Below, piece by piece: positions 1 through 64,000 of a stretch of 64,000 nucleotides of DNA (position 1 is the stretch's first letter; each line of letters opens with the position of its first letter). The notes under the pieces were generated by a model. It was not told where the DNA came from. It was given only the letters and a program-made list of their open reading frames with translations, and did not search any database. The position numbers and the translations under genes are program-made. The stretch comes from Corallococcus macrosporus (GTDB lineage Bacteria > Myxococcota > Myxococcia > Myxococcales > Myxococcaceae), in assembly GCF_017302985.1 (NCBI RefSeq), contig NZ_JAFIMU010000002.1:124001-188000 (forward strand). Reading direction: 5' to 3'.

Positions 1-735
1 CGTCATCACGCCGGGCACGTCCGTCCACAGCGTCAGCGGCGTGCCCAGCAGCACGGACAGCACCGCCGCCGTCTCGTCCGCGCCCTCCACGCCCAGCGTC
101 GTGGAGCGCCCATCCAGCGCCACGCCCCGTCCGCCCGCGTGCAGCGTCAGCCGTCCCTCCCACGAAGGCCGCAGCGTCGCCACCCGCGCGCGGGTGTGCT
201 CGCGGTTCACGCGCGCCTGTCCGGGCTCGCCCTCCGTCACCGTCCAGTCCGCCGCGTCCACCTCCAGCGACGGCACGCCGCGCGCCCCCAAGAGCCGCGC
301 CAGCAGTGCCGCCGTCAGCCGCTCGCCGGTGCCGCGCACCACGTCCTCCAGCGCGGGCCGCCGCTCACGCACCAGGCTGGCGCCATCCAGCGCGCGGCGT
401 GCGGGCTCCAGCAGTGACGCCAGCGTGCGTGCGCCGTCCGCCTCCACCGACGTGGAGCCCGGGGGCGCGCCCAGCCGGCGCTCGGCCTCCTCCAGCATCA
501 ACAGGCCCCGCGCGAGCAGCCCGTCCAGCTCCTGCCGGGCCAGCGTGGAGTTGCCCTTCAACGCGATGGACAGCGCGGACTCCAGCCCCGCCGCGAGCCA
601 CGGCGGCGACGACACGATGGCGGCGCGCGTGTTGCCCGCGTCGCGGCGTGACAGGTGCGTGGCCACGGACGCGAGTCCCTGGGCGGTGTCGAGCAGGAAG
701 GGAGCGTAACGGGTGATGCTCACTGGGGCGGTCAT
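1..735 (-). CDS. Aspartokinase-like domain protein, N-terminal part (probably of an aspartokinase/homoserine dehydrogenase fusion), cut by window edge
   Basis: An open frame runs from an ATG at 735 to the window edge without a stop, giving about 245 residues that begin MTAPVSITRY. The end of the visible part, LTLWTDVPGVMT, matches the IWTDVDGVYT region of ThrA-type aspartokinases, and GERLTAALLARLLGARG matches GEKMSIAIMAGVLEARG. The usual N-terminal KFGGTS motif is not visible and the GRNGSD loop is altered to LGVEGADETAA, so the kinase domain looks degenerate. The start overlaps the metX stop by 4 bases (ATGA), so the two are co-transcribed. The likely job is homoserine supply to MetX, with a homoserine dehydrogenase domain expected outside the window; that part is inference. 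Confidence 0.7.
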   Translation of the reverse strand, partial: MTAPVSITRYAPFLLDTAQGLASVATHLSRRDAGNTRAAIVSSPPWLAAGLESALSIALKGNSTLARQELDGLLARGLLMLEEAERRLGAPPGSTSVEADGARTLASLLEPARRALDGASLVRERRPALEDVVRGTGERLTAALLARLLGARGVPSLEVDAADWTVTEGEPGQARVNREHTRARVATLRPSWEGRLTLHAGGRGVALDGRSTTLGVEGADETAAVLSVLLGTPLTLWTDVPGVMT

Positions 736-2078
736 GAGGTCTTCCGGGCGCGGACGCCGGCAGGGGAGAAGAGGCGATCGTCGCGGCCCAGGCCCGCAGG
801 CAGGGCGAGCGCGCGGATCAACAGGGGCGCGAGCGCGTCCCATTCGATGAGGAAGCCGTCGTGGCCGTGCACGCTGCACAGGACCGCGTGCTCGGCATGG
901 AGTCCCTGCGCGCGCAGGCGCCGGGACAGGTTCTTCATGTGCTCGGGAGGAAAGAGGACGTCCCGGTCGATGCCAACGGTCAACGTGCTCGCGCGGATGC
1001 GGCCCACGCCGGGACCTCCGTTGGCTGTCGGCACGCGCGTGAGGTCGTGATGGTCCATGGCGCCCAGCAGCGCCAGGTAGGAGCGGGCATCGAAGCGCGC
1101 CTCCAGCTTCGCGCCCTGGTGCTCCAGGTAGCTCTCCACCGGATACAGCGTGCGCGACGACCACGCCTGCGGACGCGGCTGGAGCGCGTCCAGTCCGGCC
1201 TCCGCGCGATAGGTGAGCGTCGCCAACTGGCGCGCCAGCTCCAGGCCGCGCCGCGGAGACTCGGGGTACTCGGGGTCGAGGAGCAGGGCCTGCCGGGCCA
1301 CGTGGTTCCAGCCCACCACCCACGCGGACGCGGCCTCCGCCGTCGCGATGGGCACCATGCGCTGGAAGCGCTCCGGCGCGAGCGCCGCCAGGCACAGCAC
1401 CACCATGCCGCCCAGCGAGCCGCCGGTGACGAGCGCCACCTCGTCCACGCCCAGCGCGTCCAGCGCCGCGAGGATGGAGCGCGCCTGGTCCCACGGCGTG
1501 AGGGTCGCGGGCAGGCTCCGCTCGTCCAGGCGCAGGTCGCCCTTGGGCAGCACCGGCGAGGGGCCGAAGCGCGTGTCGTCGGTGCGCTGCGGGAAGCCCT
1601 CGTCGGCGGGGCCGAAGGTGCCGTAGCAGGAGCCCAGGTTGTTGAAGCACAGCAGCCGCACGCGCGATGGGTCCAACGGCCGGCCATGCCCGATGACGGG
1701 CTCCCACCAGCCGCCTTCACCACCGGCGTGCATGTCCCCGGTGAGCGCGTGCACCAGCAGCACGGTGGGCACCGCGTCCGGTGTGCGGCGGGGCCCGGTG
1801 CGGCGCGTGCCGCGCAGCTCGGAGGCCGCGTCGCGCAGTTCGGAGGCGGACCTGCGCACCACGCGCAGCCGGCCTGCCCGTGTCGCTTCGTCGGAATGCA
1901 CGCGGGCGCGCGACTGCAACCACGCGAGGTCCTCCGGGGGCCCCCACCACCAGCCGCGCACGAGGTGGGGCGCCACGCGGGCACCGGCCTCCAGCGGCAG
2001 GTCCGGCAGCGACAAATCAAAGACGCGCGGGGTCTCCGCGCGCGGGGGCACTTCCTGGCCAGGCCTCACGGGTCGCAT
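732..2078 (-). CDS. metX: Homoserine O-acetyltransferase
   Basis: This is an alpha/beta-hydrolase-fold acyltransferase that acetylates homoserine with acetyl-CoA in methionine synthesis. LLVHALTGD, FNNLGSCYGTFGP and the nucleophile elbow TGGSLGGM (Ser221) are typical of MetX. The C-terminal SVHGHDGFLIEWDAL carries the catalytic His. At 448 residues it is longer than the usual roughly 380, because of an Arg-rich insert at about residues 57-101 before the core. It lies 4 bases after metY and overlaps the downstream aspartokinase-like gene, so metY, metX and that gene look like one operon. MetX-family members can use succinyl-CoA; acetyl-CoA is favoured here because the neighbour is an O-acetylhomoserine sulfhydrylase. 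Confidence 0.93.
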   Translation of the reverse strand: MRPVRPGQEVPPRAETPRVFDLSLPDLPLEAGARVAPHLVRGWWWGPPEDLAWLQSRARVHSDEATRAGRLRVVRRSASELRDAASELRGTRRTGPRRTPDAVPTVLLVHALTGDMHAGGEGGWWEPVIGHGRPLDPSRVRLLCFNNLGSCYGTFGPADEGFPQRTDDTRFGPSPVLPKGDLRLDERSLPATLTPWDQARSILAALDALGVDEVALVTGGSLGGMVVLCLAALAPERFQRMVPIATAEAASAWVVGWNHVARQALLLDPEYPESPRRGLELARQLATLTYRAEAGLDALQPRPQAWSSRTLYPVESYLEHQGAKLEARFDARSYLALLGAMDHHDLTRVPTANGGPGVGRIRASTLTVGIDRDVLFPPEHMKNLSRRLRAQGLHAEHAVLCSVHGHDGFLIEWDALAPLLIRALALPAGLGRDDRLFSPAGVRARKTS

Positions 2079-2082
2079 GGCG

Positions 2083-3779
<1,697 letters not shown>

Positions 3780-4706
3780 ATGAAGTCCTTCCACCGTCAT
3801 GTCCTGCTGGCCTGTCTGTTTCTCTCTGCGTGCTCCAAGCCCGCGCCGCCCACGTCCGTGAACCTTCGAAAGACCTTCCGCACGCAGTTGAAGGTGGAGC
3901 CCGAGCAGCGCATTCCCGCGCCCACGCCGCGAAAGGAGCTGTTCGAACTGGTGCGCTATCCCGCGCCGCTGGGCACGAACGCGGCCTACGTCACGCCCGT
4001 GCGGGAAGGCGCGAAGCGGCCCGCGGTGGTGTGGATCCACGGTGGCATGGACTTCGGGATCGGCGCCCTGGCGTGGGCGCATTCGTCCCGGAGCAATGAT
4101 CAGAGCGCGCGGGCGTTTCGTGAGGCGGGGCTGGTGTTGATGCTGCCGTCCTTGCGAGGGTCGAACGACAACCCGGGCGCGCGTGAGTACTTCCTGGGCG
4201 AGGTGGATGACGTGGTGGCCGCCATCGACTTCGTGGCGCAGCGCCCTGACGTGGACCCCGCGCGCATCTACGTCGCGGGCCACAGCACGGGAGGCACGGT
4301 GGCGCTGATGGCGGCGGTGCTGTCGCCGCGCTTGAAGGGAGCCTACGTGTTCGGCCCGGTGCACGACGTGTCGGAGTACGCGCACTACGTCCCGCTGCTG
4401 GGACAGGCCCGTGGGCCGGAGCTGTGGATGCGCAACCCGGTGAGCTACGTGGAGCACCTGCGCGTGCCCACGCAGGTCATCGAGGGCTCGGACCACGGGA
4501 ACATGGACGCATTCGAACCGCTGCGCGCGGCGGCGAAGGGCGCACCGCTGTCGTTCCTCGCCGTGCCGGGTGCCACGCACTTCAGCGTGCTCGCGCCCGT
4601 GACGGAGCTGCTGGCGAAGCGGCTCATGGAAGCGAAGGCGGACGCGCCCACGGTGATGCTCACGGACGCGGAGGCCCGTGAGGCCGTGGCCGCTGAGCAG
4701 GAGTAG
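3780..4706 (+). CDS. Alpha/beta-hydrolase lipoprotein (prolyl-oligopeptidase/dienelactone-hydrolase-like)
   Basis: The 308-residue protein begins with a lipoprotein signal ending LFLSAC, so it should be lipid-anchored at the outer face of a membrane. The body is an S9/dienelactone-like hydrolase with an oxyanion region VVWIHGGMDFG, nucleophile elbow AGHSTGG, acidic region EGSDHGNMD and a likely catalytic His in VPGATHFSV. The ATG at 3780 was chosen because it starts the signal peptide; the longer frame upstream runs through the met leader. Substrate is unknown. Its stop directly abuts a remnant of the former end of the convergent GST gene at 4707. Confidence 0.8.
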   Translation: MKSFHRHVLLACLFLSACSKPAPPTSVNLRKTFRTQLKVEPEQRIPAPTPRKELFELVRYPAPLGTNAAYVTPVREGAKRPAVVWIHGGMDFGIGALAWAHSSRSNDQSARAFREAGLVLMLPSLRGSNDNPGAREYFLGEVDDVVAAIDFVAQRPDVDPARIYVAGHSTGGTVALMAAVLSPRLKGAYVFGPVHDVSEYAHYVPLLGQARGPELWMRNPVSYVEHLRVPTQVIEGSDHGNMDAFEPLRAAAKGAPLSFLAVPGATHFSVLAPVTELLAKRLMEAKADAPTVMLTDAEAREAVAAEQE

Positions 4707-4742
4707 TCAGCGCACGTTCGCGTTCGCGGAGTAGGGCGGCAC
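4707..4742 (-). pseudogene. Detached original 3' end of the GST gene
   Basis: On the minus strand 4742-4707 reads VPPYSANANVR followed by TGA. The intact GST gene 2.75 kb away has VPPYSANAHVFRDSP at its C-terminus. This piece is therefore the ancestral last codons of the GST gene, left next to its old convergent neighbour when the intervening DNA was inserted. Confidence 0.75.
4713..4742 (+). repeat. Left 30-bp direct repeat flanking the insert
   Basis: This 30-bp stretch matches 7497-7526 with one mismatch, and its last 24 bases (4719-4742) are identical to 7503-7526. It lies in the old GST 3' end. The repeat is compatible with a site-specific attachment core or a long target duplication. 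Confidence 0.8.
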
Positions 4743-4769
4743 TGTGCTTGACCCGCCGGGCCAAGCACA
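4743..4769. repeat. 27-bp imperfect palindrome at the left islet junction
   Basis: TGTGCTTG at 4743-4750 is inverted as CAAGCACA at 4762-4769, with CCCG/CGGG between them and a single mismatched pair. It begins at the first base after the left direct repeat. It may be an element end or a recombinase site, or simply part of the transposase remnant. Confidence 0.5.
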
Positions 4770-5658
4770 CCTGAGGAGTGGGTGAAGGAACGGACAGGCG
4801 TAAGGCTGCCGGTGTCCCCGCGGCGCTGGGTGCGTCACGCAAATGGGAGCTGGCGCTGGAGCAGTTGGACGACGCGCTGAAGTGAGGCGTGCGTAAGCAC
4901 GTCGTGCTGGCGGATGCGGGGTATGGCAACTGCCGTGAGTTCCGCGAAGGCCTCACGGCGCGAGCACTGCCTTACCTTGTCGGAGTGCCAGGGCAGCACA
5001 AGGAGTGGCCGCCAGGAGCTACGCCGCACCGTCCGGTGAAGAAGGCGGGCGAGTACGGCCGTCCCCGGACGCGCTTTGTCGACGGCAGCGGCGTGCAGCC
5101 TTGGACGATTGAGGAGCTTGCGCGCAAGTTGCCCGAAGAAGAGTACCGCCGTGTCAGCTGGCGCGCCGGGAGTCGTGGCAGGCAGGCGTCCACCTTCGCC
5201 GCGGTGCGAATCCAGGTCGCTAAAAGCCACGTCATCCGCAATGCACCAGGTGCACCCGAATGGCTGTTGTGTGAATGGCCGCAAGGGTAATCCGCGCCGA
5301 CGAATTTCTATCTCTCGTCATTGCCGGCAGAGACGCCCCTTAAACGCCTCGTCACCCTGGCGAAGCTGCGCTGGCGCGTCGAGCGTGACTACCAGGAGAT
5401 GAAAGGCGAAGTGGGGCTGGACCACTTGGGGGCACCTGGAGAGGCTTTCACCATCACGCCACGCTCTGCATTGTGGCCCATGGATTCCTCGCTCCGTCGA
5501 TCGCTTTTCCCCCGGAGGAGGATTCCCTGGACGATGCCCCAGGTGCGTCGGCGGCTTCTGCAGTTGCTGCTGCGCCGCCGCGACCATTTTTCGCTGTGCC
5601 TCCGCAGACTCGGCGCTCGCGCTCCTCCTCGAGGATCGTCACGAATCTGATCAAATAG
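4750..5658 (+). pseudogene. Decayed IS701-like DDE transposase
   Basis: Several frames give consecutive pieces of one transposase: PEEWVKE and then KWELALEQLDDALK near 4770-4880, a stop, then a 133-codon piece at 4889-5290 with VLADAGYGNCREFREGLTAR. A further piece at about 5321-5430 has LKRLVTLAKLRWRVERDYQE and EVGLDH. A last part near 5490-5560 resembles LRRSLFPRR in yet another frame. ADAGYG with an Asp and the late RWRVERDYQEMKGE (catalytic Glu) are hallmarks of IS701/IS4-type DDE enzymes. Internal stops and frame changes show that it is dead. No terminal inverted repeats could be paired with confidence. Confidence 0.75.
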
Positions 5659-5660
5659 TA

Positions 5661-6719
5661 TCAGCCCCGCGCGAGCAACTCGAGCTCGGCGAACATGCCC
5701 GTCGCGGTTGCGAGTTGCAGCCGCGTCTCTGTCGACGCCCGCCGCCACCCCAGGTGTGTTCGCGCCACGGACTGACGTACTGCTCTATCCAAGTCTCCAG
5801 CAACAACTGCATCGAAGATGTTGCGGCTCAGACCCGTCCGGATGCGAATCTCATCGAACGCCATACCATTGTCGGTGTGAAGTTCGTGAGGGTAGAAGAC
5901 GGTGCGTGACTGCACGATAAAAGGCTCTTTTTGTAACTTGCCGATGCCAAGCACTGTTGAGAGTTCCCGGACACGTTCGGCAGGCGGACCTTTCATCTCA
6001 TTTTCTTTAAGGGCCACCGCGTTTCCCTCTCGACGTAGACCGAGTAAGTGCAACGCCGAGGCGACATTCGCGCGAGCGGCGGCGACCGCTAGGTTATCAC
6101 CCCCGTTTCCCTGATTGCGCTCGCCCTCTGCTAGCTCAATCTCCGGGTCGATGATTTGGCAGAGAGGCTTCCCGCCGCCGTGCTGAGGAATATAGACGCC
6201 AGCGACGAGGCTCTGCCCCAGGGCGTAGGGAGGGCCGACGCGCATGTTCTGCTTCTGAGGGATACCGTTGTTCAGGAGCTTGTAGAGGGTGCTCGGTGTC
6301 TGGGTGCCCTTGCATTCGATGATGTGCGCCCGGCCCTTGGTGTCGACGGCGACAAAGTCGGGACTTTTGCGCTGCCCTTTCTTCTGGGATGGCTTCAGAC
6401 TGAAAGCAGGCGTGTTGAGCGTCTTCACAAGGTACTGCGTGTGGGCGAAGTAGATGGTGTCGAGCGCTTCGAAGAGCAGAAGCGTAGTGATCCCCATTCC
6501 GAAGTCGTCGCTCAGCACCGTCTTCTGGTGAGGATCGAGTTCTGTCCACTCATGCCGGAGGTGCAGGAGTGGGCCCTTGTCCAACGCAGGCAGATAGCGC
6601 GCGCATGCCCAGCTGTTGTCGAACTCGAAGCCGAGGGCAAGAGGTGGTGCCGTGAGAAGAGCAATGAGCACCAAAACCTCACGCATGTCTACAGGGACGA
6701 GCTGTTTGTGGAGCGACAT
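5661..6719 (-). CDS. Putative PD-(D/E)XK nuclease, islet cargo
   Basis: This 352-residue protein has no family I can name. SPDFVAVDTKGRAHIIECKG (Asp121, Glu135, Lys137 from the ATG at 6719) has the D-(X)n-ExK layout of PD-(D/E)XK nucleases, often found in restriction enzymes and toxins. The N-terminal stretch DMREVLVLIALLTAPPLALG is hydrophobic and could be a core helix or a weak membrane segment. The start is uncertain: ATG 6719 and GTG 6749 both lack a clear ribosome site, and ATG 6686 is possible. It follows the 160-residue gene after 175 bases on the same strand. Composition is atypical. A DNA-cutting role is inference from the motif. Confidence 0.6.
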   Translation of the reverse strand: MSLHKQLVPVDMREVLVLIALLTAPPLALGFEFDNSWACARYLPALDKGPLLHLRHEWTELDPHQKTVLSDDFGMGITTLLLFEALDTIYFAHTQYLVKTLNTPAFSLKPSQKKGQRKSPDFVAVDTKGRAHIIECKGTQTPSTLYKLLNNGIPQKQNMRVGPPYALGQSLVAGVYIPQHGGGKPLCQIIDPEIELAEGERNQGNGGDNLAVAAARANVASALHLLGLRREGNAVALKENEMKGPPAERVRELSTVLGIGKLQKEPFIVQSRTVFYPHELHTDNGMAFDEIRIRTGLSRNIFDAVVAGDLDRAVRQSVARTHLGWRRASTETRLQLATATGMFAELELLARG

Positions 6720-6894
6720 TATCTTGGGGGGACCGGTTTCGCGCCCCACGAACTCACGTCCACATTGACCAACAGATGACGAGACACCGACACAGTCACC
6801 TCACGTCGCTAATGCGATCCGGTCATTTCCCAGAGGTACTACAGTATTTCGAGAGCGCTCCTTCGCGGCAGGCGCCCGAAATGATCGAGTAATA
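6720..6894. other. A+T-richer spacer between the two islet genes
   Basis: This spacer of 175 bases shows no open frame of merit. It is visibly richer in A and T than the chromosome around it, for example around 6835-6900. It could hold a separate promoter for the nuclease gene, but no clear boxes stand out. Confidence 0.4.
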
Positions 6895-7377
6895 TTAGCG
6901 CACCGGAAATGGCGACAGCTCTTCGAGCAGTCGCTTGGCCATCTTGAGATCCAGTTTCTTTGGTCCGTGTTGGAGCCCACCAACGAACGGTTGGAAATTA
7001 CCTGGCCCGTGGATCAGGTCGACGAGATTACGCAGCAGCGGTCCAGCATTGTTTGGGGGGAAGTAGACGACTTGGCAGGGCCAGCCTATCGGCCATCTTC
7101 GCTCGCGAGTAAGAAGGTCGTTGAAGAAGTAATTGTCAACCGTCCTGTTTGCTGGCATCTGCAACAACTTTACGGCCCCCACGACTCGCCCGCGCTGGCC
7201 TTCATTTTGGTACACATCATCGGTCCCCTCAGGGATGTAGATGGCAATCATGTCATCCGTGCCGAGGAGGTCATCGACCATTTCCTTTAACTTGACTCCG
7301 GCCTTCGCGGGGACCGCAATGTGTTCCTGCTCGGGACCCAGCCCAAACATCGCTTCAAGGTAGCGAATCGTCGCCAT
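6895..7377 (-). CDS. Unknown 160-residue protein, islet cargo paired with the nuclease
   Basis: The start is ATG 7377 because GGAGG sits 7 bases upstream; the frame extends a few codons further but lacks such a site. The protein begins MATIRYLEAMFGLG and has no membrane segment. A beta-rich centre with MIAIYIPEG, GRVVGAVKLLQMP and WPIGWPCQVVYFP loosely recalls PUA/EVE-type folds, in which a strand of the form GxxxGxxxV precedes a long loop. That resemblance is weak and unverified. It lies upstream of the nuclease gene and may be its partner, a specificity subunit or an immunity factor. Confidence 0.5.
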   Translation of the reverse strand: MATIRYLEAMFGLGPEQEHIAVPAKAGVKLKEMVDDLLGTDDMIAIYIPEGTDDVYQNEGQRGRVVGAVKLLQMPANRTVDNYFFNDLLTRERRWPIGWPCQVVYFPPNNAGPLLRNLVDLIHGPGNFQPFVGGLQHGPKKLDLKMAKRLLEELSPFPVR

Positions 7378-7410
7378 GTTTAATCCTCCAGAGGCAGACA
7401 CGGACGGGAC

Positions 7411-7479
7411 TTAGGTGTTCGCGGCCGCGTGAAGATCCTCCTCGCTCAAGTATTCTACTGCGCCTCGCTCCGTTTCCAT
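7411..7479 (-). CDS. Possible 22-codon ORF overlapping the GST stop
   Basis: ATG 7479 overlaps the GST stop as TAATG and opens a 22-codon frame beginning METERGAVEYLSEED, ending 33 bases before the ATG of the 160-residue gene. It could be the remnant of a longer islet gene, a coupling peptide, or chance. Only the overlap and its acidic composition support it. Confidence 0.25.
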   Translation of the reverse strand: METERGAVEYLSEEDLHAAANT

Positions 7480-8114
7480 TAAGGGCTGTCCCTGAACACG
7501 TGCGCGTTCGCGGAGTAGGGCGGCACGGGGCCCAGGAAGCCGGGCTGGGCCTTCACGCGCTCCAGCCACGCGCGCACGGATGGGTAGGGCACGAGGTCCA
7601 CGCCCGCCTCCGGCGCCAGGTGCGTGTACGCGTAAAGGCAGACGTCCGCGACGGTGTAGCGCTCCGCCACTAGGAACGGGTGTTTGCCCAGGTGCCGCTC
7701 CAGCGTGGCCAGCGCGCGCTCGCCGTTCTGGATGCGATTGCGGAGCACGTCGGACTCTGGCGGCTGCCGGCCGGTGAGGAGCCAGAAGCGTGCGGTGCCC
7801 AGGTTCGGCTCCACCGCGTTCTGTTCGAAGAACATCCACTGGTGCACCTGCGCCCGCGCGAAGCGGTCCTCCGGCAGGAACCGAGTGCCCTCCGCGAGGA
7901 ACAACAGGATGGCGTTGGACTCCGCGAGGAACCGCCCGGGCTCCGGCTCCAGCACCGGGATGCGGCCGTCCGGGTTCTTCGCGTGGAAGTCCGCCGTGTG
8001 GCTCTCCCCAGCGAAGATGTCCACCGGCACCAGCTCGTACGCGACGCCCAGTTGGTTCAGCAGCGTGCGGACCTTGTAGCCATTCGCGGAGGGGAGATAG
8101 TCGTAGAGGCGCAT
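7479..8114 (-). CDS. Glutathione S-transferase with a C-terminus replaced by the islet
   Basis: The 211-residue protein has an N-terminal thioredoxin-like domain (YDYLPSANGYKVRTLL, NPDGRIPVLEPE, LAESNAILLFLAE) and a C-terminal helical domain with YTVADVCLYAYTHLA. These are the hallmarks of a GST that conjugates or reduces small electrophiles with glutathione; the Ser in PSANGYK is the likely catalytic position. The last residues HVFRDSP come from the inserted DNA. The ancestral ending ANVR remains at 4707-4742. The change lies outside the fold core, so the enzyme is probably still active. Confidence 0.88.
   Translation of the reverse strand: MRLYDYLPSANGYKVRTLLNQLGVAYELVPVDIFAGESHTADFHAKNPDGRIPVLEPEPGRFLAESNAILLFLAEGTRFLPEDRFARAQVHQWMFFEQNAVEPNLGTARFWLLTGRQPPESDVLRNRIQNGERALATLERHLGKHPFLVAERYTVADVCLYAYTHLAPEAGVDLVPYPSVRAWLERVKAQPGFLGPVPPYSANAHVFRDSP
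7497..7526 (+). repeat. Right 30-bp direct repeat flanking the insert
   Basis: This is the partner of 4713-4742, inside the present GST reading frame. It encodes VPPYSANAHV on the minus strand. DNA between the two copies differs in composition from the surroundings and holds mobile-element remains. Confidence 0.8.
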
Positions 8115-8223
8115 CCGGGCTCCAGCAAGAGGATGCGCGCGACGCTATCGACCGGCCTTCTGCCCTCGCACTCCGCTTCTTGCGATGGAATCACCGCGAG
8201 AAGCGGAGCAGGGAAGACAGCCG

Positions 8224-9216
8224 TTACTGCGCGGTGGCCTCGTTCCACACTTCCGTGACGCGGCCCACCTGGTCGAACGCGCAGTGCGCAGCGCCCGCGA
8301 TGACCTTGTCGTTCACCGGGAACTGGAGCCCGGTGAGGTACTGCTCCGCCGCCTGGATGTCCTGGAGGAGGTAATCCTGGTCGCCGTACGTGAAGTAGAA
8401 CTTCGTGCCCGCGCGCAGCGCCGCGTTCGACGCGTCCCAGTTCATGCTGCCCGACCACGGCTTCTCACCGCCGCAGCTCAGCGCGTAGACGCCCGGGTAG
8501 CGGTCGCCGTAGCGCGGCAGGAAGCTGGCCGTCAGCTGGATGGAGCCACCCGACGAGCCGCCGAAGAGGATGGGGCCGTCCTGGATGTCCCAGCCCTTGC
8601 GCAGCGCCTCGATGAGCGACACCAGCTCCGCCGCGTTCTTGCCCTCCAGGTCGCGCGCCTCGATGGGCGCCTCCGTGGTGCAGTCCGTGCGCTCCGGCAC
8701 CGTCCACCACGCGCACTTGTTGGGCGCGAGCGCCGTCACGTAGAGCGTGTTGTGCCCGTACGTCCAACCGCCGTGCGTGAACAGCGAGCGCGGGTTGTTG
8801 CCGTTGTACGTGGCCGCGCCGTCACCGTGCAGGTAGATGGCCAGCCGCATGGGCCCGGGCGCGATGCCCTGCTTCGGCTCGATGTACTTCACCTCCGTCG
8901 CGCCCACCTGCGCCACGCAGTACGTCAGCGTGCCCGCATCCGTGCTCACCGTGCCCGTCTTGCTGCACGCGAGCTTGCCGGAGCCGTGCGAGCTGCTTGT
9001 GCCCGCGTCCGTGCCCGTCCCAGCGTCCGTGCCCGCGTCGACGCCGGTGCCCGCGTCCGTGCCCGCGTCCACGTCGGTGCCGGCGTCCACGTCCGTGCCC
9101 GCGTCGCGGCCCGCATCCGTGGTGGAGGTGCCTGAGTCAGGCGTGACTTCATCGGGGTCGTCGGAGCACGCGGACAGACCCAGGGCGAGAACGGCGGCGA
9201 GGAGGATGCGGGACAT
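8224..9216 (-). CDS. Secreted esterase lipoprotein with a TDAG-repeat linker
   Basis: The product starts MSRILLAAVLALGLSAC, a lipoprotein signal, followed by a low-complexity linker of TDAG/VDAG repeats at about residues 30-75. The rest resembles carboxylesterase/PHB-depolymerase-like hydrolases, with YLHGDGAATYNG near the oxyanion site, a nucleophile elbow FGGSSGGSI and a terminal region AGAAHCAFDQ with the likely His. The signal peptide fixes ATG 9216. It is divergent from the P450 gene over an 87-base gap. Substrate is unknown. Confidence 0.78.
   Translation of the reverse strand: MSRILLAAVLALGLSACSDDPDEVTPDSGTSTTDAGRDAGTDVDAGTDVDAGTDAGTGVDAGTDAGTGTDAGTSSSHGSGKLACSKTGTVSTDAGTLTYCVAQVGATEVKYIEPKQGIAPGPMRLAIYLHGDGAATYNGNNPRSLFTHGGWTYGHNTLYVTALAPNKCAWWTVPERTDCTTEAPIEARDLEGKNAAELVSLIEALRKGWDIQDGPILFGGSSGGSIQLTASFLPRYGDRYPGVYALSCGGEKPWSGSMNWDASNAALRAGTKFYFTYGDQDYLLQDIQAAEQYLTGLQFPVNDKVIAGAAHCAFDQVGRVTEVWNEATAQ
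8995..9135 (-). repeat. Short tandem repeat encoding the TDAG/VDAG linker
   Basis: Imperfect 12- and 18-base units built on GTGCCCGCGTCC (plus strand) encode TDAG-type linker repeats between the lipobox and the esterase domain. Such surface-spacer repeats are common in myxobacterial lipoproteins and prone to slippage. Confidence 0.6.
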
Positions 9217-9261
9217 GGTGACTCGAAGGGGGAGGAGGCAGCGCCTCTGTTCAGGAGCCAG

Positions 9262-9274
9262 TATACCGGGTATA
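9262..9274. promoter_or_regulatory. 13-bp palindrome between esterase and P450 genes
   Basis: TATACC-G-GGTATA is a perfect inverted repeat in the 87-base divergent gap, 30 bases before the P450 start. It is A+T-rich against a G+C-rich background, which suits a repressor operator or a -10-like element. No regulator gene is adjacent. Confidence 0.35.
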
Positions 9275-9303
9275 GATTTCCAGTCGGGAAAGGAAATTCT
9301 TCC

Positions 9304-10491
9304 ATGGCTGAACGAGTGAACCTGCTGGCCCCGGAGGTCCGGGCGAATCCCTACCCCGTCTACGCGGAGCTGCGCCGCACCGCGCCGGTGTGTCAGGTGG
9401 AGCCCGGCGGGCTGTGGGCCCTCACGCGCTTCGAGGACGTGGCCGCGGCCTTCAAGAACCCGCAGGTCTTCTCCTCCGCCGGCGTGCGCACCACCACCGC
9501 GCCGCCGTGGCTGGGCCACAACCCGTTCTCCGAGTCGATGATCGTCATGGACCCGCCGCACCACATGCGGCTGCGCACGCTGGTGAGCCGCGCGTGGACG
9601 CCCGCGGCGGTGAACCGGCTGGAGCCTCGCATCCGCGGCTTCGCGCAGACGCTGGCGGAGCGGCTGACCCCGGGGCGCGAGGTGGACCTCGTGGACGCCT
9701 TCGCCATGCCGCTGCCCGCCAGCGTGATTGGCGAGCTGTTCGCCTTGGACCCCACCATGACCGCTCGCTACAAGCGCTGGTCGGTGGACCTGTCCAGCGT
9801 GTCCGGCACGACGGAGAAGGACACCCACCGGCACGAGTCCATCAAGGCCACCGTGCGCGAGATGGAGGACTACCTGTCCAACGTCGTCGCCGAGCGCCGC
9901 CGCCACCCGCAGGACGACATGGTGTCGGACCTGGTGAAGACGCGCGTGGACGGGGAAGCGCTCTCCGACGCGGAGGTGATGAGCTTCCTGTTCCTGCTGG
10001 TGGTGGCGGGGCTGGAGACCACCGTGCAGCTCGTCAGCCACAGCGTGCGCCTGTTGATGGAGCAGCCGCACCTGGTGGCCCGGCTGCGCGAGAACCCGTC
10101 ACAGGTGGGGCGCTTCGTGGAGGAGGTGCTTCGCTACGAGCCCTCCGTGCACGGCCTGGTGCGCGTGACGACGAAGGCCACGGAGGTGTCGGGCGTGGTG
10201 ATTCCGGAGGGCGCGCGCGTGGCGCTGATGATCGGCTCCGCGTGCCGCGACGGCGAGCGCTTCAAGGACCCGGACACCTTCGACATGGACCGCGAGGGCG
10301 TGAACAACATGCCCTTCGGCCACGGCATCCACTTCTGCCTGGGCGCGCCGCTGGCCCGGCTGGAGGCGCGCGTGGGGCTGGAGGTGCTGCTGTCCCGCTT
10401 CACGCGCTTCACGCCCACGGGCCCGGTGAAGTGGAACACCTCCCTCACCGTGCGCGGCCCGCTGAGCATGCCCCTCATCCCGCACGCCTGA
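9304..10491 (+). CDS. Cytochrome P450
   Basis: This 395-residue soluble bacterial P450 has an I-helix AGLETT, an ExxR motif in EEVLRYEPS and the heme-binding loop FGHGIHFCLG with Cys345 as thiolate ligand. AAAGGAAA lies upstream of ATG 9304. The usual acid-alcohol pair appears as E-T-T. It should hydroxylate a small hydrophobic substrate using external ferredoxin and reductase. No redox partner or biosynthetic cluster is adjacent, so the substrate cannot be inferred. Confidence 0.93.
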   Translation: MAERVNLLAPEVRANPYPVYAELRRTAPVCQVEPGGLWALTRFEDVAAAFKNPQVFSSAGVRTTTAPPWLGHNPFSESMIVMDPPHHMRLRTLVSRAWTPAAVNRLEPRIRGFAQTLAERLTPGREVDLVDAFAMPLPASVIGELFALDPTMTARYKRWSVDLSSVSGTTEKDTHRHESIKATVREMEDYLSNVVAERRRHPQDDMVSDLVKTRVDGEALSDAEVMSFLFLLVVAGLETTVQLVSHSVRLLMEQPHLVARLRENPSQVGRFVEEVLRYEPSVHGLVRVTTKATEVSGVVIPEGARVALMIGSACRDGERFKDPDTFDMDREGVNNMPFGHGIHFCLGAPLARLEARVGLEVLLSRFTRFTPTGPVKWNTSLTVRGPLSMPLIPHA

Positions 10492-10496
10492 GGCGC

Positions 10497-11345
10497 TTAC
10501 GCCTCGATGTCGAAGGCGAGCGACACGCGCTCGCCCGGAGCGACGTGCAGCAGCCCCTCGCCGGTGGCCAGCGCCCCGGCGGCGGCCGTCCACGGCTCCA
10601 CGCAGACGAAGTCCTTCCCCGTGAGCGTCCACACGACGAGCATGCGGAACTCCCCGCTCCACGACAGCTTCACGGGGGACAGGCCCGGGCCCCGCTCCAG
10701 CACCGTGCCCGGCGCGGAGTGGTCACGCAGGTGCATGTCCACCTCCTGCGCGGTGAGGTCCAGGCCGGTGAAGGGCACCTCGTGCTTCGCGCGGTTGTCC
10801 CACGCGTGCGTGGCGTCCGTCTCCACGCGCGCCTGGGCCTTCTGCGCTTGAGGCACGCGGAAGTACGGGTGGTAGCCCAGGTGCAGCGGCAGGGGCCGCG
10901 TGTCCCGGTTCTCCAGGTCGAAGTCCAGCGTCAGCCTGCGGCCCGCGAGCGAGAACGCCAGCTGCGCGTCGAACGCCCACGGGTACTGGCGCAGCGTCTC
11001 CTCCGACGACGTGAGCCCCAGCACCAGCAGGGACTCTTCCGCCTGGCGCACCGTCCACGGCAGCTTCCGCGCGAAGCCGTGCTGCGGCAGCGAGTACGCC
11101 TTGCGGTCCGCCGGATACGTGTCCCCGGGCAGGGGACCGGCGTTGGGAAAGAGCACGGGGATGCCCCCGCGCACGCTCTTCGTGAGGTCGGCGACGGTGC
11201 CCTCGTCCAGATAGAGCACGTCCTCGCCCTCCACCACCATGCGCGTGACGAGCGCGCCGCGCGTGGGGATGACCTCCACGCGGCAGCCGCCGTCCTCCAG
11301 CGCGTAGGTGTCCAGCCCCGCGATGCCCGGGAACGGTCCGCTCAT
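10497..11345 (-). CDS. Aldose 1-epimerase family protein
   Basis: The 282-residue beta-sandwich sugar epimerase-like protein contains IPVLFPNAGPLP, LPQHGFARKLPW (the first family His is in QHGF) and LHLGYHPYFRVP (second His). These match the galactose-mutarotase superfamily, nearer the glucose-6-phosphate 1-epimerase branch than GalM. Its ATG follows the P5C dehydrogenase stop after 4 bases, so they are probably co-transcribed. It converges on the P450 gene with a 5-base gap. Confidence 0.85.
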   Translation of the reverse strand: MSGPFPGIAGLDTYALEDGGCRVEVIPTRGALVTRMVVEGEDVLYLDEGTVADLTKSVRGGIPVLFPNAGPLPGDTYPADRKAYSLPQHGFARKLPWTVRQAEESLLVLGLTSSEETLRQYPWAFDAQLAFSLAGRRLTLDFDLENRDTRPLPLHLGYHPYFRVPQAQKAQARVETDATHAWDNRAKHEVPFTGLDLTAQEVDMHLRDHSAPGTVLERGPGLSPVKLSWSGEFRMLVVWTLTGKDFVCVEPWTAAAGALATGEGLLHVAPGERVSLAFDIEA

Positions 11346-11349
11346 GGAA

Positions 11350-13005
11350 CTAGATGGCCCCTTCCTTCGGGTCGCTGTCCATGAACGGGTAGGGGACCTT
11401 CACGGGCGGCGCGAAGTTCTCCTTGATGGTGCGCGGGCTGCTCCAGCGGAACAGGTTGATCATCGACCCGGACTTGTCGTTGGTGCCCGAGGCCCGGCTG
11501 CCGCCGAAGGGCTGCTGGCCCACCACCGCGCCCGTGGGCTTGTCGTTGATGTAGAAGTTGCCCGCCGCGTTGCGCAGGCCGCTCATCATCTGCTCGATGG
11601 CCTTGCGGTCGCGCGCGAAGATGGCGCCCGTCAGCGCGTAGCTCGCGGACTGGTCGCACTCCTTCAGCGTCTCCTCGAACTTCGCGTCCGGGTAGACGTA
11701 CACGCCGACGAGCGGCGCGAAGATCTCCTCCGTCATGATGCGGTGGCGCGGGTTCGTGCACTGCACCAGCGTGGGCTGCACGAAGTAGCCCTCGCTCTTG
11801 TCCGTGCCGCCGCCCGCGACGATGGAGGCCTCGCCGCCGGACTTCGCCAGCTCGATGTACGAGGACACCTTCTTGAACGAGCGCTCGTCGATGACGGCGC
11901 CCATGAAGTTCCGGAAGTCCGCCACGTCGCCCATCTTGATTTCACCGATGAGCGCCTGGAGCCGCGACTTCAGCTTGGGCCACAGGGACTCCGGCACGTA
12001 GACGCGGCTGGCCGCGGAGCACTTCTGGCCCTGGTACTCGTAGCCGCCGCGCACGATGGCGACCGCGAGCGCCTCCAGGTCGTCCGCCGCGGACGGGTGC
12101 GCGAAGATGAAGTCCTTGCCGCCCGTCTCACCCACCAGCCGCGGGTACTGCTTGTAGCGGCCGACGTTCTCCCCCACCGTCTTCCACAGGTTGTTGAACG
12201 TGGGCGTGGAGCCGGTGAAGTGGATGCCGCCCAGGTGGGGGCTGGCCAGCACCGGGTTGCCCACCGTGGGGCCGTCACCGGGCAGCATGTTGATGACGCC
12301 GTCGGGCAGGCCCGCCTCGCGCAGGAGCTCCAGGCCGTACCACGCGCTCAGGGCCTGCGTGGAGGAGGGCTTCCACAGCACCACGTTGCCCATGATGGCG
12401 GGCGACACGCAGAGGTTCAGCGCGATGGACGTGAAGTTGAACGGCGCGATGGCGAAGACGAACCCGTCCAGCGGCCGGTAGTCCGTCATGTTCCACGTCT
12501 GCGGCGAGTTCTCCGGCTGGATGGCCAGGATCTGCTGCGCGAAGTGGACGTTGTAGCGAAGGAAGTCGATGAGCTCACAGGCCGCGTCGATCTCCGCCTG
12601 GTGCGCCGTCTTGGACTGGCCCAGCATGGAGGACGCGTTGAGCAGCGGGCGGTAGCGCGTGGTCAGCAACTCCGCGGCGCGCAGGAAGATGGCCGCGCGC
12701 GCGTGGAAGGGCATCCGCGCCCAGTCCTCCTTCACGCTCATGGCGTTCTGGATGGCCTGCTCCACGTGGCCCGCGTCGGCCTCGTGCAGGGTGGCCAGCA
12801 CGTGCTGATGCCGGTGCGGCATGCGCACGGTGTCCGTCTTGCTGGACTTCACGTGCTTGCCGCCGATGACGACGGGGATGTCGATGCGCTCCCCGCTCAT
12901 GCGCTTGAGGGTGGACTGGAGCTCCGCGCGCTCGGGGGTGCCGGGAGCGTAGGAGAGGACAGGCTCGTTCTTGGGAGCCGGGACGCGGGGAATGGCGTTG
13001 AGCAC
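11350..13005 (-). CDS. pruA: L-glutamate gamma-semialdehyde (1-pyrroline-5-carboxylate) dehydrogenase
   Basis: This NAD-dependent enzyme oxidises P5C to glutamate in proline and arginine breakdown. The 551-residue length, the N-terminus MLNAIPRVPAPKNEPVLSYA, VGETGGKDF (general base Glu293) and YQGQKCSAASR (nucleophile Cys329) match the single-domain P5CDH branch. APFNFTSIALNL and FTGSTPTFN form the NAD pocket. No proline dehydrogenase is adjacent. It is first in a likely two-gene transcript with the epimerase gene. Confidence 0.94.
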   Translation of the reverse strand: MLNAIPRVPAPKNEPVLSYAPGTPERAELQSTLKRMSGERIDIPVVIGGKHVKSSKTDTVRMPHRHQHVLATLHEADAGHVEQAIQNAMSVKEDWARMPFHARAAIFLRAAELLTTRYRPLLNASSMLGQSKTAHQAEIDAACELIDFLRYNVHFAQQILAIQPENSPQTWNMTDYRPLDGFVFAIAPFNFTSIALNLCVSPAIMGNVVLWKPSSTQALSAWYGLELLREAGLPDGVINMLPGDGPTVGNPVLASPHLGGIHFTGSTPTFNNLWKTVGENVGRYKQYPRLVGETGGKDFIFAHPSAADDLEALAVAIVRGGYEYQGQKCSAASRVYVPESLWPKLKSRLQALIGEIKMGDVADFRNFMGAVIDERSFKKVSSYIELAKSGGEASIVAGGGTDKSEGYFVQPTLVQCTNPRHRIMTEEIFAPLVGVYVYPDAKFEETLKECDQSASYALTGAIFARDRKAIEQMMSGLRNAAGNFYINDKPTGAVVGQQPFGGSRASGTNDKSGSMINLFRWSSPRTIKENFAPPVKVPYPFMDSDPKEGAI

Positions 13006-13136
13006 GCGGTGACCTCGGGACGAGAGGAAAGGGAAGGTTCGGGCAAGGTATAGCCCTCCCGGTGTCCCAGGTCAGTGACAGAAGCGTGGGGCGTCCGCGC
13101 CGCGACACAGGCGCGAGGCCTGGACGGCCGTCCGGC

Positions 13137-13535
13137 TCAGCCCTCGCCCGCGGCCTTGGCGGTTTCGCCCCGGGCACGCTGCAGCACGGCATGCAGCTGC
13201 GCGATGAGGTACGGCGGCTTCACCGGCTTGACCAGGTACGCATCCGGCTGGGGCTGCCCGGGCTCCAGGTCCGCGCGCGGTGCGTAGCCGCTGACGAACA
13301 CCACCGGCAGGTGCGCCAGGGCGGGCTCGGCGCGCACGCGGCGGCACAACTCGTAGCCGTCGATGCCCTCCATGTTCACGTCCGACAGGAGCACGTCCGG
13401 CGGCTGCGTCAGCGCGTGCGCGAGCCCCGTCTCCCCATCCGCCGCCACCGTGCAGTCGAACTCACCCGACAGCAGCAGCCGGAGCGTCTCGCGCATGGTC
13501 CAGGAGTTCTCCACGATGAGGACCTTGGGCTTCAC
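13137..13535 (-). CDS. Stand-alone response regulator receiver protein
   Basis: A single CheY-like domain of 132 residues starts at GTG 13535 with GGGAG upstream. The phosphoacceptor is Asp52 (LLSDVNMEG), the Ser/Thr switch is Ser82 (VFVSGY) and the Lys is Lys103 (LVKPV). The usual acidic pair is Glu9-Asn10 (LIVENSW), so one metal-binding acid is missing and phosphorylation may be altered. There is no output domain, so it presumably acts by protein contact. No histidine kinase is next to it. Confidence 0.85.
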   Translation of the reverse strand: MKPKVLIVENSWTMRETLRLLLSGEFDCTVAADGETGLAHALTQPPDVLLSDVNMEGIDGYELCRRVRAEPALAHLPVVFVSGYAPRADLEPGQPQPDAYLVKPVKPPYLIAQLHAVLQRARGETAKAAGEG

Positions 13536-13683
13536 GGTGCATCGACTCCCGGGGCGGCAACGACGGACGGCAGGGGGAACGGCGTGCACAGCATCCCCCC
13601 GCCGTGCGCACCGGGCAAGAGGTCCCCCCTCACCCGTGAGAATTCACGAAAGCCTCCACCTCACGGGTTTGCCGCCAACGCCC

Positions 13684-13977
13684 CTAACTCTCGGGCGGCG
13701 GATTCAGGAGCCCGCGCCGGGAAACCTCGGAGTCCGGCTCCTCGTCGCCCCGCGCCTCGCGCTCGGGCACCTCTTCTTCCCGCCACTCCGCGCCGCGCTC
13801 CACCTGCGCCTCCCAGGCGGTCTCCTCCAGCGGGCCGGGGTTGACGTCCTCCCGGGCGGCGGCCCGCGAACGCTCCCGGGCGAGCTCGGCGGCGCCGCGG
13901 TCCAACGCGTCCTCCATCTGCCCCCGGTTGCGCGGCTGGAAGTTCTTGGAGTCCAGGATGTCCTTGTCCGAAGCCAT
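13684..13977 (-). CDS. Small acidic hypothetical protein
   Basis: The 97-residue product begins MASDKDILDSKNFQPRNRGQ and is rich in Glu and Arg, with no hydrophobic segment. GGAGGTGA lies at good spacing before ATG 13977. It has the look of a small charged, partly disordered myxobacterial protein. Function is not known. Confidence 0.6.
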   Translation of the reverse strand: MASDKDILDSKNFQPRNRGQMEDALDRGAAELARERSRAAAREDVNPGPLEETAWEAQVERGAEWREEEVPEREARGDEEPDSEVSRRGLLNPPPES

Positions 13978-14098
13978 GGGTGTCACCTCCGACGGGAAGG
14001 TGGGATGCGCGGCGGCGGGCGGGCAATGACGGCCCGTGCAGAGGCCGCCTGCCCGGCCGTCCAGGTGCGGAAAGGGCGGGGTGCGCCGTCTTCCCGCG

Positions 14099-14764
14099 TC
14101 AGCGCGGCGCGGAGGCCGGCCGCCGGGCCAGGGGCTGCGCGTCCTGCCGTGACAGGCGCTCGATCTCCGGCGCCACGTCCCCGGTGGGCGCGGCGATGCT
14201 GCACCGGGCGCCGCCATGCACCAGGCCCACCACGCGCTGCTGCTCGTCCACCAGCGGCGCGCCAGAGTCTCCGGGGACGCCGTGCATCGTGGTGAAGAGC
14301 GCGTTGGGCACGTCCGGCAGTGACGGGCAGCGGCCCCAGCGCTCCACCATCACGCGCTGCGGTTCGCCGGGCCGGTCGTGGCGTCCGGTGAAGACGAGCA
14401 TGGCGCCGGGGATGGGCAGCCCCCGGGCCACCTCCAGCGGTGCGACAGGCGCCTTCGCCTCCAGCTCCAGTACCGCCATGTCCCGGCCGCGATCCACGAA
14501 CACATAGCGGCCCGACAACTGCCGCCCGTCCTCGAAGTTCGTCCGCTCGTTGCCCGCGTCCGGTGCGACGCAGTGGGCCGCGGTGAGGACGTGGCGTCCC
14601 TGGCCCACCACCACGCCCGCGCAGTGGCCGTCGCCCAGCGTCACCGTCGCGGCCTCGGCCTTCGCGATGCCCTCGAGTTCATCCGTCCCGGACTGGCCGC
14701 AGGCCATCCAGGCCGTCACGGCCGCGAGGCCCACCGTGGCGCCGCCCCACTTCCATGCACGCAT
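14099..14764 (-). CDS. Trypsin-like serine protease, lipoprotein
   Basis: The 221-residue product has a short signal ending AWMACGQ (lipobox) and a chymotrypsin fold. The catalytic triad is visible as His in LTAAHCVA, Asp in RGRDMAVLELE and Ser in HGVPGDSGAPL. Extra Cys residues may pair. The start at ATG 14764 begins the signal peptide. It is divergent from the large kinase gene with about 280 bases between. Confidence 0.87.
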   Translation of the reverse strand: MRAWKWGGATVGLAAVTAWMACGQSGTDELEGIAKAEAATVTLGDGHCAGVVVGQGRHVLTAAHCVAPDAGNERTNFEDGRQLSGRYVFVDRGRDMAVLELEAKAPVAPLEVARGLPIPGAMLVFTGRHDRPGEPQRVMVERWGRCPSLPDVPNALFTTMHGVPGDSGAPLVDEQQRVVGLVHGGARCSIAAPTGDVAPEIERLSRQDAQPLARRPASAPR

Positions 14765-15046
14765 GCCGCTTCCCCCTCCTCCCGGGGCGACGGGCCCACG
14801 GGCTTGGAGCAAGGGTGTGCACGCGGACGGGCGCGTCGTGGGAGCGGGTGTGGAAGTGGCTCCCCAGCAGGCGTCCGGGCACGCCTGCCGCGAGCGCTTC
14901 CAGCAGGGCGGTGAAACAGGGAATGCAAGCAGCGGGAGCGCACCTGCTCGGATGTCCCGGAGGCGGTGTCACTGAAACGTGCTATTCCTCCGACGTCTGG
15001 ATTCTGCAAACCGGACCCTGGCCGGAAACGGCCAGCCCTTTGGCTC
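14765..15046. other. Divergent intergenic region (protease / kinase)
   Basis: This region of 282 bases has no convincing gene. It contains a GAAA-loop hairpin at 15019-15036 just before the kinase start. GTG 14966 would extend the kinase by 27 residues; GGAGG lies only 2 bases before it, which is too close for a standard start. Confidence 0.4.
15019..15036 (+). promoter_or_regulatory. GNRA-loop hairpin in front of the kinase gene
   Basis: CTGGCCG-GAAA-CGGCCAG is a perfect 7-bp stem with a GAAA tetraloop, 10 bases before GTG 15047. It would lie in the leader and occupy the ribosome-site region. It could modulate translation; no U-run follows, so it is not a classic terminator. Confidence 0.35.
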
Positions 15047-18000
15047 GTGAGCGACGACGAGAAGACAACGGTACTGGATGAGCGCACCCGCCCTCCGAGC
15101 ACGTGGGGTGAGCGGATGCGTACGCCCATCACGTTGCCGGGCTCGGGCGTGGGCGAGCGCCGCTCGCTGATTCCCGGCGTCATCGTCACCGGGCGCTACC
15201 GGGTGGACTCGCTCTTGGGCGAGGGCGGCATGGGCCGCATCTGGCTGGCGGACGACCTGCAGGAGCGCCGCCGCGTGGCGCTCAAGGAGATGCACGTCCC
15301 CTCGGAGCTGTCCGCCGCGAAGGTGGAGGAGCTGGTGCTGCTGTTCCGGCACGAGTTCTTCGCGATGAAGAAGCTCCAGCACCCGTCCACGCTCAAGGTC
15401 TTCGACTGGGGCATGACGGAGGCCGGCAACCGCTTCATCACCATGGAGGTGGTGGGCGGCAAGGACCTGAGCTCGCTGGTGCATGACGCGCCGCTGGACA
15501 CGCGCACGCTGTATCGCGTGCTGATTCAAATGGCGCAGGTGCTCGCGTTCATCCACTCGCGCCTGTACGTGCACTGCGACATCAAGGCCAGCAACGTGCG
15601 CATCACCGAGTCCGGCGCGGTGAAGCTGATGGACTTCGGCGTGATGCACCAGCTGGGCACGCCCAGCCCCGGCAAGCTGAAGGGCACGCTGGAGTACCTG
15701 GCGCCGGAGTGGCAGCGGGGCGCGAGCATCGACGGCCGCGCGGACCTGTACTCGCTGGGCGTGATGGCCTGGTACCTGGCCACGCGCAAGTTGCCCTTCA
15801 AGCGCGCGAGCCCCGCGGTGCTGCTCGCGGACCACCTGACGCGCCCGGCGCCGCGCCCGTCCACCATCTGCCCGGTGGATCCGCAGCTGGAGGAGATCAT
15901 CCTCCTGTTGATGGCGAAGGACCCGCGCGAGCGCTTCCAGGACGCGGGCGAGCTGCTGGAGGCGCTCTGCCAGGCCAGCGGCGAGCCCGTGCCGGAGGAG
16001 TCGCTGTCCGCGCGCGCCAGCTACCTGCACGTGCCGGAGGTGGTGGGGCGCGAGGCGGAGCTGGAAGGGCTGATGAACGGCCTGGCGGAAGCGGACTGGG
16101 GCCAGTCGCGCGCGGTGCTCGTGGGCGGGCCCGCGGGCGTGGGCAAGACGCGGCTGCTCCAGGAGTTCGAGCTGCAGGCGAAGCTGGCGGAGCTGCCCTT
16201 CGGCCGGGGCCAGTGCCGCGCGGAGGGGCTGTCCCCGCTGGCGCCCGTGGCGCAGGCCCTGCGCTGCCTGGTGCCGCACACGCCCTCGGAGCTGATGGAC
16301 CGGGTGAAGGCCCCGCTCGCGCGCCTCTTGTCGTCGGACGTGTTCGACGGCGACCTGCACGAGCAGCTTCCGCGCGACAGCTCCGATGAGAAGACCGCCT
16401 TCTTCGAGGCGCTGTCGGAGTGGACGCGCACGCTGGGGGGGCGGCAGTCCTTCGTGCTGTGCTTCGAGGATCTCCAGTGGGCGGACAGCGCGTCGCTGGA
16501 GGCGCTCAACGTCCTCATCCGCGCGCTGCACGGCACGCGCGGCATGGTGGTGGGCACGTTCCGCTCGCAGGAGCTGTCGCGCCTGAGCCTCGCGTTCCAG
16601 ACGGTGGATGAGAAGCTCACGTCCCGCGTGGACCTGGAGCCCCTGTCCGCCGAGCACGTGGCCACGCTGGTGGAGCTGGTGCTGCCGGGGCTGGACGTGC
16701 CGGAGGGCTTCGTGCAGCGGCTGCACGCGACCACCGGCGGCAACGCCTTCTTCGCCACGGAATGCCTGCGCATGCTGGTGGAGGCGGGCGCGCTCAAGCG
16801 CGTGGGCGGACGGTGGGAGGCGGAGGAGGGGCTGGGTACGCGCAGGCTTCCGGCGAGCATCCAGGAGGCGGTGCTGGTGCGTCTGGCCAGCGCGCCGCCG
16901 GAGCAGGTGGCGCTCCTGCGCAAGCTGGCGCCCGCGGGCCGGATGCTGGACCTGCCGCTGTTGCGCGCGCTGTCGGGCCTGCCGGAGGCGGAGCTGTTCG
17001 CCGTGCTGGACGGCATCGTGGAGCGGCAGTTCCTCCAGGACGTGGAGGGCCGCTACGTCTTCACGCACGACACCGTGCACCAGGCCGTCTACGACAGCAC
17101 GCCGGAGGCGGAGCGCCGGGCCCACCACGGCCGGGTGGCGCGCACGCTCCAGTCGCTGCCCTCCGAACGCGCGGGCGTGGTGCGCGCGGTGGGCTGGCAC
17201 TTCGCGCGCTCGGACGCGCCCGCGGAGGCCATCCAGCCGCTGCTGGAGGCGGGGCACGCGGCCATCGAGGCGGAGGCGCTGCTGGAGGCCACGCTGCTCC
17301 TGAAGGAGGCGGCGGCGCTGCTGGAGTCCGCGCCGGACTACCCGGGGCGCTCGGAGCAGCTTTTGCGCACGTGGGTGTCGCTGGTGGAGGTGGGCTACTC
17401 CAGCGACCCGCCGACGTCGGTGGCGTACGCGGACCGGCTCTTCGCGCACTGGGCGGCCACGGTGGACGTGGCGTCCGGACGGCGCGAGGCGCTCTCCCGG
17501 CTGGAGTCCGCGCGCACGGCCACGCCGGCGGAGCGCGAGGAGCTGTTGATTCCGCTCTTCCGCGAGGTGGCGGCGGACGCGCGGATGACGCCGGTGGATG
17601 TCTTCTGGAAGCGCTCGGAGCTTGAAATCCTCCAGGGCATGGCACTGGCCATCCTGGGGCGCACGGACGCGGTGGAGGCGCTCATCGCGCGCGTGGCCGC
17701 GGAGCACCCGGAGGACTCGCCGTACCGGGCGGGGCTGTCCGTGGCGCGCTCCACGCTGAGCGCTTACACCGGCCAGTGGGCGGGTGGGGTGGCGGACCAG
17801 CGCAGGCAGGTGCAGCGGCTGCGCGAGTTCCGCGACGCGGTGGGGCGCCCGCCCCGGCGGCTCGCGTGGGCGCTGGGCATGGGCGGCTACCTGCTCAACG
17901 TGAACCTGGCCCTGCGTGGCGAGCCGCTGGACGAAGAGCTGCACAAGGACGGGCTCCAACTGGCCGAAGCCCAGGGCTTCACGGACGTGCGCGCCTACCA

Positions 18001-18766
18001 CCTCTTCGCGCAGGTGGCGCGCGCGGCCTTCACCGGCGACGGCGCCGCGTTCGCGTCCGCGCTCGCGCAGAAGACGGAGCTCATCCGGCGGCTGGGCAGC
18101 CCCCGGCTGATGGAGCGCAACCTGGCCCTCTTCACGCCGCCCTACTACCTGGAGCGCGGCGAGCACGAGCTCGTCGCCGCGGTGGTGTCGCGCGGCGAGG
18201 CGCTGTCGCGCGTGCTGCCCGAGGACCGCTGGCTGCGCGCGCACGTGCTCGTGTACCAGGCGTGCCGCGACGTGCTCTTCGAGGACGCGGGCGCCGCGCG
18301 CGAGTCCCTGCCCCGCGCGCTGGAGGCCGCGCGCCAGGGCGGCCTGCGCATGGAGACGCTGGTGCACGTGTACCAGTCGCGCTTCGAACGCGACCAGGGC
18401 CGGCTGCCCGCCGCGCTCGCCGCCGCCGAGGCCGCGCTCGAGCGCGCGCTGGACCCCCGCTTCGCCAACCCCTGGGACGAAATCCTGGCCCGCCGCGCCC
18501 TGGCGCCGCTGGTGTCACAAGAGGACGGGGACGCGCACCTGCGCCGCGCGCGCCTGCTGGCGGAGTCCACCGGCAACGTGCTCCAGATGGGGCTCGTGTA
18601 CCTGCAGCACGCGGAGCGCTACGGCACGCCGGAAGAGGTGATGCGGGAGCTGGAGATCGCCGAGCGGGCCTTCACCACCGCCCGGGCCACGCACCTCCAA
18701 TTGCTGGCCCAGTCGCTGCGCGGCCCGCTGTCGCGCCAGCACGAGGACGTGAAGCAGAGCGCCTGA
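15047..18766 (+). CDS. Ser/Thr protein kinase fused to AAA-type ATPase and TPR-like region
   Basis: The 1239-residue cytoplasmic signalling protein starts at GTG 15047 (SDDEKTTVLDE). A eukaryotic-type kinase domain at about residues 45-300 has LLGEGGMGRIW, VALKEM, DFG as MDFGVM and LAPEW. The catalytic loop reads YVHCDIKASNV, so the HRD Arg is Cys (non-RD). An ATPase domain follows, with Walker A VGGPAGVGKTRLL at about 358 and Walker B VLCFEDLQWADS at about 472. The C-terminal 500 residues are Ala/Leu/Arg-rich helical repeats like TPRs. This PknB-AAA-TPR architecture is frequent in myxobacteria and serves large signalling hubs. Non-RD status suggests that activation does not depend on activation-loop phosphorylation. 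Confidence 0.88.
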   Translation: MSDDEKTTVLDERTRPPSTWGERMRTPITLPGSGVGERRSLIPGVIVTGRYRVDSLLGEGGMGRIWLADDLQERRRVALKEMHVPSELSAAKVEELVLLFRHEFFAMKKLQHPSTLKVFDWGMTEAGNRFITMEVVGGKDLSSLVHDAPLDTRTLYRVLIQMAQVLAFIHSRLYVHCDIKASNVRITESGAVKLMDFGVMHQLGTPSPGKLKGTLEYLAPEWQRGASIDGRADLYSLGVMAWYLATRKLPFKRASPAVLLADHLTRPAPRPSTICPVDPQLEEIILLLMAKDPRERFQDAGELLEALCQASGEPVPEESLSARASYLHVPEVVGREAELEGLMNGLAEADWGQSRAVLVGGPAGVGKTRLLQEFELQAKLAELPFGRGQCRAEGLSPLAPVAQALRCLVPHTPSELMDRVKAPLARLLSSDVFDGDLHEQLPRDSSDEKTAFFEALSEWTRTLGGRQSFVLCFEDLQWADSASLEALNVLIRALHGTRGMVVGTFRSQELSRLSLAFQTVDEKLTSRVDLEPLSAEHVATLVELVLPGLDVPEGFVQRLHATTGGNAFFATECLRMLVEAGALKRVGGRWEAEEGLGTRRLPASIQEAVLVRLASAPPEQVALLRKLAPAGRMLDLPLLRALSGLPEAELFAVLDGIVERQFLQDVEGRYVFTHDTVHQAVYDSTPEAERRAHHGRVARTLQSLPSERAGVVRAVGWHFARSDAPAEAIQPLLEAGHAAIEAEALLEATLLLKEAAALLESAPDYPGRSEQLLRTWVSLVEVGYSSDPPTSVAYADRLFAHWAATVDVASGRREALSRLESARTATPAEREELLIPLFREVAADARMTPVDVFWKRSELEILQGMALAILGRTDAVEALIARVAAEHPEDSPYRAGLSVARSTLSAYTGQWAGGVADQRRQVQRLREFRDAVGRPPRRLAWALGMGGYLLNVNLALRGEPLDEELHKDGLQLAEAQGFTDVRAYHLFAQVARAAFTGDGAAFASALAQKTELIRRLGSPRLMERNLALFTPPYYLERGEHELVAAVVSRGEALSRVLPEDRWLRAHVLVYQACRDVLFEDAGAARESLPRALEAARQGGLRMETLVHVYQSRFERDQGRLPAALAAAEAALERALDPRFANPWDEILARRALAPLVSQEDGDAHLRRARLLAESTGNVLQMGLVYLQHAERYGTPEEVMRELEIAERAFTTARATHLQLLAQSLRGPLSRQHEDVKQSA

Positions 18767-18796
18767 CGGCCGGGTCGTGCATAGGATGGGGACACC

Positions 18797-19474
18797 ATGG
18801 CCTCCTCCCCCCTGCGCTTCTGCCTGGACTACCTGTCCCCGTACGCGTACCTCGCCTGGCTCCGCATGCCCGCCATCGCGGCCCGGCACGGCCGGGAGCT
18901 GGAGCCCGTGCCGGTGCTGCTCGCGGGGCTGCTCAACGCCGTGGGCTCCGTGGGCCCGGCGGAGATTCCCGCCAAGCGCGTCTACGTCTTCAAGCAGACG
19001 TTCCGCATCGCGCACGAGCAGGGCGCGCCCTTCACCCTGCCGCCCTCGCATCCGTTCAACCCGCTCCTGTCCTTGCGCGTGACGGCCGCGGTGGACGACG
19101 TGGCGGAGCGCACGCGGCTCACCACCGCGCTCTACTCGGCCGCGTGGGGCCAGGGCCGGGGCATCGAGACGCCGGAGCAGGTGGGCGCGGTGCTGACGGA
19201 GGCCGGCTTCGACGCGCAGGCCCTGCTCGCGCGGGCGCAGCTGCCGGAGGTGAAGGACCGCGTGCGCAAGAACACCGAGGACGCTCTGGCCCACGGAGCT
19301 TTCGGCGTGCCGTCCGTGCTGGTGGACGACGAGATGTTCTGGGGCGTGGACTCGCTGGGCCACCTGGAGCGCTACCTGGAGGGCCGCGACCCGCTCACCC
19401 CCGGCGAGCTGGCGAAGTGGACGAATCTGCCCGCCACCGCCAACCGGCGCCCGGAAGGAAAGCCCCGCCCGTGA
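18797..19474 (+). CDS. 2-hydroxychromene-2-carboxylate isomerase-like (DsbA-fold, kappa GST family)
   Basis: The 225-residue protein has the DsbA/kappa-GST signature: FCLDYLSPYAYLAW with a catalytic Ser in place of CxxC, then FGVPSVLVDDEMFWGVDSL near the end with the cis-Pro. Family members isomerise hydroxychromene carboxylates in naphthalene breakdown or act as glutathione transferases. No aromatic degradation genes adjoin, so the specific reaction is open. The stop overlaps the next start (GTGA). Confidence 0.85.
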   Translation: MASSPLRFCLDYLSPYAYLAWLRMPAIAARHGRELEPVPVLLAGLLNAVGSVGPAEIPAKRVYVFKQTFRIAHEQGAPFTLPPSHPFNPLLSLRVTAAVDDVAERTRLTTALYSAAWGQGRGIETPEQVGAVLTEAGFDAQALLARAQLPEVKDRVRKNTEDALAHGAFGVPSVLVDDEMFWGVDSLGHLERYLEGRDPLTPGELAKWTNLPATANRRPEGKPRP

Positions 19475-20121
19475 ACGTGCTCGGGCAGCTGGGGGTGGCC
19501 GTCGCGGGGCTGGTGCTGGCCGGCGTGCTCCTGTTCCTCAACTTCTGGCGCGCGCTGCTCTACCTCTTTCCCCACACCGTCCGCGTGGAGCCGGAGGCCC
19601 CGGCGGACCAGATGGACCTGCCGGACGGGCTTGGCCCCCTGGCCGGCCAGCTCCAGGCGCTGGGCTTCACGCCGCTGGGCAGCCACGAGGAGAAGCCGCT
19701 CCTCCAGAAGGCCACCCGCTCCTACGACTGGGCCCACGCGGGCGAGCGCGTCTTCGCCACCCTCTACGAGGGAGCCGACCTCTTCCCCCGGCTCTACCTG
19801 CTCACCCCCCTGGCCTCCGGGGGCTTCGTCGTCACCGCCAGCTACCGGCGCCCCGCGCTGGACGTGCCCGGCTACCGCTCCGGCTCCCTGGAGGACGCCG
19901 CACCGGAGCGCCTGTTGCGCGCGCATGTGCGACGACTCGAGGGGTTGGAGCCGGCGGGCCCCGAGGGCTTCACCTGGGAGGGGCGCGTCCAGACGGCGCG
20001 GGCCTGGTACGCCGGTTTGGGGCGCAAGGAAATCCGCCGCCAGAACCTCCAGGGGCTGTTGTGGACGGCCATCGCGCTTGCCATCGTCGCCAGCGCCTTC
20101 CTGGGACGGCGCGCGGGCTGA
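19471..20121 (+). CDS. Unknown membrane protein with two transmembrane helices
   Basis: GTG 19471 overlaps the isomerase stop, and GGAAGGAAAG precedes it. The 216-residue product has one helix at the N-terminus (VAVAGLVLAGVLLFLNFW) and one at the C-terminus (LLWTAIALAIVASAFL). Between them is a domain of about 140 residues with LGFTPLGSHEEKPLLQK. No family is recognised. The coupling suggests co-expression with the isomerase. Confidence 0.65.
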   Translation: MNVLGQLGVAVAGLVLAGVLLFLNFWRALLYLFPHTVRVEPEAPADQMDLPDGLGPLAGQLQALGFTPLGSHEEKPLLQKATRSYDWAHAGERVFATLYEGADLFPRLYLLTPLASGGFVVTASYRRPALDVPGYRSGSLEDAAPERLLRAHVRRLEGLEPAGPEGFTWEGRVQTARAWYAGLGRKEIRRQNLQGLLWTAIALAIVASAFLGRRAG

Positions 20122-20196
20122 CGGCCCCCCGGACGCTTTTTCCGTGTCACGTCGTGCGTGCACCGCGCGCCCCGGAAGAGTAGGGAGACGAGCACC

Positions 20197-21393
20197 ATGA
20201 AGAGCGTGTCCAAGAACGAGGAAATCTACTTCCTGTCCGGCAAGCGCACCCCGTTCGGTACCTACGGCGGCAGCCTCAAGGACCTGAGCGCCACCGACCT
20301 GGCCGTGGAGTCCGCGAAGGCGGCCCTGGCCCAGGCGGGCGTCTCCCCGGAGCAGATCGAGCACGTGGTGTACGGCAACGTCGTCCAGACGAGCGCGGAC
20401 GCCATCTACCTGCCGCGCCACGTGGGCCTGCGCACGGGCGTGCCGGTGCCGGTGCCCGCGCTGGGCGTCAACCGGCTGTGCGGCTCCGGCTTCCAGGCCT
20501 TCGTCACGGCCGCGGAGATGATGCTGACGGGTGGCGCGGAGAGCGTCCTCGCGGGCGGCACGGAGTCCATGAGCCAGGCGCCCCACGTCATCCGCGGCGC
20601 GCGCTGGGGCATCCCGCTGGGCAAGGGCGGCCTGGAGGACATGCTCTGGACGGCCCTCACGGACAGCTACACCGGCCAGGCCATGGCGCTCACCGCCGAG
20701 CAGCTGGCGGTGGACTACGGCCTCACCCAGGACGACGTGGACCAGTACGCCGTCCTCACCCAGAAGCGCTTCGCCGCGGCCCAGGAGTCCGGCCGGCTGG
20801 CGGATGAAATCGCGCCGGTGACGCTCAAGGGCAAGAAGGGCGACACGGTGGTTTCCAAGGACGAGCACAACCGTCCGGAGACCACGGTGGAGGGGCTGCG
20901 CAAGCTGCCCAAGGTGTTCAAGAAGGACGGCGTGGTGCACGCGGGCGCGGCCAGCGGCATCTGTGACGGCGCGGGCTCCATGGTGATGGCCACCCGGAGC
21001 TTCGTGGAGAAGCACGGCCTGAAGCCCGTGGCGCGGCTCGTCAACTGGGGCGTGTCCGGCTGCGACCCGAAAATCATGGGCATTGGCCCCGCGCCGGCCA
21101 TCCGCAACCTGCTCAAGCGCGCGGACGCGAAGCTCACGGACGTGGACCTCTTCGAGGTCAACGAGGCCTTCGCGCCCCAGTACCTGGCGGTGGAGAAGGA
21201 GCTGGGCCTGCCACGCGACGCCACCAACGTCAACGGCGGCGCCATCGCCGTGGGCCACCCGCTGGGGGCCTCCGGGGCGCGCATCACCATGACGCTCGCG
21301 TACGAGCTCAAGCGCCGGGGCGCCCGCTATGGTATCGGGTCCGCCTGCATCGGTGGCGGCCAGGGCATCGCCGTGCTGATCGAGGCGCTCTAG
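20197..21393 (+). CDS. Thiolase (acetyl-CoA C-acetyltransferase family)
   Basis: The 398-residue thiolase begins MKSVSKNEEIYFLSGKRTPFG and has the acylated Cys95 in NRLCGSGFQA. The second catalytic set is AVGHPLGASGAR (His) and SACIGGGQG (Cys near the C-terminus). FEVNEAFAPQYL is the NEAF signature. TAGGGAGA lies before ATG 20197. It may work in biosynthesis (acetoacetyl-CoA, polyhydroxybutyrate) or beta-oxidation; the lone context does not decide. Confidence 0.92.
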   Translation: MKSVSKNEEIYFLSGKRTPFGTYGGSLKDLSATDLAVESAKAALAQAGVSPEQIEHVVYGNVVQTSADAIYLPRHVGLRTGVPVPVPALGVNRLCGSGFQAFVTAAEMMLTGGAESVLAGGTESMSQAPHVIRGARWGIPLGKGGLEDMLWTALTDSYTGQAMALTAEQLAVDYGLTQDDVDQYAVLTQKRFAAAQESGRLADEIAPVTLKGKKGDTVVSKDEHNRPETTVEGLRKLPKVFKKDGVVHAGAASGICDGAGSMVMATRSFVEKHGLKPVARLVNWGVSGCDPKIMGIGPAPAIRNLLKRADAKLTDVDLFEVNEAFAPQYLAVEKELGLPRDATNVNGGAIAVGHPLGASGARITMTLAYELKRRGARYGIGSACIGGGQGIAVLIEAL

Positions 21394-21406
21394 GACGGGA
21401 CGTGAG

Positions 21407-21622
21407 ATGAGCAACGAGGTGGACGCGAAGACGGCCCGCGAGCGGGCCAAGGCCATCGCCGAGCAGCGCCGTGCCGAGCGCCGCAACCGCAAGCGCCGCT
21501 GCGTGGTGTGCGGCGTGGAGGAGAGCGACAAGACGCCCCTGACGGCCCACCCGGAGGGCATCGGTCCCGCCTGCAAGGACGAGATCACCTGTCAGACGCG
21601 CCGGGCCGCCGCCGGCCGCTGA
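21407..21622 (+). CDS. Small basic protein with a four-Cys zinc-ribbon-like pattern
   Basis: The 71-residue product has a highly basic helix (RERAKAIAEQRRAERRNRKR) followed by CVVCGVEES and PACKDEITC, a CxxC...CxxxxxC arrangement that could bind zinc. It starts 13 bases after the thiolase stop and is probably co-transcribed with it. Function is unknown. Confidence 0.6.
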   Translation: MSNEVDAKTARERAKAIAEQRRAERRNRKRRCVVCGVEESDKTPLTAHPEGIGPACKDEITCQTRRAAAGR

Positions 21623-21754
21623 AGCGCCGGGGCCCATGCCCACCCTCTTTCCGCCGCACTGTCGGCGGGTGGACGGTGGGCCGGGCCCCGCGCGTCACGG
21701 GCCTGCCCTCCAGGGCGAAGGCGCGCTCCCGGGCCGGATTGTCGGGCCCGTTTC

Positions 21755-21783
21755 TTGATGGCGCCCGCGACTCGGGGTAAACA
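21755..21783 (+). promoter_or_regulatory. Candidate sigma-70-type promoter
   Basis: TTGATG (21755-21760) and TAAACA (21778-21783) are separated by 17 bases in an otherwise GC-rich gap, 30 bases before the 65-residue ORF. This is the best match to a housekeeping promoter that I noticed by eye. Confidence 0.4.
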
Positions 21784-21813
21784 TTTGTAATCTCTGGTGA
21801 CACGAGGGTTGGA

Positions 21814-22011
21814 ATGGGCGTTATCAGCTTCACGGGAGTCAAGGTGTTCTCCACCACGCTCGCGCGCGATCGCGAGAACATGGGCGAGAACATCACCAAG
21901 TGGCTGAAGGAGAACTCCTCGGTGGAGGTCGTGGACAAGATCGTCACGCAGTCCTCGGACAAGGAGTTTCACTGTCTGACCATCACGCTCTTCTACCGCC
22001 ACAAGGCGTAG
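21814..22011 (+). CDS. Small hypothetical protein
   Basis: The 65-residue protein begins MGVISFTGVKVFSTTLARD, with a weak GAGG site before it and a candidate promoter upstream. It has an amphipathic helix (NMGENITKWLKENS) followed by strands ending FHCLTITLFYRHKA, so it should be folded. Composition is less GC-rich than its neighbours. No family is recognised. Confidence 0.6.
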   Translation: MGVISFTGVKVFSTTLARDRENMGENITKWLKENSSVEVVDKIVTQSSDKEFHCLTITLFYRHKA

Positions 22012-22145
22012 GCACCGGCTCCAAGGCTGGCGAAGGCGTGGGATGCGAGGGCGCTTCTCCCGGGTGACACCTGGGTGGGGCGCCCTTCATCGTTTCTGGA
22101 TTTGGGGTTGCGGACCGGGCGGTGTTCCACCACCTTTGGGCCTCT

Positions 22146-22877
22146 ATGCGACCCATGCGGGGCTTCAACCGGGGAGGCGGCGGTTTCGGCGGCGGCTTCC
22201 CGGGCCTGGATTCGATGGCCGCCAAGCTGGCGGTGGCACTGGTGGCGTTCTCCGCGCTGTTCCTGGCGACACGGGGAGGGCAGGGTGTGCTGCTGCTGCT
22301 CAACCCCCGGGACGTGCTGGGGCTGCGCGTGTGGGAGCTGTTCACCTACGCGTTCATCGCCACGGATCCGCTGGGCATCGTCTTCGGCGGCATCATCATC
22401 TGGTCCATCGGCGGCTTCCTGGAGTCCACCTGGGGTCCCCGTCGCCTGTTGATGGCGTCGGTGGGCATCACGGTGCTCGCGGGCCTCATCACGGTGCTGC
22501 TGTCGCTCGTGATTCCCATGGCCAGCCTCTACGCCGGCGGCACGGTGATGACGACGGTGCTGTGGGTGGCGTACGGCCTGGTGATTGGCCGGGGGCAGAC
22601 GAACTTCTGGGGCATCCCGCTCACGGGCAACTGGTTCGCGGCCATTGGCGCGGGCTTCACCGTGCTGCGGCTGCTCACCGCGCCGGCCTGGCAGGTGCTG
22701 GCCCCGGAGCTCATCAGCCTGGTGCTCGTCTTCGCGTACGTGCGCGGCGCGAGCCCCAAGCGGCTGATGCTCCAGTTGCAGCACTGGCGCCTGCAGCGGC
22801 AGCTGCGTGACCGCTCCAAGCACCTGCGCGTCGTGGACCGCAACCGTCCGCCGGACCGCGACCAGTACCTCAACTGA
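22146..22877 (+). CDS. Rhomboid-like membrane protein lacking the catalytic serine
   Basis: The 243-residue protein has about six hydrophobic segments and the rhomboid-fold feel: NPRDVLGLRVWELFTYAFIATDPLGIVFGGIIIWSIGGFLE and WGPRRLL. Where active rhomboids have GxSG, this has LYAGGTVMTTVLW, with no Ser and no clear partner His. It therefore resembles pseudo-rhomboids of the Der1/TMEM115 type. The start could also be GTG 22122 or ATG 22155. The C-terminal basic tail (LQRQLRDRSKHLRVV) should be cytoplasmic. Confidence 0.65.
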   Translation: MRPMRGFNRGGGGFGGGFPGLDSMAAKLAVALVAFSALFLATRGGQGVLLLLNPRDVLGLRVWELFTYAFIATDPLGIVFGGIIIWSIGGFLESTWGPRRLLMASVGITVLAGLITVLLSLVIPMASLYAGGTVMTTVLWVAYGLVIGRGQTNFWGIPLTGNWFAAIGAGFTVLRLLTAPAWQVLAPELISLVLVFAYVRGASPKRLMLQLQHWRLQRQLRDRSKHLRVVDRNRPPDRDQYLN

Positions 22878-22879
22878 CG

Positions 22880-24520
22880 CTAGTGCGCGGCCTCCGGGTG
22901 GCCGTACTGCTTGAGCTTCCGGTAGAGCGTGGCCACCCCGATGTCCAGCTGCTCCGCGGTGCGTGAGCGGTTGCCGCCGTTCTGCGCCAGCACCGCGAGG
23001 ATGTACTCCTTCTCCATGTCCTCCAGCCGGCGCGGGTTGCCGGTGGGGACCAGCGGGGGCGGCGCGGCGCGCACCTCTTCGGGCAAATCGTCGCGCTCCA
23101 CGCGCGGGCCCTCGCACAGCACCACCGCGCGCTCGATGGCGTTGCCCAGCTCGCGCACGTTGCCCGGCCACGGGTAGCGCAGGAGCTGATCCGCCGCGTC
23201 CGGGGACAGGCTCGTCACACGCCGGCCCAGGCGCTCACCGGCCTCCGCCAGCAGCAGCCGCGCCAGGGGGAGGATGTCCTCCTTGCGCTCGCGCAGGGGC
23301 GGGATGCGCAGCTCGATGACGCGCAGCCGGTAGAAGAGGTCCTGGCGGAAGCGGCCCAGGCGGACCTCCTCGGACAGCTCGCGGTTGGTGGCGGCCACCA
23401 CGCGCACGTCCACCTTGCGGCTGGTGTTCTCGCCCACGCGGCGCACCTCGCGCTCCTGCAGGGCGCGCAGGAGCTTCGCCTGCATGGCGGGGGGCACCTC
23501 GCCCACCTCGTCCAGGAAGAGGGTGCCGCCGTGCGCGGCTTCGAAGAGGCCGGGCCGGTCGTGCGTGGCGCCGGTGAAGGCGCCCTTCGCGTGGCCGAAC
23601 AGCTCGCTCTCCAGCAGGCCCTCCGTCACCGCGGCGCAGTTCACGGCGATGAAGGCCTTGGGCGCGCGGCCGGACTCGTCGTGGATGAGCCGGGCGATGC
23701 GCTCCTTGCCCACGCCGCTCTCGCCGGTGACGAGGATGGTGGTGTCCACCTTGGCGGAGCGCCGCGCCAGGTTGAGCACGCGCTGCATGGCCTCCGCGCG
23801 GGCCACCATGCCGGCGGGGTCCTCCGTCACGCCGGACACGCGCGCCAGCGACTGCCGCTTCGCGCGCAGCTTGCGCTCCGCCTGCCGCAGGGCTTCCGTC
23901 ACCTGCCCGAGCACGCCCTCCATGCACTGCGTTTCATAGAAGCGCAGGAACTCCGTGCACTCGCTGCTCCACTCCTCCTCGGGGCGGCCCACGATGTGGC
24001 AGAGCGCGTCGCCGTGGCCCACGCACTTGAGCTCCGCGCAGTAGATGGGTTTGTTGTTGCAGTAGCTCAGGTAGCCGGACGCGAAGCCGGTGAGGCTCCA
24101 GCACACCGGCTGGTCCGCCTGTCCCAGGTGGAGCAGGTGCTGCTCGGCTTCATAGGAGTCGCGCCACTGGGCTTCCGCGAAGGGCTCCGGGCCGTCCTTG
24201 TCCGTGCGCTCGATGCGCTCCACGCGCACCTGGCCCATCAGCGTGTGCAGCCGTCCGCCCGCGCGGCGCCACTCCGCCTCGTCCGTCCACGGCACCGCGG
24301 TCTTCATCGCCTCCGCCGTGCGCCAGCCGTGCGCGTAGCCCAGCCGCGTGAAGATGCCGCGCGCGGCCGTCATCCCCAGCATCCCGATGAGCTCCTTGCG
24401 CAGGAGCCCCAGCGCCACCGGATCCATCAACAGCGCGCGCTGCCCGGCGAAGCGGATGACCCCGCCCTTGGGCTCGAACGCGAGCAGCTCCCTCAAGTCC
24501 AACCCTTCCAGACCCGCCAC
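22880..24520 (-). CDS. XylR/DmpR-type sigma-54 activator with V4R sensor domain
   Basis: The 546-residue protein starts at GTG 24520 with GGGAG upstream. The N-terminal sensor (GGVIRFAGQRALLMDP, RGIFTRLGYAHGWRTAEAMK) is XylR_N-like, followed by a V4R segment with the Cys cluster SYCNNKPIYCAELKC...ALC. The AAA+ domain has Walker A GESGVGKE (about residue 260), GAFTGA (about 313), the sigma-54 contact loop, and [18 protein letters not shown] Fis-type helix-turn-helix ends the protein (GGNRSRTAEQLDIGVATLYR). Family members respond directly to small, often aromatic, effectors. It is divergent from the dioxygenase gene, its likely target. Confidence 0.9.
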   Translation of the reverse strand: MAGLEGLDLRELLAFEPKGGVIRFAGQRALLMDPVALGLLRKELIGMLGMTAARGIFTRLGYAHGWRTAEAMKTAVPWTDEAEWRRAGGRLHTLMGQVRVERIERTDKDGPEPFAEAQWRDSYEAEQHLLHLGQADQPVCWSLTGFASGYLSYCNNKPIYCAELKCVGHGDALCHIVGRPEEEWSSECTEFLRFYETQCMEGVLGQVTEALRQAERKLRAKRQSLARVSGVTEDPAGMVARAEAMQRVLNLARRSAKVDTTILVTGESGVGKERIARLIHDESGRAPKAFIAVNCAAVTEGLLESELFGHAKGAFTGATHDRPGLFEAAHGGTLFLDEVGEVPPAMQAKLLRALQEREVRRVGENTSRKVDVRVVAATNRELSEEVRLGRFRQDLFYRLRVIELRIPPLRERKEDILPLARLLLAEAGERLGRRVTSLSPDAADQLLRYPWPGNVRELGNAIERAVVLCEGPRVERDDLPEEVRAAPPPLVPTGNPRRLEDMEKEYILAVLAQNGGNRSRTAEQLDIGVATLYRKLKQYGHPEAAH

Positions 24521-24538
24521 GGTGTCTCCCAGTGCCTT

Positions 24539-24568
24539 TCAGACTGATGCACCTTCCTATCAATCTGA
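24539..24568. promoter_or_regulatory. Inverted repeat, candidate activator binding site
   Basis: TCAGACTGAT (24539-24548) and ATCAATCTGA (24559-24568) form an inverted repeat with 9 of 10 matching positions and a 10-base spacer. It lies 67-96 bases upstream of the candidate sigma-54 promoter, which is the usual place for an enhancer-binding site, and 19 bases before the activator's own start, so autoregulation is also possible. Confidence 0.5.
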
Positions 24569-24633
24569 GAGGCGTTTTTCAGGGGCGGAAAGCGATTCCC
24601 CGTCATTTCATGGGGTTATCGTGTCGGGTGCGC

Positions 24634-24649
24634 TGGTCCTGGGGTTGCA
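24634..24649 (+). promoter_or_regulatory. Candidate sigma-54 (-24/-12) promoter
   Basis: TGGTCCTGGGGTTGCA has GG (24635-24636) and GC (24647-24648) exactly 10 bases apart with TTGCA at -12, matching the sigma-54 consensus spacing. The predicted transcription start would fall about 5 bases before ATG 24665, leaving almost no leader, which is a weakness. Confidence 0.4.
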
Positions 24650-24664
24650 GTACAAGGCGCCACG

Positions 24665-25540
24665 ATGGCTTCCGGGGTGGACAGACGCGAGGTGCTGCAG
24701 GGGGTGGCGGCCGCCGGGGTGGCGGGGGTGATGGGTCCTGGCCCCTCGGTCGCCCGGCAGGTGGCGCCGGCCCTGTTCGTCTCGCACGGCTCGCCCATGA
24801 CGGCGCTGGACGCGGACGACTACCCCCAGGCGCTCAAGCGCTTCGGTGACGGCGCGGGCGCGGTGAAGGCGCTGGTGGTGGTGTCCGCGCACTGGGAGAC
24901 GGACGCGCGCGTGCACGTCACCGCGATGGCCGCTCCGCCGCTCGTCTACGACTTCTACGGCTTCCCGGAAGCGATGTACCGGCTGCGCTACGCACCGCCC
25001 GGCGCGCCGGCCCTGGCGCAGGACGTGGTGGCGCGGCTGTCCGCGGCGGGCGTACCCGCGGTGGGGGACGCCGAGCGCGGGCTGGACCACGGCGTCTGGG
25101 TGCCCCTGCTGCATGCCTTCCCGGAGGCGCGCGTGCCCGTGGTGCAGGTGGCGCTGCCGGCGGACGCGACGCCCGCGCAGGTGGCGCGCATGGGCGAGGC
25201 GCTGCGTCCGCTGCGCGCGGAGGGCGTGCTGCTCATGGGCAGCGGCGGGGTGGTGCACAACCTGCGCCGGGTGAATTTCAGATCCAAGCTGGCGTCCGTG
25301 GAGCCATGGGCCGCCGAGTTCGATGCGTGGGTCGCAGGAAAACTTGCCGCACGCGACTTCATCGGGCTTCAGTCGTGGATGGACGCACCGAATTCGCGGG
25401 TCGCGCATCCATCCGCCGAGCACTGGCTGCCCATCTATTTCGTCCTCGGAGCTGCCCTCCCCGAGGACCGCATCACCCCCGTGTTCGAGGGCTTCCATCA
25501 CGGAACCTTGTCCATGCGCAGCTTCGCGCTGCGCGCCTGA
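24665..25540 (+). CDS. DODA-type extradiol aromatic-ring-opening dioxygenase family protein
   Basis: The 291-residue protein has a twin-arginine-like leader (VDRREVLQGVAAAGVAG), so it may be exported folded, which is unusual for this family. The metal-site residues are visible: His in FVSHGSPM, His in VVSAHWET, His in LDHGVWVPLL and a late HHGTLSMRSFAL. It belongs to the LigB/YgiD branch acting on catechol-type substrates. AAGG precedes ATG 24665. A XylR-type activator is divergent and a YceI gene follows after 34 bases. Confidence 0.85.
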   Translation: MASGVDRREVLQGVAAAGVAGVMGPGPSVARQVAPALFVSHGSPMTALDADDYPQALKRFGDGAGAVKALVVVSAHWETDARVHVTAMAAPPLVYDFYGFPEAMYRLRYAPPGAPALAQDVVARLSAAGVPAVGDAERGLDHGVWVPLLHAFPEARVPVVQVALPADATPAQVARMGEALRPLRAEGVLLMGSGGVVHNLRRVNFRSKLASVEPWAAEFDAWVAGKLAARDFIGLQSWMDAPNSRVAHPSAEHWLPIYFVLGAALPEDRITPVFEGFHHGTLSMRSFALRA

Positions 25541-25574
25541 ACCTCGCAGTCCGCAAACTCCAAGGAGTCACACC

Positions 25575-26201
25575 ATGAAGCTGTCCCTCAAGTCCGCCGT
25601 CACGCTGCTCGCCGTCGCCGCCCCGTCGTTCGCGTTCGCGTCCGCGTGGGAGATTGACTCGTCGCACTCCAGCGCGCAGTTCGCCGTGAAGCACATGATG
25701 GTGTCCAACGTGCGCGGCACGTTCAGCAACGTGAAGGGCGCCGTGAACCTGGATGACAAGGACGTCACCAAGTCCACCATCGAGGCCACCATCGACGCGA
25801 AGACCATCAACACCAACGAGCCCAAGCGCGACGAGCACCTGAAGAGCGCGGACTTCTTCGACGTGGAGAAGTTCCCGACCATCACCTTCAAGTCCACGAA
25901 GGTGGCGAAGGCCGGCAAGGACAAGCTGAACGTCACGGGCGACCTGACCATGCACGGCGTGACCAAGCCGGTGACGCTGGCCGTGGAAGGCCCGACGGCG
26001 GAGACGAAGGACGCCTGGGGCAACGTGCGCCGCGGCGCCGTGGCGACCACGAAGATCAAGCGCAGCGACTTCGGCCTGACCTGGAACAAGGCGCTGGAGG
26101 CCGGCGGCGTGGCGGTGGGTGACGAGGTGACCATCACCCTGGACCTGGAGACCACGAAGAAGGCCGAGGCGGCGGCGCCGGCGGCCAAGGACACGAAGTA
26201 G
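25575..26201 (+). CDS. YceI family periplasmic lipid-binding-like protein
   Basis: The 208-residue protein has a Sec signal (KSAVTLLAVAAPSFAFASA) and a YceI lipocalin-like barrel: WEIDSSHSSAQFAVKHMMVS, HLKSADFFDVEKFPTITFKS and DLTMHGVTKPVTL. The family binds polyisoprenoid or amide ligands in the periplasm. An Ala/Lys tail ends it. AAGGAG precedes ATG 25575. It follows the dioxygenase gene and ends at a strong terminator, so the two probably form one transcript. Confidence 0.92.
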   Translation: MKLSLKSAVTLLAVAAPSFAFASAWEIDSSHSSAQFAVKHMMVSNVRGTFSNVKGAVNLDDKDVTKSTIEATIDAKTINTNEPKRDEHLKSADFFDVEKFPTITFKSTKVAKAGKDKLNVTGDLTMHGVTKPVTLAVEGPTAETKDAWGNVRRGAVATTKIKRSDFGLTWNKALEAGGVAVGDEVTITLDLETTKKAEAAAPAAKDTK

Positions 26202-26232
26202 TCCGCGTCGTCTTCACCAAGCTGAAATGAAG

Positions 26233-26268
26233 AGAGGGGCCTCGGGTGACCGGGGCCCCTCTTTTTTT
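26233..26268 (+). terminator. Rho-independent terminator after the YceI gene
   Basis: A 13-bp stem from AGAGGGGCCTCGG, a GTGA loop and CCGGGGCCCCTCT is followed by seven T. It ends the dioxygenase-YceI transcript and separates it from the convergent repeat-protein gene. Confidence 0.9.
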
Positions 26269-26303
26269 GTCCCCGGTGGGCCGGGGACGGGCGGCGGCTG
26301 CGC

Positions 26304-29300
26304 TCAGCCCTCGGCGACGGCCTGCACGCTGGCGCGGTAGATGAAGATGCGCGCGGTGTTGGTGCGGGTGTCGGCGGGGACGACGAAGAAGCCCGGGGTG
26401 GGGCCCTTGAAGTCCTGGGAGAAGCCGGCCACCTGGCGGCCGTCGTTGAAGGTGACGCGAATCTTGGAGCCTTCCGCCTGCGGCTGACGCGCGCCCGCGG
26501 CGAGCATGAAGAAGATGGCCTTCACGCGCTTGCCGGGGATGCGCTCCGGGGCGAAGCCGCTCTGCTGCTCCAGGGAGATGGTGTCCTCCAGGAGGTCCGC
26601 GTCGCGGATGGTGCCGCGCTTCACCTGACCTTCGACGGTGTGGATGATGACGCGGTGCTCGCCCTCCACGAAGGAGCTGGTGGCGGAGGCGAAGCCGTCC
26701 CCGGGCACTTCGAACAGCGTGTCTTCCGTGGGGCGCAGGTGGTTGGCCGTCACGGGCGTGGCGGCCATGACCGGCGTCGCGGCGGCGACGGGCGCCGGGC
26801 CCCGGACGGTGGGAATGGCCGGGGAGGAGGGCGTCAGCCGGGCCACGGGCGTGGCGGCGAGTGACAGGGCCGGCGGGGGCGGCGGAGGAGGAGGCATGGC
26901 CGCGACGGGCAGCGCGGGGACGACGTCCTCGACGAGCTCGATGTCGGCGACGGGGTCGGACTCGGGCTCCACCTCCTCGACGTCGAGGGCGGGCGTGGCG
27001 TCGAGCTCCGCGTCCACGTCGACGGCGGGCTCCTCCCAACCGGAGGACGGAGCCTCGGCGGCGGGCTGGGCGGCCCAGGTGGGGGCGGTGATGTCGGTGA
27101 GGGAGACCTCTTCCTCGGCGACGGGCTCGCTCCACCCGGCGGCGGGGGCCGCGGGCGCGGAGTCGGCCATCCAGTCGGGCTGGGCCTCCTTGGGCGCGCC
27201 CCACGTCGAGCGTGCGGCGGGGGCTTCAGGGGCGGCCCACTCCGGCGTGGTGGGCGGCGCCTCCCACTCGGAGGCGGCCTCCTCGACGGGGGCGTCCCAC
27301 GGCTGCTGGGCGCCGGAAGGCTGGGCCCAGGCGGCTCCGGCATTGGGGTCCTCGGAGGCGGCCCATTCCGGCTGAGCGGCGGGAGCCGAAGCGTCCGTGG
27401 CGGACCAAGGCTGATCCGCGCCCGGAGTCACATCCTCCGTGGACGCCCATTCCGGTTCGGCTTCGATGGGGGCTTCCTCGGAGGCGGCCCACTCCGGCTG
27501 AGCGGCGACAGGCGCGGCGTCCGTGGAGGCCCACTCGGACTGAGCGGCGACGGGCGCGGCCTCTTCCGTGGCCCATTCAGGCTGGGCTTCGATGGGCGCG
27601 GCCTCTTCCGTGGCCCACTCAGGCTGAGCCTCGATGGGCGCGGCCTCTTCAGACGCGGTCCATGCCGGCTGAGTGGCGACGGGAGCAGCTTCTTCCGTGG
27701 CCCACTCAGGCTGGGCTTCGATGGGCGCTTCCTCGGAGGCGGCCCACTCCGGCTGAGCGGCGACAGGAGCGGCTTCTTCCGTGGCCCACTCGGGCTGAGC
27801 CTCAATGGGCGCGGCCTCTTCGGACGCGTTCCACGCCGGCTGAGCGGCGACGGGTGCAGCCTCTTCCGTGGCCCACTCAGGCTGAGCCTCGATGGGCGCG
27901 GCTTCCTCAGAGGCAGTCCACGGCGGCTGTGCTGCGACGGGCGCAGCCTCTTCCGTGGCCCACTCGGGCTGAGCCTCGATGGGCGCGGCTTCCTCGGAGG
28001 CGGTCCACGTTGGCTGTGCTGCGACGGGCGCGGCTTCTTCCGTGGCCCACTCGGGCTGCGCCTCAATCGGTGCGGCTTCCTCGGTGGCCCATTCGGGCTG
28101 AGCCTCGATCGGCGCGGCTTCTTCAGACGCGCTCCACGCCGGTTGTGCGGCGACGGGCGCGGCTTCCTCGGTGGCCCATTCAGGCTGAGCCTCGATGGGC
28201 GCGGCCTCTTCCGTAGCCCACTCGGACTGCGCTACGGCAGGCGTAGCGGCCTCTTCGGTCGCCCATTCAGGCTGGGCTTCGATAGGGGCGGCCTCTTCCG
28301 TCGAGGTCCACTCGGACTGAGCCGTGGCCGGCGTCGTGCCTTCAGCGGTGGCCCATGCGGACTGATCAGCAACCAGTGCAGTGCCTTCAGCAGCCGCCGA
28401 TTCGGACTGATCCGTAGCCGACGTGGTGTCTTCAGCGGTCGCCCACTCGGACTGCGTGGCGACCGGCGCGGAGCCTTCAGCAGTGGCCCATTCGGACTGA
28501 TCAGCGACCGGCGCAGCGTCCGTGGTGGCCCACGCGGACTGCGCAGAAACGGGAGCAGCTTCCGTGGCCCACTCGGGCTGAGCCTCGATGGGCGCGGCTT
28601 CTTCAGCGGCGGTCCACGCCGGCTGAGCGGCGACGGGTGCAGCCTCTTCCGTGGCCCACTCAGGCTGAGCCTCGATGGGCGCGGCTTCTTCCACGGTGGC
28701 CCATTCAGGCTGGGCCTCGATCGGCGCGGCCTCTTCAGGCTGAGCCTCGATGGGCGCGGCTTCTTCCACGGTGGCCCATTCAGGCTGGGCCTCGATCGGC
28801 GCGGCCTCTTCTGGCTGGACCTCAATGGGCGCGGCTTCTTCGGACGCGGTCCACTCCGGCTGGGCGGCGACCGGTGCGGCGGCTTCTTCCGTGGCCCACT
28901 CCGGCTGGGCCTCAATCAGCGCTGCGTCTTCCGTGGCGCTCCACTCGGACTGCGCGGCGACCGGTGCGGTGGCATCGGTCGTGGCCCACTCAGGCTGGGC
29001 CTCAATCGGTGCCGCCTCTTCCGTCGAGGCCCACTCGGACTGCGCGGCAACCGGTGCGGCGGCTTCTTCCGTGGCCCACTCGGACTGCACTGCAACCGGT
29101 GCGGCGGCTTCTTCCGTGGCCCACTCGGGCTGTGCCTCGATCGGCGCAGCCTCTTCCGTGGCGCTCCACTCAGACTGCGTGGCAACCGGTGAGGCAGCTT
29201 CGGTCGTGGCCCACTCGGGCTGTGCCTCGATCGGCGCGGCCGCTTCCTCAGTGGCCCACTCGGGCTGGGCCTCAATCGGCGCGGCTTCTTCGGAGGCGGT

Positions 29301-31952
29301 CCACGCCGGCTGTGCGGCGACGGGCGCGGCTTCTTCCGTGGCCCACTCGGGCTGGGCCTCAATCGGTGCGGCTTCTTCCGCAGTGGCCCAGGTGGACTGA
29401 TCAGCGACCGGTGCAGCGGCCTCTTCGGTCGCCCACTCAGGCTGTGCCTCGATCGGCGCGGCTTCTTCCGTGGCCCACCCTGCCTGCGCGGCGTCAGGCG
29501 TGGTGCCTTCCGCGGCGGTCAACTCAGGCTGGGCAGCGACAGGTGCGGTCTCTTCCGTGGCCCACTCAGGCTGAGCGGCGACGGGCGCGGTCTCTTCCGC
29601 CGTGGCCCATTCAGACTGCGCGGCGGCGACGGGTGCGGTCTCTTCCGTGGCCCATTCCGGCTGCGCTTCGATGGGAGCGTCGTCGGTGGTGGCCCACTCG
29701 GGCTGGGCCTCGATCGGCGCGGCTTCCGTGGTCGCCCACTGCGGCTGCGTGGGAATGGCGGCTGCGCTTCCGTTGGTGGCCCACTCGGACTGCGCCTCGG
29801 CCGTACCCCAGCCGGTCTGCTCAGCGTCAGGCGTGGCGCCTTCCTCCGTGGCCCATTCAGGCTGGGCCTCGATGAGAGCGGCTTCTTCGGACGCCTGGGC
29901 GATAGGGGCGGCTTCTTCCGTGGCCCACTCGGACCGGGCTTCGATCAGCGGGGCTTCTTCGACCTGCGACGTCGCTCCGCCCTGGGCCTCAGGGGTCGAC
30001 GCCGACGTCGATGCGGCCCACGCGGATTCCGCGGCCGGGGCATCCCAGGCGGGCGTGGCGTTCGCGGTGGGCTGCGCAGACGTGTCAGCGGTGGACGCCC
30101 ACTCGGGCTGCAGCTCGATGGCGGCGGGCTCCGCGGCATCGGCGGCCCACTCGGGCTGCAGCTCGATGGCGGCGGACGCGTCCTGCAAGCCCACGGTATC
30201 GGTCGCGTCGGAGGGCGTGCCCTCGGCGGACCACTGCTGCGCATCCTCACCCGAGGCATTCCACGCGGATGGCTCGGTGGACTGCGCTTCGGCGAGCGAC
30301 TCGGCCGCGGTGGCCAGCGGCACGGCTTCGTCGGCGCTGCCGCTCAGCTCGCCCCACTGCTCCGAGACCTGGACGGCTCCGGCCGCGGGCTCGACGTCAT
30401 CCGCGCCAAGCTCCAGCGTGTCGGCTTCGATGTCCGGACCGACAGGGATGCTGCGGATCCGCAGCGACGGAACACCCGTCTCGTTCGCGAACGGGGAGGG
30501 CGGCGGAGTGAGCTGCTGCTCCTCCTCTGCGCCCAGGTCGGCCACGTCGAAGGTCTGGGCCTCCACACCGGCCGCGACCGCCGAGGCCGCGCCGCCATCG
30601 GACCAGTCCGCGTCGCCTTCGTGGGCAACGTCGTTCGCGTCGAGCGCGATCTCTTCGGCAGGGGCCGCATCGGACGCGACGCCCGCCGGATCTTCGCCGG
30701 ACGCCTGCCACTCCGTCGCGACGTCGCCCGTGCCCAGGGCGATCTCCTCCGCGATGTCACCCGCGCCGAGCGCGATCTCCCCACCGGACTCCGGCGCTTC
30801 AGCGACAGGGGACGCATCCGCGCCCCACGCTCCCGCAGTCTCCGTGGCGACAGGCTGCGCCTCCACGGCCACTTCCGTGGACGCTGCGGGCTCCGCCGTC
30901 GCGACGTCGCTCCAATCCCACTCCGCGCTCCCACCCTCGGCGGACGCCGTCGGCTCCACCGCGAGCGGCGCCGTGTCGAGCGCGCTGGCCCCGGACTCCT
31001 CGGACTCCACCGCGAGCGGCGCCGCATCCCACGCCGCGTCCATGGGCGCCGGCGCCAGGTCCTCGGCCAGCACCGCCTCGGCCTCGGGCTCCGCCTCCAG
31101 CAGCTCCGCGTCTCCCGCCGCCTGCTCCGCGGAGGCCAGCGCCTCCGCCATCGGATCCAGCCCGGACGTCACCGGGGCCTGGGCCTCCGCCTCGACCTCC
31201 ATCGACAGGTCCGCGAACGAATCCTCCAGCGAAGGCTCCGGCGCGGCGGCCGCCACCGGGGGCGGCGTCTCCACCGACAACCCGGAGAAGTCATCCTCCG
31301 CGCCCGTCCCCCACGACTCCGCCGGCGCCGCAGCGGGCGCTGCCGCCACCGGTGCCTGCGGCATCCACGGCGCGGGCTCGCTCAACGACGGGATGTCGAT
31401 GTCATCCGTGCTGAGGCTCAGGCTGTCCTGTTCGGAGGGCGCCTGCGGGACGTACCCGTCGGCCTGCGGATCCACCGGGGCCGCGTAGCCCGCGGCGTTC
31501 GGGTCATACGCGGCGTTCGGGTCATACGCGGCGTTCGGGTCATAGCCCTGCTGCGCCCACGCCGCGTTCGGATCATACGCCGCCGCGTTCGGGTCGTAGC
31601 CGGCGGGGTACGCGTACCACTGGCCGTCCTCGCCGTAGTAGCCCTGCGCGTTCGGGTCGTAGCCGGCGGGGTACGCGTACCACTGGCCGTCCTCGCCGTA
31701 GTAGCCCTGCGCGTTCGGGTCGTAGCCGGCGGGGTAGGCGTACCACTGGCCATCCTCGCCGTAGTACCCCTGGGGCTGCTGCTCGGGCTGGGCGTACGCC
31801 TGGGCCGCCGCCGCGGTGTCCGCCGCGTCCTGGATGCCCAAGAGGCCGCGCAACTCGACCCAGCGAGCCTCCTCGACAGCGGACAGGCTTCCCAGCTTCC
31901 GCTTCTCATCCAGGAAGCGGAACTCTCTCATCGCGGCGCGCGTATCGGACAT
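26304..31952 (-). CDS. Giant repeat protein with C-terminal beta-barrel-like domain
   Basis: The 1882-residue product has four zones. Residues 1-45 form a charged helical segment (REFRFLDEKRKLGSLSAVEE) also seen at the start of many myxobacterial regulators. Residues 61-154 are Tyr-rich repeats: three 21-residue units (GYYGEDGQWYAYPAGYDPNA) and several YDPNAA units. A long acidic Ala/Glu/Pro/Trp region includes, at about 595-1530, dozens of imperfect copies of EEAAPIEAQPEWAT / EEAAPVAAQP. A Pro stretch precedes the last 135 residues, a small folded domain with VEGQVKRGTIRDADLLEDT, KAIFFMLAAG and GFFVVPADTRTNTARIFIY, which I would test against DUF6982/PilZ-like. There is no signal peptide, so it should be cytosolic and extended. 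Function is unknown. Confidence 0.75.
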   Translation of the reverse strand: MSDTRAAMREFRFLDEKRKLGSLSAVEEARWVELRGLLGIQDAADTAAAAQAYAQPEQQPQGYYGEDGQWYAYPAGYDPNAQGYYGEDGQWYAYPAGYDPNAQGYYGEDGQWYAYPAGYDPNAAAYDPNAAWAQQGYDPNAAYDPNAAYDPNAAGYAAPVDPQADGYVPQAPSEQDSLSLSTDDIDIPSLSEPAPWMPQAPVAAAPAAAPAESWGTGAEDDFSGLSVETPPPVAAAAPEPSLEDSFADLSMEVEAEAQAPVTSGLDPMAEALASAEQAAGDAELLEAEPEAEAVLAEDLAPAPMDAAWDAAPLAVESEESGASALDTAPLAVEPTASAEGGSAEWDWSDVATAEPAASTEVAVEAQPVATETAGAWGADASPVAEAPESGGEIALGAGDIAEEIALGTGDVATEWQASGEDPAGVASDAAPAEEIALDANDVAHEGDADWSDGGAASAVAAGVEAQTFDVADLGAEEEQQLTPPPSPFANETGVPSLRIRSIPVGPDIEADTLELGADDVEPAAGAVQVSEQWGELSGSADEAVPLATAAESLAEAQSTEPSAWNASGEDAQQWSAEGTPSDATDTVGLQDASAAIELQPEWAADAAEPAAIELQPEWASTADTSAQPTANATPAWDAPAAESAWAASTSASTPEAQGGATSQVEEAPLIEARSEWATEEAAPIAQASEEAALIEAQPEWATEEGATPDAEQTGWGTAEAQSEWATNGSAAAIPTQPQWATTEAAPIEAQPEWATTDDAPIEAQPEWATEETAPVAAAQSEWATAEETAPVAAQPEWATEETAPVAAQPELTAAEGTTPDAAQAGWATEEAAPIEAQPEWATEEAAAPVADQSTWATAEEAAPIEAQPEWATEEAAPVAAQPAWTASEEAAPIEAQPEWATEEAAAPIEAQPEWATTEAASPVATQSEWSATEEAAPIEAQPEWATEEAAAPVAVQSEWATEEAAAPVAAQSEWASTEEAAPIEAQPEWATTDATAPVAAQSEWSATEDAALIEAQPEWATEEAAAPVAAQPEWTASEEAAPIEVQPEEAAPIEAQPEWATVEEAAPIEAQPEEAAPIEAQPEWATVEEAAPIEAQPEWATEEAAPVAAQPAWTAAEEAAPIEAQPEWATEAAPVSAQSAWATTDAAPVADQSEWATAEGSAPVATQSEWATAEDTTSATDQSESAAAEGTALVADQSAWATAEGTTPATAQSEWTSTEEAAPIEAQPEWATEEAATPAVAQSEWATEEAAPIEAQPEWATEEAAPVAAQPAWSASEEAAPIEAQPEWATEEAAPIEAQPEWATEEAAPVAAQPTWTASEEAAPIEAQPEWATEEAAPVAAQPPWTASEEAAPIEAQPEWATEEAAPVAAQPAWNASEEAAPIEAQPEWATEEAAPVAAQPEWAASEEAPIEAQPEWATEEAAPVATQPAWTASEEAAPIEAQPEWATEEAAPIEAQPEWATEEAAPVAAQSEWASTDAAPVAAQPEWAASEEAPIEAEPEWASTEDVTPGADQPWSATDASAPAAQPEWAASEDPNAGAAWAQPSGAQQPWDAPVEEAASEWEAPPTTPEWAAPEAPAARSTWGAPKEAQPDWMADSAPAAPAAGWSEPVAEEEVSLTDITAPTWAAQPAAEAPSSGWEEPAVDVDAELDATPALDVEEVEPESDPVADIELVEDVVPALPVAAMPPPPPPPPALSLAATPVARLTPSSPAIPTVRGPAPVAAATPVMAATPVTANHLRPTEDTLFEVPGDGFASATSSFVEGEHRVIIHTVEGQVKRGTIRDADLLEDTISLEQQSGFAPERIPGKRVKAIFFMLAAGARQPQAEGSKIRVTFNDGRQVAGFSQDFKGPTPGFFVVPADTRTNTARIFIYRASVQAVAEG
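27360..30170 (-). repeat. Coding tandem repeats (EAQPEWAT type)
   Basis: About 2.8 kb of imperfect 36-45 base units encodes EEAAPIEAQPEWAT-like segments, each with one Trp. Neighbouring copies are near-identical (for example around 27600-28250), pointing to recent expansion. Copy number probably varies between strains. Confidence 0.85.
31491..31772 (-). repeat. 63-base and 18-base coding repeats
   Basis: Three almost identical 63-base units (31584-31772) encode the Tyr/Trp-rich GYYGEDGQWYAYPAGYDPNA module. They are followed by shorter units encoding YDPNAA to 31491. DNA identity is higher than protein constraint alone would need. Confidence 0.85.
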
Positions 31953-32071
31953 CCGTCACCTTGCTGCGCCAGCGTCCAACAGGGGGACCGCCGCAGCGAA
32001 AATCTTGGAGGCCCGCGAGTGTAGGGGACTCCCGCCAGGGGGTAAACCAATCCGCCACGCCCGACCGGCCG

Positions 32072-33442
32072 CTACCTCCCCGAGAGGGCGGCATGCACCG
32101 CCGCGTCCAGGCCCGCGAAGTCCTTCTCGTAGGTGGCCTTCAGGACCTCCTGGAAGGAGTCGGCCTGGCCCGCCTTCTCGATGAAGGCCAGCAGCTTGTC
32201 CGGGCCGCCCAGCCGCACCAGCTCCCGCACCGCCATGGCGGAGGTGCCGTAGGCGATCTCCGGCTGGGACAGGGTGATGGGCGCCCGCGAGTCCATGTCC
32301 GACAGCTTCGGCAGGGCCCCCTGCTTCGAGCGGGCGCGCATCACGTCCCGCAGGTTGCGCGGCGGGCCGTCCAGCCCCAGGTAGCGCCACTCGATGTACT
32401 CGGCCAGGCCCTCGTTGAACCAGCGGGGCAGGGCGCCGCCGCCGCGCGGGGAGATTTCATCCACCGCCGCGTGCACGTACTCGTGGACCAGCGTGGCCTT
32501 CGTCGCCTGCGTCAGCTCCGCCGCGTCGTTCATGCGGATGGCGTCCTCGGAGTACAGGCCGGCCACCCGGGCCGCGAACGTGGCGCCCATGTGCGTGGCG
32601 AACTCGTCGCGGGTGTAGAGCACCACGTTCAGCTGCCGCGCGCGGGCCCGCCCCAGCGTGCGCTGGGTGAAGTCATAGGCCTCGTCCAGCGCGGACACGA
32701 CCTTGCCCTCGTACTCCGCGCGCTGGCCGAAGTCCCGGTCGCTGTTGAAGTAGCGGATGGCGAAGCGGCTGTTCTGGCGCACGCGCATGCCGTCCTTGCC
32801 CACGCCGGACTCGTAGCTCAGGCCCGCGGGCCGGACGTCTCCGCCCGAAGTCGCCCGCGCCTGGCGCGTGTCCCCGGTCGCGGGCTCGCCGTTCATCCGC
32901 TGCTCCAGGCGCTCCGCCTCGCGCCGCGCGGAGCCCTCCTCCGACGCCTGCGAGCGCGCCTGCTGCATCAGCTTGCGCGCCTCCGCGGCCTCCTTGGACT
33001 TCGGGGGCACCTGCTGCAGCGTGGCCAGCGCCCCCGCCGGGTCCTTGTCCAGGAGCTGCAGCCGTCCCAGCTCCAGCGCGAACGCGCCGTCCTTGGGGAA
33101 GGCCGCCAGGCCCTTCTTCAGCGCCTCCTCCGCGGCGGCCCGCTGATCCGTCTTCAGCGCGGAGCGCGCCAGGCAGCGCAGCCCGCCCGCCGTCTCCTGG
33201 AAGGCCACGGCGCGCTCGCCCAGCGAGTACGCCATCACCGCGTCGTCCGCGAGCAGCGCCTCGCAGCCCTTGAGCAGCGGGGCCGCCACGGACGGCCGCT
33301 GCGCCTCCGGATACGAGGCGGGGTCCGCGGCCGCGAAGGCGAGGTACAGCTCCTCCCACTCCTTGTGGGCCGCCAGCTCCTTCGCCTTCTGCGCGGGAGG
33401 AGCGGCGGCAAGGAGCAGCAGGGCGATGAGGGGCGTGTTCAT
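32072..33442 (-). CDS. Gluzincin-type metallopeptidase with N-terminal TPR-like region, exported
   Basis: The 456-residue protein has a short signal (NTPLIALLLLAAAPPA), a helical repeat region to about 190 (LEEALKKG-type units), a linker, and a zinc peptidase domain. HEYVH (His320, Glu321, His324) with WFNEGLAEYIEW about 25 residues later gives the HExxH...E arrangement of peptidase MA/M61-like gluzincins. It sits head-to-tail upstream of the repeat-protein gene with a 119-base gap. A role in envelope protein turnover is inference. Confidence 0.8.
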   Translation of the reverse strand: MNTPLIALLLLAAAPPAQKAKELAAHKEWEELYLAFAAADPASYPEAQRPSVAAPLLKGCEALLADDAVMAYSLGERAVAFQETAGGLRCLARSALKTDQRAAAEEALKKGLAAFPKDGAFALELGRLQLLDKDPAGALATLQQVPPKSKEAAEARKLMQQARSQASEEGSARREAERLEQRMNGEPATGDTRQARATSGGDVRPAGLSYESGVGKDGMRVRQNSRFAIRYFNSDRDFGQRAEYEGKVVSALDEAYDFTQRTLGRARARQLNVVLYTRDEFATHMGATFAARVAGLYSEDAIRMNDAAELTQATKATLVHEYVHAAVDEISPRGGGALPRWFNEGLAEYIEWRYLGLDGPPRNLRDVMRARSKQGALPKLSDMDSRAPITLSQPEIAYGTSAMAVRELVRLGGPDKLLAFIEKAGQADSFQEVLKATYEKDFAGLDAAVHAALSGR

Positions 33443-33494
33443 GGGTTTCCGGAGTATCGCCGAACCCCGGAGCGCCCGCGCAAGCCTCCCTGCC

Positions 33495-34715
33495 CTACGT
33501 CCGGGCGACCTGCCAGCCCTGAGACTCCAGCGCGGTCATCAGCTCCTGGATGTGGGCGTGGCCGGTGGTCTCCAGCATCACCTCCACCGTGGCCTCGCCC
33601 AGGCCCGCCTTGGAGAAGGCGCGGTCGTGGTGCAGGTCCACCACGTTGGCGCGCAGCTCGGCGATCTGCGTGGTGAGCCGCGCGAGCATGCCGGGGCGGT
33701 CCGGCAGGCGGACCTCCAGCTGCACCAGGCGGCCCGCCTTCACGAGGCCCCGCTCGATGATGCGGCTGATGACGTTCATGTCGATGTTGCCGCCCCCGAT
33801 GATGATGGCGACGCGCTTGCCCTTCGCCTGGGGGATCCGGCCGTTGACGAGCGCCGCCAGCCCCGTCGCGCCCGCGCCCTCCGCCACCGACTTCTCCTGC
33901 TCCAGCAGCATGAGGATGGCGGCGGCGATCTCCTCCTCGTCCACCGTCACCACCGCGTCCACGTACTTGCGCACGTGCTCGAAGGTGAGCTCGCCCGGAA
34001 TCTTCACCGCGATGCCGTCCGCGATGGTGGTGCCCGCGGAGGTGAGCTCCGTGCGCTTCCCCGCATCCAGCGACGCCTTCATGCTGGCGATGGTGGAGGC
34101 CTGCACGCCCACCACCTGGATGCGCGGGTTCGTCTGCTTCAGCGCCACGGCCACGCCGGAGATGAGCCCGCCGCCGCCCACCGGCACCACCACCAGCTCC
34201 AGGTCCGGGCACTGCTCCAGCAGCTCCAGGCCGAGGGTGCCCTGGCCCGCGATGACGTGCGGGTCGTTGAACGGGTGCACGAAGACCAGGCTCTCCGCGG
34301 CCTGGATGCGCAGCGCCTCCGCGTAGGCCTCGTCGAAGTTGGCGCCCTTGAGCACCACGCGCGCGCCGTAGTCGTCCCGCGTGCGCGTGACCTTGATGAG
34401 CGGCGTGCGCTCCGGCATCACGATGGTGGCGCGGATGCCCAGCCGCCGCGCGTGGTACGCGACGCCCTGGGCGTGGTTGCCGGCGGAGGCCGCGATGACG
34501 CCGCGGCGCTTCTCGTCTTCCGTCAGCGTCAGCAGCTTGTTGAGGGCGCCGCGCTCCTTGAAGGCGCCGGTGCGCTGGAGGTTCTCCAGCTTGAAGTACA
34601 CCACCGCGCAGTCGGTCTTCTCCGTGAAGTAGTCCGACGCGGGGCACGGCGTGGGGCGCAGCGCGGTGCGGAGCCGCTCGCGCGCCGCCTGGATGTCCTG
34701 CAAGGTGACCATCAT
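33495..34715 (-). CDS. ilvA: Threonine ammonia-lyase with C-terminal ACT-like domain
   Basis: This PLP enzyme deaminates threonine to 2-oxobutyrate, the first step to isoleucine. Of 406 residues, the catalytic domain has LQRTGAFKERGA (PLP Lys53), ASAGNHAQGVAYHA and VPVGGGGLISG. Residues from about 330 form one ACT-type regulatory domain (VRLPDRPGMLARLTTQIAE). ATG 34715 is followed directly by a second ATG; the longer frame upstream lacks family similarity. It lies after the glutamate dehydrogenase gene on the same strand with an 82-base gap. Confidence 0.92.
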   Translation of the reverse strand: MMVTLQDIQAARERLRTALRPTPCPASDYFTEKTDCAVVYFKLENLQRTGAFKERGALNKLLTLTEDEKRRGVIAASAGNHAQGVAYHARRLGIRATIVMPERTPLIKVTRTRDDYGARVVLKGANFDEAYAEALRIQAAESLVFVHPFNDPHVIAGQGTLGLELLEQCPDLELVVVPVGGGGLISGVAVALKQTNPRIQVVGVQASTIASMKASLDAGKRTELTSAGTTIADGIAVKIPGELTFEHVRKYVDAVVTVDEEEIAAAILMLLEQEKSVAEGAGATGLAALVNGRIPQAKGKRVAIIIGGGNIDMNVISRIIERGLVKAGRLVQLEVRLPDRPGMLARLTTQIAELRANVVDLHHDRAFSKAGLGEATVEVMLETTGHAHIQELMTALESQGWQVART

Positions 34716-34797
34716 GGCCGGGCGTGTAGCGGAAGCCGGGCCCGTACGGAAGGGACCCGGAGCCCACGCCTGCCTGTCCGCGATGTGGCGGAGCGCG

Positions 34798-36027
34798 TCA
34801 GATGCCGCGCAGCACCGTGGCCTTGCCCACCCGGCCAATGGCCAGGATGTAGGCGGCCGTCCGCATGGAGACCTTCCGGGAGCGGGCAATCTGCGCCACC
34901 CGGTCGTAGGCCTCCTTCATCGTCTTCTCCAGCTCCGCGTTGACGCGGTCCTCCTCCCAGGAGACGTGCTGGAGGTTCTGCACCCACTCCAGGTAGCTCA
35001 CCGTCACGCCGCCCGCGCTGGCCAGGATGTCCGGCACCACGAAGATGCCGCGCTTCTCCAGGATGTCGTCCGCCTCCGGCTGGGTGGGGCCGTTGGCGCC
35101 CTCCACCACCAGGCGCGCGCGCACGCTGTTGGCGTTGTCGCGGGTGAGCACGTGGCCCAGCGCCGCGGGGATGAGCACCTCACAGTCCGCCGCGAGCACG
35201 TCCTCGTTGGTGCAGGGCGTGCCGCCGGAGAAGCCCGTCACGGTGCCGGTGCGCTTCACGTGCTCGAAGAGCGAGGGCACGTCCAGGCCCAGCGGGTTGT
35301 ACATGCCGCCCAGCACGTCGGACGCGGCCACCACCACGCCGCCGTCGCCCCAGATGAGCTGCGCGATGTGGCTGCCCACGTTGCCGAAGCCCTGGATGGC
35401 GAAGCGCGTGCCCTTCACCGGCATGCCCAGATCCCGCAGGATTTCGCGGCACACGTAGAGCAGCCCGCGCCCGGTGGCGGCCTCACGGCCCTTGGAGCCG
35501 TAGAGCTCCAGCGGCTTGCCCGTCACCACCGCGGGGGAGTGCCCGTGGTAGCGCGAGTACTGGTCCATCACCCAGGCCATCACCTGGGGGTTGGTGTTGA
35601 CGTCCGGCGCGGGGATGTCGCGCGTGGGCCCGATGACGTCCTGAATCTGATCCACGAACTTGCGCGTGAGCCGCTCCACTTCCTTGAGGCTCATCTGCGC
35701 GGGGTCGCACGCCACGCCGCCCTTGGCGCCGCCGTAGGGCACGTTCACCACGGCGGTCTTCCACGTCATCAGCGACGCGAGCGACACGCACTCGTCCTGG
35801 TCCAGGGCGGGGTGGTAGCGCAGGCCGCCCTTCATGGGGCCGCGGCTGTTGTCGTGCTGGATGCGGTAGCCCAGGAACGTGCGGATTTCGCCGGAGTCCA
35901 TCTCGATGGACACCTGCACCTTCACCTCGCGCAGGGGCGTGGCCAGGAGCGTCTCGATGGGCGTGCCCACGTCCATCACCCGCGCGGCCTTGCGGAAGTA
36001 GTAGTTGGTGCCGTCGACGGCGTTCAT
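34798..36027 (-). CDS. gdhA: Glutamate dehydrogenase (Glu/Leu/Phe/Val dehydrogenase family)
   Basis: The 409-residue enzyme converts glutamate to 2-oxoglutarate and ammonia. RGPMKGGLRYHP (Lys66) and VPYGGAKGGVACDP (catalytic Lys102) are the substrate motifs; AIQGFGNVGSHIA is the nucleotide-binding glycine loop. AGGAG lies before ATG 36027 and also beside GTG 36039; the ATG spacing is better. Length fits the NAD-type hexameric class. It is divergent from the XRE regulator gene, which could control it. Confidence 0.93.
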   Translation of the reverse strand: MNAVDGTNYYFRKAARVMDVGTPIETLLATPLREVKVQVSIEMDSGEIRTFLGYRIQHDNSRGPMKGGLRYHPALDQDECVSLASLMTWKTAVVNVPYGGAKGGVACDPAQMSLKEVERLTRKFVDQIQDVIGPTRDIPAPDVNTNPQVMAWVMDQYSRYHGHSPAVVTGKPLELYGSKGREAATGRGLLYVCREILRDLGMPVKGTRFAIQGFGNVGSHIAQLIWGDGGVVVAASDVLGGMYNPLGLDVPSLFEHVKRTGTVTGFSGGTPCTNEDVLAADCEVLIPAALGHVLTRDNANSVRARLVVEGANGPTQPEADDILEKRGIFVVPDILASAGGVTVSYLEWVQNLQHVSWEEDRVNAELEKTMKEAYDRVAQIARSRKVSMRTAAYILAIGRVGKATVLRGI

Positions 36028-36083
36028 GGCGGGCTTCACTCCTGGGGACAGACGGAAAACCTTAACAGAAGGGGTGCGCTACG

Positions 36084-36605
36084 ATGCGCGCGTCCATGCG
36101 CTCCCACCCCCCGGACGACAGCGACGCCGGCCCGTCCCTGCAGGGGCTGGCCCGCCGCATCCGCACGCTGCGCGAGCGCCGGGGCCTCACCCAGGAGGAC
36201 TTCGCCGCCCGGTGTGACATCTCCGTGAGCTTCGTGTCCCTGCTGGAGCGCGGCGAGCGCAACCCCAGCTACGACACGCTCCTGCAGGTCGCGGCCGCGC
36301 TGGAGCTGCCGCTGTGGGAGCTGTTCCGGCTGGAGGACGCGGAGGACGCGGGGGCTCATCGGCTGGTGGACTGGGTGCGGCTTCGGAAGCTGGGCCGGGA
36401 GGACGTGGACCGCCTCCTGGCCGTGGCGGAGGCGATGTTCAGCGGCGGGCCGGGCGCTCCAGGCCTTGGGGCCAGGGAAGTCAGCGCGGCCTGTACTTCA
36501 CCGGAGTGCGGCCGGCCCGTGCTGGCCCGGGGGTTGTGCGTCGCGCACTACCACCGGGCCCGCAGGAAGAAGGCGCCCTCCGGACCTCCGGAAGGCGCTC
36601 CGTAG
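36084..36605 (+). CDS. XRE-family regulator with C-terminal Cys/His cluster
   Basis: The 173-residue protein has a helix-turn-helix of the Cro/CI type at about 20-85 (ARRIRTLRERRGLTQEDFAA, SFVSLLERGERNPSYDTLLQ). The tail CTSPECGRPVLARGLCVAHY has C-x4-C...C-x2-H spacing that could bind one zinc. AAGGGG precedes ATG 36084; ATG 36096 is possible. It is divergent from glutamate dehydrogenase over 56 bases, so it may regulate that gene; this is inference. Confidence 0.82.
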   Translation: MRASMRSHPPDDSDAGPSLQGLARRIRTLRERRGLTQEDFAARCDISVSFVSLLERGERNPSYDTLLQVAAALELPLWELFRLEDAEDAGAHRLVDWVRLRKLGREDVDRLLAVAEAMFSGGPGAPGLGAREVSAACTSPECGRPVLARGLCVAHYHRARRKKAPSGPPEGAP

Positions 36606-36613
36606 GCGAAGCG

Positions 36614-39046
36614 CTACTTGCGCTTCGCGCGCTCCACCTTGAGCGTCTTGCCCTCGCCGTGGGGCTTGCCGTGGGTGGCCTCGAAGCCCGCCACGTCCTC
36701 CTCCGCGACGAAGACGTACGCGTACGTGGGGCGCAGGTCCGTGCGCAGCACCTTGCCCGCCGGAGCGCCCGCGGCCTCCAGCGCGGCGGTGACGCCCGCC
36801 TCGTCCAGGCCCTCCTGCCGACCCAGGCCCACCCACAGCCGCGCCTGGCCGGGGACATCCGGCAGGGCCTCGTGGCGGGGGCGGCGCTCCTCACGCTGGC
36901 CGCGCGGACGGTGCCGCTCCAGCTTCAGCGGCTTGTCGTTGTGCGCCTTGCCGTTGAGGGCCTCGAAGCCCGGGGCGTCACCTTCCGGCACGTAGACGTA
37001 GCCGTAGGTGGGGCGGGTGAGGGCCTTGATGACCTTGCCGCCCGGGGCGCCCAGCGACTCCAGCGTGGCGGGCAGCTTCGCCTCGTCCATGCCGTCATCC
37101 GAGCCCAGGTTCACCCAGAGCTTCACCTCGCCGGGGCCCGCGTCCGGGGACGGGGGCGGGCGGGTGCCGGGCACGTCGCGCTCGCTGCGCGGCTTGCTCT
37201 TCTCCACGCGCAGCGTCTTGCCGCCGTGCTGCTTGCCGTTGAGCGCCTCGAAGCCCGCGGAGTCCTCCTCCGCCACGAAGACGTACGCGAACGTGGGGCG
37301 CAGTTCCGCGCGCACCAGCTTGCCCACCGGCGCGCCCGCTTCCTCCATGGCCGTGGCGATGCTGCCCGGCCCCAGGCCGTCCGCGGTGCCCAGGTTCACC
37401 CAGAGCTTCGTCTCACCGGGGCCCGGCTCCAGCGCGGCGGAAGTCCCGCCACCCCGGCGCTCGCCCCGGTCCTCGCGGCGCGGCTCGTCGCGGCGCGGAC
37501 GGCGCTCGCGGTCCGGGTGCTCGTCGCGGCGGGGGGGGCGCTCGGTGCGCTCGCCGCGCTCCTCGCGGCGGGGACGCTCGCGGTCGCGCTCCCGGTCGCG
37601 GTCCTTGCCCCGGCGCTCCGGCGGCTTGCGCTGCTCCACCGGCTCGCGCTTCTCCGCCTCGCCCGCGGCCTGCGCCTTCTCCATGCGCAGGTGGCTGAAG
37701 TAGTACTTGATGAGGAAGGCGATGAGGTCGTCCGCGTCCTGGCGCTGCTTGAGCTGCGAGGCCAGCGGCAGGAAGCCCTCGAAGATGCTGGAGCCCATGC
37801 CCTCGCGCAGCTCGCGCACGTGGCGCTCGGTCCACAGGCGCATGGCCTCTTCGGGGGCGGGCATCTCGCGCATCTCGAACTTGATGCCGAACTTCTTCTC
37901 CAGCACGGTGAACGTCGCCAGCTCGCGCCCGGAGAAGAGGTTGATGGCCGTGCCCTTGTTGCCGATGCGGCCCGTGCGGCCCACGCGGTGCAGGTAGACG
38001 GCGGGGTCCTCCGGCAGGGAGTAGTTGATGACGTACTCCAGCCCGGAGATGTCGATGCCGCGCGCCGCGATGTCCGTGGCGACCATGAAGGCCACCTCGC
38101 CGCGCTTCACCTTGCCCATCACCCGCTCGCGCTCCTTCTGCGGCAGGTCTCCGTTGAGCAGCTCCGCGTCGAAGCCGTTGCGGTTGAGCACCGCGGTCAC
38201 CAGCGCCGTGTCATCCCGCGTGTTGCAGAAGATGATGGCGTTGGAGGGCTCCTCCTTCTCCAGCACGTAGATGAGGTTGCGCGGCTTGGGGAACTGATCC
38301 GACACGTCGTAGCGGATGTGGTGGATGTGCTCCACCGTGAAGACGTCGCCGGACAAGAGCAGCGTCTCCGCGTTCGTCGTGTAGCGCGCGATGAGGTTCT
38401 GGATGTCCGTGGGGACGGTGGCGCTGAAGAGCAGCACCTGGCGCGTCTTCGGAAGACGGTCGAGGATGCGGGTGACCTCCTCGTAGAAGCCCTGGTTCAG
38501 CATCTCGTCGGCTTCGTCCAGCACGGCGTGGTCGCAGCCGTCCAGCTTGAGGTTGCCGCGGTTGATGTGGTCGAAGACGCGGCCCGGGGTGCCCACGATG
38601 ATGGGCGTGCCCTCTTCCAGCGCGTCCTCCTGCTGCTTCATGGAGGCGCCGCCGTAGATGGCCGCCACCTTCACGCCCTTGTGCTTGGCCAGCATCGTGA
38701 GCTCCTCCGCCACCTGGAGCGCCAATTCGCGCGTGGGGCAGAGGATGAGGGCGCGCACGCGCTTCTCGTCCGCGGGGATCTTCTCCAGCAGGGGCAGGCC
38801 GAACGCGGCCGTCTTGCCCGTGCCCGTCTTGCTGCGGACGATGAGGTCCTTGCCCGCCATCGCGGGACCGAAGGCCTTGGCCTGGACAGGGGTGGGGCGG
38901 GTGTAGCCGCGCTCCGCCAGCGCGCGGCGGAGGGGCTCGGAGAGGTTCATTTCGTCGAAGCTGATGTCCGCGATGTATTCGGCGGGACGCGTCGTGGCTT
39001 CGTCAGGCGCCGGGGCTCCCGGCGTGGGCTCTTGGATGTCGCTCAT
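36614..39046 (-). CDS. DEAD-box RNA helicase with three DbpA-like RNA-binding modules
   Basis: The 810-residue helicase starts MSDIQEPTP at ATG 39046. The core at about 35-400 has RSKTGTGKTAAFGLP (motif I), VLDEADEML (II), LFSATVP (III) and YLHRVGRTGRIGN (VI). A charged Arg/Glu/Pro linker at about 455-540 follows. Then come three copies of a domain of about 75 residues (about 545-615, 640-710 and 732-809), each beginning KLWVNLG- or RLWVGLG-like and containing RPTxAYVxVxE and GFEAxxGK. These resemble the DbpA RNA-binding fold (RRM-like). DbpA/CsdA-type helicases normally carry one copy. A role in rRNA or cold RNA remodelling is likely. Confidence 0.9.
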   Translation of the reverse strand: MSDIQEPTPGAPAPDEATTRPAEYIADISFDEMNLSEPLRRALAERGYTRPTPVQAKAFGPAMAGKDLIVRSKTGTGKTAAFGLPLLEKIPADEKRVRALILCPTRELALQVAEELTMLAKHKGVKVAAIYGGASMKQQEDALEEGTPIIVGTPGRVFDHINRGNLKLDGCDHAVLDEADEMLNQGFYEEVTRILDRLPKTRQVLLFSATVPTDIQNLIARYTTNAETLLLSGDVFTVEHIHHIRYDVSDQFPKPRNLIYVLEKEEPSNAIIFCNTRDDTALVTAVLNRNGFDAELLNGDLPQKERERVMGKVKRGEVAFMVATDIAARGIDISGLEYVINYSLPEDPAVYLHRVGRTGRIGNKGTAINLFSGRELATFTVLEKKFGIKFEMREMPAPEEAMRLWTERHVRELREGMGSSIFEGFLPLASQLKQRQDADDLIAFLIKYYFSHLRMEKAQAAGEAEKREPVEQRKPPERRGKDRDRERDRERPRREERGERTERPPRRDEHPDRERRPRRDEPRREDRGERRGGGTSAALEPGPGETKLWVNLGTADGLGPGSIATAMEEAGAPVGKLVRAELRPTFAYVFVAEEDSAGFEALNGKQHGGKTLRVEKSKPRSERDVPGTRPPPSPDAGPGEVKLWVNLGSDDGMDEAKLPATLESLGAPGGKVIKALTRPTYGYVYVPEGDAPGFEALNGKAHNDKPLKLERHRPRGQREERRPRHEALPDVPGQARLWVGLGRQEGLDEAGVTAALEAAGAPAGKVLRTDLRPTYAYVFVAEEDVAGFEATHGKPHGEGKTLKVERAKRK

Positions 39047-39114
39047 CGGGCATGGGCATAGCCCCTGCATTACCCTCTGGCAACAATCGCGGCACTTTGG
39101 GGTATGGAGCGCGC

Positions 39115-40233
39115 ATGGCGAATGGGAGGAAGAGAACCAATGGTCCGGCCGCCCCCCGGCCCCGCGCGAAGCGGCCCGCGGCCTCCGCCCGTCCGGAGAC
39201 CGCCCCGGAAGGCGTCGAGGAGGAGGTGGAGGAATTCCCCCAGGACCCGGACGCCCTGGAGCCGGACCTGGCGGAACTGAACGAAGCGGAGGCGGAAATC
39301 GAGGAGGTGGCCACCCCGGCCCGCCCCGTACGGCCTGCCGCCCTGGTGAAGGCCGAGGGCGCCGCCCTCACCAACCGGGACCCCCTCCAGGCCTACATGG
39401 CCGAGGTGACGAAGCACCCCCTGCTCACCCGGGAGGAGGAGCACCGGCTGGCCAAGGAGTACCAGTCCACGGGGGACGTGCGGGCTGCCTACCGCCTGGT
39501 GGCGTCCAACCTGAGACTCGTGGTGAAGCTGGCCCACGAGTACCACCGCAACCCCCTGTCGCTGCTGGACCTGGTGCAGGAGGGAAACATCGGGCTGATG
39601 CAGGCGGTGAAGAAGTACGACCCGGACCGGGGCGTGAAGCTCAGCTCCTATGCCGCCTGGTGGATCCGCGCCTACATCCTCCGCTACATCATGGACAACT
39701 GGAAGATGGTGAAGCTGGGGACCACCGAGGCCCAGCGGAAGCTCTTCTTCAAGCTGCGCCAGGAGCAGGAGAAGCTCGTCGCCCAGGGCTTCGAGGCCAG
39801 CCCGCGCCTGTTGGCGGAGCGGCTCAACGTCTCCGAGCAGGACGTGGTGGAGATGGACCAGCGGCTGGGGCACGACGAGATGTCGCTCGACGCGCCGCTG
39901 GGCAACGACGGGGACTCGGGCGCCACGCGGGCGGACCGCTACCTGCCGTCCAGCGCGGTGCCCGCCGACGAGCGGCTGGGCAGTGAACAGTTGAAGGCCC
40001 TCTTCCGGGAGAACCTCAACGCCTTCGCCCAGACGCTGGAGGGCAAGGAGCGCTACATCTTCGAGCACCGCCTCACCGCGGACGAACCGCTCACGCTCCA
40101 GGACATCGGCGACAAGTACGGCGTCAGCCGCGAGCGCGCCCGGCAGATTGAAGCGGCCCTCATCAACCGGATGCGCGAGTTCATGCGCGAACGCATCCCG
40201 GACTTCGACATGGTGGCGGTGCCCAAGGGCTGA
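39115..40233 (+). CDS. rpoH: RpoH-type (sigma-32) RNA polymerase sigma factor
   Basis: The 372-residue group 2/3 sigma factor has a charged N-terminal extension of about 85 residues (MANGRKRTNGPAAPRPRAKR) before region 1.2 (DPLQAYMAEVTKHPLLTREE). Region 2 is LVASNLRLVVKLAHEYHRN, DLVQEGNIGLMQAVKKYDP and SSYAAWWIRAYILRYIMDNW. The RpoH-box-like segment LGTTEAQRKLFFKLR follows. Region 4.2 is LQDIGDKYGVSRERARQIE. TATGGAG precedes ATG 39115. M. xanthus has several RpoH paralogues (SigB, SigC, SigD); which one this matches was not determined. Confidence 0.88.
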   Translation: MANGRKRTNGPAAPRPRAKRPAASARPETAPEGVEEEVEEFPQDPDALEPDLAELNEAEAEIEEVATPARPVRPAALVKAEGAALTNRDPLQAYMAEVTKHPLLTREEEHRLAKEYQSTGDVRAAYRLVASNLRLVVKLAHEYHRNPLSLLDLVQEGNIGLMQAVKKYDPDRGVKLSSYAAWWIRAYILRYIMDNWKMVKLGTTEAQRKLFFKLRQEQEKLVAQGFEASPRLLAERLNVSEQDVVEMDQRLGHDEMSLDAPLGNDGDSGATRADRYLPSSAVPADERLGSEQLKALFRENLNAFAQTLEGKERYIFEHRLTADEPLTLQDIGDKYGVSRERARQIEAALINRMREFMRERIPDFDMVAVPKG

Positions 40234-40329
40234 CGGACGCCGGGGGCCCCCCGAGCAGGGCAGGGGAGGGCCGCGCTAGGATGGGCGGCCTCCACACCCC
40301 GCTGCTTCCCGTCCGGGAGGTCGTCCCCC

Positions 40330-40893
40330 ATGCGCCACCTGCTTCGCGCGGCCCCGTTGTGGGCCCTGACCCTGTCCGCCGTCCTCTTCACCGGCTGCGC
40401 CGGCCACCAGCGCGACAACTACATCCGCGACCGCGCGGCCACCGTCGCCTACGAGCAGCCGCTCGCGCAGTTGTGGCCGGAGGTGAAGACCCTCATGGAC
40501 GCGCGCGGCTATTCGTGGCGCGAGCTGCCCAACCAGTACGTGCTGGAGACGGAGTGGCTGGACTCCGGCGGCGGCACGCTGGGGCCCACGTCCTCCACGC
40601 GCTACCTCATTGAAGGCGTCACGCTGGCGGATGGCCGGGTGGTGCTGCGCGCGCTGCGCACGGACCGCGTGCAGCAGTCCGTGGGCGTCAGCTACGCCAC
40701 CGACAAGGGCACCGGCAGCCCGTCCACCGGCGGCCTGGCGGACGCCAACGGCGTGGGGCGCAGCGCCAGCGGCCTGGCCCCGGAGCAGAAGGCCAGCTAC
40801 CGCGACCTGGAGCTGGAGCTGGAGTTCTTCCGCAAGCTCAACCCGAAGGGCGCCTCGGCCCTGGAGGCCGAGGCATCCGCGAAGTACCCCTGA
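40330..40893 (+). CDS. Hypothetical lipoprotein
   Basis: The 187-residue product has a lipoprotein signal (LWALTLSAVLFTGC) and a soluble domain with YEQPLAQLWPEVKTLMDARG and YVLETEWLDSGG, resembling the small alpha/beta lipoproteins that bacteria carry in many copies. It follows the sigma-factor gene after 96 bases and may be a target of it, though nothing shows this. Confidence 0.75.
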   Translation: MRHLLRAAPLWALTLSAVLFTGCAGHQRDNYIRDRAATVAYEQPLAQLWPEVKTLMDARGYSWRELPNQYVLETEWLDSGGGTLGPTSSTRYLIEGVTLADGRVVLRALRTDRVQQSVGVSYATDKGTGSPSTGGLADANGVGRSASGLAPEQKASYRDLELELEFFRKLNPKGASALEAEASAKYP

Positions 40894-40900
40894 GCCCGGC

Positions 40901-42466
40901 CTACTTCCAGGGCCGGGAGATGACGCAGGCGTTGATGCCGCCCACGCCCATGGACAGCTTGCCCGAGCACCCCTCGGGCGCCGCCACTTCCTGGTTGAAG
41001 ACGAAGCGGCCGTGCACCTTGGCGATCTGCTTGTTGAGCTCCGGCGCGGCCAGCGGCGTGGGGAACACCTTGCCCGCTTGCGCGCCCAGGTACTGCGCCG
41101 TGAGCTCCCAGCCGCCGCCCGCGGACATGCCGTGGCCGAAGGTGCCCTTGCGCGCCGTAATCAGCACGGACTCCGGCAGCACGTCGCGCAGGTTCTGCAC
41201 CTCCAGGAAGTCGCCCGGGGTGGCGGTGGCGTGCAGGTCCCAGCTGCCCACGTCCTGGGGCTGACAGCCCGCGGCGCCCAGCGCCTCGCGGATGGCCAGG
41301 GTGGGGCCTTCCTTGGACGGGGTGATGATGTGGTCCGCGTCCGCGGTGACGCCCACGGCGACGGGCTCCAGGCCCAGCGCCTTGAAGCCCTTCTGCGTGA
41401 AGTGCTCGTAGTCGCCCACCACCCACACCACCGCGCCACCCGCGATGTGCGTGCCGCGCAGGGCGGTGAGGGGCTTGGACACGGCGGCGTCCGCGGAGAT
41501 GACGCGCGCGTTGTAGAAGCCGCCCACCACCAGCGGGTTGGGCGCCGCGTCCGTCATGCCCAGCACGACGGCCTTCGCCTCGCCCAGGCGGATGGCGTTC
41601 ATGGCCAGCTTCAGGCCGTAGCCGAAGGACGAGCACGCGGCCACCGGCGCGAACGTCATGCCGGTGATTTGACCCAGCATGGACACCTGGGACGCGGGCG
41701 TGTTGTGGATGTTCCACAGCACGTTGGAGGACACGGCGTTCCACGGCGGCTCGGGCGCGTTCCACTTCTTCTGCAGCCGGCCGTTGCGCGTGCGCTTCTC
41801 CTTGATGACGGCCAGCTTGGCGGACTCCACGTCGCCCTCGTCGGGCACGCCAATGGCTTCAATCTCGCGCAGCTCCTCCAGGTACTCGCGCAGCTCCGGC
41901 GAGCGGCCGGCCCAGAAGTGCCACCAGTCGTCCTCCGCCTTGTCGCGCTCCACCTCTTCGATGGTGGAGGGCTCCGGCGGCAGGCCGGGCAGCGGCTCGC
42001 GCGTCTCGCGCCACGCGCGCAGGGCGCCGTTGCGCTCCGGGGAGGCCCAGAAGCGGTCCCAGCGGCGCTGGGCGCGGTAGAGGTCCAGGGAGATGTTCTG
42101 GATGGTGGGCAGGTCGCCCAGGCCGGTGCCCACGTAGACGTGGGCCTTCGTGCCCAGCGCCTGGAGCTCTTTTTCAATGCCCGGGTTCTGCGCGAGCGAC
42201 TGGATGAAGGCGCCGATGGCGTACTGCGTGGGCTGCCCCATCTTCCGCTCCAACTGGGAGAAGCGGTTGGCGGGGAAGCGCTCGTCGATCCACGGCTTGT
42301 AGGCCGCCAGGTCGAACTCGGGCGTGCCGACGAGGAAGTTGTCCGGACCGAAGCCGTTGAAGGGGGTCAGCCAGGTCTCGGATGATTCGAGGTTCTTCGC
42401 GAAGGCCTCGATGTTGGGGGAACGCGGGGCGACCACGCCCCAGCCGAAGATTCCGACTCTGCGCAC
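40901..42466 (-). CDS. Beta-ketoacyl synthase (FabF-like) with a large insert before the active-site Cys
   Basis: The 521-residue thiolase-fold condensing enzyme starts at GTG 42466 with GGAGG at 8 bases. The nucleophile is Cys278 in VAACSSFGYGL; the two His are in DLHATATPGD and GTFGHGMSAGG; GVGGINACVI ends it. FabF places its Cys near residue 163, so about 110 extra residues lie before it, notably an acidic Trp-rich stretch (DDWWHFWAGRSPELREYLEE). No acyl carrier protein is adjacent. It may work on a specialised fatty acid or lipid. It follows the membrane-anchored jelly-roll gene after 29 bases. Confidence 0.85.
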   Translation of the reverse strand: MRRVGIFGWGVVAPRSPNIEAFAKNLESSETWLTPFNGFGPDNFLVGTPEFDLAAYKPWIDERFPANRFSQLERKMGQPTQYAIGAFIQSLAQNPGIEKELQALGTKAHVYVGTGLGDLPTIQNISLDLYRAQRRWDRFWASPERNGALRAWRETREPLPGLPPEPSTIEEVERDKAEDDWWHFWAGRSPELREYLEELREIEAIGVPDEGDVESAKLAVIKEKRTRNGRLQKKWNAPEPPWNAVSSNVLWNIHNTPASQVSMLGQITGMTFAPVAACSSFGYGLKLAMNAIRLGEAKAVVLGMTDAAPNPLVVGGFYNARVISADAAVSKPLTALRGTHIAGGAVVWVVGDYEHFTQKGFKALGLEPVAVGVTADADHIITPSKEGPTLAIREALGAAGCQPQDVGSWDLHATATPGDFLEVQNLRDVLPESVLITARKGTFGHGMSAGGGWELTAQYLGAQAGKVFPTPLAAPELNKQIAKVHGRFVFNQEVAAPEGCSGKLSMGVGGINACVISRPWK

Positions 42467-42495
42467 GGGTGTTTCCTCCGCCGCCCGGGGGAAGG

Positions 42496-43971
42496 CTACA
42501 GCGGCTGGATCTTGAGGTTGTCGAAGTGGACGCGCGTCTGCCAGCCGGAGAAACCGAAGTACTGGTTCCGGGGGCCGTAGAGGGGGGACGCGTCCTGGAG
42601 GGTGAGGAAGGGCTTGCCGTCGACTTCCCACGTCAGGAGGCCGTCCCGGCGGGTGATGCGGAAGTGGTAGCGCTGGCCGGGCACCACCGCGGCGCCGTCG
42701 CGCACGGCGCGGTCGTTGGTGTGCTCGTTCTGGCGCGCGATGACGGACTGGGTGTTGCGCCAGCCGCCGAAGATGAAGACGTAGCCGGTGGCGGTGTACT
42801 GCAGGCGCGGGTCGCCCGCGTAGAAGGAGCGGCCGTCGCCCCACGCCTCGATCTTCATGTCGCCGTCCGGGCTGTCACCCCAGGCGTCGAACTCGATGAC
42901 GGCGTTCTCCGGGATGGGCTTCTTGAGCCACACCGGGCGGTTGCCCACGTTCTGCACCACGAGCGCCCCGTCCTCCAGCTTCACCGCGGCGGGGTTCGTC
43001 ACGTTCCACGCGTCACCCAGCGTGTCGCGGTTGAAGTCGTCCTCGGAGGGGCCCGGGGGCAGGGTGGGCTCCTGCTTCGTCGCGATGGTGGCGGGCAGGG
43101 AGTCCGGCGTGCCGACGCGCAGGTTGTCGAAGAACAGCTGCGACTCCCAGCCGGACAGGCCCAGCCGGTCGTGGCCCTTGCCCTTGAAGGGGAACGGGTC
43201 GTCCAGCTCCGCCACCAGCGTGCCGTCGATGGCCCACCTGAGCACGTTGCCGCGCCGCTCGATGCGCCAGTGGTACGTGCGGCCGGACTGGATGGGGGCG
43301 CCCACGCGGGACTCCACGCGCACCGCCGTGTCCCGCTTGAAGACGCCGGTGGCCACGAGGTCCGCGCCCTGGCCGCCGCCCTTCTCCGCGATGCGCGCGG
43401 CCCGGCGCTGGAGCGCGTCCATCGCGGGGGCGTTGATGTCGCGCCGGGCGATGACGGACAGGCTGTTGTTCCACCCGCCCTGCACCAGCACGTAGCCGGA
43501 GGCCGGGTCGCGCCCGTTGCCGAACAGCTCCACGCGGATGTCGCCCTCGGGGTACTCGGGGCGCACGTCGAACTCCACCGCCACGTCGTCCGGCAGCACG
43601 GCCTGGAGCCACAGCGGGTTGTTCTTGGGCGCGGGGCCCAACAGCTCCCCGTTCGTCACACGCCAGTAGGCGCCGGTGGAGAAGAAGTCGCGAGAGACGA
43701 CGCCCGGGTCGTTGAAGGCCTGCTGGTAGGGCACCGTCGCGGTGACGTCCGCCTGGCCACGGAAGAGCGCGTAGTGGATGAGCGGGAGCTGGATGAAGGC
43801 GACGGCGCCAGCGAGGACGGCCCAGCCCTTGCGGCCCATGCCGGCGGGCTTGCGCCACCCTTCATGGGGCACGGCGGGCTGGGGGGCCTCCGGGGAAGAC
43901 GGGACGGTGGCCGCCGGGGGCGACCCTTCCTGCTTCTGCGTGTCCTTGTCCTTGCGGCTGGCCTGGCCCAT
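42496..43971 (-). CDS. Membrane-anchored protein with two jelly-roll (LamG/DUF1080-like) domains
   Basis: The 491-residue protein has a charged cytosolic N-terminus, one membrane helix at about 50-68 (GWAVLAGAVAFIQLPLIHYA) and two homologous extracytoplasmic domains (about 75-290 and 300-491). Each has the pattern AVxFDxRxxxPxGDxxxExxGxG, GYVxxxGGWxNxxSVIAR, YHxRIxRR and LSGW/FSGW...FDNLxxxxP. This is a concanavalin-like fold often used for carbohydrate binding. The domains arose by internal duplication. The gene sits just upstream of the ketosynthase on the same strand. Confidence 0.75.
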   Translation of the reverse strand: MGQASRKDKDTQKQEGSPPAATVPSSPEAPQPAVPHEGWRKPAGMGRKGWAVLAGAVAFIQLPLIHYALFRGQADVTATVPYQQAFNDPGVVSRDFFSTGAYWRVTNGELLGPAPKNNPLWLQAVLPDDVAVEFDVRPEYPEGDIRVELFGNGRDPASGYVLVQGGWNNSLSVIARRDINAPAMDALQRRAARIAEKGGGQGADLVATGVFKRDTAVRVESRVGAPIQSGRTYHWRIERRGNVLRWAIDGTLVAELDDPFPFKGKGHDRLGLSGWESQLFFDNLRVGTPDSLPATIATKQEPTLPPGPSEDDFNRDTLGDAWNVTNPAAVKLEDGALVVQNVGNRPVWLKKPIPENAVIEFDAWGDSPDGDMKIEAWGDGRSFYAGDPRLQYTATGYVFIFGGWRNTQSVIARQNEHTNDRAVRDGAAVVPGQRYHFRITRRDGLLTWEVDGKPFLTLQDASPLYGPRNQYFGFSGWQTRVHFDNLKIQPL

Positions 43972-44053
43972 CGATGCTCGAGGAAGGGGAGGGGGAAAGC
44001 CGGCGGAATCTACGCCCCGGCCCCCCCGGCGTAAAGGATTGCCGGGACAGGGG

Positions 44054-44764
44054 TTACTTGACACCCCAGCGCTTCTCGAGCGCCTGCTGCTCCGCCAGCC
44101 GCTGCTTCAGCCGCTGCTTCTCCGCCTTCTGTTGATCCGACTCCTCCGGCGAGGGGCGCACGGCGAGCTGGTACACGCTGCCCGCCAGGGCGAAGAGGAG
44201 CGCGGCGATGATGACGCCCCAGGGCCGGCTGGCCACCGCCTCCACCACGCCGCCAAACTGGTGCAGCGCCGCCAGCGCGCCAATCACCAGCAGCCACGCG
44301 CCCACCACCGACGCGACGATGCCGCTCACCTGCCGGTGGAGGAAGGCGCCCACCAGACCGCCGATGATGAAGCCCGGCCCGAAGCCGAGCAGGAAGTCCG
44401 CGGGGCCGGCGATCTGCCCCGCCACCAGCCCCAGCGGCACGCCCACGCCCACGAAGGTGATGGCGGGCGGGAAGAGGAAGCCCAGCGCCATCAGCGCCGC
44501 GGCCACCAGGGTGGGCAGGCGCGGATCCAGCTCCGCGCCCAGGTTGAGCCGCTGGGTGACGGCGCCCGTCCACACCAGGCCCAGCACCGCGCCCACCGGG
44601 CCCGCCACGGCGCGGAACAGCTTGCCGCCGCCCGCGAGCAGCAGCACCAGCCCCACGAGCGCCACCACCACGCCGACCCACATGGGCAGCAGCCGGTAGA
44701 TGCCCACCCAGCCGGAGGGGTTGAAGGTCTGGTACGACTTGAGCGCCTGGAGGAAGCCTTCCAT
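44054..44764 (-). CDS. Polytopic membrane protein (DUF4203/TMEM198-like)
   Basis: The 236-residue protein has about seven hydrophobic segments with many Gly residues (VVVALVGLVLLLAGGGKLF, FGPGFIIGGLVGAFL) and a charged coiled tail (ESDQQKAEKQRLKQRLAEQQ). The Gly-rich helices resemble DUF4203-type proteins. No activity is known. Confidence 0.6.
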   Translation of the reverse strand: MEGFLQALKSYQTFNPSGWVGIYRLLPMWVGVVVALVGLVLLLAGGGKLFRAVAGPVGAVLGLVWTGAVTQRLNLGAELDPRLPTLVAAALMALGFLFPPAITFVGVGVPLGLVAGQIAGPADFLLGFGPGFIIGGLVGAFLHRQVSGIVASVVGAWLLVIGALAALHQFGGVVEAVASRPWGVIIAALLFALAGSVYQLAVRPSPEESDQQKAEKQRLKQRLAEQQALEKRWGVK

Positions 44765-44791
44765 GACGCGCCATCCTAGCGGCTGTGGCCG

Positions 44792-45088
44792 TCAGGAATA
44801 GCGGGTCAAGGCGAGCCCCAGGAGCACCGCCAGGATGACGGCGCCCAGGAGCGCGTACCCGTACAGGGCGCGGGGCGTGGCGGTGGCGCGCAGCAGGTCT
44901 TCCGCCCGTTCACGGTCTTCCGGGGACGGGGTGCCCGCGAGGATGCGCTCGGCGTCCTTCCGGGCACCGGCCACGTCACCGGCGTCCTTGCGGGCCCAGG
45001 CGGCGCGCACGGCGTCGGAGCCCTGGGGGCTTGGAGCCCTGGGAGGCTGGCCGGGAGCGCCGGGCTCCGTCTGTCCGCCTTTCGCCAT
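44792..45088 (-). CDS. Small tail-anchored membrane protein
   Basis: The 98-residue product has a Pro-rich N-terminus, a helical pair (DAVRAAWARKDAGDVAGARK, PEDRERAEDLLRA) like half a TPR, and a C-terminal helix (ALYGYALLGAVILAVLLGLAL). It is probably co-transcribed with the downstream membrane protein (27-base gap). Function is unknown. Confidence 0.65.
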   Translation of the reverse strand: MAKGGQTEPGAPGQPPRAPSPQGSDAVRAAWARKDAGDVAGARKDAERILAGTPSPEDRERAEDLLRATATPRALYGYALLGAVILAVLLGLALTRYS

Positions 45089-45144
45089 GGCGCGCGTCTA
45101 TACCAGGGAATGCAGGCACCCGCCGACGGTATAAGCGGGTCCCC

Positions 45145-45903
45145 ATGCCCGTGCGGTCCCTGTCCCGTCGAAACCTGCTGCTCGCCACGTCCGCGCTCGT
45201 CCCGCTGCTGTCCCGGCGTGCGGCCGCCTTCGGTGAGAAGAGCCGCTTCATCCCCGCCGTGGCCCGGCACGGAGGCCGCTGGGACGGCCGGCTGTCGGGC
45301 CTGCGCCGGCTCGCGTGGGAGCTGCAGCGGCGCACGTCCGTGGAGGTGGTGCCGGACGCGCGCCCGTTCGCGCTGAGCAGCCCGGACCTCTTCGAGTACC
45401 CGTTCCTCTACTTCGGGGGCGACGGCGCCTTCCCCGCGCTCAGTGACGCGGAGGTGTCCAACCTGCGCCGCTACCTCACGTACGGCGGCTTCGTGTTCGG
45501 GGACGCCAACGACGGCAGCGACGGGGACGGCTTCGACGCCAGCTTCCGCCGGGAGATGGCGCGCGTGCTGCCGCAGAGCCCGCTGAAGGAGGCGCCGGGG
45601 ACGCACGTCGTCTTCAAGTCCTTCTTCCTGCTGGACGCGGCGCCGGGGCGCCTGTTGCACAAGCCGCTGCCGCTGGTGGCGAGCGTGGGCAAGCGCGCGG
45701 CGGTCATCTATTCGCAGAACGACGTGGCGGGCGCGTGGAGCCGCAGCGAGTCCGGCGACTACGAGTTCGACGTGTCCCCCGGCGGCGAGCCGCAGCGCGA
45801 GCTGGCCATCCGCCTGGGCATCAACCTGTGCATGTACGCGCTCTGCCTGGACTACAAGGACGACGCGGTGCACCTGCCCCTCATCCTCAACAAGCGGCGC
45901 TGA
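45145..45903 (+). CDS. DUF4159 family exported protein
   Basis: The 252-residue product has a twin-arginine-like leader (SLSRRNLLLATSALVPLL) and a DUF4159 domain: FEYPFLYFGGDGAFPALSDAEVSNLRRYLTYGGFVFGDAND, FRREMARVLP, and GRLLHKPLPLV. The fold is glutamine-amidotransferase-like without an obvious Cys. The family usually accompanies MoxR, DUF58 and VWA proteins. The VWA gene begins 25 bases after its stop. Confidence 0.82.
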   Translation: MPVRSLSRRNLLLATSALVPLLSRRAAAFGEKSRFIPAVARHGGRWDGRLSGLRRLAWELQRRTSVEVVPDARPFALSSPDLFEYPFLYFGGDGAFPALSDAEVSNLRRYLTYGGFVFGDANDGSDGDGFDASFRREMARVLPQSPLKEAPGTHVVFKSFFLLDAAPGRLLHKPLPLVASVGKRAAVIYSQNDVAGAWSRSESGDYEFDVSPGGEPQRELAIRLGINLCMYALCLDYKDDAVHLPLILNKRR

Positions 45904-45928
45904 AGGCACTCCTCGAGCGCACGACCGA

Positions 45929-48208
45929 ATGAACTCCCCGTCCTTCAACGCGTGGAAGCTCGTCAGCCTGTCGCCCCTGCCCGTCTGGGCGCTGGTGCTC
46001 TTGGGCGTGGGGCTGTTGCTGGGCATCGCGCTGGCGGCGTGGGGCGTGCGCCGCGAGCCGTCCCGGGGCCGCAAGCTGCTCTTGTGGGGCCTGCGCCTGG
46101 GCGCGGGCGTGGCGGCGTTCTTCTTCCTCCTGGAGCCCGGCATCCGGCACCTGCAGGTGGCGCGGATGAAGAACCGGGTGGCGGTGCTGGTGGACCGCAG
46201 CGCGTCCATGAACTTCCCGTCGGAGCCGGGCGGGCCCACGCGCAGCGCGCAGGTGGCGGCGTTCCTGGAGAAGGCGGCGCCCACGTTCGCGTCCTGGCAG
46301 GACCGCTTCACGGTGGAGGTGTACGGCGTGGATCCGGAGCTGGCTCCGGTGACGGCCGCGCAGCTTGGGCAGGAGCCCGCGCGCGCGGGCACGACGGACC
46401 TGCTCGCGGCGCTGCGGTCCGCGGCGTCCGGCGGGCAGGGGTCGCGCAAGCTGTCTGGCGTGCTGTTGTTCAGCGACGGCGCGGACAACACGGAGCTGAA
46501 GGCCGGCGCGGTGGGCCGGGCCCGCGCGGCGCTCACGGACCTGGGCGTGCCGGTGTCCACGTTCCTGGTGGGCCAGGAGGCGCTGAAGGATTTGTCGGTG
46601 GAGGGGCTGAAGGTGGATGACTTCGCCTTCGTGCGCAACTCGCTCACGGTGGAGGTGGAGATCCACGGGCGCGGCTTCTCCGGGCAGGACATCCCCGTCG
46701 TCCTGAGCCAGGAGGGCAAGACGGTGGCGAGCAAGCTGGTGCGGATGACCACCGGCGACGACGTGAAGCCGGTGTCCTTCACCTTCACGCCGGACCAGAC
46801 GGGGCGCTTCGTCTACACGGTCACGGTGCCCACGTTCCCGGATGAGGCGGTGAGCGACAACAACAGCCGCTCGTTCACGCTGAAGGTCATCCGCGACCGC
46901 GTGCGCGTGCTGCTGGTGGTGGGGCGGCCGTCGTGGGACGAGCGCTTCCTGCGCGGGCTGCTCAAGCAGGACGCGAACGTGGACCTGGTGTCGTTCTACA
47001 TCCTGCGCACGCTGTCGGACGACCCGGGCGTGTCGAACGAGCGGGAGCTGTCGCTCATCCCGTTCCCCATGGAGGAGATCTTCGACACGAAGCTGCACAC
47101 GTTCGACGTCGTCATCTTCCAGAACTTCGGTTACTCGGACCCGTCGCTGTCCATCGCGGAGTACGAGCGCAACCTGGAGCGCTACATCCACGAGGGTGGC
47201 GCGTTCGTGATGATTGGCGGCGACAGCGTGCTGGGCGAAGGCCGCGCGGCGATGCCCACGCTGATGGAGGCGCTGCCGGTGGAGGCGGCGGGGCCCGCGA
47301 ACGCGGATCCGTTCAAGCCGCGGCTCACGCCGGAGGGCCTGCGGCACCCGGTGACGTCCATTGGCACGGGCGCGGCGAGCACGGAGGGCACGTGGGGGGA
47401 GCTTGCGCCCATTCCGGGGGCGAACCTGACGCGGGCGCGGCCGGGGGCGACGGTGCTGATGGACCACCCGTTCATGACGGTGGACGGGAAGAACGCGCCG
47501 CTCGTGTCCGTGTGGGACTACGGGCGCGGCCGGGCGATGGTGGTGGCGACGGACGCGACGTGGTCGTGGGCGTTCACGGCGCACCGGGACGGCTCGCCGA
47601 ACCGGGCGTATGACCGCTTCTGGGGCAATGCGCTGCGGTGGCTGGTGCGGGACCCGGACCTGACGACGCTGAAGGTGACGGCGGATCCGCCGTCGGTGGA
47701 GCCGGGGCGTCCGGTGGGCGTGGTGGTGCAGGCGCGGATGGCGGACTACCAGCCGGCGGAGGGTGCGCAGGTGCGGGTGGAGCTGCTCTCCGTGGCGACG
47801 CAGAAGCCGGTGGCGGTGCAGACGGGCACGGCGGGGGCGGACGGCGTGGTGCGGCTGGAGTTCGCGCCGCCGGCGCCGGGGCCGTACAAGCTGCTCGCGT
47901 CCGCGAAGAAGGGCGAGACGGACCTGGGCAAGGGCGAGGACGCGGTGGCGGTGCGCGCGGTGGGCCCGGAGCTGTCGGACGCGTCGGTGCGGCCGGAGCT
48001 GATGGAGCAGATCGCCAGCGTCACGGAGGGCAAGGCGTACAAGCTGCCGCGTGACGGCATGCCGGACGTGCCGCTGTTGGATCCGCCGGTGGTGGAGGTG
48101 GGGCGCGCGAAGGACCAGCCGCTGTGGGACCGCTGGTACTACCTCGTGGCGCTCATCGCGCTGCTGGGCGCGGAGTGGTTCGCGCGGCGGCGCTTCGGGT
48201 ACGTGTAG
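45929..48208 (+). CDS. VWA / glutamine-amidotransferase-like membrane protein (BatA-like)
   Basis: The 759-residue protein has two N-terminal membrane helices (LPVWALVLLGVGLLLGIALA, LGAGVAAFFFLLEPG) and a VWA domain with a MIDAS motif DRSASM at about 89, GTTD and SDGADN. Beta domains follow, then a class-I amidotransferase-like domain (RVRVLLVVGRPSWDERF, YIHEGGAFVMIGGDS) without a catalytic Cys, and a C-terminal helix (YYLVALIALLGAEWF). This is the usual partner of DUF4159 and may serve as an envelope assembly platform; the cargo is unknown. Confidence 0.85.
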   Translation: MNSPSFNAWKLVSLSPLPVWALVLLGVGLLLGIALAAWGVRREPSRGRKLLLWGLRLGAGVAAFFFLLEPGIRHLQVARMKNRVAVLVDRSASMNFPSEPGGPTRSAQVAAFLEKAAPTFASWQDRFTVEVYGVDPELAPVTAAQLGQEPARAGTTDLLAALRSAASGGQGSRKLSGVLLFSDGADNTELKAGAVGRARAALTDLGVPVSTFLVGQEALKDLSVEGLKVDDFAFVRNSLTVEVEIHGRGFSGQDIPVVLSQEGKTVASKLVRMTTGDDVKPVSFTFTPDQTGRFVYTVTVPTFPDEAVSDNNSRSFTLKVIRDRVRVLLVVGRPSWDERFLRGLLKQDANVDLVSFYILRTLSDDPGVSNERELSLIPFPMEEIFDTKLHTFDVVIFQNFGYSDPSLSIAEYERNLERYIHEGGAFVMIGGDSVLGEGRAAMPTLMEALPVEAAGPANADPFKPRLTPEGLRHPVTSIGTGAASTEGTWGELAPIPGANLTRARPGATVLMDHPFMTVDGKNAPLVSVWDYGRGRAMVVATDATWSWAFTAHRDGSPNRAYDRFWGNALRWLVRDPDLTTLKVTADPPSVEPGRPVGVVVQARMADYQPAEGAQVRVELLSVATQKPVAVQTGTAGADGVVRLEFAPPAPGPYKLLASAKKGETDLGKGEDAVAVRAVGPELSDASVRPELMEQIASVTEGKAYKLPRDGMPDVPLLDPPVVEVGRAKDQPLWDRWYYLVALIALLGAEWFARRRFGYV

Positions 48209-48220
48209 CGGGAAGGTGCG

Positions 48221-48246
48221 GCCCGGTCCCCTCGTGAGGACCGGGC
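48221..48246. terminator. Hairpin between convergent VWA and sodC genes
   Basis: GCCCGGTCC and GGACCGGGC form a perfect 9-bp stem with an 8-base loop, followed by a short T-containing stretch. It probably acts on both convergent transcripts. The U-run is weak. Confidence 0.55.
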
Positions 48247-48270
48247 GCGTTCTTGCCGTGAAGCGGGTGA

Positions 48271-48828
48271 CTACTCCGACTTCTCCACCACGCCGCAGGC
48301 GATGCGGCCGCCGGCGTCGCCGGTGGGGTCGGTGTGGTAGTCGTCCAGCTTGGCGTGCACCATGAGGGCGGAGCCGTCCTTGTCGAGCAGCGACTTCACC
48401 TTCAGGTCCGCGATGAAGACGTCGAACTTCACCTTGCCGTCCTGGGGGACGTAGAGGTTCGGCATGTCACCCGCGTGCTGGCCCTTGGGCGACAGCGCGC
48501 CGTGCTGCTTCTTCGTCGGGTTGAAGTGGCCGCCCGCCGTCTTGAACTCCGGCGCCTCGCACTTGCCCGTCTCGTGGATGTGGAAGGCGTGCTCGCCCGC
48601 GGGCAGGTTCATCAGCGTGCCCTTCACCAGCACGCCCTTGGGCGCCTGCTCCAGCGTGACCTCGCCCACGTCCTTGCCCTGCGCGTCCTTCAGCATCGCC
48701 TTCACCGTCTCGCCCTTCTTGGGCGCGGGCTTCGTGCCGGCGTCCGCGGGGGCCGGCGTCCCGGCGTCCTGGGCCAGGGCGGGCGTGGAGAGGAGGGCGG
48801 CGGCGACCAGCAGGGGACGGATCATCAT
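48271..48828 (-). CDS. sodC: Cu/Zn superoxide dismutase family protein, exported
   Basis: The 185-residue protein has a Sec signal (PLLVAAALLSTPALAQ), a short Pro/Ala linker and a Cu/Zn-SOD barrel. Copper and zinc ligands are visible in HAFHIHETGKCEAP, GGHFNPT, QHGALSPKGQHAGD and VHAKLDDYHTDPTGDAGGRIACG; the Cys pair should form the structural disulfide. It detoxifies superoxide outside the cytoplasm. Two ATGs in tandem make the exact start uncertain by one codon. Confidence 0.93.
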   Translation of the reverse strand: MMIRPLLVAAALLSTPALAQDAGTPAPADAGTKPAPKKGETVKAMLKDAQGKDVGEVTLEQAPKGVLVKGTLMNLPAGEHAFHIHETGKCEAPEFKTAGGHFNPTKKQHGALSPKGQHAGDMPNLYVPQDGKVKFDVFIADLKVKSLLDKDGSALMVHAKLDDYHTDPTGDAGGRIACGVVEKSE

Positions 48829-48939
48829 GTCTCGGAGACTCCAGGGATGGGGTTACCCAGCAGCGCCGGACACTACCCGCCGCACGCCCCGCTCGCTGGA
48901 GAATGTCCACCGCCGCGCGTGGCCGGTGATGGGGAGTCA

Positions 48940-50517
48940 TCACTCCGGCAGCGGCCCGTCCAGCGGCACCGGCACCACCCGTGAGGCCCCGAACGCGGGC
49001 GCCCACACCCGCTGCACCGGCGTCCCGTTCAGGAAGCGCATCACCGCGCGGAACGCCGCCTCCGGACCGCCCAGCCCTTCCGCCCACGCGCTGCCCCTCG
49101 GCGACAGGTTCGGCACCAGCGGGCCCAGGGACGCGCGGGACGTCGCGCCCCGCGTGATGCCCAGGCCTTCGTCGCGGAGGCGCTGGGGCACGTACAGCGG
49201 CGCGAAGCGCGCGTGGCGGTGGTCGTGCACGCAGCCGGGCTCTTCCAGGAGCGCGGCGGACAGGGGCAGCTCGCGCACGTTGAACAGGAGCTTCACGGCT
49301 TCCTGGTGCGGATCATACGGACCGCGCAGCCGGTGGTCGCCTCGCGGAATCAGCCGCCGGTCCAGGTAGCAGAAGGCCTTCGCCTCGGGGGGCAGCGCGC
49401 CGCGGTGCCTCGCGCCGCCGTAGCGGAAGAACGGCCGCACGTGGCTTGCGTCCACCTCCAGCGCGGGCCCCTGCTTCAGCGCGCGCAGCTTGGGCAGCAG
49501 CGCGGGCTCCAGGCTGAACTCGCGCGCGAAGTCCTCCAGCGTGTCCTCCGTCGCGGCACAGAAGGCGTGCAGGCGCGCGAGCAGCCGCTCCGGGTCCGCG
49601 TCCACCAGCAGCTCGTCGAAGCGCGTCTTCACCCCGGGCAGACTCACCGGGATGAGCGTGGTGAGCAGCTCGCCCCGCGCGCGCCAGTCCGCGTCCAGCG
49701 CGGCGGCCTCCTGGGCGATGGGGGACAGCCGCCACTCGGGGGGCTCGGGGGTGAAGCACTGGCCCACGCCCTTGTGCTCGTAGCGGGGCGCGGAGGTGTC
49801 TGCGCCGGACCGCGACGTCCACACCGTGATGCACGTGCGCACCTGCGTGCCGGTGAAGATGCCCGGGCCCAGGTCCACCACCTCGCGCAGGTGGAGCGCC
49901 TCCAGCAGCGCGTGGCGCAGCGGCGCGTAGATGAACGACTCCAGCAGGCTCGCGGGCGTGATGAAGGCCAGCACGCCGGGGCGGGCCGTCAGCCGCTTCA
50001 TGGCGACGAGGAGGAAGAACGCGAAGTCGTCGCGGAGGCTCGTGCCCGGCGGCATCGCCAGCGGCACCAGGGCGCGCAGCCGCGCGTAGCAGGCCGCGTC
50101 CTTCAGCACGGCGGACGTGCCGTTGTAGGGCGGGTTGCCCACCCACAACTCCGCGTGCCCCTCCGGCGTCCCCGCGAGCAGCGGCTCCAACCCGTCCCGG
50201 AGCGCGTCCCCCACGCGCACGTCCGCGCCGGGCACGCGGGCCTGGCAGAGGCTGGCCACGCCGGCATCCAGCTCCAGGCCGCACAGCCTCGCGTCCGGGC
50301 GGTGGCGCGCGGCGGCGGCGAGGAAGGCCCCCGCGCCACAGGCCGGGTCCACCACCGTGAGCGGGCCGTCACCCAGGTGTGACAGCGCGAGCGCGAGCGT
50401 GCGCTCCACGATGGGCGCGGGCGTATAGAACGCGCCCACCGCCTTGCGGTCGATGCCGGGGAACTGGTGGACCAGCCGTTCCTCGTCCAGCTCGGGCGTG
50501 TCGATGGCGCGGGCCAT
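48940..50517 (-). CDS. Orphan N6-adenine DNA methyltransferase (type IIG/Eco57I-like)
   Basis: The 525-residue protein has AdoMet motif I VDPACGAGAFLAAAA and catalytic motif IV VGNPPYNG, as in gamma-class N6-adenine methylases. The N-terminus GIDRKAVGAFYTPAPIVER is the Eco57I/TaqI-like entry motif. The C-terminal half (after about 250) is a possible target-recognition region with YVPQRLRDEG. No PD-(D/E)XK or other nuclease domain is seen, and no restriction gene is adjacent. It is either an orphan methylase or a large remnant of a type IIG enzyme. Confidence 0.8.
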   Translation of the reverse strand: MARAIDTPELDEERLVHQFPGIDRKAVGAFYTPAPIVERTLALALSHLGDGPLTVVDPACGAGAFLAAAARHRPDARLCGLELDAGVASLCQARVPGADVRVGDALRDGLEPLLAGTPEGHAELWVGNPPYNGTSAVLKDAACYARLRALVPLAMPPGTSLRDDFAFFLLVAMKRLTARPGVLAFITPASLLESFIYAPLRHALLEALHLREVVDLGPGIFTGTQVRTCITVWTSRSGADTSAPRYEHKGVGQCFTPEPPEWRLSPIAQEAAALDADWRARGELLTTLIPVSLPGVKTRFDELLVDADPERLLARLHAFCAATEDTLEDFAREFSLEPALLPKLRALKQGPALEVDASHVRPFFRYGGARHRGALPPEAKAFCYLDRRLIPRGDHRLRGPYDPHQEAVKLLFNVRELPLSAALLEEPGCVHDHRHARFAPLYVPQRLRDEGLGITRGATSRASLGPLVPNLSPRGSAWAEGLGGPEAAFRAVMRFLNGTPVQRVWAPAFGASRVVPVPLDGPLPE

Positions 50518-50538
50518 GCGCGGCCATCCTAGACAGAT

Positions 50539-51393
50539 TCACCCGGTGGGCCGCGAGGGGGCCCAGTCCAATGCCGTGCCGCAGCGTTTGCAATAGCGCG
50601 CATCCAGGTCATGACCCTGTGCGCCACAGCCCGGGCACGCCTGGGTATTCAGGGGTGGACGCGTTGCGGCAGCGAGCTCCACCGACACGATGCCCGTGGG
50701 CACCGCGATGATGCCGTAGCCCATCACCATCAGGATGGACGCGAGGAACTGGCCCGTCACCGTCTTGGGCGTGATGTCCCCGAAGCCCACCGTCGTCATC
50801 GTCACGATGGCCCAGTACATGGAGCGGGGGATGCTGTCGAAGCCGTGCTCCTCGCCCTCCACCAGGTACATGACCGCGCCCATGATGACGTCGATGCTCA
50901 GCACGGTGCCCAGGAAGACGATGATCTTCGGGCGGCTCGCGCGCAGCGCCGTGAGCAGCACCTCCGCCTGACCCAGCAGGTGCCCCAGCTTGAGGATGCG
51001 GAAGACGCGCAAGAGGCGCAGCACGCGGATGACCAGCAGCGTCTGCGCGCCGGGGAACAGCACGCTCAGGAACGACGGCAACAGCGCCATCAGGTCCACG
51101 ATGCCGAAGAAGCTGCGCGCGTAGTGCAGCGGCTGGCGCACGGCGATGAGGCGCAGCACGTACTCCAGCGCGAAGAGCACCGTGAAGATCCACTCGGCGG
51201 TGTGCAGCCAGTGGCCGTAGCCCGCGCGCACCTGCGAGACGCTCTCCAGCATCACCGCGACGACGCTGAACACGATGGCCCACAGGAGCGCCACGTCGAA
51301 CGCCTTCCCCGCGGGTGTGTCCGCTTCGAAGATGATGGTGTGCAGGCGGGCGCGGAAGCCGCTCGGGGGGCTCTGTTCGGACGGGCGGTTCAC
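50539..51393 (-). CDS. Voltage-gated potassium channel with C-terminal zinc ribbon
   Basis: The 284-residue six-helix channel has an Arg-rich voltage sensor (VIRVLRLLRVFRILKLGHLL), a pore helix and the K+ filter TTVGFGD within MYWAIVTMTTVGFGDITPKT. The S6 helix (ASILMVMGYGIIAVPTGIVS) carries the gate. The cytosolic tail ends with CPGCGAQGHDLDARYCKRCG, a CxxC...CxxC zinc ribbon that could sense metal or redox state or aid assembly. It lies 21 bases upstream of the methyltransferase gene. Confidence 0.9.
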   Translation of the reverse strand: MNRPSEQSPPSGFRARLHTIIFEADTPAGKAFDVALLWAIVFSVVAVMLESVSQVRAGYGHWLHTAEWIFTVLFALEYVLRLIAVRQPLHYARSFFGIVDLMALLPSFLSVLFPGAQTLLVIRVLRLLRVFRILKLGHLLGQAEVLLTALRASRPKIIVFLGTVLSIDVIMGAVMYLVEGEEHGFDSIPRSMYWAIVTMTTVGFGDITPKTVTGQFLASILMVMGYGIIAVPTGIVSVELAAATRPPLNTQACPGCGAQGHDLDARYCKRCGTALDWAPSRPTG

Positions 51394-51546
51394 AGGCCGC
51401 GCAGCTTAGGCGCAATCCCCCGCGCTCCCGCCCTGGAACGTTCAGCATCTTCCCCGGCCCTGGACCCCGGGGCCGCGTTGCCCGCGTCCGTTTCCGGACC
51501 CAGCTTCCCGGGCTGCCTCTTCCGGGGCGCGGAGTCCTTCCGGCGC

Positions 51547-52311
51547 ATGTTCCGAGTCCTCGACGTCGTGCCTGTGTGGCTGCTCGCCCTGGGGGTGATG
51601 GCCCTGCTCTTCGCGAGCCTGGAGGTCGGCTTCCGGTTCAGCCACCGCAAGCCGGGGCTCGTTGACGCCTCGGCGCTCCAGGCCTCGGTGCTGGGGCTGG
51701 TGGCGCTGCTGCTCGCCTTCTCCTTCTCCATGGCCGCGGACCGCTACAGCCTGCGCCGCGCCCTCGTCGTCCAGGAGGCGAACGCCATTGGCACGCTCTA
51801 CCTGCGCGCGGGCTTCCTGCCTGAACCGGCGCGCGGCGAGATGCGGGCCCGCCTGCGCCGCTACACCGACCTGCGGCTCGAAGGCTACGAGGCTGCGGGG
51901 TCGACGGAGCTCTTCGAGGAGCGGCTGCGGGAGTCGGATGCGCTCGGGACCGAGCTCTGGTCCGGCCTGGAGGCCGTGGCCCCCCAGCTTCCGCCCGCGG
52001 TCCTGCTGCTCACCACGGAAGCCCTCAACGAGGTGCTGGACACCTCCGACGAGCGCCTGGCGGCGGCCCGCAACCTCATCCCGACCTCCATCTTCTTCCT
52101 GCTGCTCATCGGGACGCTCGGCTCCGGAGTGCTCCTGGGGTACCGGCCGGAGGCGCGCCTGCGCGGGGTCCTCACCTGGACCCTGTTCGTGGTCGTCCTG
52201 ACCGCCGTCATCTTCACCCTCATGGACCTGGACCTGCCCACGCGCGGGCGCATCCGCGTGGATCAACAGCCGCTGCGGTCGCTCCAGGAGAAGCTGCGCG
52301 CCCGGCCCTGA
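51547..52311 (+). CDS. DUF4239-like membrane protein
   Basis: The 254-residue protein has two N-terminal helices (VPVWLLALGVMALLFASLEV, ASVLGLVALLLAFSFSMAAD) and two C-terminal ones (IPTSIFFLLLIGTLGSGVLL, LTWTLFVVVLTAVIFTLMDL). A helical loop of about 120 residues with RRALVVQEANAIGTLYLRAG lies between. This matches the bestrophin-like DUF4239 pattern. ATG 51547 gives a clean N-terminal helix. Function is unknown. Confidence 0.75.
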   Translation: MFRVLDVVPVWLLALGVMALLFASLEVGFRFSHRKPGLVDASALQASVLGLVALLLAFSFSMAADRYSLRRALVVQEANAIGTLYLRAGFLPEPARGEMRARLRRYTDLRLEGYEAAGSTELFEERLRESDALGTELWSGLEAVAPQLPPAVLLLTTEALNEVLDTSDERLAAARNLIPTSIFFLLLIGTLGSGVLLGYRPEARLRGVLTWTLFVVVLTAVIFTLMDLDLPTRGRIRVDQQPLRSLQEKLRARP

Positions 52312-52357
52312 CGCACCTCCCCAGGCAATCGAGGTGGAGCCCGTCCGTTCAGGGGGC

Positions 52358-53470
52358 ATGCGGACCCTGAAAGACACCTTGAAGCGCGGCCCCCTGTCCC
52401 TGCTGGGCCTGGGCGTGTCGCTGACGGCCTTGCCCGCCCTCGCGGCGGACGCCCCTCCCACGCCGCAGGCGGTCATGCGGGAGGCCCGCCGCAGTGTGCT
52501 CACGGACGGCATCGAGAAGGCGGAGGCCGTGCGCATCGGCGGCATCGACCAGTGGATTTCGGTGCGCGGGCGCCACAAGGACAACCCGCTGCTGCTCTTC
52601 CTGCACGGCGGGCCGGGCTTCACCGCGCTGCCCACCGCGTACTTCTACCAGGGCGAATGGGAGGAGTACTTCACCGTCGCGCACTGGGACCAGCGCGGCG
52701 CGGGCAAGACGTACGCCCTCAACCCGCCGGACAAGGTGCGCCCCACCATGACCGTGGACCGCATGATCGCGGACGCGGAGGAGGTGGCCGCGTACCTGCG
52801 CAAGACCTACGGCAAGAAGCGCATCGTGCTCGTGGGCCACAGTTGGGGCACGGTGCTGGGCGTGCGGCTCGCGCAGAAGCACCCGGACTGGTTCTACGCC
52901 TACGTGGGCATCGGCCAGGGGGTGGACGTCCCCAGGAACGAGGTCCTGGGCTACGAGGCCACGCTCGCCGCGGCGAAGGCGGACGGCAACGCGAAGGCCA
53001 TCGCGGACCTGGAGTCCATCGCGCCGTTCCCGGACCCCAAGGACCCCTCGCGCACGCTGGCCAACCTGCACAAGGAACGCCGCTGGCGCTCGCACTATGA
53101 GACGCACGGCTGGCGCGCGCCGGACTGGCACGGCGCGGAGGTCTGGCGCTACAGCCCGGACGTCACCGACAAGGACATGCAGGCGCGCGACGAGGGCCTG
53201 GACCTGAGCCTCGCGGCGTTCTGGGGACCCATCACCCAGCTCAACCTCACCCAGGCCCACCGCTTCGCCGTGCCCGTCGTCTTCTTCCACGGCCGGCATG
53301 ACCGCACCACGTCCGCGCAGCTGCTGGAGGCCTGGTACCCCACGGTCCAGGCCCCGTCGAAGAAGCTCGTCTGGTTCGAGGACTCCGCGCACATGGTGCA
53401 CGAGGAGGAGCCCGGCAAGGTGCTCGTCCACCTGGTGCAGGACGTGCTCCCGCTCACGCGCAGGAAGTAG
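52358..53470 (+). CDS. Alpha/beta hydrolase (proline-iminopeptidase-like), exported
   Basis: The 370-residue protein has a signal-like start (PLSLLGLGVSLTALPALAADA) and a hydrolase core with LFLHGGPGF (oxyanion), WDQRGAGKTYA, nucleophile VLVGHSWGTVLG, Asp in FFHGRHDRTT and His in FEDSAHMVHEE. HGGPG and GxSWG are typical of S33 peptidases. GGGGG precedes ATG 52358; GTG 52334 is an alternative. Substrate is unknown. Confidence 0.85.
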   Translation: MRTLKDTLKRGPLSLLGLGVSLTALPALAADAPPTPQAVMREARRSVLTDGIEKAEAVRIGGIDQWISVRGRHKDNPLLLFLHGGPGFTALPTAYFYQGEWEEYFTVAHWDQRGAGKTYALNPPDKVRPTMTVDRMIADAEEVAAYLRKTYGKKRIVLVGHSWGTVLGVRLAQKHPDWFYAYVGIGQGVDVPRNEVLGYEATLAAAKADGNAKAIADLESIAPFPDPKDPSRTLANLHKERRWRSHYETHGWRAPDWHGAEVWRYSPDVTDKDMQARDEGLDLSLAAFWGPITQLNLTQAHRFAVPVVFFHGRHDRTTSAQLLEAWYPTVQAPSKKLVWFEDSAHMVHEEEPGKVLVHLVQDVLPLTRRK

Positions 53471-53480
53471 TCCCTGGGGG

Positions 53481-53529
53481 AAAAAGAAAGGCGGAACCCG
53501 AGCCCCTTTGGAAACTCCCGGGTTCCGCC
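53481..53529 (-). terminator. Rho-independent terminator of the acetate operon
   Basis: GGCGGAACCCG (53490-53500) pairs perfectly with CGGGTTCCGCC (53519-53529). On the minus strand the stem is followed by TTTCTTTTT (53489-53481), so it ends actP transcription. The stem can also fold on the plus strand after the hydrolase gene. Confidence 0.88.
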
Positions 53530-53543
53530 CCGGCCGAGCAGCC

Positions 53544-55169
53544 TCAAACCTTTTGCGGTGCCTCCGGGATGCCCGGAGGCACCCGTCCCGCCACCCCTGT
53601 GGGGACCGTCACGGGCGGCGTCACCACCGCGCCCACGTGCATGCGGTGCTCCACCTCCGCGAACCGCCGCGACGCCTCGTCCTCCGGCGACAGCAGCGAC
53701 ACCACCCAGCCGACGATGAAGGACAGCGGGATGGTGACGATGCCGGGGTTCTTCAGCGGGAAGAGGGCGGACGCGTTGCCCAACAGCTCCACCTGCACCG
53801 TGGGCGACAGGAAGATGAGCAGCACCGCGCTGATGGACCCGGTGAGCATGCTGGCCACCGCGCCCTTCGTGGTGAAGCCCTTCCACAGTATGGACAGGAG
53901 CAGCGCGGGGAAGTTCGCGCTCGCGGCGATGGCGAACGCCAGCCCCACCATGAAGGCCACGTTCTGGTTCTTGAAGAGGACGCCCAGGATGATGGCCAGG
54001 ATGCCCAGCAGCAGGCTGGAGATGCGCGCCACCTTGAGCTGCTCCGCTTCTGGCGCGTGCCCCTTGCGCACCACGCTGGACCACAGGTCGTGGGACAGCG
54101 CCGCCGCGCCCGACAGCGTCAGGCCCGCCACCACCGCGAGGATGGTGGCGAAGGACACCGCGGAGATGAAGCCCAGGAAGCCCGTGCCGCCCACGGCTTC
54201 CGCCAGCATGGGCGCGGCCATGTTGCCGCCCTTGTCCACGCCGACGATGGCCTGACGGCCCACCAGCACGGACGCGCCGAAGCCCAGGATGAACGTCACC
54301 AGGTAGAAGAAGCCGATGAGGCCCGTGGCGTAGAAGACGCTGGTGCGCGCCGCCTTCGCGTCCGGCACCGTGTAGAAGCGCATCAGGATGTGCGGCAGGC
54401 CCGCCGTGCCGAACATCAGCGCCACGCCCAGGGAGATGGTCTCCAGCGGGTTGGACACCAGCTTGCCCGGCGCCAGCGCCTCCGGACCGTAGCGGTTCAC
54501 CGCCTCGCTGAAGAGGGCCGTGGGGCTGAAGCCGAACTTGTAGAGCACCGCGCCCGCCAGCGCCGTCGCGCCGCCCAGCAGCAGCACCGCCTTGACGATT
54601 TGAACCCACGTCGTGGCGATCATCCCGCCGAACAGCACGTAGAGGATCATCACCGCGCCCACGATGACGACGGCCGTCTCGTAGGAAAGGCCGAACAGCA
54701 GGCGGATGAGGTTGCCGGCGCCCACCATCTGGGCAATCAGGTAGAAGACGACGACGGTGAGCGTGCCCACCGCGGCGGACAGGCGCACCGGGGTCTGCTT
54801 CAGCCGGTAGGCCACCACGTCCGCGAAGGTGTACTTGCCCAGGTTGCGCAGGGGCTCCGCGATGAGGAAGGTCACCACCGGCCAGCCCACCAGCCAGCCC
54901 ACGGAGTAGATGAGCCCGTCGAAGCCGGACGTGGCGACGAGCCCCGCGATGCCCAGGAAGCTGGCGGCGCTCATGAAGTCACCGGCCAGCGCGAAGCCGT
55001 TCTGCGCCGCGCTGATGCCGCCACCCGCGGCGAAGAACTCGGAGGTCGTCTTCGTCTTGCGCGCGGCCCAGTAGGTGATGGCCAGCGTGATGCCGACGAA
55101 GAGGAGGAAGAAGAAGATGGCCGTGGTGTTGGGCTGGCCAATCTGCGTGCCCGCGGTCGAGGAATTCAT
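53544..55169 (-). CDS. actP: Cation/acetate symporter
   Basis: The 541-residue sodium:solute symporter (SSS/SLC5) has about 13 helices. The N-terminal region has [34 protein letters not shown] and [14 protein letters not shown], typical of ActP. It imports acetate and other short monocarboxylates across the inner membrane. It is last in the porin-acs-yjcH-actP operon, 12 bases after the DUF485 gene, and followed by a terminator. Confidence 0.94.
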
Positions 55170-55181
55170 GGGGGGCCTCTT

Positions 55182-55460
55182 TCAGCGGCGCAGTTCGTCG
55201 AGCGCGCGGTCGTATTTGCGGTTCGCCCACAGCATGTAGACACCCGTCAGCACCCAGGCGAGCAGGATGGTGAGCGCCCCCAGCACGATGCCGACGGACA
55301 GCCCCGGCACGAACTGGTGCCCCATCAGCGGCCGGTTGAACGCCACGAGCAGGATGAAGCCCAGGTAGGCGACGAGCATCGCCACCGTCAGCGCGCCGGC
55401 CACGCGCCAGCGCCTCGCGGCCAGCGCCTTCAGCAGGTCGTCCTTCGAATTGCCATACAT
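55182..55460 (-). CDS. yjcH: DUF485 membrane protein (YjcH-like)
   Basis: The 92-residue protein has two helices (VAGALTVAMLVAYLGFILLV, LSVGIVLGALTILLAWVLTG) and a charged tail (WANRKYDRALDELRR), as in YjcH of acs-yjcH-actP operons. It is thought to aid ActP; the mechanism is not established. Spacing to both neighbours is short. Confidence 0.93.
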   Translation of the reverse strand: MYGNSKDDLLKALAARRWRVAGALTVAMLVAYLGFILLVAFNRPLMGHQFVPGLSVGIVLGALTILLAWVLTGVYMLWANRKYDRALDELRR

Positions 55461-55483
55461 CGGTGCGCTCCGGAGTGAGGGGT

Positions 55484-57448
55484 TCAGCGTCGCGAGGCCG
55501 GCGGCAGCCCCTTGGTCAACAGCTCATCCAGCACGGCGGGGTCCGCCAGCGTGCTCGCGTCGCCCAGGTTCTCCGTCTCGCCGCCGGCGATCTTCCGGAG
55601 CATGCGGCGGAGGATCTTTCCGGAGCGCGTCTTGGGCAGGCCCGACACCAGCACCACCCGGTCCGGCGTGGCGATGGGGCCAATCACGTGGCGCACCTGC
55701 TCGCGCAGCGTGCCCACCATCTTCTCGTCCGGGGTGCGAAGGAAGTCCGGCTTCACCGTGACGAAGGCGCACACGCCCGTGCCCTTCAGGTCGTGCGGAT
55801 AGCCCACCACCGCGGCCTCCGCGACGGCCTCGTGCGCGACGAGCGCGCTCTCCACCTCCGCGGTGCCCAGGCGGTGGCCGGACACGTTGAGCACGTCGTC
55901 CACGCGGCCGGTGATCCAGTAGTAGCCGTCCTCGTCGCGGCGGCAGCCGTCACCCGTGAAGTACAGCGGCAGGAAGCGCGCGTAGTACGTCTCCACGAAG
56001 CGCTCGTGGTGGCCGTACAGCGTGCGCGCCTGGCCCGGCCACGAGCGCGCGAGACACAGGTTGCCGCTGACGCCGTTGCCTTCCAGCTTCCGGCCTTCTT
56101 CATCCACCAGCACCGGCTCCACGCCGAAGAAGGGCAGGGTGGCGCTGCCGGGCTTGCAGGGCGTCGCGCCGGGCAGCGGCGCGATGAGGATGCCGCCCGT
56201 CTCCGTCTGCCACCAGGTGTCCACCACGGGGCAGCGGCCCTCGCCCACCACGTCGTGGAACCAGCGCCAGACCTCCGGGTTGATGGGCTCGCCCACGCTG
56301 CCCAGGAGGCGCAGCGACTTGCGGGAGGACTTCGTGACGAACGCGTCGCCCTCCTTGATCAGCGAGCGCAGCGCGGTGGGCGCGGTGTAGAGCGTGGTGG
56401 CCTTCAGGTCGTCCACCACCTGCCAGAGGCGGCTCGCGTCGGGCCACGTCGGAGTGGACTCGAAGAGGACCGTGGTGGTGCCGGTGGAGAGCGGGCCGTA
56501 GACGAGGTACGAGTGGCCCGTCACCCAGCCCACGTCCGCGGTGCAGAAGTGCACGTCGTCCGGCTGCGTGTCGAAGATGTAGCGGAAGGTCGTGTTCGCG
56601 TAGACGAGGTAGCCCGCCGTCGTGTGCAGCACGCCCTTGGGCTTCCCGGTGGAGCCGGAGGTGTAGAGGATGAAGAGCGGATCCTCCGCGTCCATCCACT
56701 CGGCGGGGCAGACGCCCCGGTGCTTCTTCAGCTCCACGTCCAGCCAGTGGTCGCGCCCCTCGCGCAGGGGCACTTCCCTGGGCGTCCGGCGCGCGACGAG
56801 CACCGACGTCACCTGGGACAGCCCCTCCAGGGCCTCGTCGGTGATGGCCTTGGTGGCCACGCTCTTGGGGCCGCGCGGGCCCTCGTTGGCGGTGATGACG
56901 ACCTTCGCGCCGGAGTCCAGCACGCGCTCGCGCAGCGAGTCCGCGGAGAAGCCCGCGAACACCACCGAGTGCACCGCGCCGATGCGCGCGCACGCGAGCA
57001 GCGAGTACACCAGCTCCGGAATCATGGGCAGGTAGACGATGACGCGGTCGCCCTTCCGCACGCCGTGCGCCTTGAGCACGTTGGCCAGGCGGTTCACGTG
57101 GTGAGCGAGGTCGCGGAAGGTGATGGTCTCGTACTCGCCGGGCGTGTTCTTCGCCCAGAGGATGGCGGCCTTGTCCGGACGCGCCTTCGCGTGGCGGTCC
57201 ACGCAGTTGACGGTGACGTTGAGCTTGCCGCCCACGAACCACGCGAAGTCCGCGGCCTGTTCGTTCACCTCGCGGATGGACTCCGGCGGGTGGAACCAGG
57301 TGAGCTGCCGGGCCTGTTCGCCCCAGAAGGCGTCCGGGGCGTCCAGGCTCTGGCGGTAGAGGCGCTGGTACTCCTCCAGGCTTTGCACGTGCGCGGTGCG
57401 GCGGAAGGCTTCCTTGGGCGGGACGAGCGAATCCGGTTCGATGGCCAT
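55484..57448 (-). CDS. acs: Acetyl-CoA synthetase
   Basis: The 654-residue enzyme turns acetate, ATP and CoA into acetyl-CoA. The AMP-binding signature ILYTSGSTGKPKGVLHTT, WWQTETGGILIAP, YFTGDGCRRDEDGYYWITGR and SGHRLGTAEVESAL are present. The C-terminal PKTRSGKILRRMLR holds the catalytic Lys that is commonly acetylated for control. Length fits Acs. It lies 11 bases after the porin gene. Confidence 0.96.
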   Translation of the reverse strand: MAIEPDSLVPPKEAFRRTAHVQSLEEYQRLYRQSLDAPDAFWGEQARQLTWFHPPESIREVNEQAADFAWFVGGKLNVTVNCVDRHAKARPDKAAILWAKNTPGEYETITFRDLAHHVNRLANVLKAHGVRKGDRVIVYLPMIPELVYSLLACARIGAVHSVVFAGFSADSLRERVLDSGAKVVITANEGPRGPKSVATKAITDEALEGLSQVTSVLVARRTPREVPLREGRDHWLDVELKKHRGVCPAEWMDAEDPLFILYTSGSTGKPKGVLHTTAGYLVYANTTFRYIFDTQPDDVHFCTADVGWVTGHSYLVYGPLSTGTTTVLFESTPTWPDASRLWQVVDDLKATTLYTAPTALRSLIKEGDAFVTKSSRKSLRLLGSVGEPINPEVWRWFHDVVGEGRCPVVDTWWQTETGGILIAPLPGATPCKPGSATLPFFGVEPVLVDEEGRKLEGNGVSGNLCLARSWPGQARTLYGHHERFVETYYARFLPLYFTGDGCRRDEDGYYWITGRVDDVLNVSGHRLGTAEVESALVAHEAVAEAAVVGYPHDLKGTGVCAFVTVKPDFLRTPDEKMVGTLREQVRHVIGPIATPDRVVLVSGLPKTRSGKILRRMLRKIAGGETENLGDASTLADPAVLDELLTKGLPPASRR

Positions 57449-57459
57449 GGGGTGCGTCC

Positions 57460-58563
57460 TCAGTAGAAGAGCTGGAGCTGGGCGGTGCCGGTGATGCCCG
57501 TGGTCGCGTGGGCGATGTCCCCGACGCGCGCCACGGCCACCTCCGTCTTCAGGTTGAAGGTGTGCTTCTGGAACCAGATGTTGAAGCCGGGCCGGAACGT
57601 GAGCAGGTCCTGCGCGGCCACGCGTCCGTTGAAGTACTCGGTGGTGAAGACGGGCTCGATGATGCCGATGCGGTAGCCCAGCTCCACGAAGAAGCCCGTG
57701 CCGCTGCGCACGTTGTCGTGGCCCTGCTGCCAGGAGAAGACGTTGCTCTGGAAGACGAACTCCTGGTCGTCGCCCACGGGTACGTCCAGGAACACGTCCG
57801 CGGCCAGGGCGACCGCGTCGTGCACGCCGGAGGCGGTGGCGATGGCGGAGTACTGGTAGTCACCGGCCACTCCGAACGACAGCAGGGGCTCTTCCGTGAA
57901 GTAGATGCCCCGGAGGAACTGGTCGTACTCGTGGCCCCAGACGTTGTAGCGCACCGTGCCCACCGCGCGTGGCAGGTCGTCCGGGTTGACCACCTGCCCG
58001 TTCTCCAGCTTCGCGCCCTCCACGCCGTTGAGGATGGCGGCGCGGTACGTCCACGGGCCCGCGAAGCCGCGCACCTGCACGCCCATGTCGCGCCACACCT
58101 TGCCCACGCCCAGCGGGTAGCGGATGAGGTCGGAGTGGTAGTCCACCGTGTGCAGCGCGATGGCGCCCTGCAGCGCGTGGTGCGACAGCGGCGCGAGGAT
58201 GAAGCCCGCCTCCACCCACATCTTGTCGGCGACCTCGTATGCGATGGTCGCGTCCTGGATGTAGAAGGACGGGTTCCAGTCGCCGTTCTTGCCCAGGTTC
58301 GGCTGGTCCGTGTCGATGAAGAACGACAGCTTCTTCGTGATGGAGCCGAAGACGAGCAGGCGCACGCGGCGCAGGAAGAAGTCCGTGCCCACGCCGCCCG
58401 TGGGCGCGCCGTCCTTGATGAGCTGCATCTGCGGATGCAGCAGCACGTCGACGTTGAGGACCGCGTCCTCGCCGAGCTGGATCTTCCCCGCGGCCGCCGG
58501 CAGCGCGGTCAGCAGGGTCGTGAGCACCAACAACCGCGACAGGGGGGCGAGGGCGGGGCGCAT
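57460..58563 (-). CDS. Outer-membrane porin-like protein of the acetate operon
   Basis: The 367-residue protein has a Sec signal (APLSRLLVLTTLLTALPAAA) and alternating beta-strand sequence throughout, with a C-terminal aromatic residue (TAQLQLFY), which suits an outer-membrane barrel. FFLRRVRLLVFGSITKKLSFFIDTD resembles phosphate-selective porin O/P-type barrels. It is the first gene of the operon and may pass acetate or other carboxylates. ATG 58563 was chosen for the signal peptide. Confidence 0.8.
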   Translation of the reverse strand: MRPALAPLSRLLVLTTLLTALPAAAGKIQLGEDAVLNVDVLLHPQMQLIKDGAPTGGVGTDFFLRRVRLLVFGSITKKLSFFIDTDQPNLGKNGDWNPSFYIQDATIAYEVADKMWVEAGFILAPLSHHALQGAIALHTVDYHSDLIRYPLGVGKVWRDMGVQVRGFAGPWTYRAAILNGVEGAKLENGQVVNPDDLPRAVGTVRYNVWGHEYDQFLRGIYFTEEPLLSFGVAGDYQYSAIATASGVHDAVALAADVFLDVPVGDDQEFVFQSNVFSWQQGHDNVRSGTGFFVELGYRIGIIEPVFTTEYFNGRVAAQDLLTFRPGFNIWFQKHTFNLKTEVAVARVGDIAHATTGITGTAQLQLFY

Positions 58564-58579
58564 GGGTCCCCATCCCCAG

Positions 58580-58595
58580 AGCAACCCGCGTTCCA
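58580..58595 (-). promoter_or_regulatory. Candidate sigma-54 promoter of the acetate operon
   Basis: On the minus strand 58595-58580 reads TGGAACGCGGGTTGCT, with GG and GC exactly 10 bases apart and only one change from TGGCACG-N4-TTGCW. It lies directly before the porin gene and near an NtrC-type regulator gene. The predicted start of transcription is only about 7 bases before ATG 58563, which is a weakness. Confidence 0.45.
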
Positions 58596-58668
58596 CCCGC
58601 GCGCACTCCGGGTTTCAGGACCTTGGGGGTTGGCTCGCCGCGTCAGGATGTGGCGGAAGGTGACAGGA

Positions 58669-58706
58669 CGTTACCCCCCGTAACGATTCGTGCAGCGCGT
58701 CGTAAC
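58669..58706. promoter_or_regulatory. Candidate enhancer sites for the NtrC-type regulator
   Basis: CGTTAC (58669-58674) and GTAACG (58680-58685) form an inverted repeat around CCCCC. A third half-site CGTAAC lies at 58701-58706. They are about 75-110 bases upstream of the -24 element, as expected for an upstream activating sequence. Confidence 0.5.
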
Positions 58707-58718
58707 AACTGGGCCGCG

Positions 58719-60100
<1,382 letters not shown>

Positions 60101-60104
<4 letters not shown>

Positions 60105-63055
60105 GCGGAGGCCTCCTGCTTCTGCGTGTCCGCGCGGGGCAGGCTCAGCGTCACGCGGGTGCCACCTTCGGGACGGCCTTCGATGCGCAGCGTGCCGCCG
60201 TGCTCGCGCACGATGCCCTCCACCAGCGCGAGGCCCAGGCCGGTGCCTTCGCCGGGCTGCTTGGTGGTGAAGAACGGCTCGAAGATGCGTTGCGACAGCT
60301 CCGGGGCGATGCCGTGCCCCCGGTCCTCCACCTGGATTCGCACCTGATCTCCAGCGGCTTCCGCCATGAGGTCCACGCGCGAGCCCGCGGGCGACGCGTC
60401 GATGGCGTTCGTCAAGAGGTTCACCAGCACCTGCTCCAGCCGCTGCGCGTCGCCGCGCACGTTCAGCCCGTCCGGACTCTGATGCGTGCACGTCACGTCG
60501 CGCGCCTTGCGTGACAGCCGCGCAAGCTGCGCGGCCTCCGCGAGCAGCGGGCCCACCGCCACGCGCGTGAATGGCCGGGACTCGCCGCCCACCGTGCCCG
60601 CGTGCCCGAAGCCCACGAGCGCCCGGACGATGGCGTCGATGCGGCGGCACTGCTGGAGGATGAGCCCCACGCGCTCGCGCACGGCCTCCGGATCCTCCAG
60701 CTCGTACTTGAGGTTCTGGCTGATGCTGGCGATGGCCGTGAGCGGGTTTCCAATCTCATGCGCCACGCCCGCCGCCACCCGGCCCAGCGACGCCAGCCGG
60801 TCCTGGTGCGCGAGCCGCGCGTCCACCGCCTTGCGCTCCGTCCAGTCCTCCACCAGGAACGTGATGCCCGTCTCCCCACCGCCCTCCCCATCCGAAAGCG
60901 CGAGCCGCGACCGGTGCAGGCGCAACAGCCTCGGCCCGCCGCGCACCGTGACGCGCACCTCGTCGTCGCCGCCCGGCGCCCGCGCGAGCTCCGCGAACAG
61001 CGGGCCCCACGGCTCCGGCAGTCGCGCGAGCGGCTGCCCCCGCGCCGAGTCCATGGGCACGCCTGACAAGTCCTCCAGCGCCGCGTTCCAGATGACGACC
61101 TCTCCGTCCGGGCCCATGGCACAGACACCCAGCGGCAGGTCCTCCAGGATGCGGTAGAGGTAGCGGCGCACGACCTCCAGCTCGCGCAGCGGTCCGCGCA
61201 TGTCGCGCGCGTCCCGAAGCCGCTCCTCCACGAAGCGCAGCTGATCCGCCAGGGCCGTGCGCGCACCGGGGTCCAGCCGCAGCGCTTCTCCCACCGCGAG
61301 CCGCGCCAGCACCGGACCGATGAGGCCGGAGAGGTTGCGCTCCACGCCATCGCGCAAGCGGCGCAGCTCCGCCGGGCGGCGCTCGTCCGGAGCCAGGTCC
61401 AGCGCCTCGCGCGCGCGGTCCACCTCCGCCGCGGCCACCTGCGCGCCCAGCACCGGCTCCAGCTGCCGGCGGAACTCATCGGGAGAGCTGGCCGCGACGC
61501 TGCCCTCCGCGAGCCCCGGCGCCTCGCGCGCGCACACCCGCGCGGCCTCCTTCTCCTCCACGGACTGGCGCGTGACGAGCGACACCGCCACGAAGCACAG
61601 CGCGTTGAGGGCCAGCGACGTGAAGGTGGCGAAGCCCCAGGGCTCCTCCGTGCCGAAGCCCAGCTTCGCGGAGACCTGGTTGGTCCACGCCACCAGCGAG
61701 GGCGGCTCCCACAGCGGAGCCACCAGGGTGACTGCCCACGTCGCCGCGCCCGCGCCCAGCCCCGCGAGCAGCCCCGCGCGCGTGGCCTTGGGCCAGATGA
61801 GCAGCCCCAGCACGCCCGGCGCGAACTGCGCGGTGGCCACGAAGGACACGAGCCCCAGGTCCACCAGTCCCGTCGCTCGCGCGTTCAGCAGCCGGTAGAA
61901 GCCGTATCCCGCCAGGATGACCGCGGCGATGATCACACGCCGGGCCCACAAGAGCCACCCGTAGAGGTCGTCGCGTCCGCGCGTGCTGCTCAAGGGCAGC
62001 ACCAGGTGCGTCAGGCACATGGGCGCGAGCGCGAGCGTGGTGACGATGACCATGGCGCTCGCCGCGGACACGCCGCCCAGGAAGGCGATGAGCGCGAGCA
62101 GCGGCGCCCCCTTCGCGATGGGCACGGAGAGCACGTGGAAGTCCGCGGGCCAGGGCAGGCCCAGCGCCTCTCCGGACCACAGCAGCACGGGGATGGCCGC
62201 GTTGATGAGCAGCATCAACAGCGGGAAGGCCCACGCGACGGTGGCCAGCCCGTCGCGCTCCGGCGCCTCCGTGAAGGCCACGTGGTACTGCCGGGGCGTG
62301 AGGAACGCGGCGATGGTGGAGAGCACCAGCAGCGGCGCCCAGGACGCGTCGCGCGCGGGGCGCTGGAGGGCCTCCACCGCCTCCGGGTGGTGGGTGAGCC
62401 AGTCGTTGAGCCCGCCCACGCCGCCGAAGACGGACAGCACGCACCAGCCCGCGACGATGAGCAGCGCCAGCAGCTTCACGCCCGACTCGAAGGCGATGGC
62501 CAGCATCAGCCCTTCATGCCGCTCGCGCGGAGCGGGGTGGCGGGCACCGAAGAGGAGCGCGAAGACGATGAGCACGGCGCAGAAGCCGGGCCCCACCAGC
62601 GCGGGAGACGCCGCGGGACTCAGGAGGCGCGCGGACTCCACGACGGCGCGAATCTGGAGCGCCAGGTAGGGCAGGCTGCCGGCCAGCGCGAACAGCGTCA
62701 CCGCCGTGCCCGTGACCTGACCGGGGTAGCGGAAGGCGAGCAGGTCCGCGAGCGACGTGAGCTGCAGCTCGCGCGTCAGCCGCAGGAGGGGCCGCCACAG
62801 CACCGGGGCCAGCAGGCACGCGAGCGTGAGCCCCAGGTAGATGCCCAGGTAGCGGAAGCCGTGGCGGGCCGCGTAGCCCACGCTGCCGAAGTAGGACCAG
62901 GACGTGGCGTACACGCCCAGGGCCAGCGCATACGTCAGCGGGTGCTGGGTGATGCGCGGGGAGATGCGGCCCCGCTCCGCCGCGTACGCCACCAGGAACA
63001 GCACGCCCAGGTAGGCCACGGACGCGACGACGAGCGGGCCCGGCCCCAGCGTCAT
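60101..63055 (-). CDS. Sensor histidine kinase with sodium:solute-symporter-like domain (CbrA/CrbS-like)
   Basis: The 984-residue protein has about 13 N-terminal membrane helices of the SSS/SLC5 fold ([40 protein letters not shown]). A STAC-like and PAS region follows ([30 protein letters not shown]). The kinase core has H-box [19 protein letters not shown] (His766), N-box [12 protein letters not shown] and G-boxes [10 protein letters not shown] / [14 protein letters not shown]. This is the CbrA/CrbS architecture, which in Pseudomonas and Vibrio governs carbon choice and acetate uptake. ATG 63055 overlaps the stop of a 63-residue gene. Confidence 0.93.
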
Positions 63056-63243
63056 GGGCGCAGGCTCCGGTGCGCCACCCACCCGCCCAGGGCGATGACG
63101 CCCAGCCACACGAGGAAGGGCAGCGAGGCGGGAGCGCCTTCCGCCAGCCACAGCCTGCGCAGCGGCGAGCCGAACAGCAGCACCGCCACGGCGAACACCA
63201 GCAGCGACGGCATGGCGGGAGGATCCGCGGGGGGCCGCGACAT
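63052..63243 (-). CDS. Small membrane protein upstream of the sensor kinase (CbrX-like position)
   Basis: The 63-residue protein has two hydrophobic segments (PSLLVFAVAVLLFGSPL, LPFLVWLGVIALGGWVAH). Its stop overlaps the kinase start by 4 bases (ATGA). Pseudomonas cbrA is likewise preceded by a small overlapping ORF, cbrX. That similarity is positional; sequence homology was not tested. It could affect kinase expression by translational coupling. Confidence 0.7.
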   Translation of the reverse strand: MSRPPADPPAMPSLLVFAVAVLLFGSPLRRLWLAEGAPASLPFLVWLGVIALGGWVAHRSLRP

Positions 63244-63303
63244 GGGGTGCGAGGATAGCAGCCCTGGCGGGTCACGCGGGGGGCCGTGATAAGCCGGCGG
63301 GCC

Positions 63304-64000
63304 ATGGCTCCCCCGGACGTGCCCCCGTTCTCCGAACTGCCCCAGTTCACGCTCGACCGCGACTCGCTGCGGCTGCTCCCCGAGTCCTTCTGCCGGCGGC
63401 TGGGCGTCGCGGTGATGGGGAAGGTGGACGCGGCCAACGACACGGAGCCCGTGACGGTGGCCATGCTGGATCCGCAGGACGACTCCGTGCGCTACCGCAT
63501 CGCGGACTTCCTGCGCCGGCCCGTGCGGCCCGTGCGGCTCAACCGCTACGAAATCGACTCCGCGCTGGAGGTGGGCTTCGGCGCGGGCGTGCACGCGTCG
63601 GTGGACGTGGTGCTGAAGGCCGGCACGCCGCTGTCGCATCAGCCCACGGCGGTGGAGCTGGTGAACCACGTGCTCGCGGTAGCGGTGGCGCAGAACGCGT
63701 CCGACATCCACCTGGAGAGCTACACGGACGACGTGGACCTGCGCTATCGCGTCGACGGCATCCTCCACCAGACGTACACGGACATCTCGCCGGACTCGCT
63801 GCCAGAGGTGGTCAGCCGCATCAAGGTGATGGCGGGGCTGGACATCGCGGAGAAGCGCCGGCCCCAGGACGGCCGCCTGCGCGCGCTGTACGAGAGCGAG
63901 GCGGGGCGGAAGTTCGTGGACTTCCGCGTGAGCGTGGTGCCCTCCCCGGCGGGCGAGGACGTGGTCATCCGCCTGCTCGACGCCACGGTGGGCCTGGTGC
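63304..64000 (+). CDS. GspE/PilB-type secretion ATPase, N-terminal part, cut by window edge
   Basis: The frame from ATG 63304 stays open to the window end (232 codons). An N1/MshEN-like domain (LPESFCRRLGVAVMGK, PVTVAMLDPQDDSVRYRIAD) precedes the type II/IV ATPase start: AVAVAQNASDIHLESYTDD, YRVDGILHQ and AEKRRPQDGRL. The Walker A motif lies beyond the window. It powers pilus or type II secretion assembly at the inner membrane. It is divergent from the small membrane protein gene with 60 bases between. Confidence 0.9.
   Translation, partial: MAPPDVPPFSELPQFTLDRDSLRLLPESFCRRLGVAVMGKVDAANDTEPVTVAMLDPQDDSVRYRIADFLRRPVRPVRLNRYEIDSALEVGFGAGVHASVDVVLKAGTPLSHQPTAVELVNHVLAVAVAQNASDIHLESYTDDVDLRYRVDGILHQTYTDISPDSLPEVVSRIKVMAGLDIAEKRRPQDGRLRALYESEAGRKFVDFRVSVVPSPAGEDVVIRLLDATVGLV

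What the first reader, a model, noticed from the sequence alone, without database searches (positions are those of the whole stretch)
4707..7526. A 2.75 kb islet split the 3' end of a GST gene and left both the old and new ends readable
The DNA at 4742-4707 (minus) encodes VPPYSANANVR-stop, next to its original convergent neighbour. The present GST gene ends VPPYSANAHVFRDSP, where the last residues come from inserted DNA. The overlap is a direct repeat of 30 bp with one mismatch (24 bp identical), like attL/attR or an unusually long target duplication. No integrase is inside. This gives exact boundaries for a small mobile unit and suggests that the GST 3' end is an insertion hotspot.
Basis: partly seen in the sequence, partly recalled or inferred. 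Interest (0 to 1): 0.8.

Follow-up and report, generated by a model that had tools for sequence, protein, structure and literature searches.

The report
Insert that duplicated a gene's end
In a soil predator bacterium a 2.75 kb piece of foreign DNA was pushed between two tightly packed genes, copying 30 letters of a gene's end on the way in, and relatives show other cargo inserted at the same spot with longer copies.

Summary
Observation confirmed. 4713-4742 and 7497-7526 are a 30-bp direct repeat with one mismatch around 2,754 bp. None of 15 congeneric genomes has the HVFRDSP tail; 10 are empty sites with 0-10 bp between the two stop codons. So this is an insertion; the GST end was duplicated and re-ended by inserted DNA.

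"Small mobile unit with attL/attR" is not supported. The insert is a mosaic: 27-bp hairpin, IS701 3' part, gene A, a possible MITE-like IS701 relic, gene B. No integrase was found.

The site does receive other cargo. Two relatives carry AHH-nuclease/Imm11-type modules there, flanked by about 65-82 and 153-175 bp of duplicated hydrolase/GST end; three more have other inserts. Repeat length varies, so it is not an att core. A symporter-like gene end in G005 shows the same old-end/new-end pattern. In a 400-kb four-genome comparison 4 of 94 insertion places have overlaps of 30 bp or more, two of them here.

Best reading: recombinase-independent insertion with overlapping joints, kept because duplication spares both genes. 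The mechanism is inferred.

The parts
3780..4706 (+). alpha/beta hydrolase gene (308 aa), intact, left convergent neighbour
4707..4742 (-). orphan original GST 3' end, VPPYSANANVR-stop; its stop codon abuts the hydrolase stop codon with 0 bp between
   Evidence: read; for the hydrolase stop
4713..4742 (.). left copy of the 30-bp direct repeat
4743..4769 (.). 27-bp hairpin (11 base pairs, DNA fold -9.3 kcal/mol, z -3.1); no other match with up to 3 mismatches in 96 family genomes; origin unexplained
4770..5660 (+). IS701-family transposase remnant: 3' 63% of a 1,422-bp IS, with indels and an in-frame stop; right end of the IS present at 5660
5661..6719 (-). gene A, 352 aa from ATG, no family match; conserved D-x13-ExK residues (121, 135, 137) recall PD-(D/E)xK nucleases (recalled, not tested); relatives 86% identical in G070 and 45% in G015; its stop codon abuts the IS701 end
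6813..6894 (.). possible MITE-like IS701 relic flanked by CTAA/TTAG: right end 13 of 16 to the IS701 left end, left end weaker (below the scan's 12 of 16), no significant hairpin (z -0.01); the matching stretch in G070 has two 15-of-16 ends facing each other
6895..7377 (-). gene B, 160 aa from ATG, no match in Pfam, NCBIfam, PADLOC or PHROGs and none in the 95 other family genomes searched; its stop codon is part of the TTAG
7497..7526 (.). right copy of the 30-bp repeat, inside the GST gene
7479..8114 (-). GST gene (211 aa), last residues FRDSP and the stop supplied by inserted DNA

Best explanation
Foreign DNA carrying gene B and an IS701-linked gene A was joined into a junction where the hydrolase and GST stop codons touch or nearly touch (0 bp in the left half of this site and in G009, 6-10 bp in the nine other empty relatives). 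The event was recombinase-independent and its two joints overlapped by at least 30 bp of the recipient's own sequence, so the GST 3' end is now present twice. The IS701 copy was truncated, before or after insertion, and its frame has decayed. With so little spacer, most insertions without an overlap would damage one of the two gene ends, so inserts that survive here are mostly those that duplicated it. Shown: insertion relative to 10 empty congeners, duplication, mosaic content, other duplicated inserts at the site. Inferred: the joining mechanism (recircularised or one-sided recombination is my first choice), the recipient origin of the 30 bp here, and the selective filter.
For: 10 of 16 genomes are empty with 0-10 bp spacers; 6 carry inserts, of five kinds. 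Duplication length varies by insert: 30 (G000), 45 at 87% (G012), 65-82 (G005), 153-175 (G010), 13 exact and about 25 with a gap read by eye (G002), none found (G015). In G010 the hydrolase parts of the two outer copies share a TCCGCT seen in no other of the 13 aligned rows, and in G005 both copies of the symporter gene end share letters that differ from the one other genome compared, G009; this points to recipient-type DNA. The same old-end/new-end pattern is seen at that symporter-like gene. No Ku match in the own genome, which disfavours classical end joining. In E. coli, conjugated plasmid DNA gave target duplications of 109-950 bp in 14 sequenced clones, ascribed to single crossover of recircularised DNA (PMC3240628, section 12 read).
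Against: No donor molecule or intermediate is seen. The recircularised model needs a stretch of this junction on the incoming DNA, which is not shown. Only 4 of 94 insertion places in the 400-kb comparison have overlaps of 30 bp or more, so the process is not general. Another locus of the AHH module (L095) has no long repeat, and the G015 insert at this very junction has none. The GST parts of the outer G010 copies differ from each other more than the hydrolase parts do. The left repeat may have been trimmed by a later deletion, so 30 bp may be a lower bound.
Confidence: 0.5

Rival explanations
1. Site-specific integration: the repeats are attL/attR of a small element mobilised in trans by a tyrosine or serine integrase that targets the GST 3' end.
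For: Insertion at a gene 3' end with a duplicated core, and the gene kept open by an element-supplied stop. Another gene 3' end in G005 shows the same pattern.
Against: Duplicated stretch differs in length and position among inserts at the same site. No recombinase found in the insert. Left insert edge is inside an IS701 gene.
Confidence: 0.12
2. Decayed remnant of an older, longer-repeat insertion: an AHH-type module with about 175-bp repeats sat here first, and later deletions and an IS701-borne insertion replaced it and trimmed both inner repeat edges to a 30-bp overlap.
For: G005 and G010 have such modules at this junction. The left edge of the window insert is inside IS701, as after a deletion.
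Against: BLAST of a G010 module finds only junction pieces, no module trace, in the window region. Needs extra events. G009, G013 and others are empty.
Confidence: 0.2
3. Deletion in relatives: the repeat-flanked insert is ancestral and was lost in relatives by recombination between the repeats.
For: Direct repeats allow precise loss; G009, the closest to G010 of the three genomes compared with it, lacks the G010 modules.
Against: Inserts are of five kinds in six genomes, and A and B are absent from this junction in all 15 relatives. It would still need an origin for the duplicated GST end.
Confidence: 0.06
4. Target-primed or staggered-nick insertion by an unrecognised trans-acting enzyme that leaves long, variable target duplications.
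For: Variable duplications, apparently of recipient sequence, at gene ends, with whole gene pairs as cargo in G005 and G010.
Against: No candidate enzyme was sought. Window cargo is a mosaic, not one transcription unit. Only a minority of insertions show it.
Confidence: 0.1

Closest known systems
Homology-facilitated illegitimate recombination and single-crossover integration of recircularised DNA (E. coli conjugation, PMC3240628; passages and section 12 read)
   Same: No recombinase of the insert needed; partial duplication of the target, 109-950 bp in 14 sequenced clones
   Different: There the incoming DNA was built with target homology, and true HFIR events (4 of 60 clones) gave deletions; here no homology is shown on the donor and the duplication can be as short as 30 bp
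Transposed genes flanked by target-derived direct repeats in Arabidopsis (PMC2869330; abstract read)
   Same: Ordinary genes flanked by direct repeats homologous to the orthologous target site, mostly genic; circle insertion proposed
   Different: Plant, not bacterium; no link to tight convergent gene ends in the abstract
Type VI effector-immunity arrays in Vibrio cholerae (PMC5361080; passages read)
   Same: Toxin-immunity modules accumulate at one site, with illegitimate recombination proposed; resembles the G010 double module
   Different: Anchored by homology upstream in the module; no duplicated neighbouring gene ends in the passages read; the window cargo is not a toxin-immunity pair by any match found
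IS701-family insertion sequence with CTAG target
   Same: The remnant and the CTAG-like sites match it
   Different: A 4-bp target duplication cannot give a 30-bp repeat, and the insert does not end at IS701 ends

Membership tests
Site-specific integrative element (att-flanked) | integrase or recombinase gene in the element | tested here: not met
   only an IS701 DDE transposase remnant found among the ORFs scanned
Site-specific integrative element (att-flanked) | same core repeat for inserts at the same site | tested here: not met
   30, 45, 65-82, 153-175 bp or none
Site-specific integrative element (att-flanked) | insertion at the 3' end of a gene that stays open | tested here: met
   GST kept open with new tail
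Insertion sequence or composite transposon spanning the whole insert | inverted repeats at both insert ends | tested here: not met
   left end inside IS701 next to a unique hairpin; the only IS701-left-end-like site (13 of 16) lies inside the insert at 6894; ends of other IS families were not scanned for
Insertion sequence or composite transposon spanning the whole insert | short fixed target duplication | tested here: not met
   30 bp here; CTAG at the ends of the other IS701 copies printed
IS701 family (remnant 4770-5660) | IS701 transposase profile | tested here: met
   NF033540 E 1e-21, 77.7 bits on a partial protein, under the curated 150 bits; 83-85% DNA identity to complete copies
IS701 family (remnant 4770-5660) | functional transposase gene | tested here: not met
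   N-terminal part missing, indels and a stop
Illegitimate insertion with target duplication | no conserved ends, variable overlap of the two joints | tested here: met
Illegitimate insertion with target duplication | microhomology at the joints | not tested
   donor sequence unknown
Ku-dependent end joining | Ku gene in the genome | tested here: not met
   PF02735 gave no match in the own genome; of 14 control genomes only Bacillus subtilis matched
MITE of IS701 (6813-6894) | two inverted ends and target duplication | tested here: inconclusive
   one end 13 of 16 where chance gave 12 of 16 elsewhere in the window, the other below the scan cut-off, no significant hairpin; clear two-ended form only in G070
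AHH nuclease toxin with Imm11 (G010 modules, not the window) | AHH and Imm11 profiles | tested here: met
   AHH E 1.4e-11 and 9.6e-10; Imm11 only just (22.4 against 22.1 bits, E 8.7e-5) for one of two partner genes, the other without a match; toxin role inferred

The most novel reading that the evidence does not exclude
Corallococcus has a recombinase-free or trans-acting insertion route that places whole cargo modules, toxin-immunity pairs among them, at the 3' ends of genes while duplicating tens to nearly two hundred bases of the recipient's own DNA, so that each hit gene keeps working and leaves its former end as an orphan. Old-end/new-end pairs would then be a readable fossil record of gene acquisition.
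Probability: 0.15. Interest if true: 0.72.

Novelty: new variant of a known kind. Interest (0 to 1): 0.45.

Why it matters
How foreign genes enter dense bacterial chromosomes without integrases is hard to see. Duplicated gene ends give exact joints and polarity, and this junction gives several cases in one genus, with AHH-Imm11-type modules among the cargo. If tight convergent junctions filter for duplicating insertions, that is a simple rule testable in any large genome set. Two searches aimed at this showed no paper on it: (Corallococcus, genomic islands, direct repeats) held 0 papers; (Myxococcus, target site duplication) listed 2, neither on this judging by title and start of abstract. A Corallococcus pan-genome paper (PMC6306037, listing only) was not opened.

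Tried and rejected
Classical end joining: not first choice, because no Ku match was found. IS701 transposition as cause of the repeat: rejected, CTAG stands at the ends of the other copies printed and the IS here is truncated. A dispersed repeat: rejected, two copies plus one distant match in the genome. Cargo identity: A and B gave nothing in Pfam, NCBIfam or PADLOC, one weak PHROG for A (E 0.38), no solved structure for A and three at E 0.57-0.8 for B. Structure models were poor (mean pLDDT 44.4 for A from 3 sequences, 38.8 for B from one), so no fold search was run. Genome contigs with A found no relative. A right-end DNA query (7380-7496) found two weak matches (E 0.003 and 0.009) outside the own genome, in 96 family genomes. 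The MITE reading of 6813-6894 is weakened by a fold no better than shuffles. Fisher tables use my own cut-offs and count G002 generously; I rest nothing on them. The plain count at 30 bp or more is 3 of 5 presumed events at this junction (G005 and G010 taken as one) against 2 of 92 other places in the four-genome comparison. Those places are pairwise differences without polarity, of at least 100 bp, listed per carrying genome, so a shared one is counted more than once; the G012 insert is smaller than that. In one search I used a wrong reading frame for the hydrolase; one search repeats it correctly. The symporter site has no full empty site: of 16 genomes only G009 matched beside G005, over 94 of 735 bases.
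Full report
Setting. The window lies in a genome (G000) whose same-genus relatives include named Corallococcus: contig lengths tie G010 to Corallococcus sp. AS-1-6, G007 to C. interemptor, G002 to C. exercitus and others. The genus label of G000 itself is inferred from this.

4713-4742 and 7497-7526 match in 29 of 30 bases. Markov resamples of the two boundary zones reached at most 21 of 30 in 200 trials. The motif has two copies and one 3-mismatch match in the 9.8-Mb genome. The left copy reads as the old GST end, the right one runs into the present GST, which ends FRDSP from inserted DNA. The right two thirds of the 2,754 bp have 55-60% G+C, against about 66-71% in the near flanks.

Empty sites. 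All 15 same-genus relatives have the GST and the convergent hydrolase side by side, five with an insert between (in G014 the hydrolase is internally shortened). Ten have 0-10 bp between the stop codons: 0 in G009, whose GST is the most similar, and 6 in G007, which the GST tree places beside G000. None of the 15 has the HVFRDSP tail. In the 400-kb chains the insert appears as 2,754 bp extra in G000 with an overlap of 30 bp against both G009 and G013.

What the insert is. From left: a 27-bp hairpin (4743-4769; DNA fold -9.3 kcal/mol, z -3.1; no other match with up to 3 mismatches in 96 family genomes); the 3' 63% of an IS701-family element (4770-5660), 83-85% identical to six copies in relatives, taken as 1,422 bp long from two copies in G005, with indels and a stop, and with CTAG at the ends of copies printed; gene A (5661-6719, minus), 86% identical to a gene in G070 and 45% to one in G015, the only two relatives in 96 family genomes; a possible MITE-like relic at 6813-6894; gene B (6895-7377, minus), found in none of the 95 other family genomes. 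The relic's right end matches the IS701 left end in 13 of 16 bases, where the next best place in the window has 12, and its fold is no better than shuffles. The case rests on G070, where the same stretch next to gene A has two 15-of-16 ends facing each other 83 bp apart, outside them CTAG and TTAG. A's stop abuts the IS701 end and B's stop is part of the TTAG, so A probably came beside B by IS701-type transposition; that is an inference. The left edge of the insert is thus inside IS701. It is not an element end, and the left repeat copy may have been trimmed.

Other cargo at the same junction. G010 has 5.9 kb: two tandem modules of a 664-665 aa protein with a C-terminal AHH nuclease domain plus a 215-216 aa partner, one of the two just matching Imm11. 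The modules are separated and flanked by copies of hydrolase end plus GST end (153 bp at 96% between the outer copies; 169-175 bp as chain overlap). G005 has one such module flanked by about 65-82 bp. G015 has a 2.5-kb insert without a repeat found; its GST ends VT where G004 and G001 end VG. G002 and G012 have 124 and 69 bp between the stops, with 13 bp exact (about 25 with a gap, by eye) and 45 bp at 87% duplicated. The AHH module occurs with the same limits at one other locus, in G000, G003 and G005. There it follows a stop codon without a long repeat, while G002, G011, G009 and G007 are empty.

A second old-end/new-end pair. In G005 a related module (about 75% DNA identity) sits at the 3' end of a symporter-like gene (family recalled, not tested). 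The gene body now ends AAGATAEGLRTQ; beyond the module an orphan copy reads AAGATAEELHPRRAP, and the G009 orthologue ends AASAAAEDLQPRRAP. The 63-bp repeat is 94% identical. Both G005 copies share letters that differ from G009, and the hydrolase parts of both outer G010 copies share a TCCGCT found in no other of 13 aligned rows, which points to recipient-type DNA. Against a simple duplication, the GST parts of the outer G010 copies differ, and the left and middle copies share theirs.

How unusual. Among 94 insertion places of 100 bp or more in the four-genome, 400-kb comparison, 4 have overlaps of 30 bp or more: this site in G000 and in G010, and two in G013 (198-200 and 83-90 bp). Polarity of the 94 is not resolved, a place shared by genomes is counted more than once, and one of the G013 pairs is only 80% identical, so it may be an old paralogue. 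47 loci vary in G000 coordinates, so the junction is one of many variable places. What stands out is the share of duplicating inserts.

Mechanism. Two joints that overlap duplicate what lies between them; joints that leave a gap delete it. At a junction with hardly any spacer, gaps and most clean cuts damage a gene, and overlaps spare both. I think this filter, acting on rare recombinase-independent insertions, explains the site (0.5). A laboratory analogue is single crossover of recircularised DNA in E. coli, giving duplications of 109-950 bp (PMC3240628, section 12). In pneumococcal transformation, alternative pairing between chromatids makes much larger tandem duplications (PMC3784515, abstract). 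Transposed Arabidopsis genes with target-derived flanking repeats are another parallel (PMC2869330, abstract). No Ku match was found, which speaks against classical end joining. att-type integration is disfavoured by the changing repeat and the lack of an integrase.

Limits. One genome per species; the insert is known from one genome. The GST tree leaves 6 of 13 inner branches open, so the number of independent events is a presumption. Genes A and B remain without a tested function.

Noticed in passing
L034 1216-6892 (G010): Tandem AHH/Imm11-type modules with nearly identical N-terminal parts of the large protein and diverged C-terminal ends and partner genes, like an effector-immunity array built by repeated insertion.
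   Followed up: partly
L097 4221-8368 (G005): Symporter-like gene whose 3' end was duplicated around an AHH-Imm11 type module; old and new C-termini both readable.
   Followed up: yes
window 6813-6894; L052 6339-6421 and 7578 on: IS701-type ends in CTAG-like sites beside gene A, clear in G070 and weak in the window; IS701 targets may coincide with TAG stop codons.
   Followed up: partly
window 4743-4769: 27-bp hairpin between the left repeat and the truncated IS701, without a match elsewhere in 96 family genomes at up to 3 mismatches; origin unexplained.
   Followed up: partly
G013, joined stretch: 223689-225141: A single short-chain dehydrogenase-like gene (by reading, untested) inserted before a dnaE-like gene (by reading) with an 83-90 bp repeat.
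   Followed up: partly
L043 6553-6981 (G014): Hydrolase gene internally shortened, only the end parts matching.
   Followed up: no
window 28958-29038: The only tRNA gene found in the window, tRNA-Leu (cag), far from the insert.
   Followed up: no
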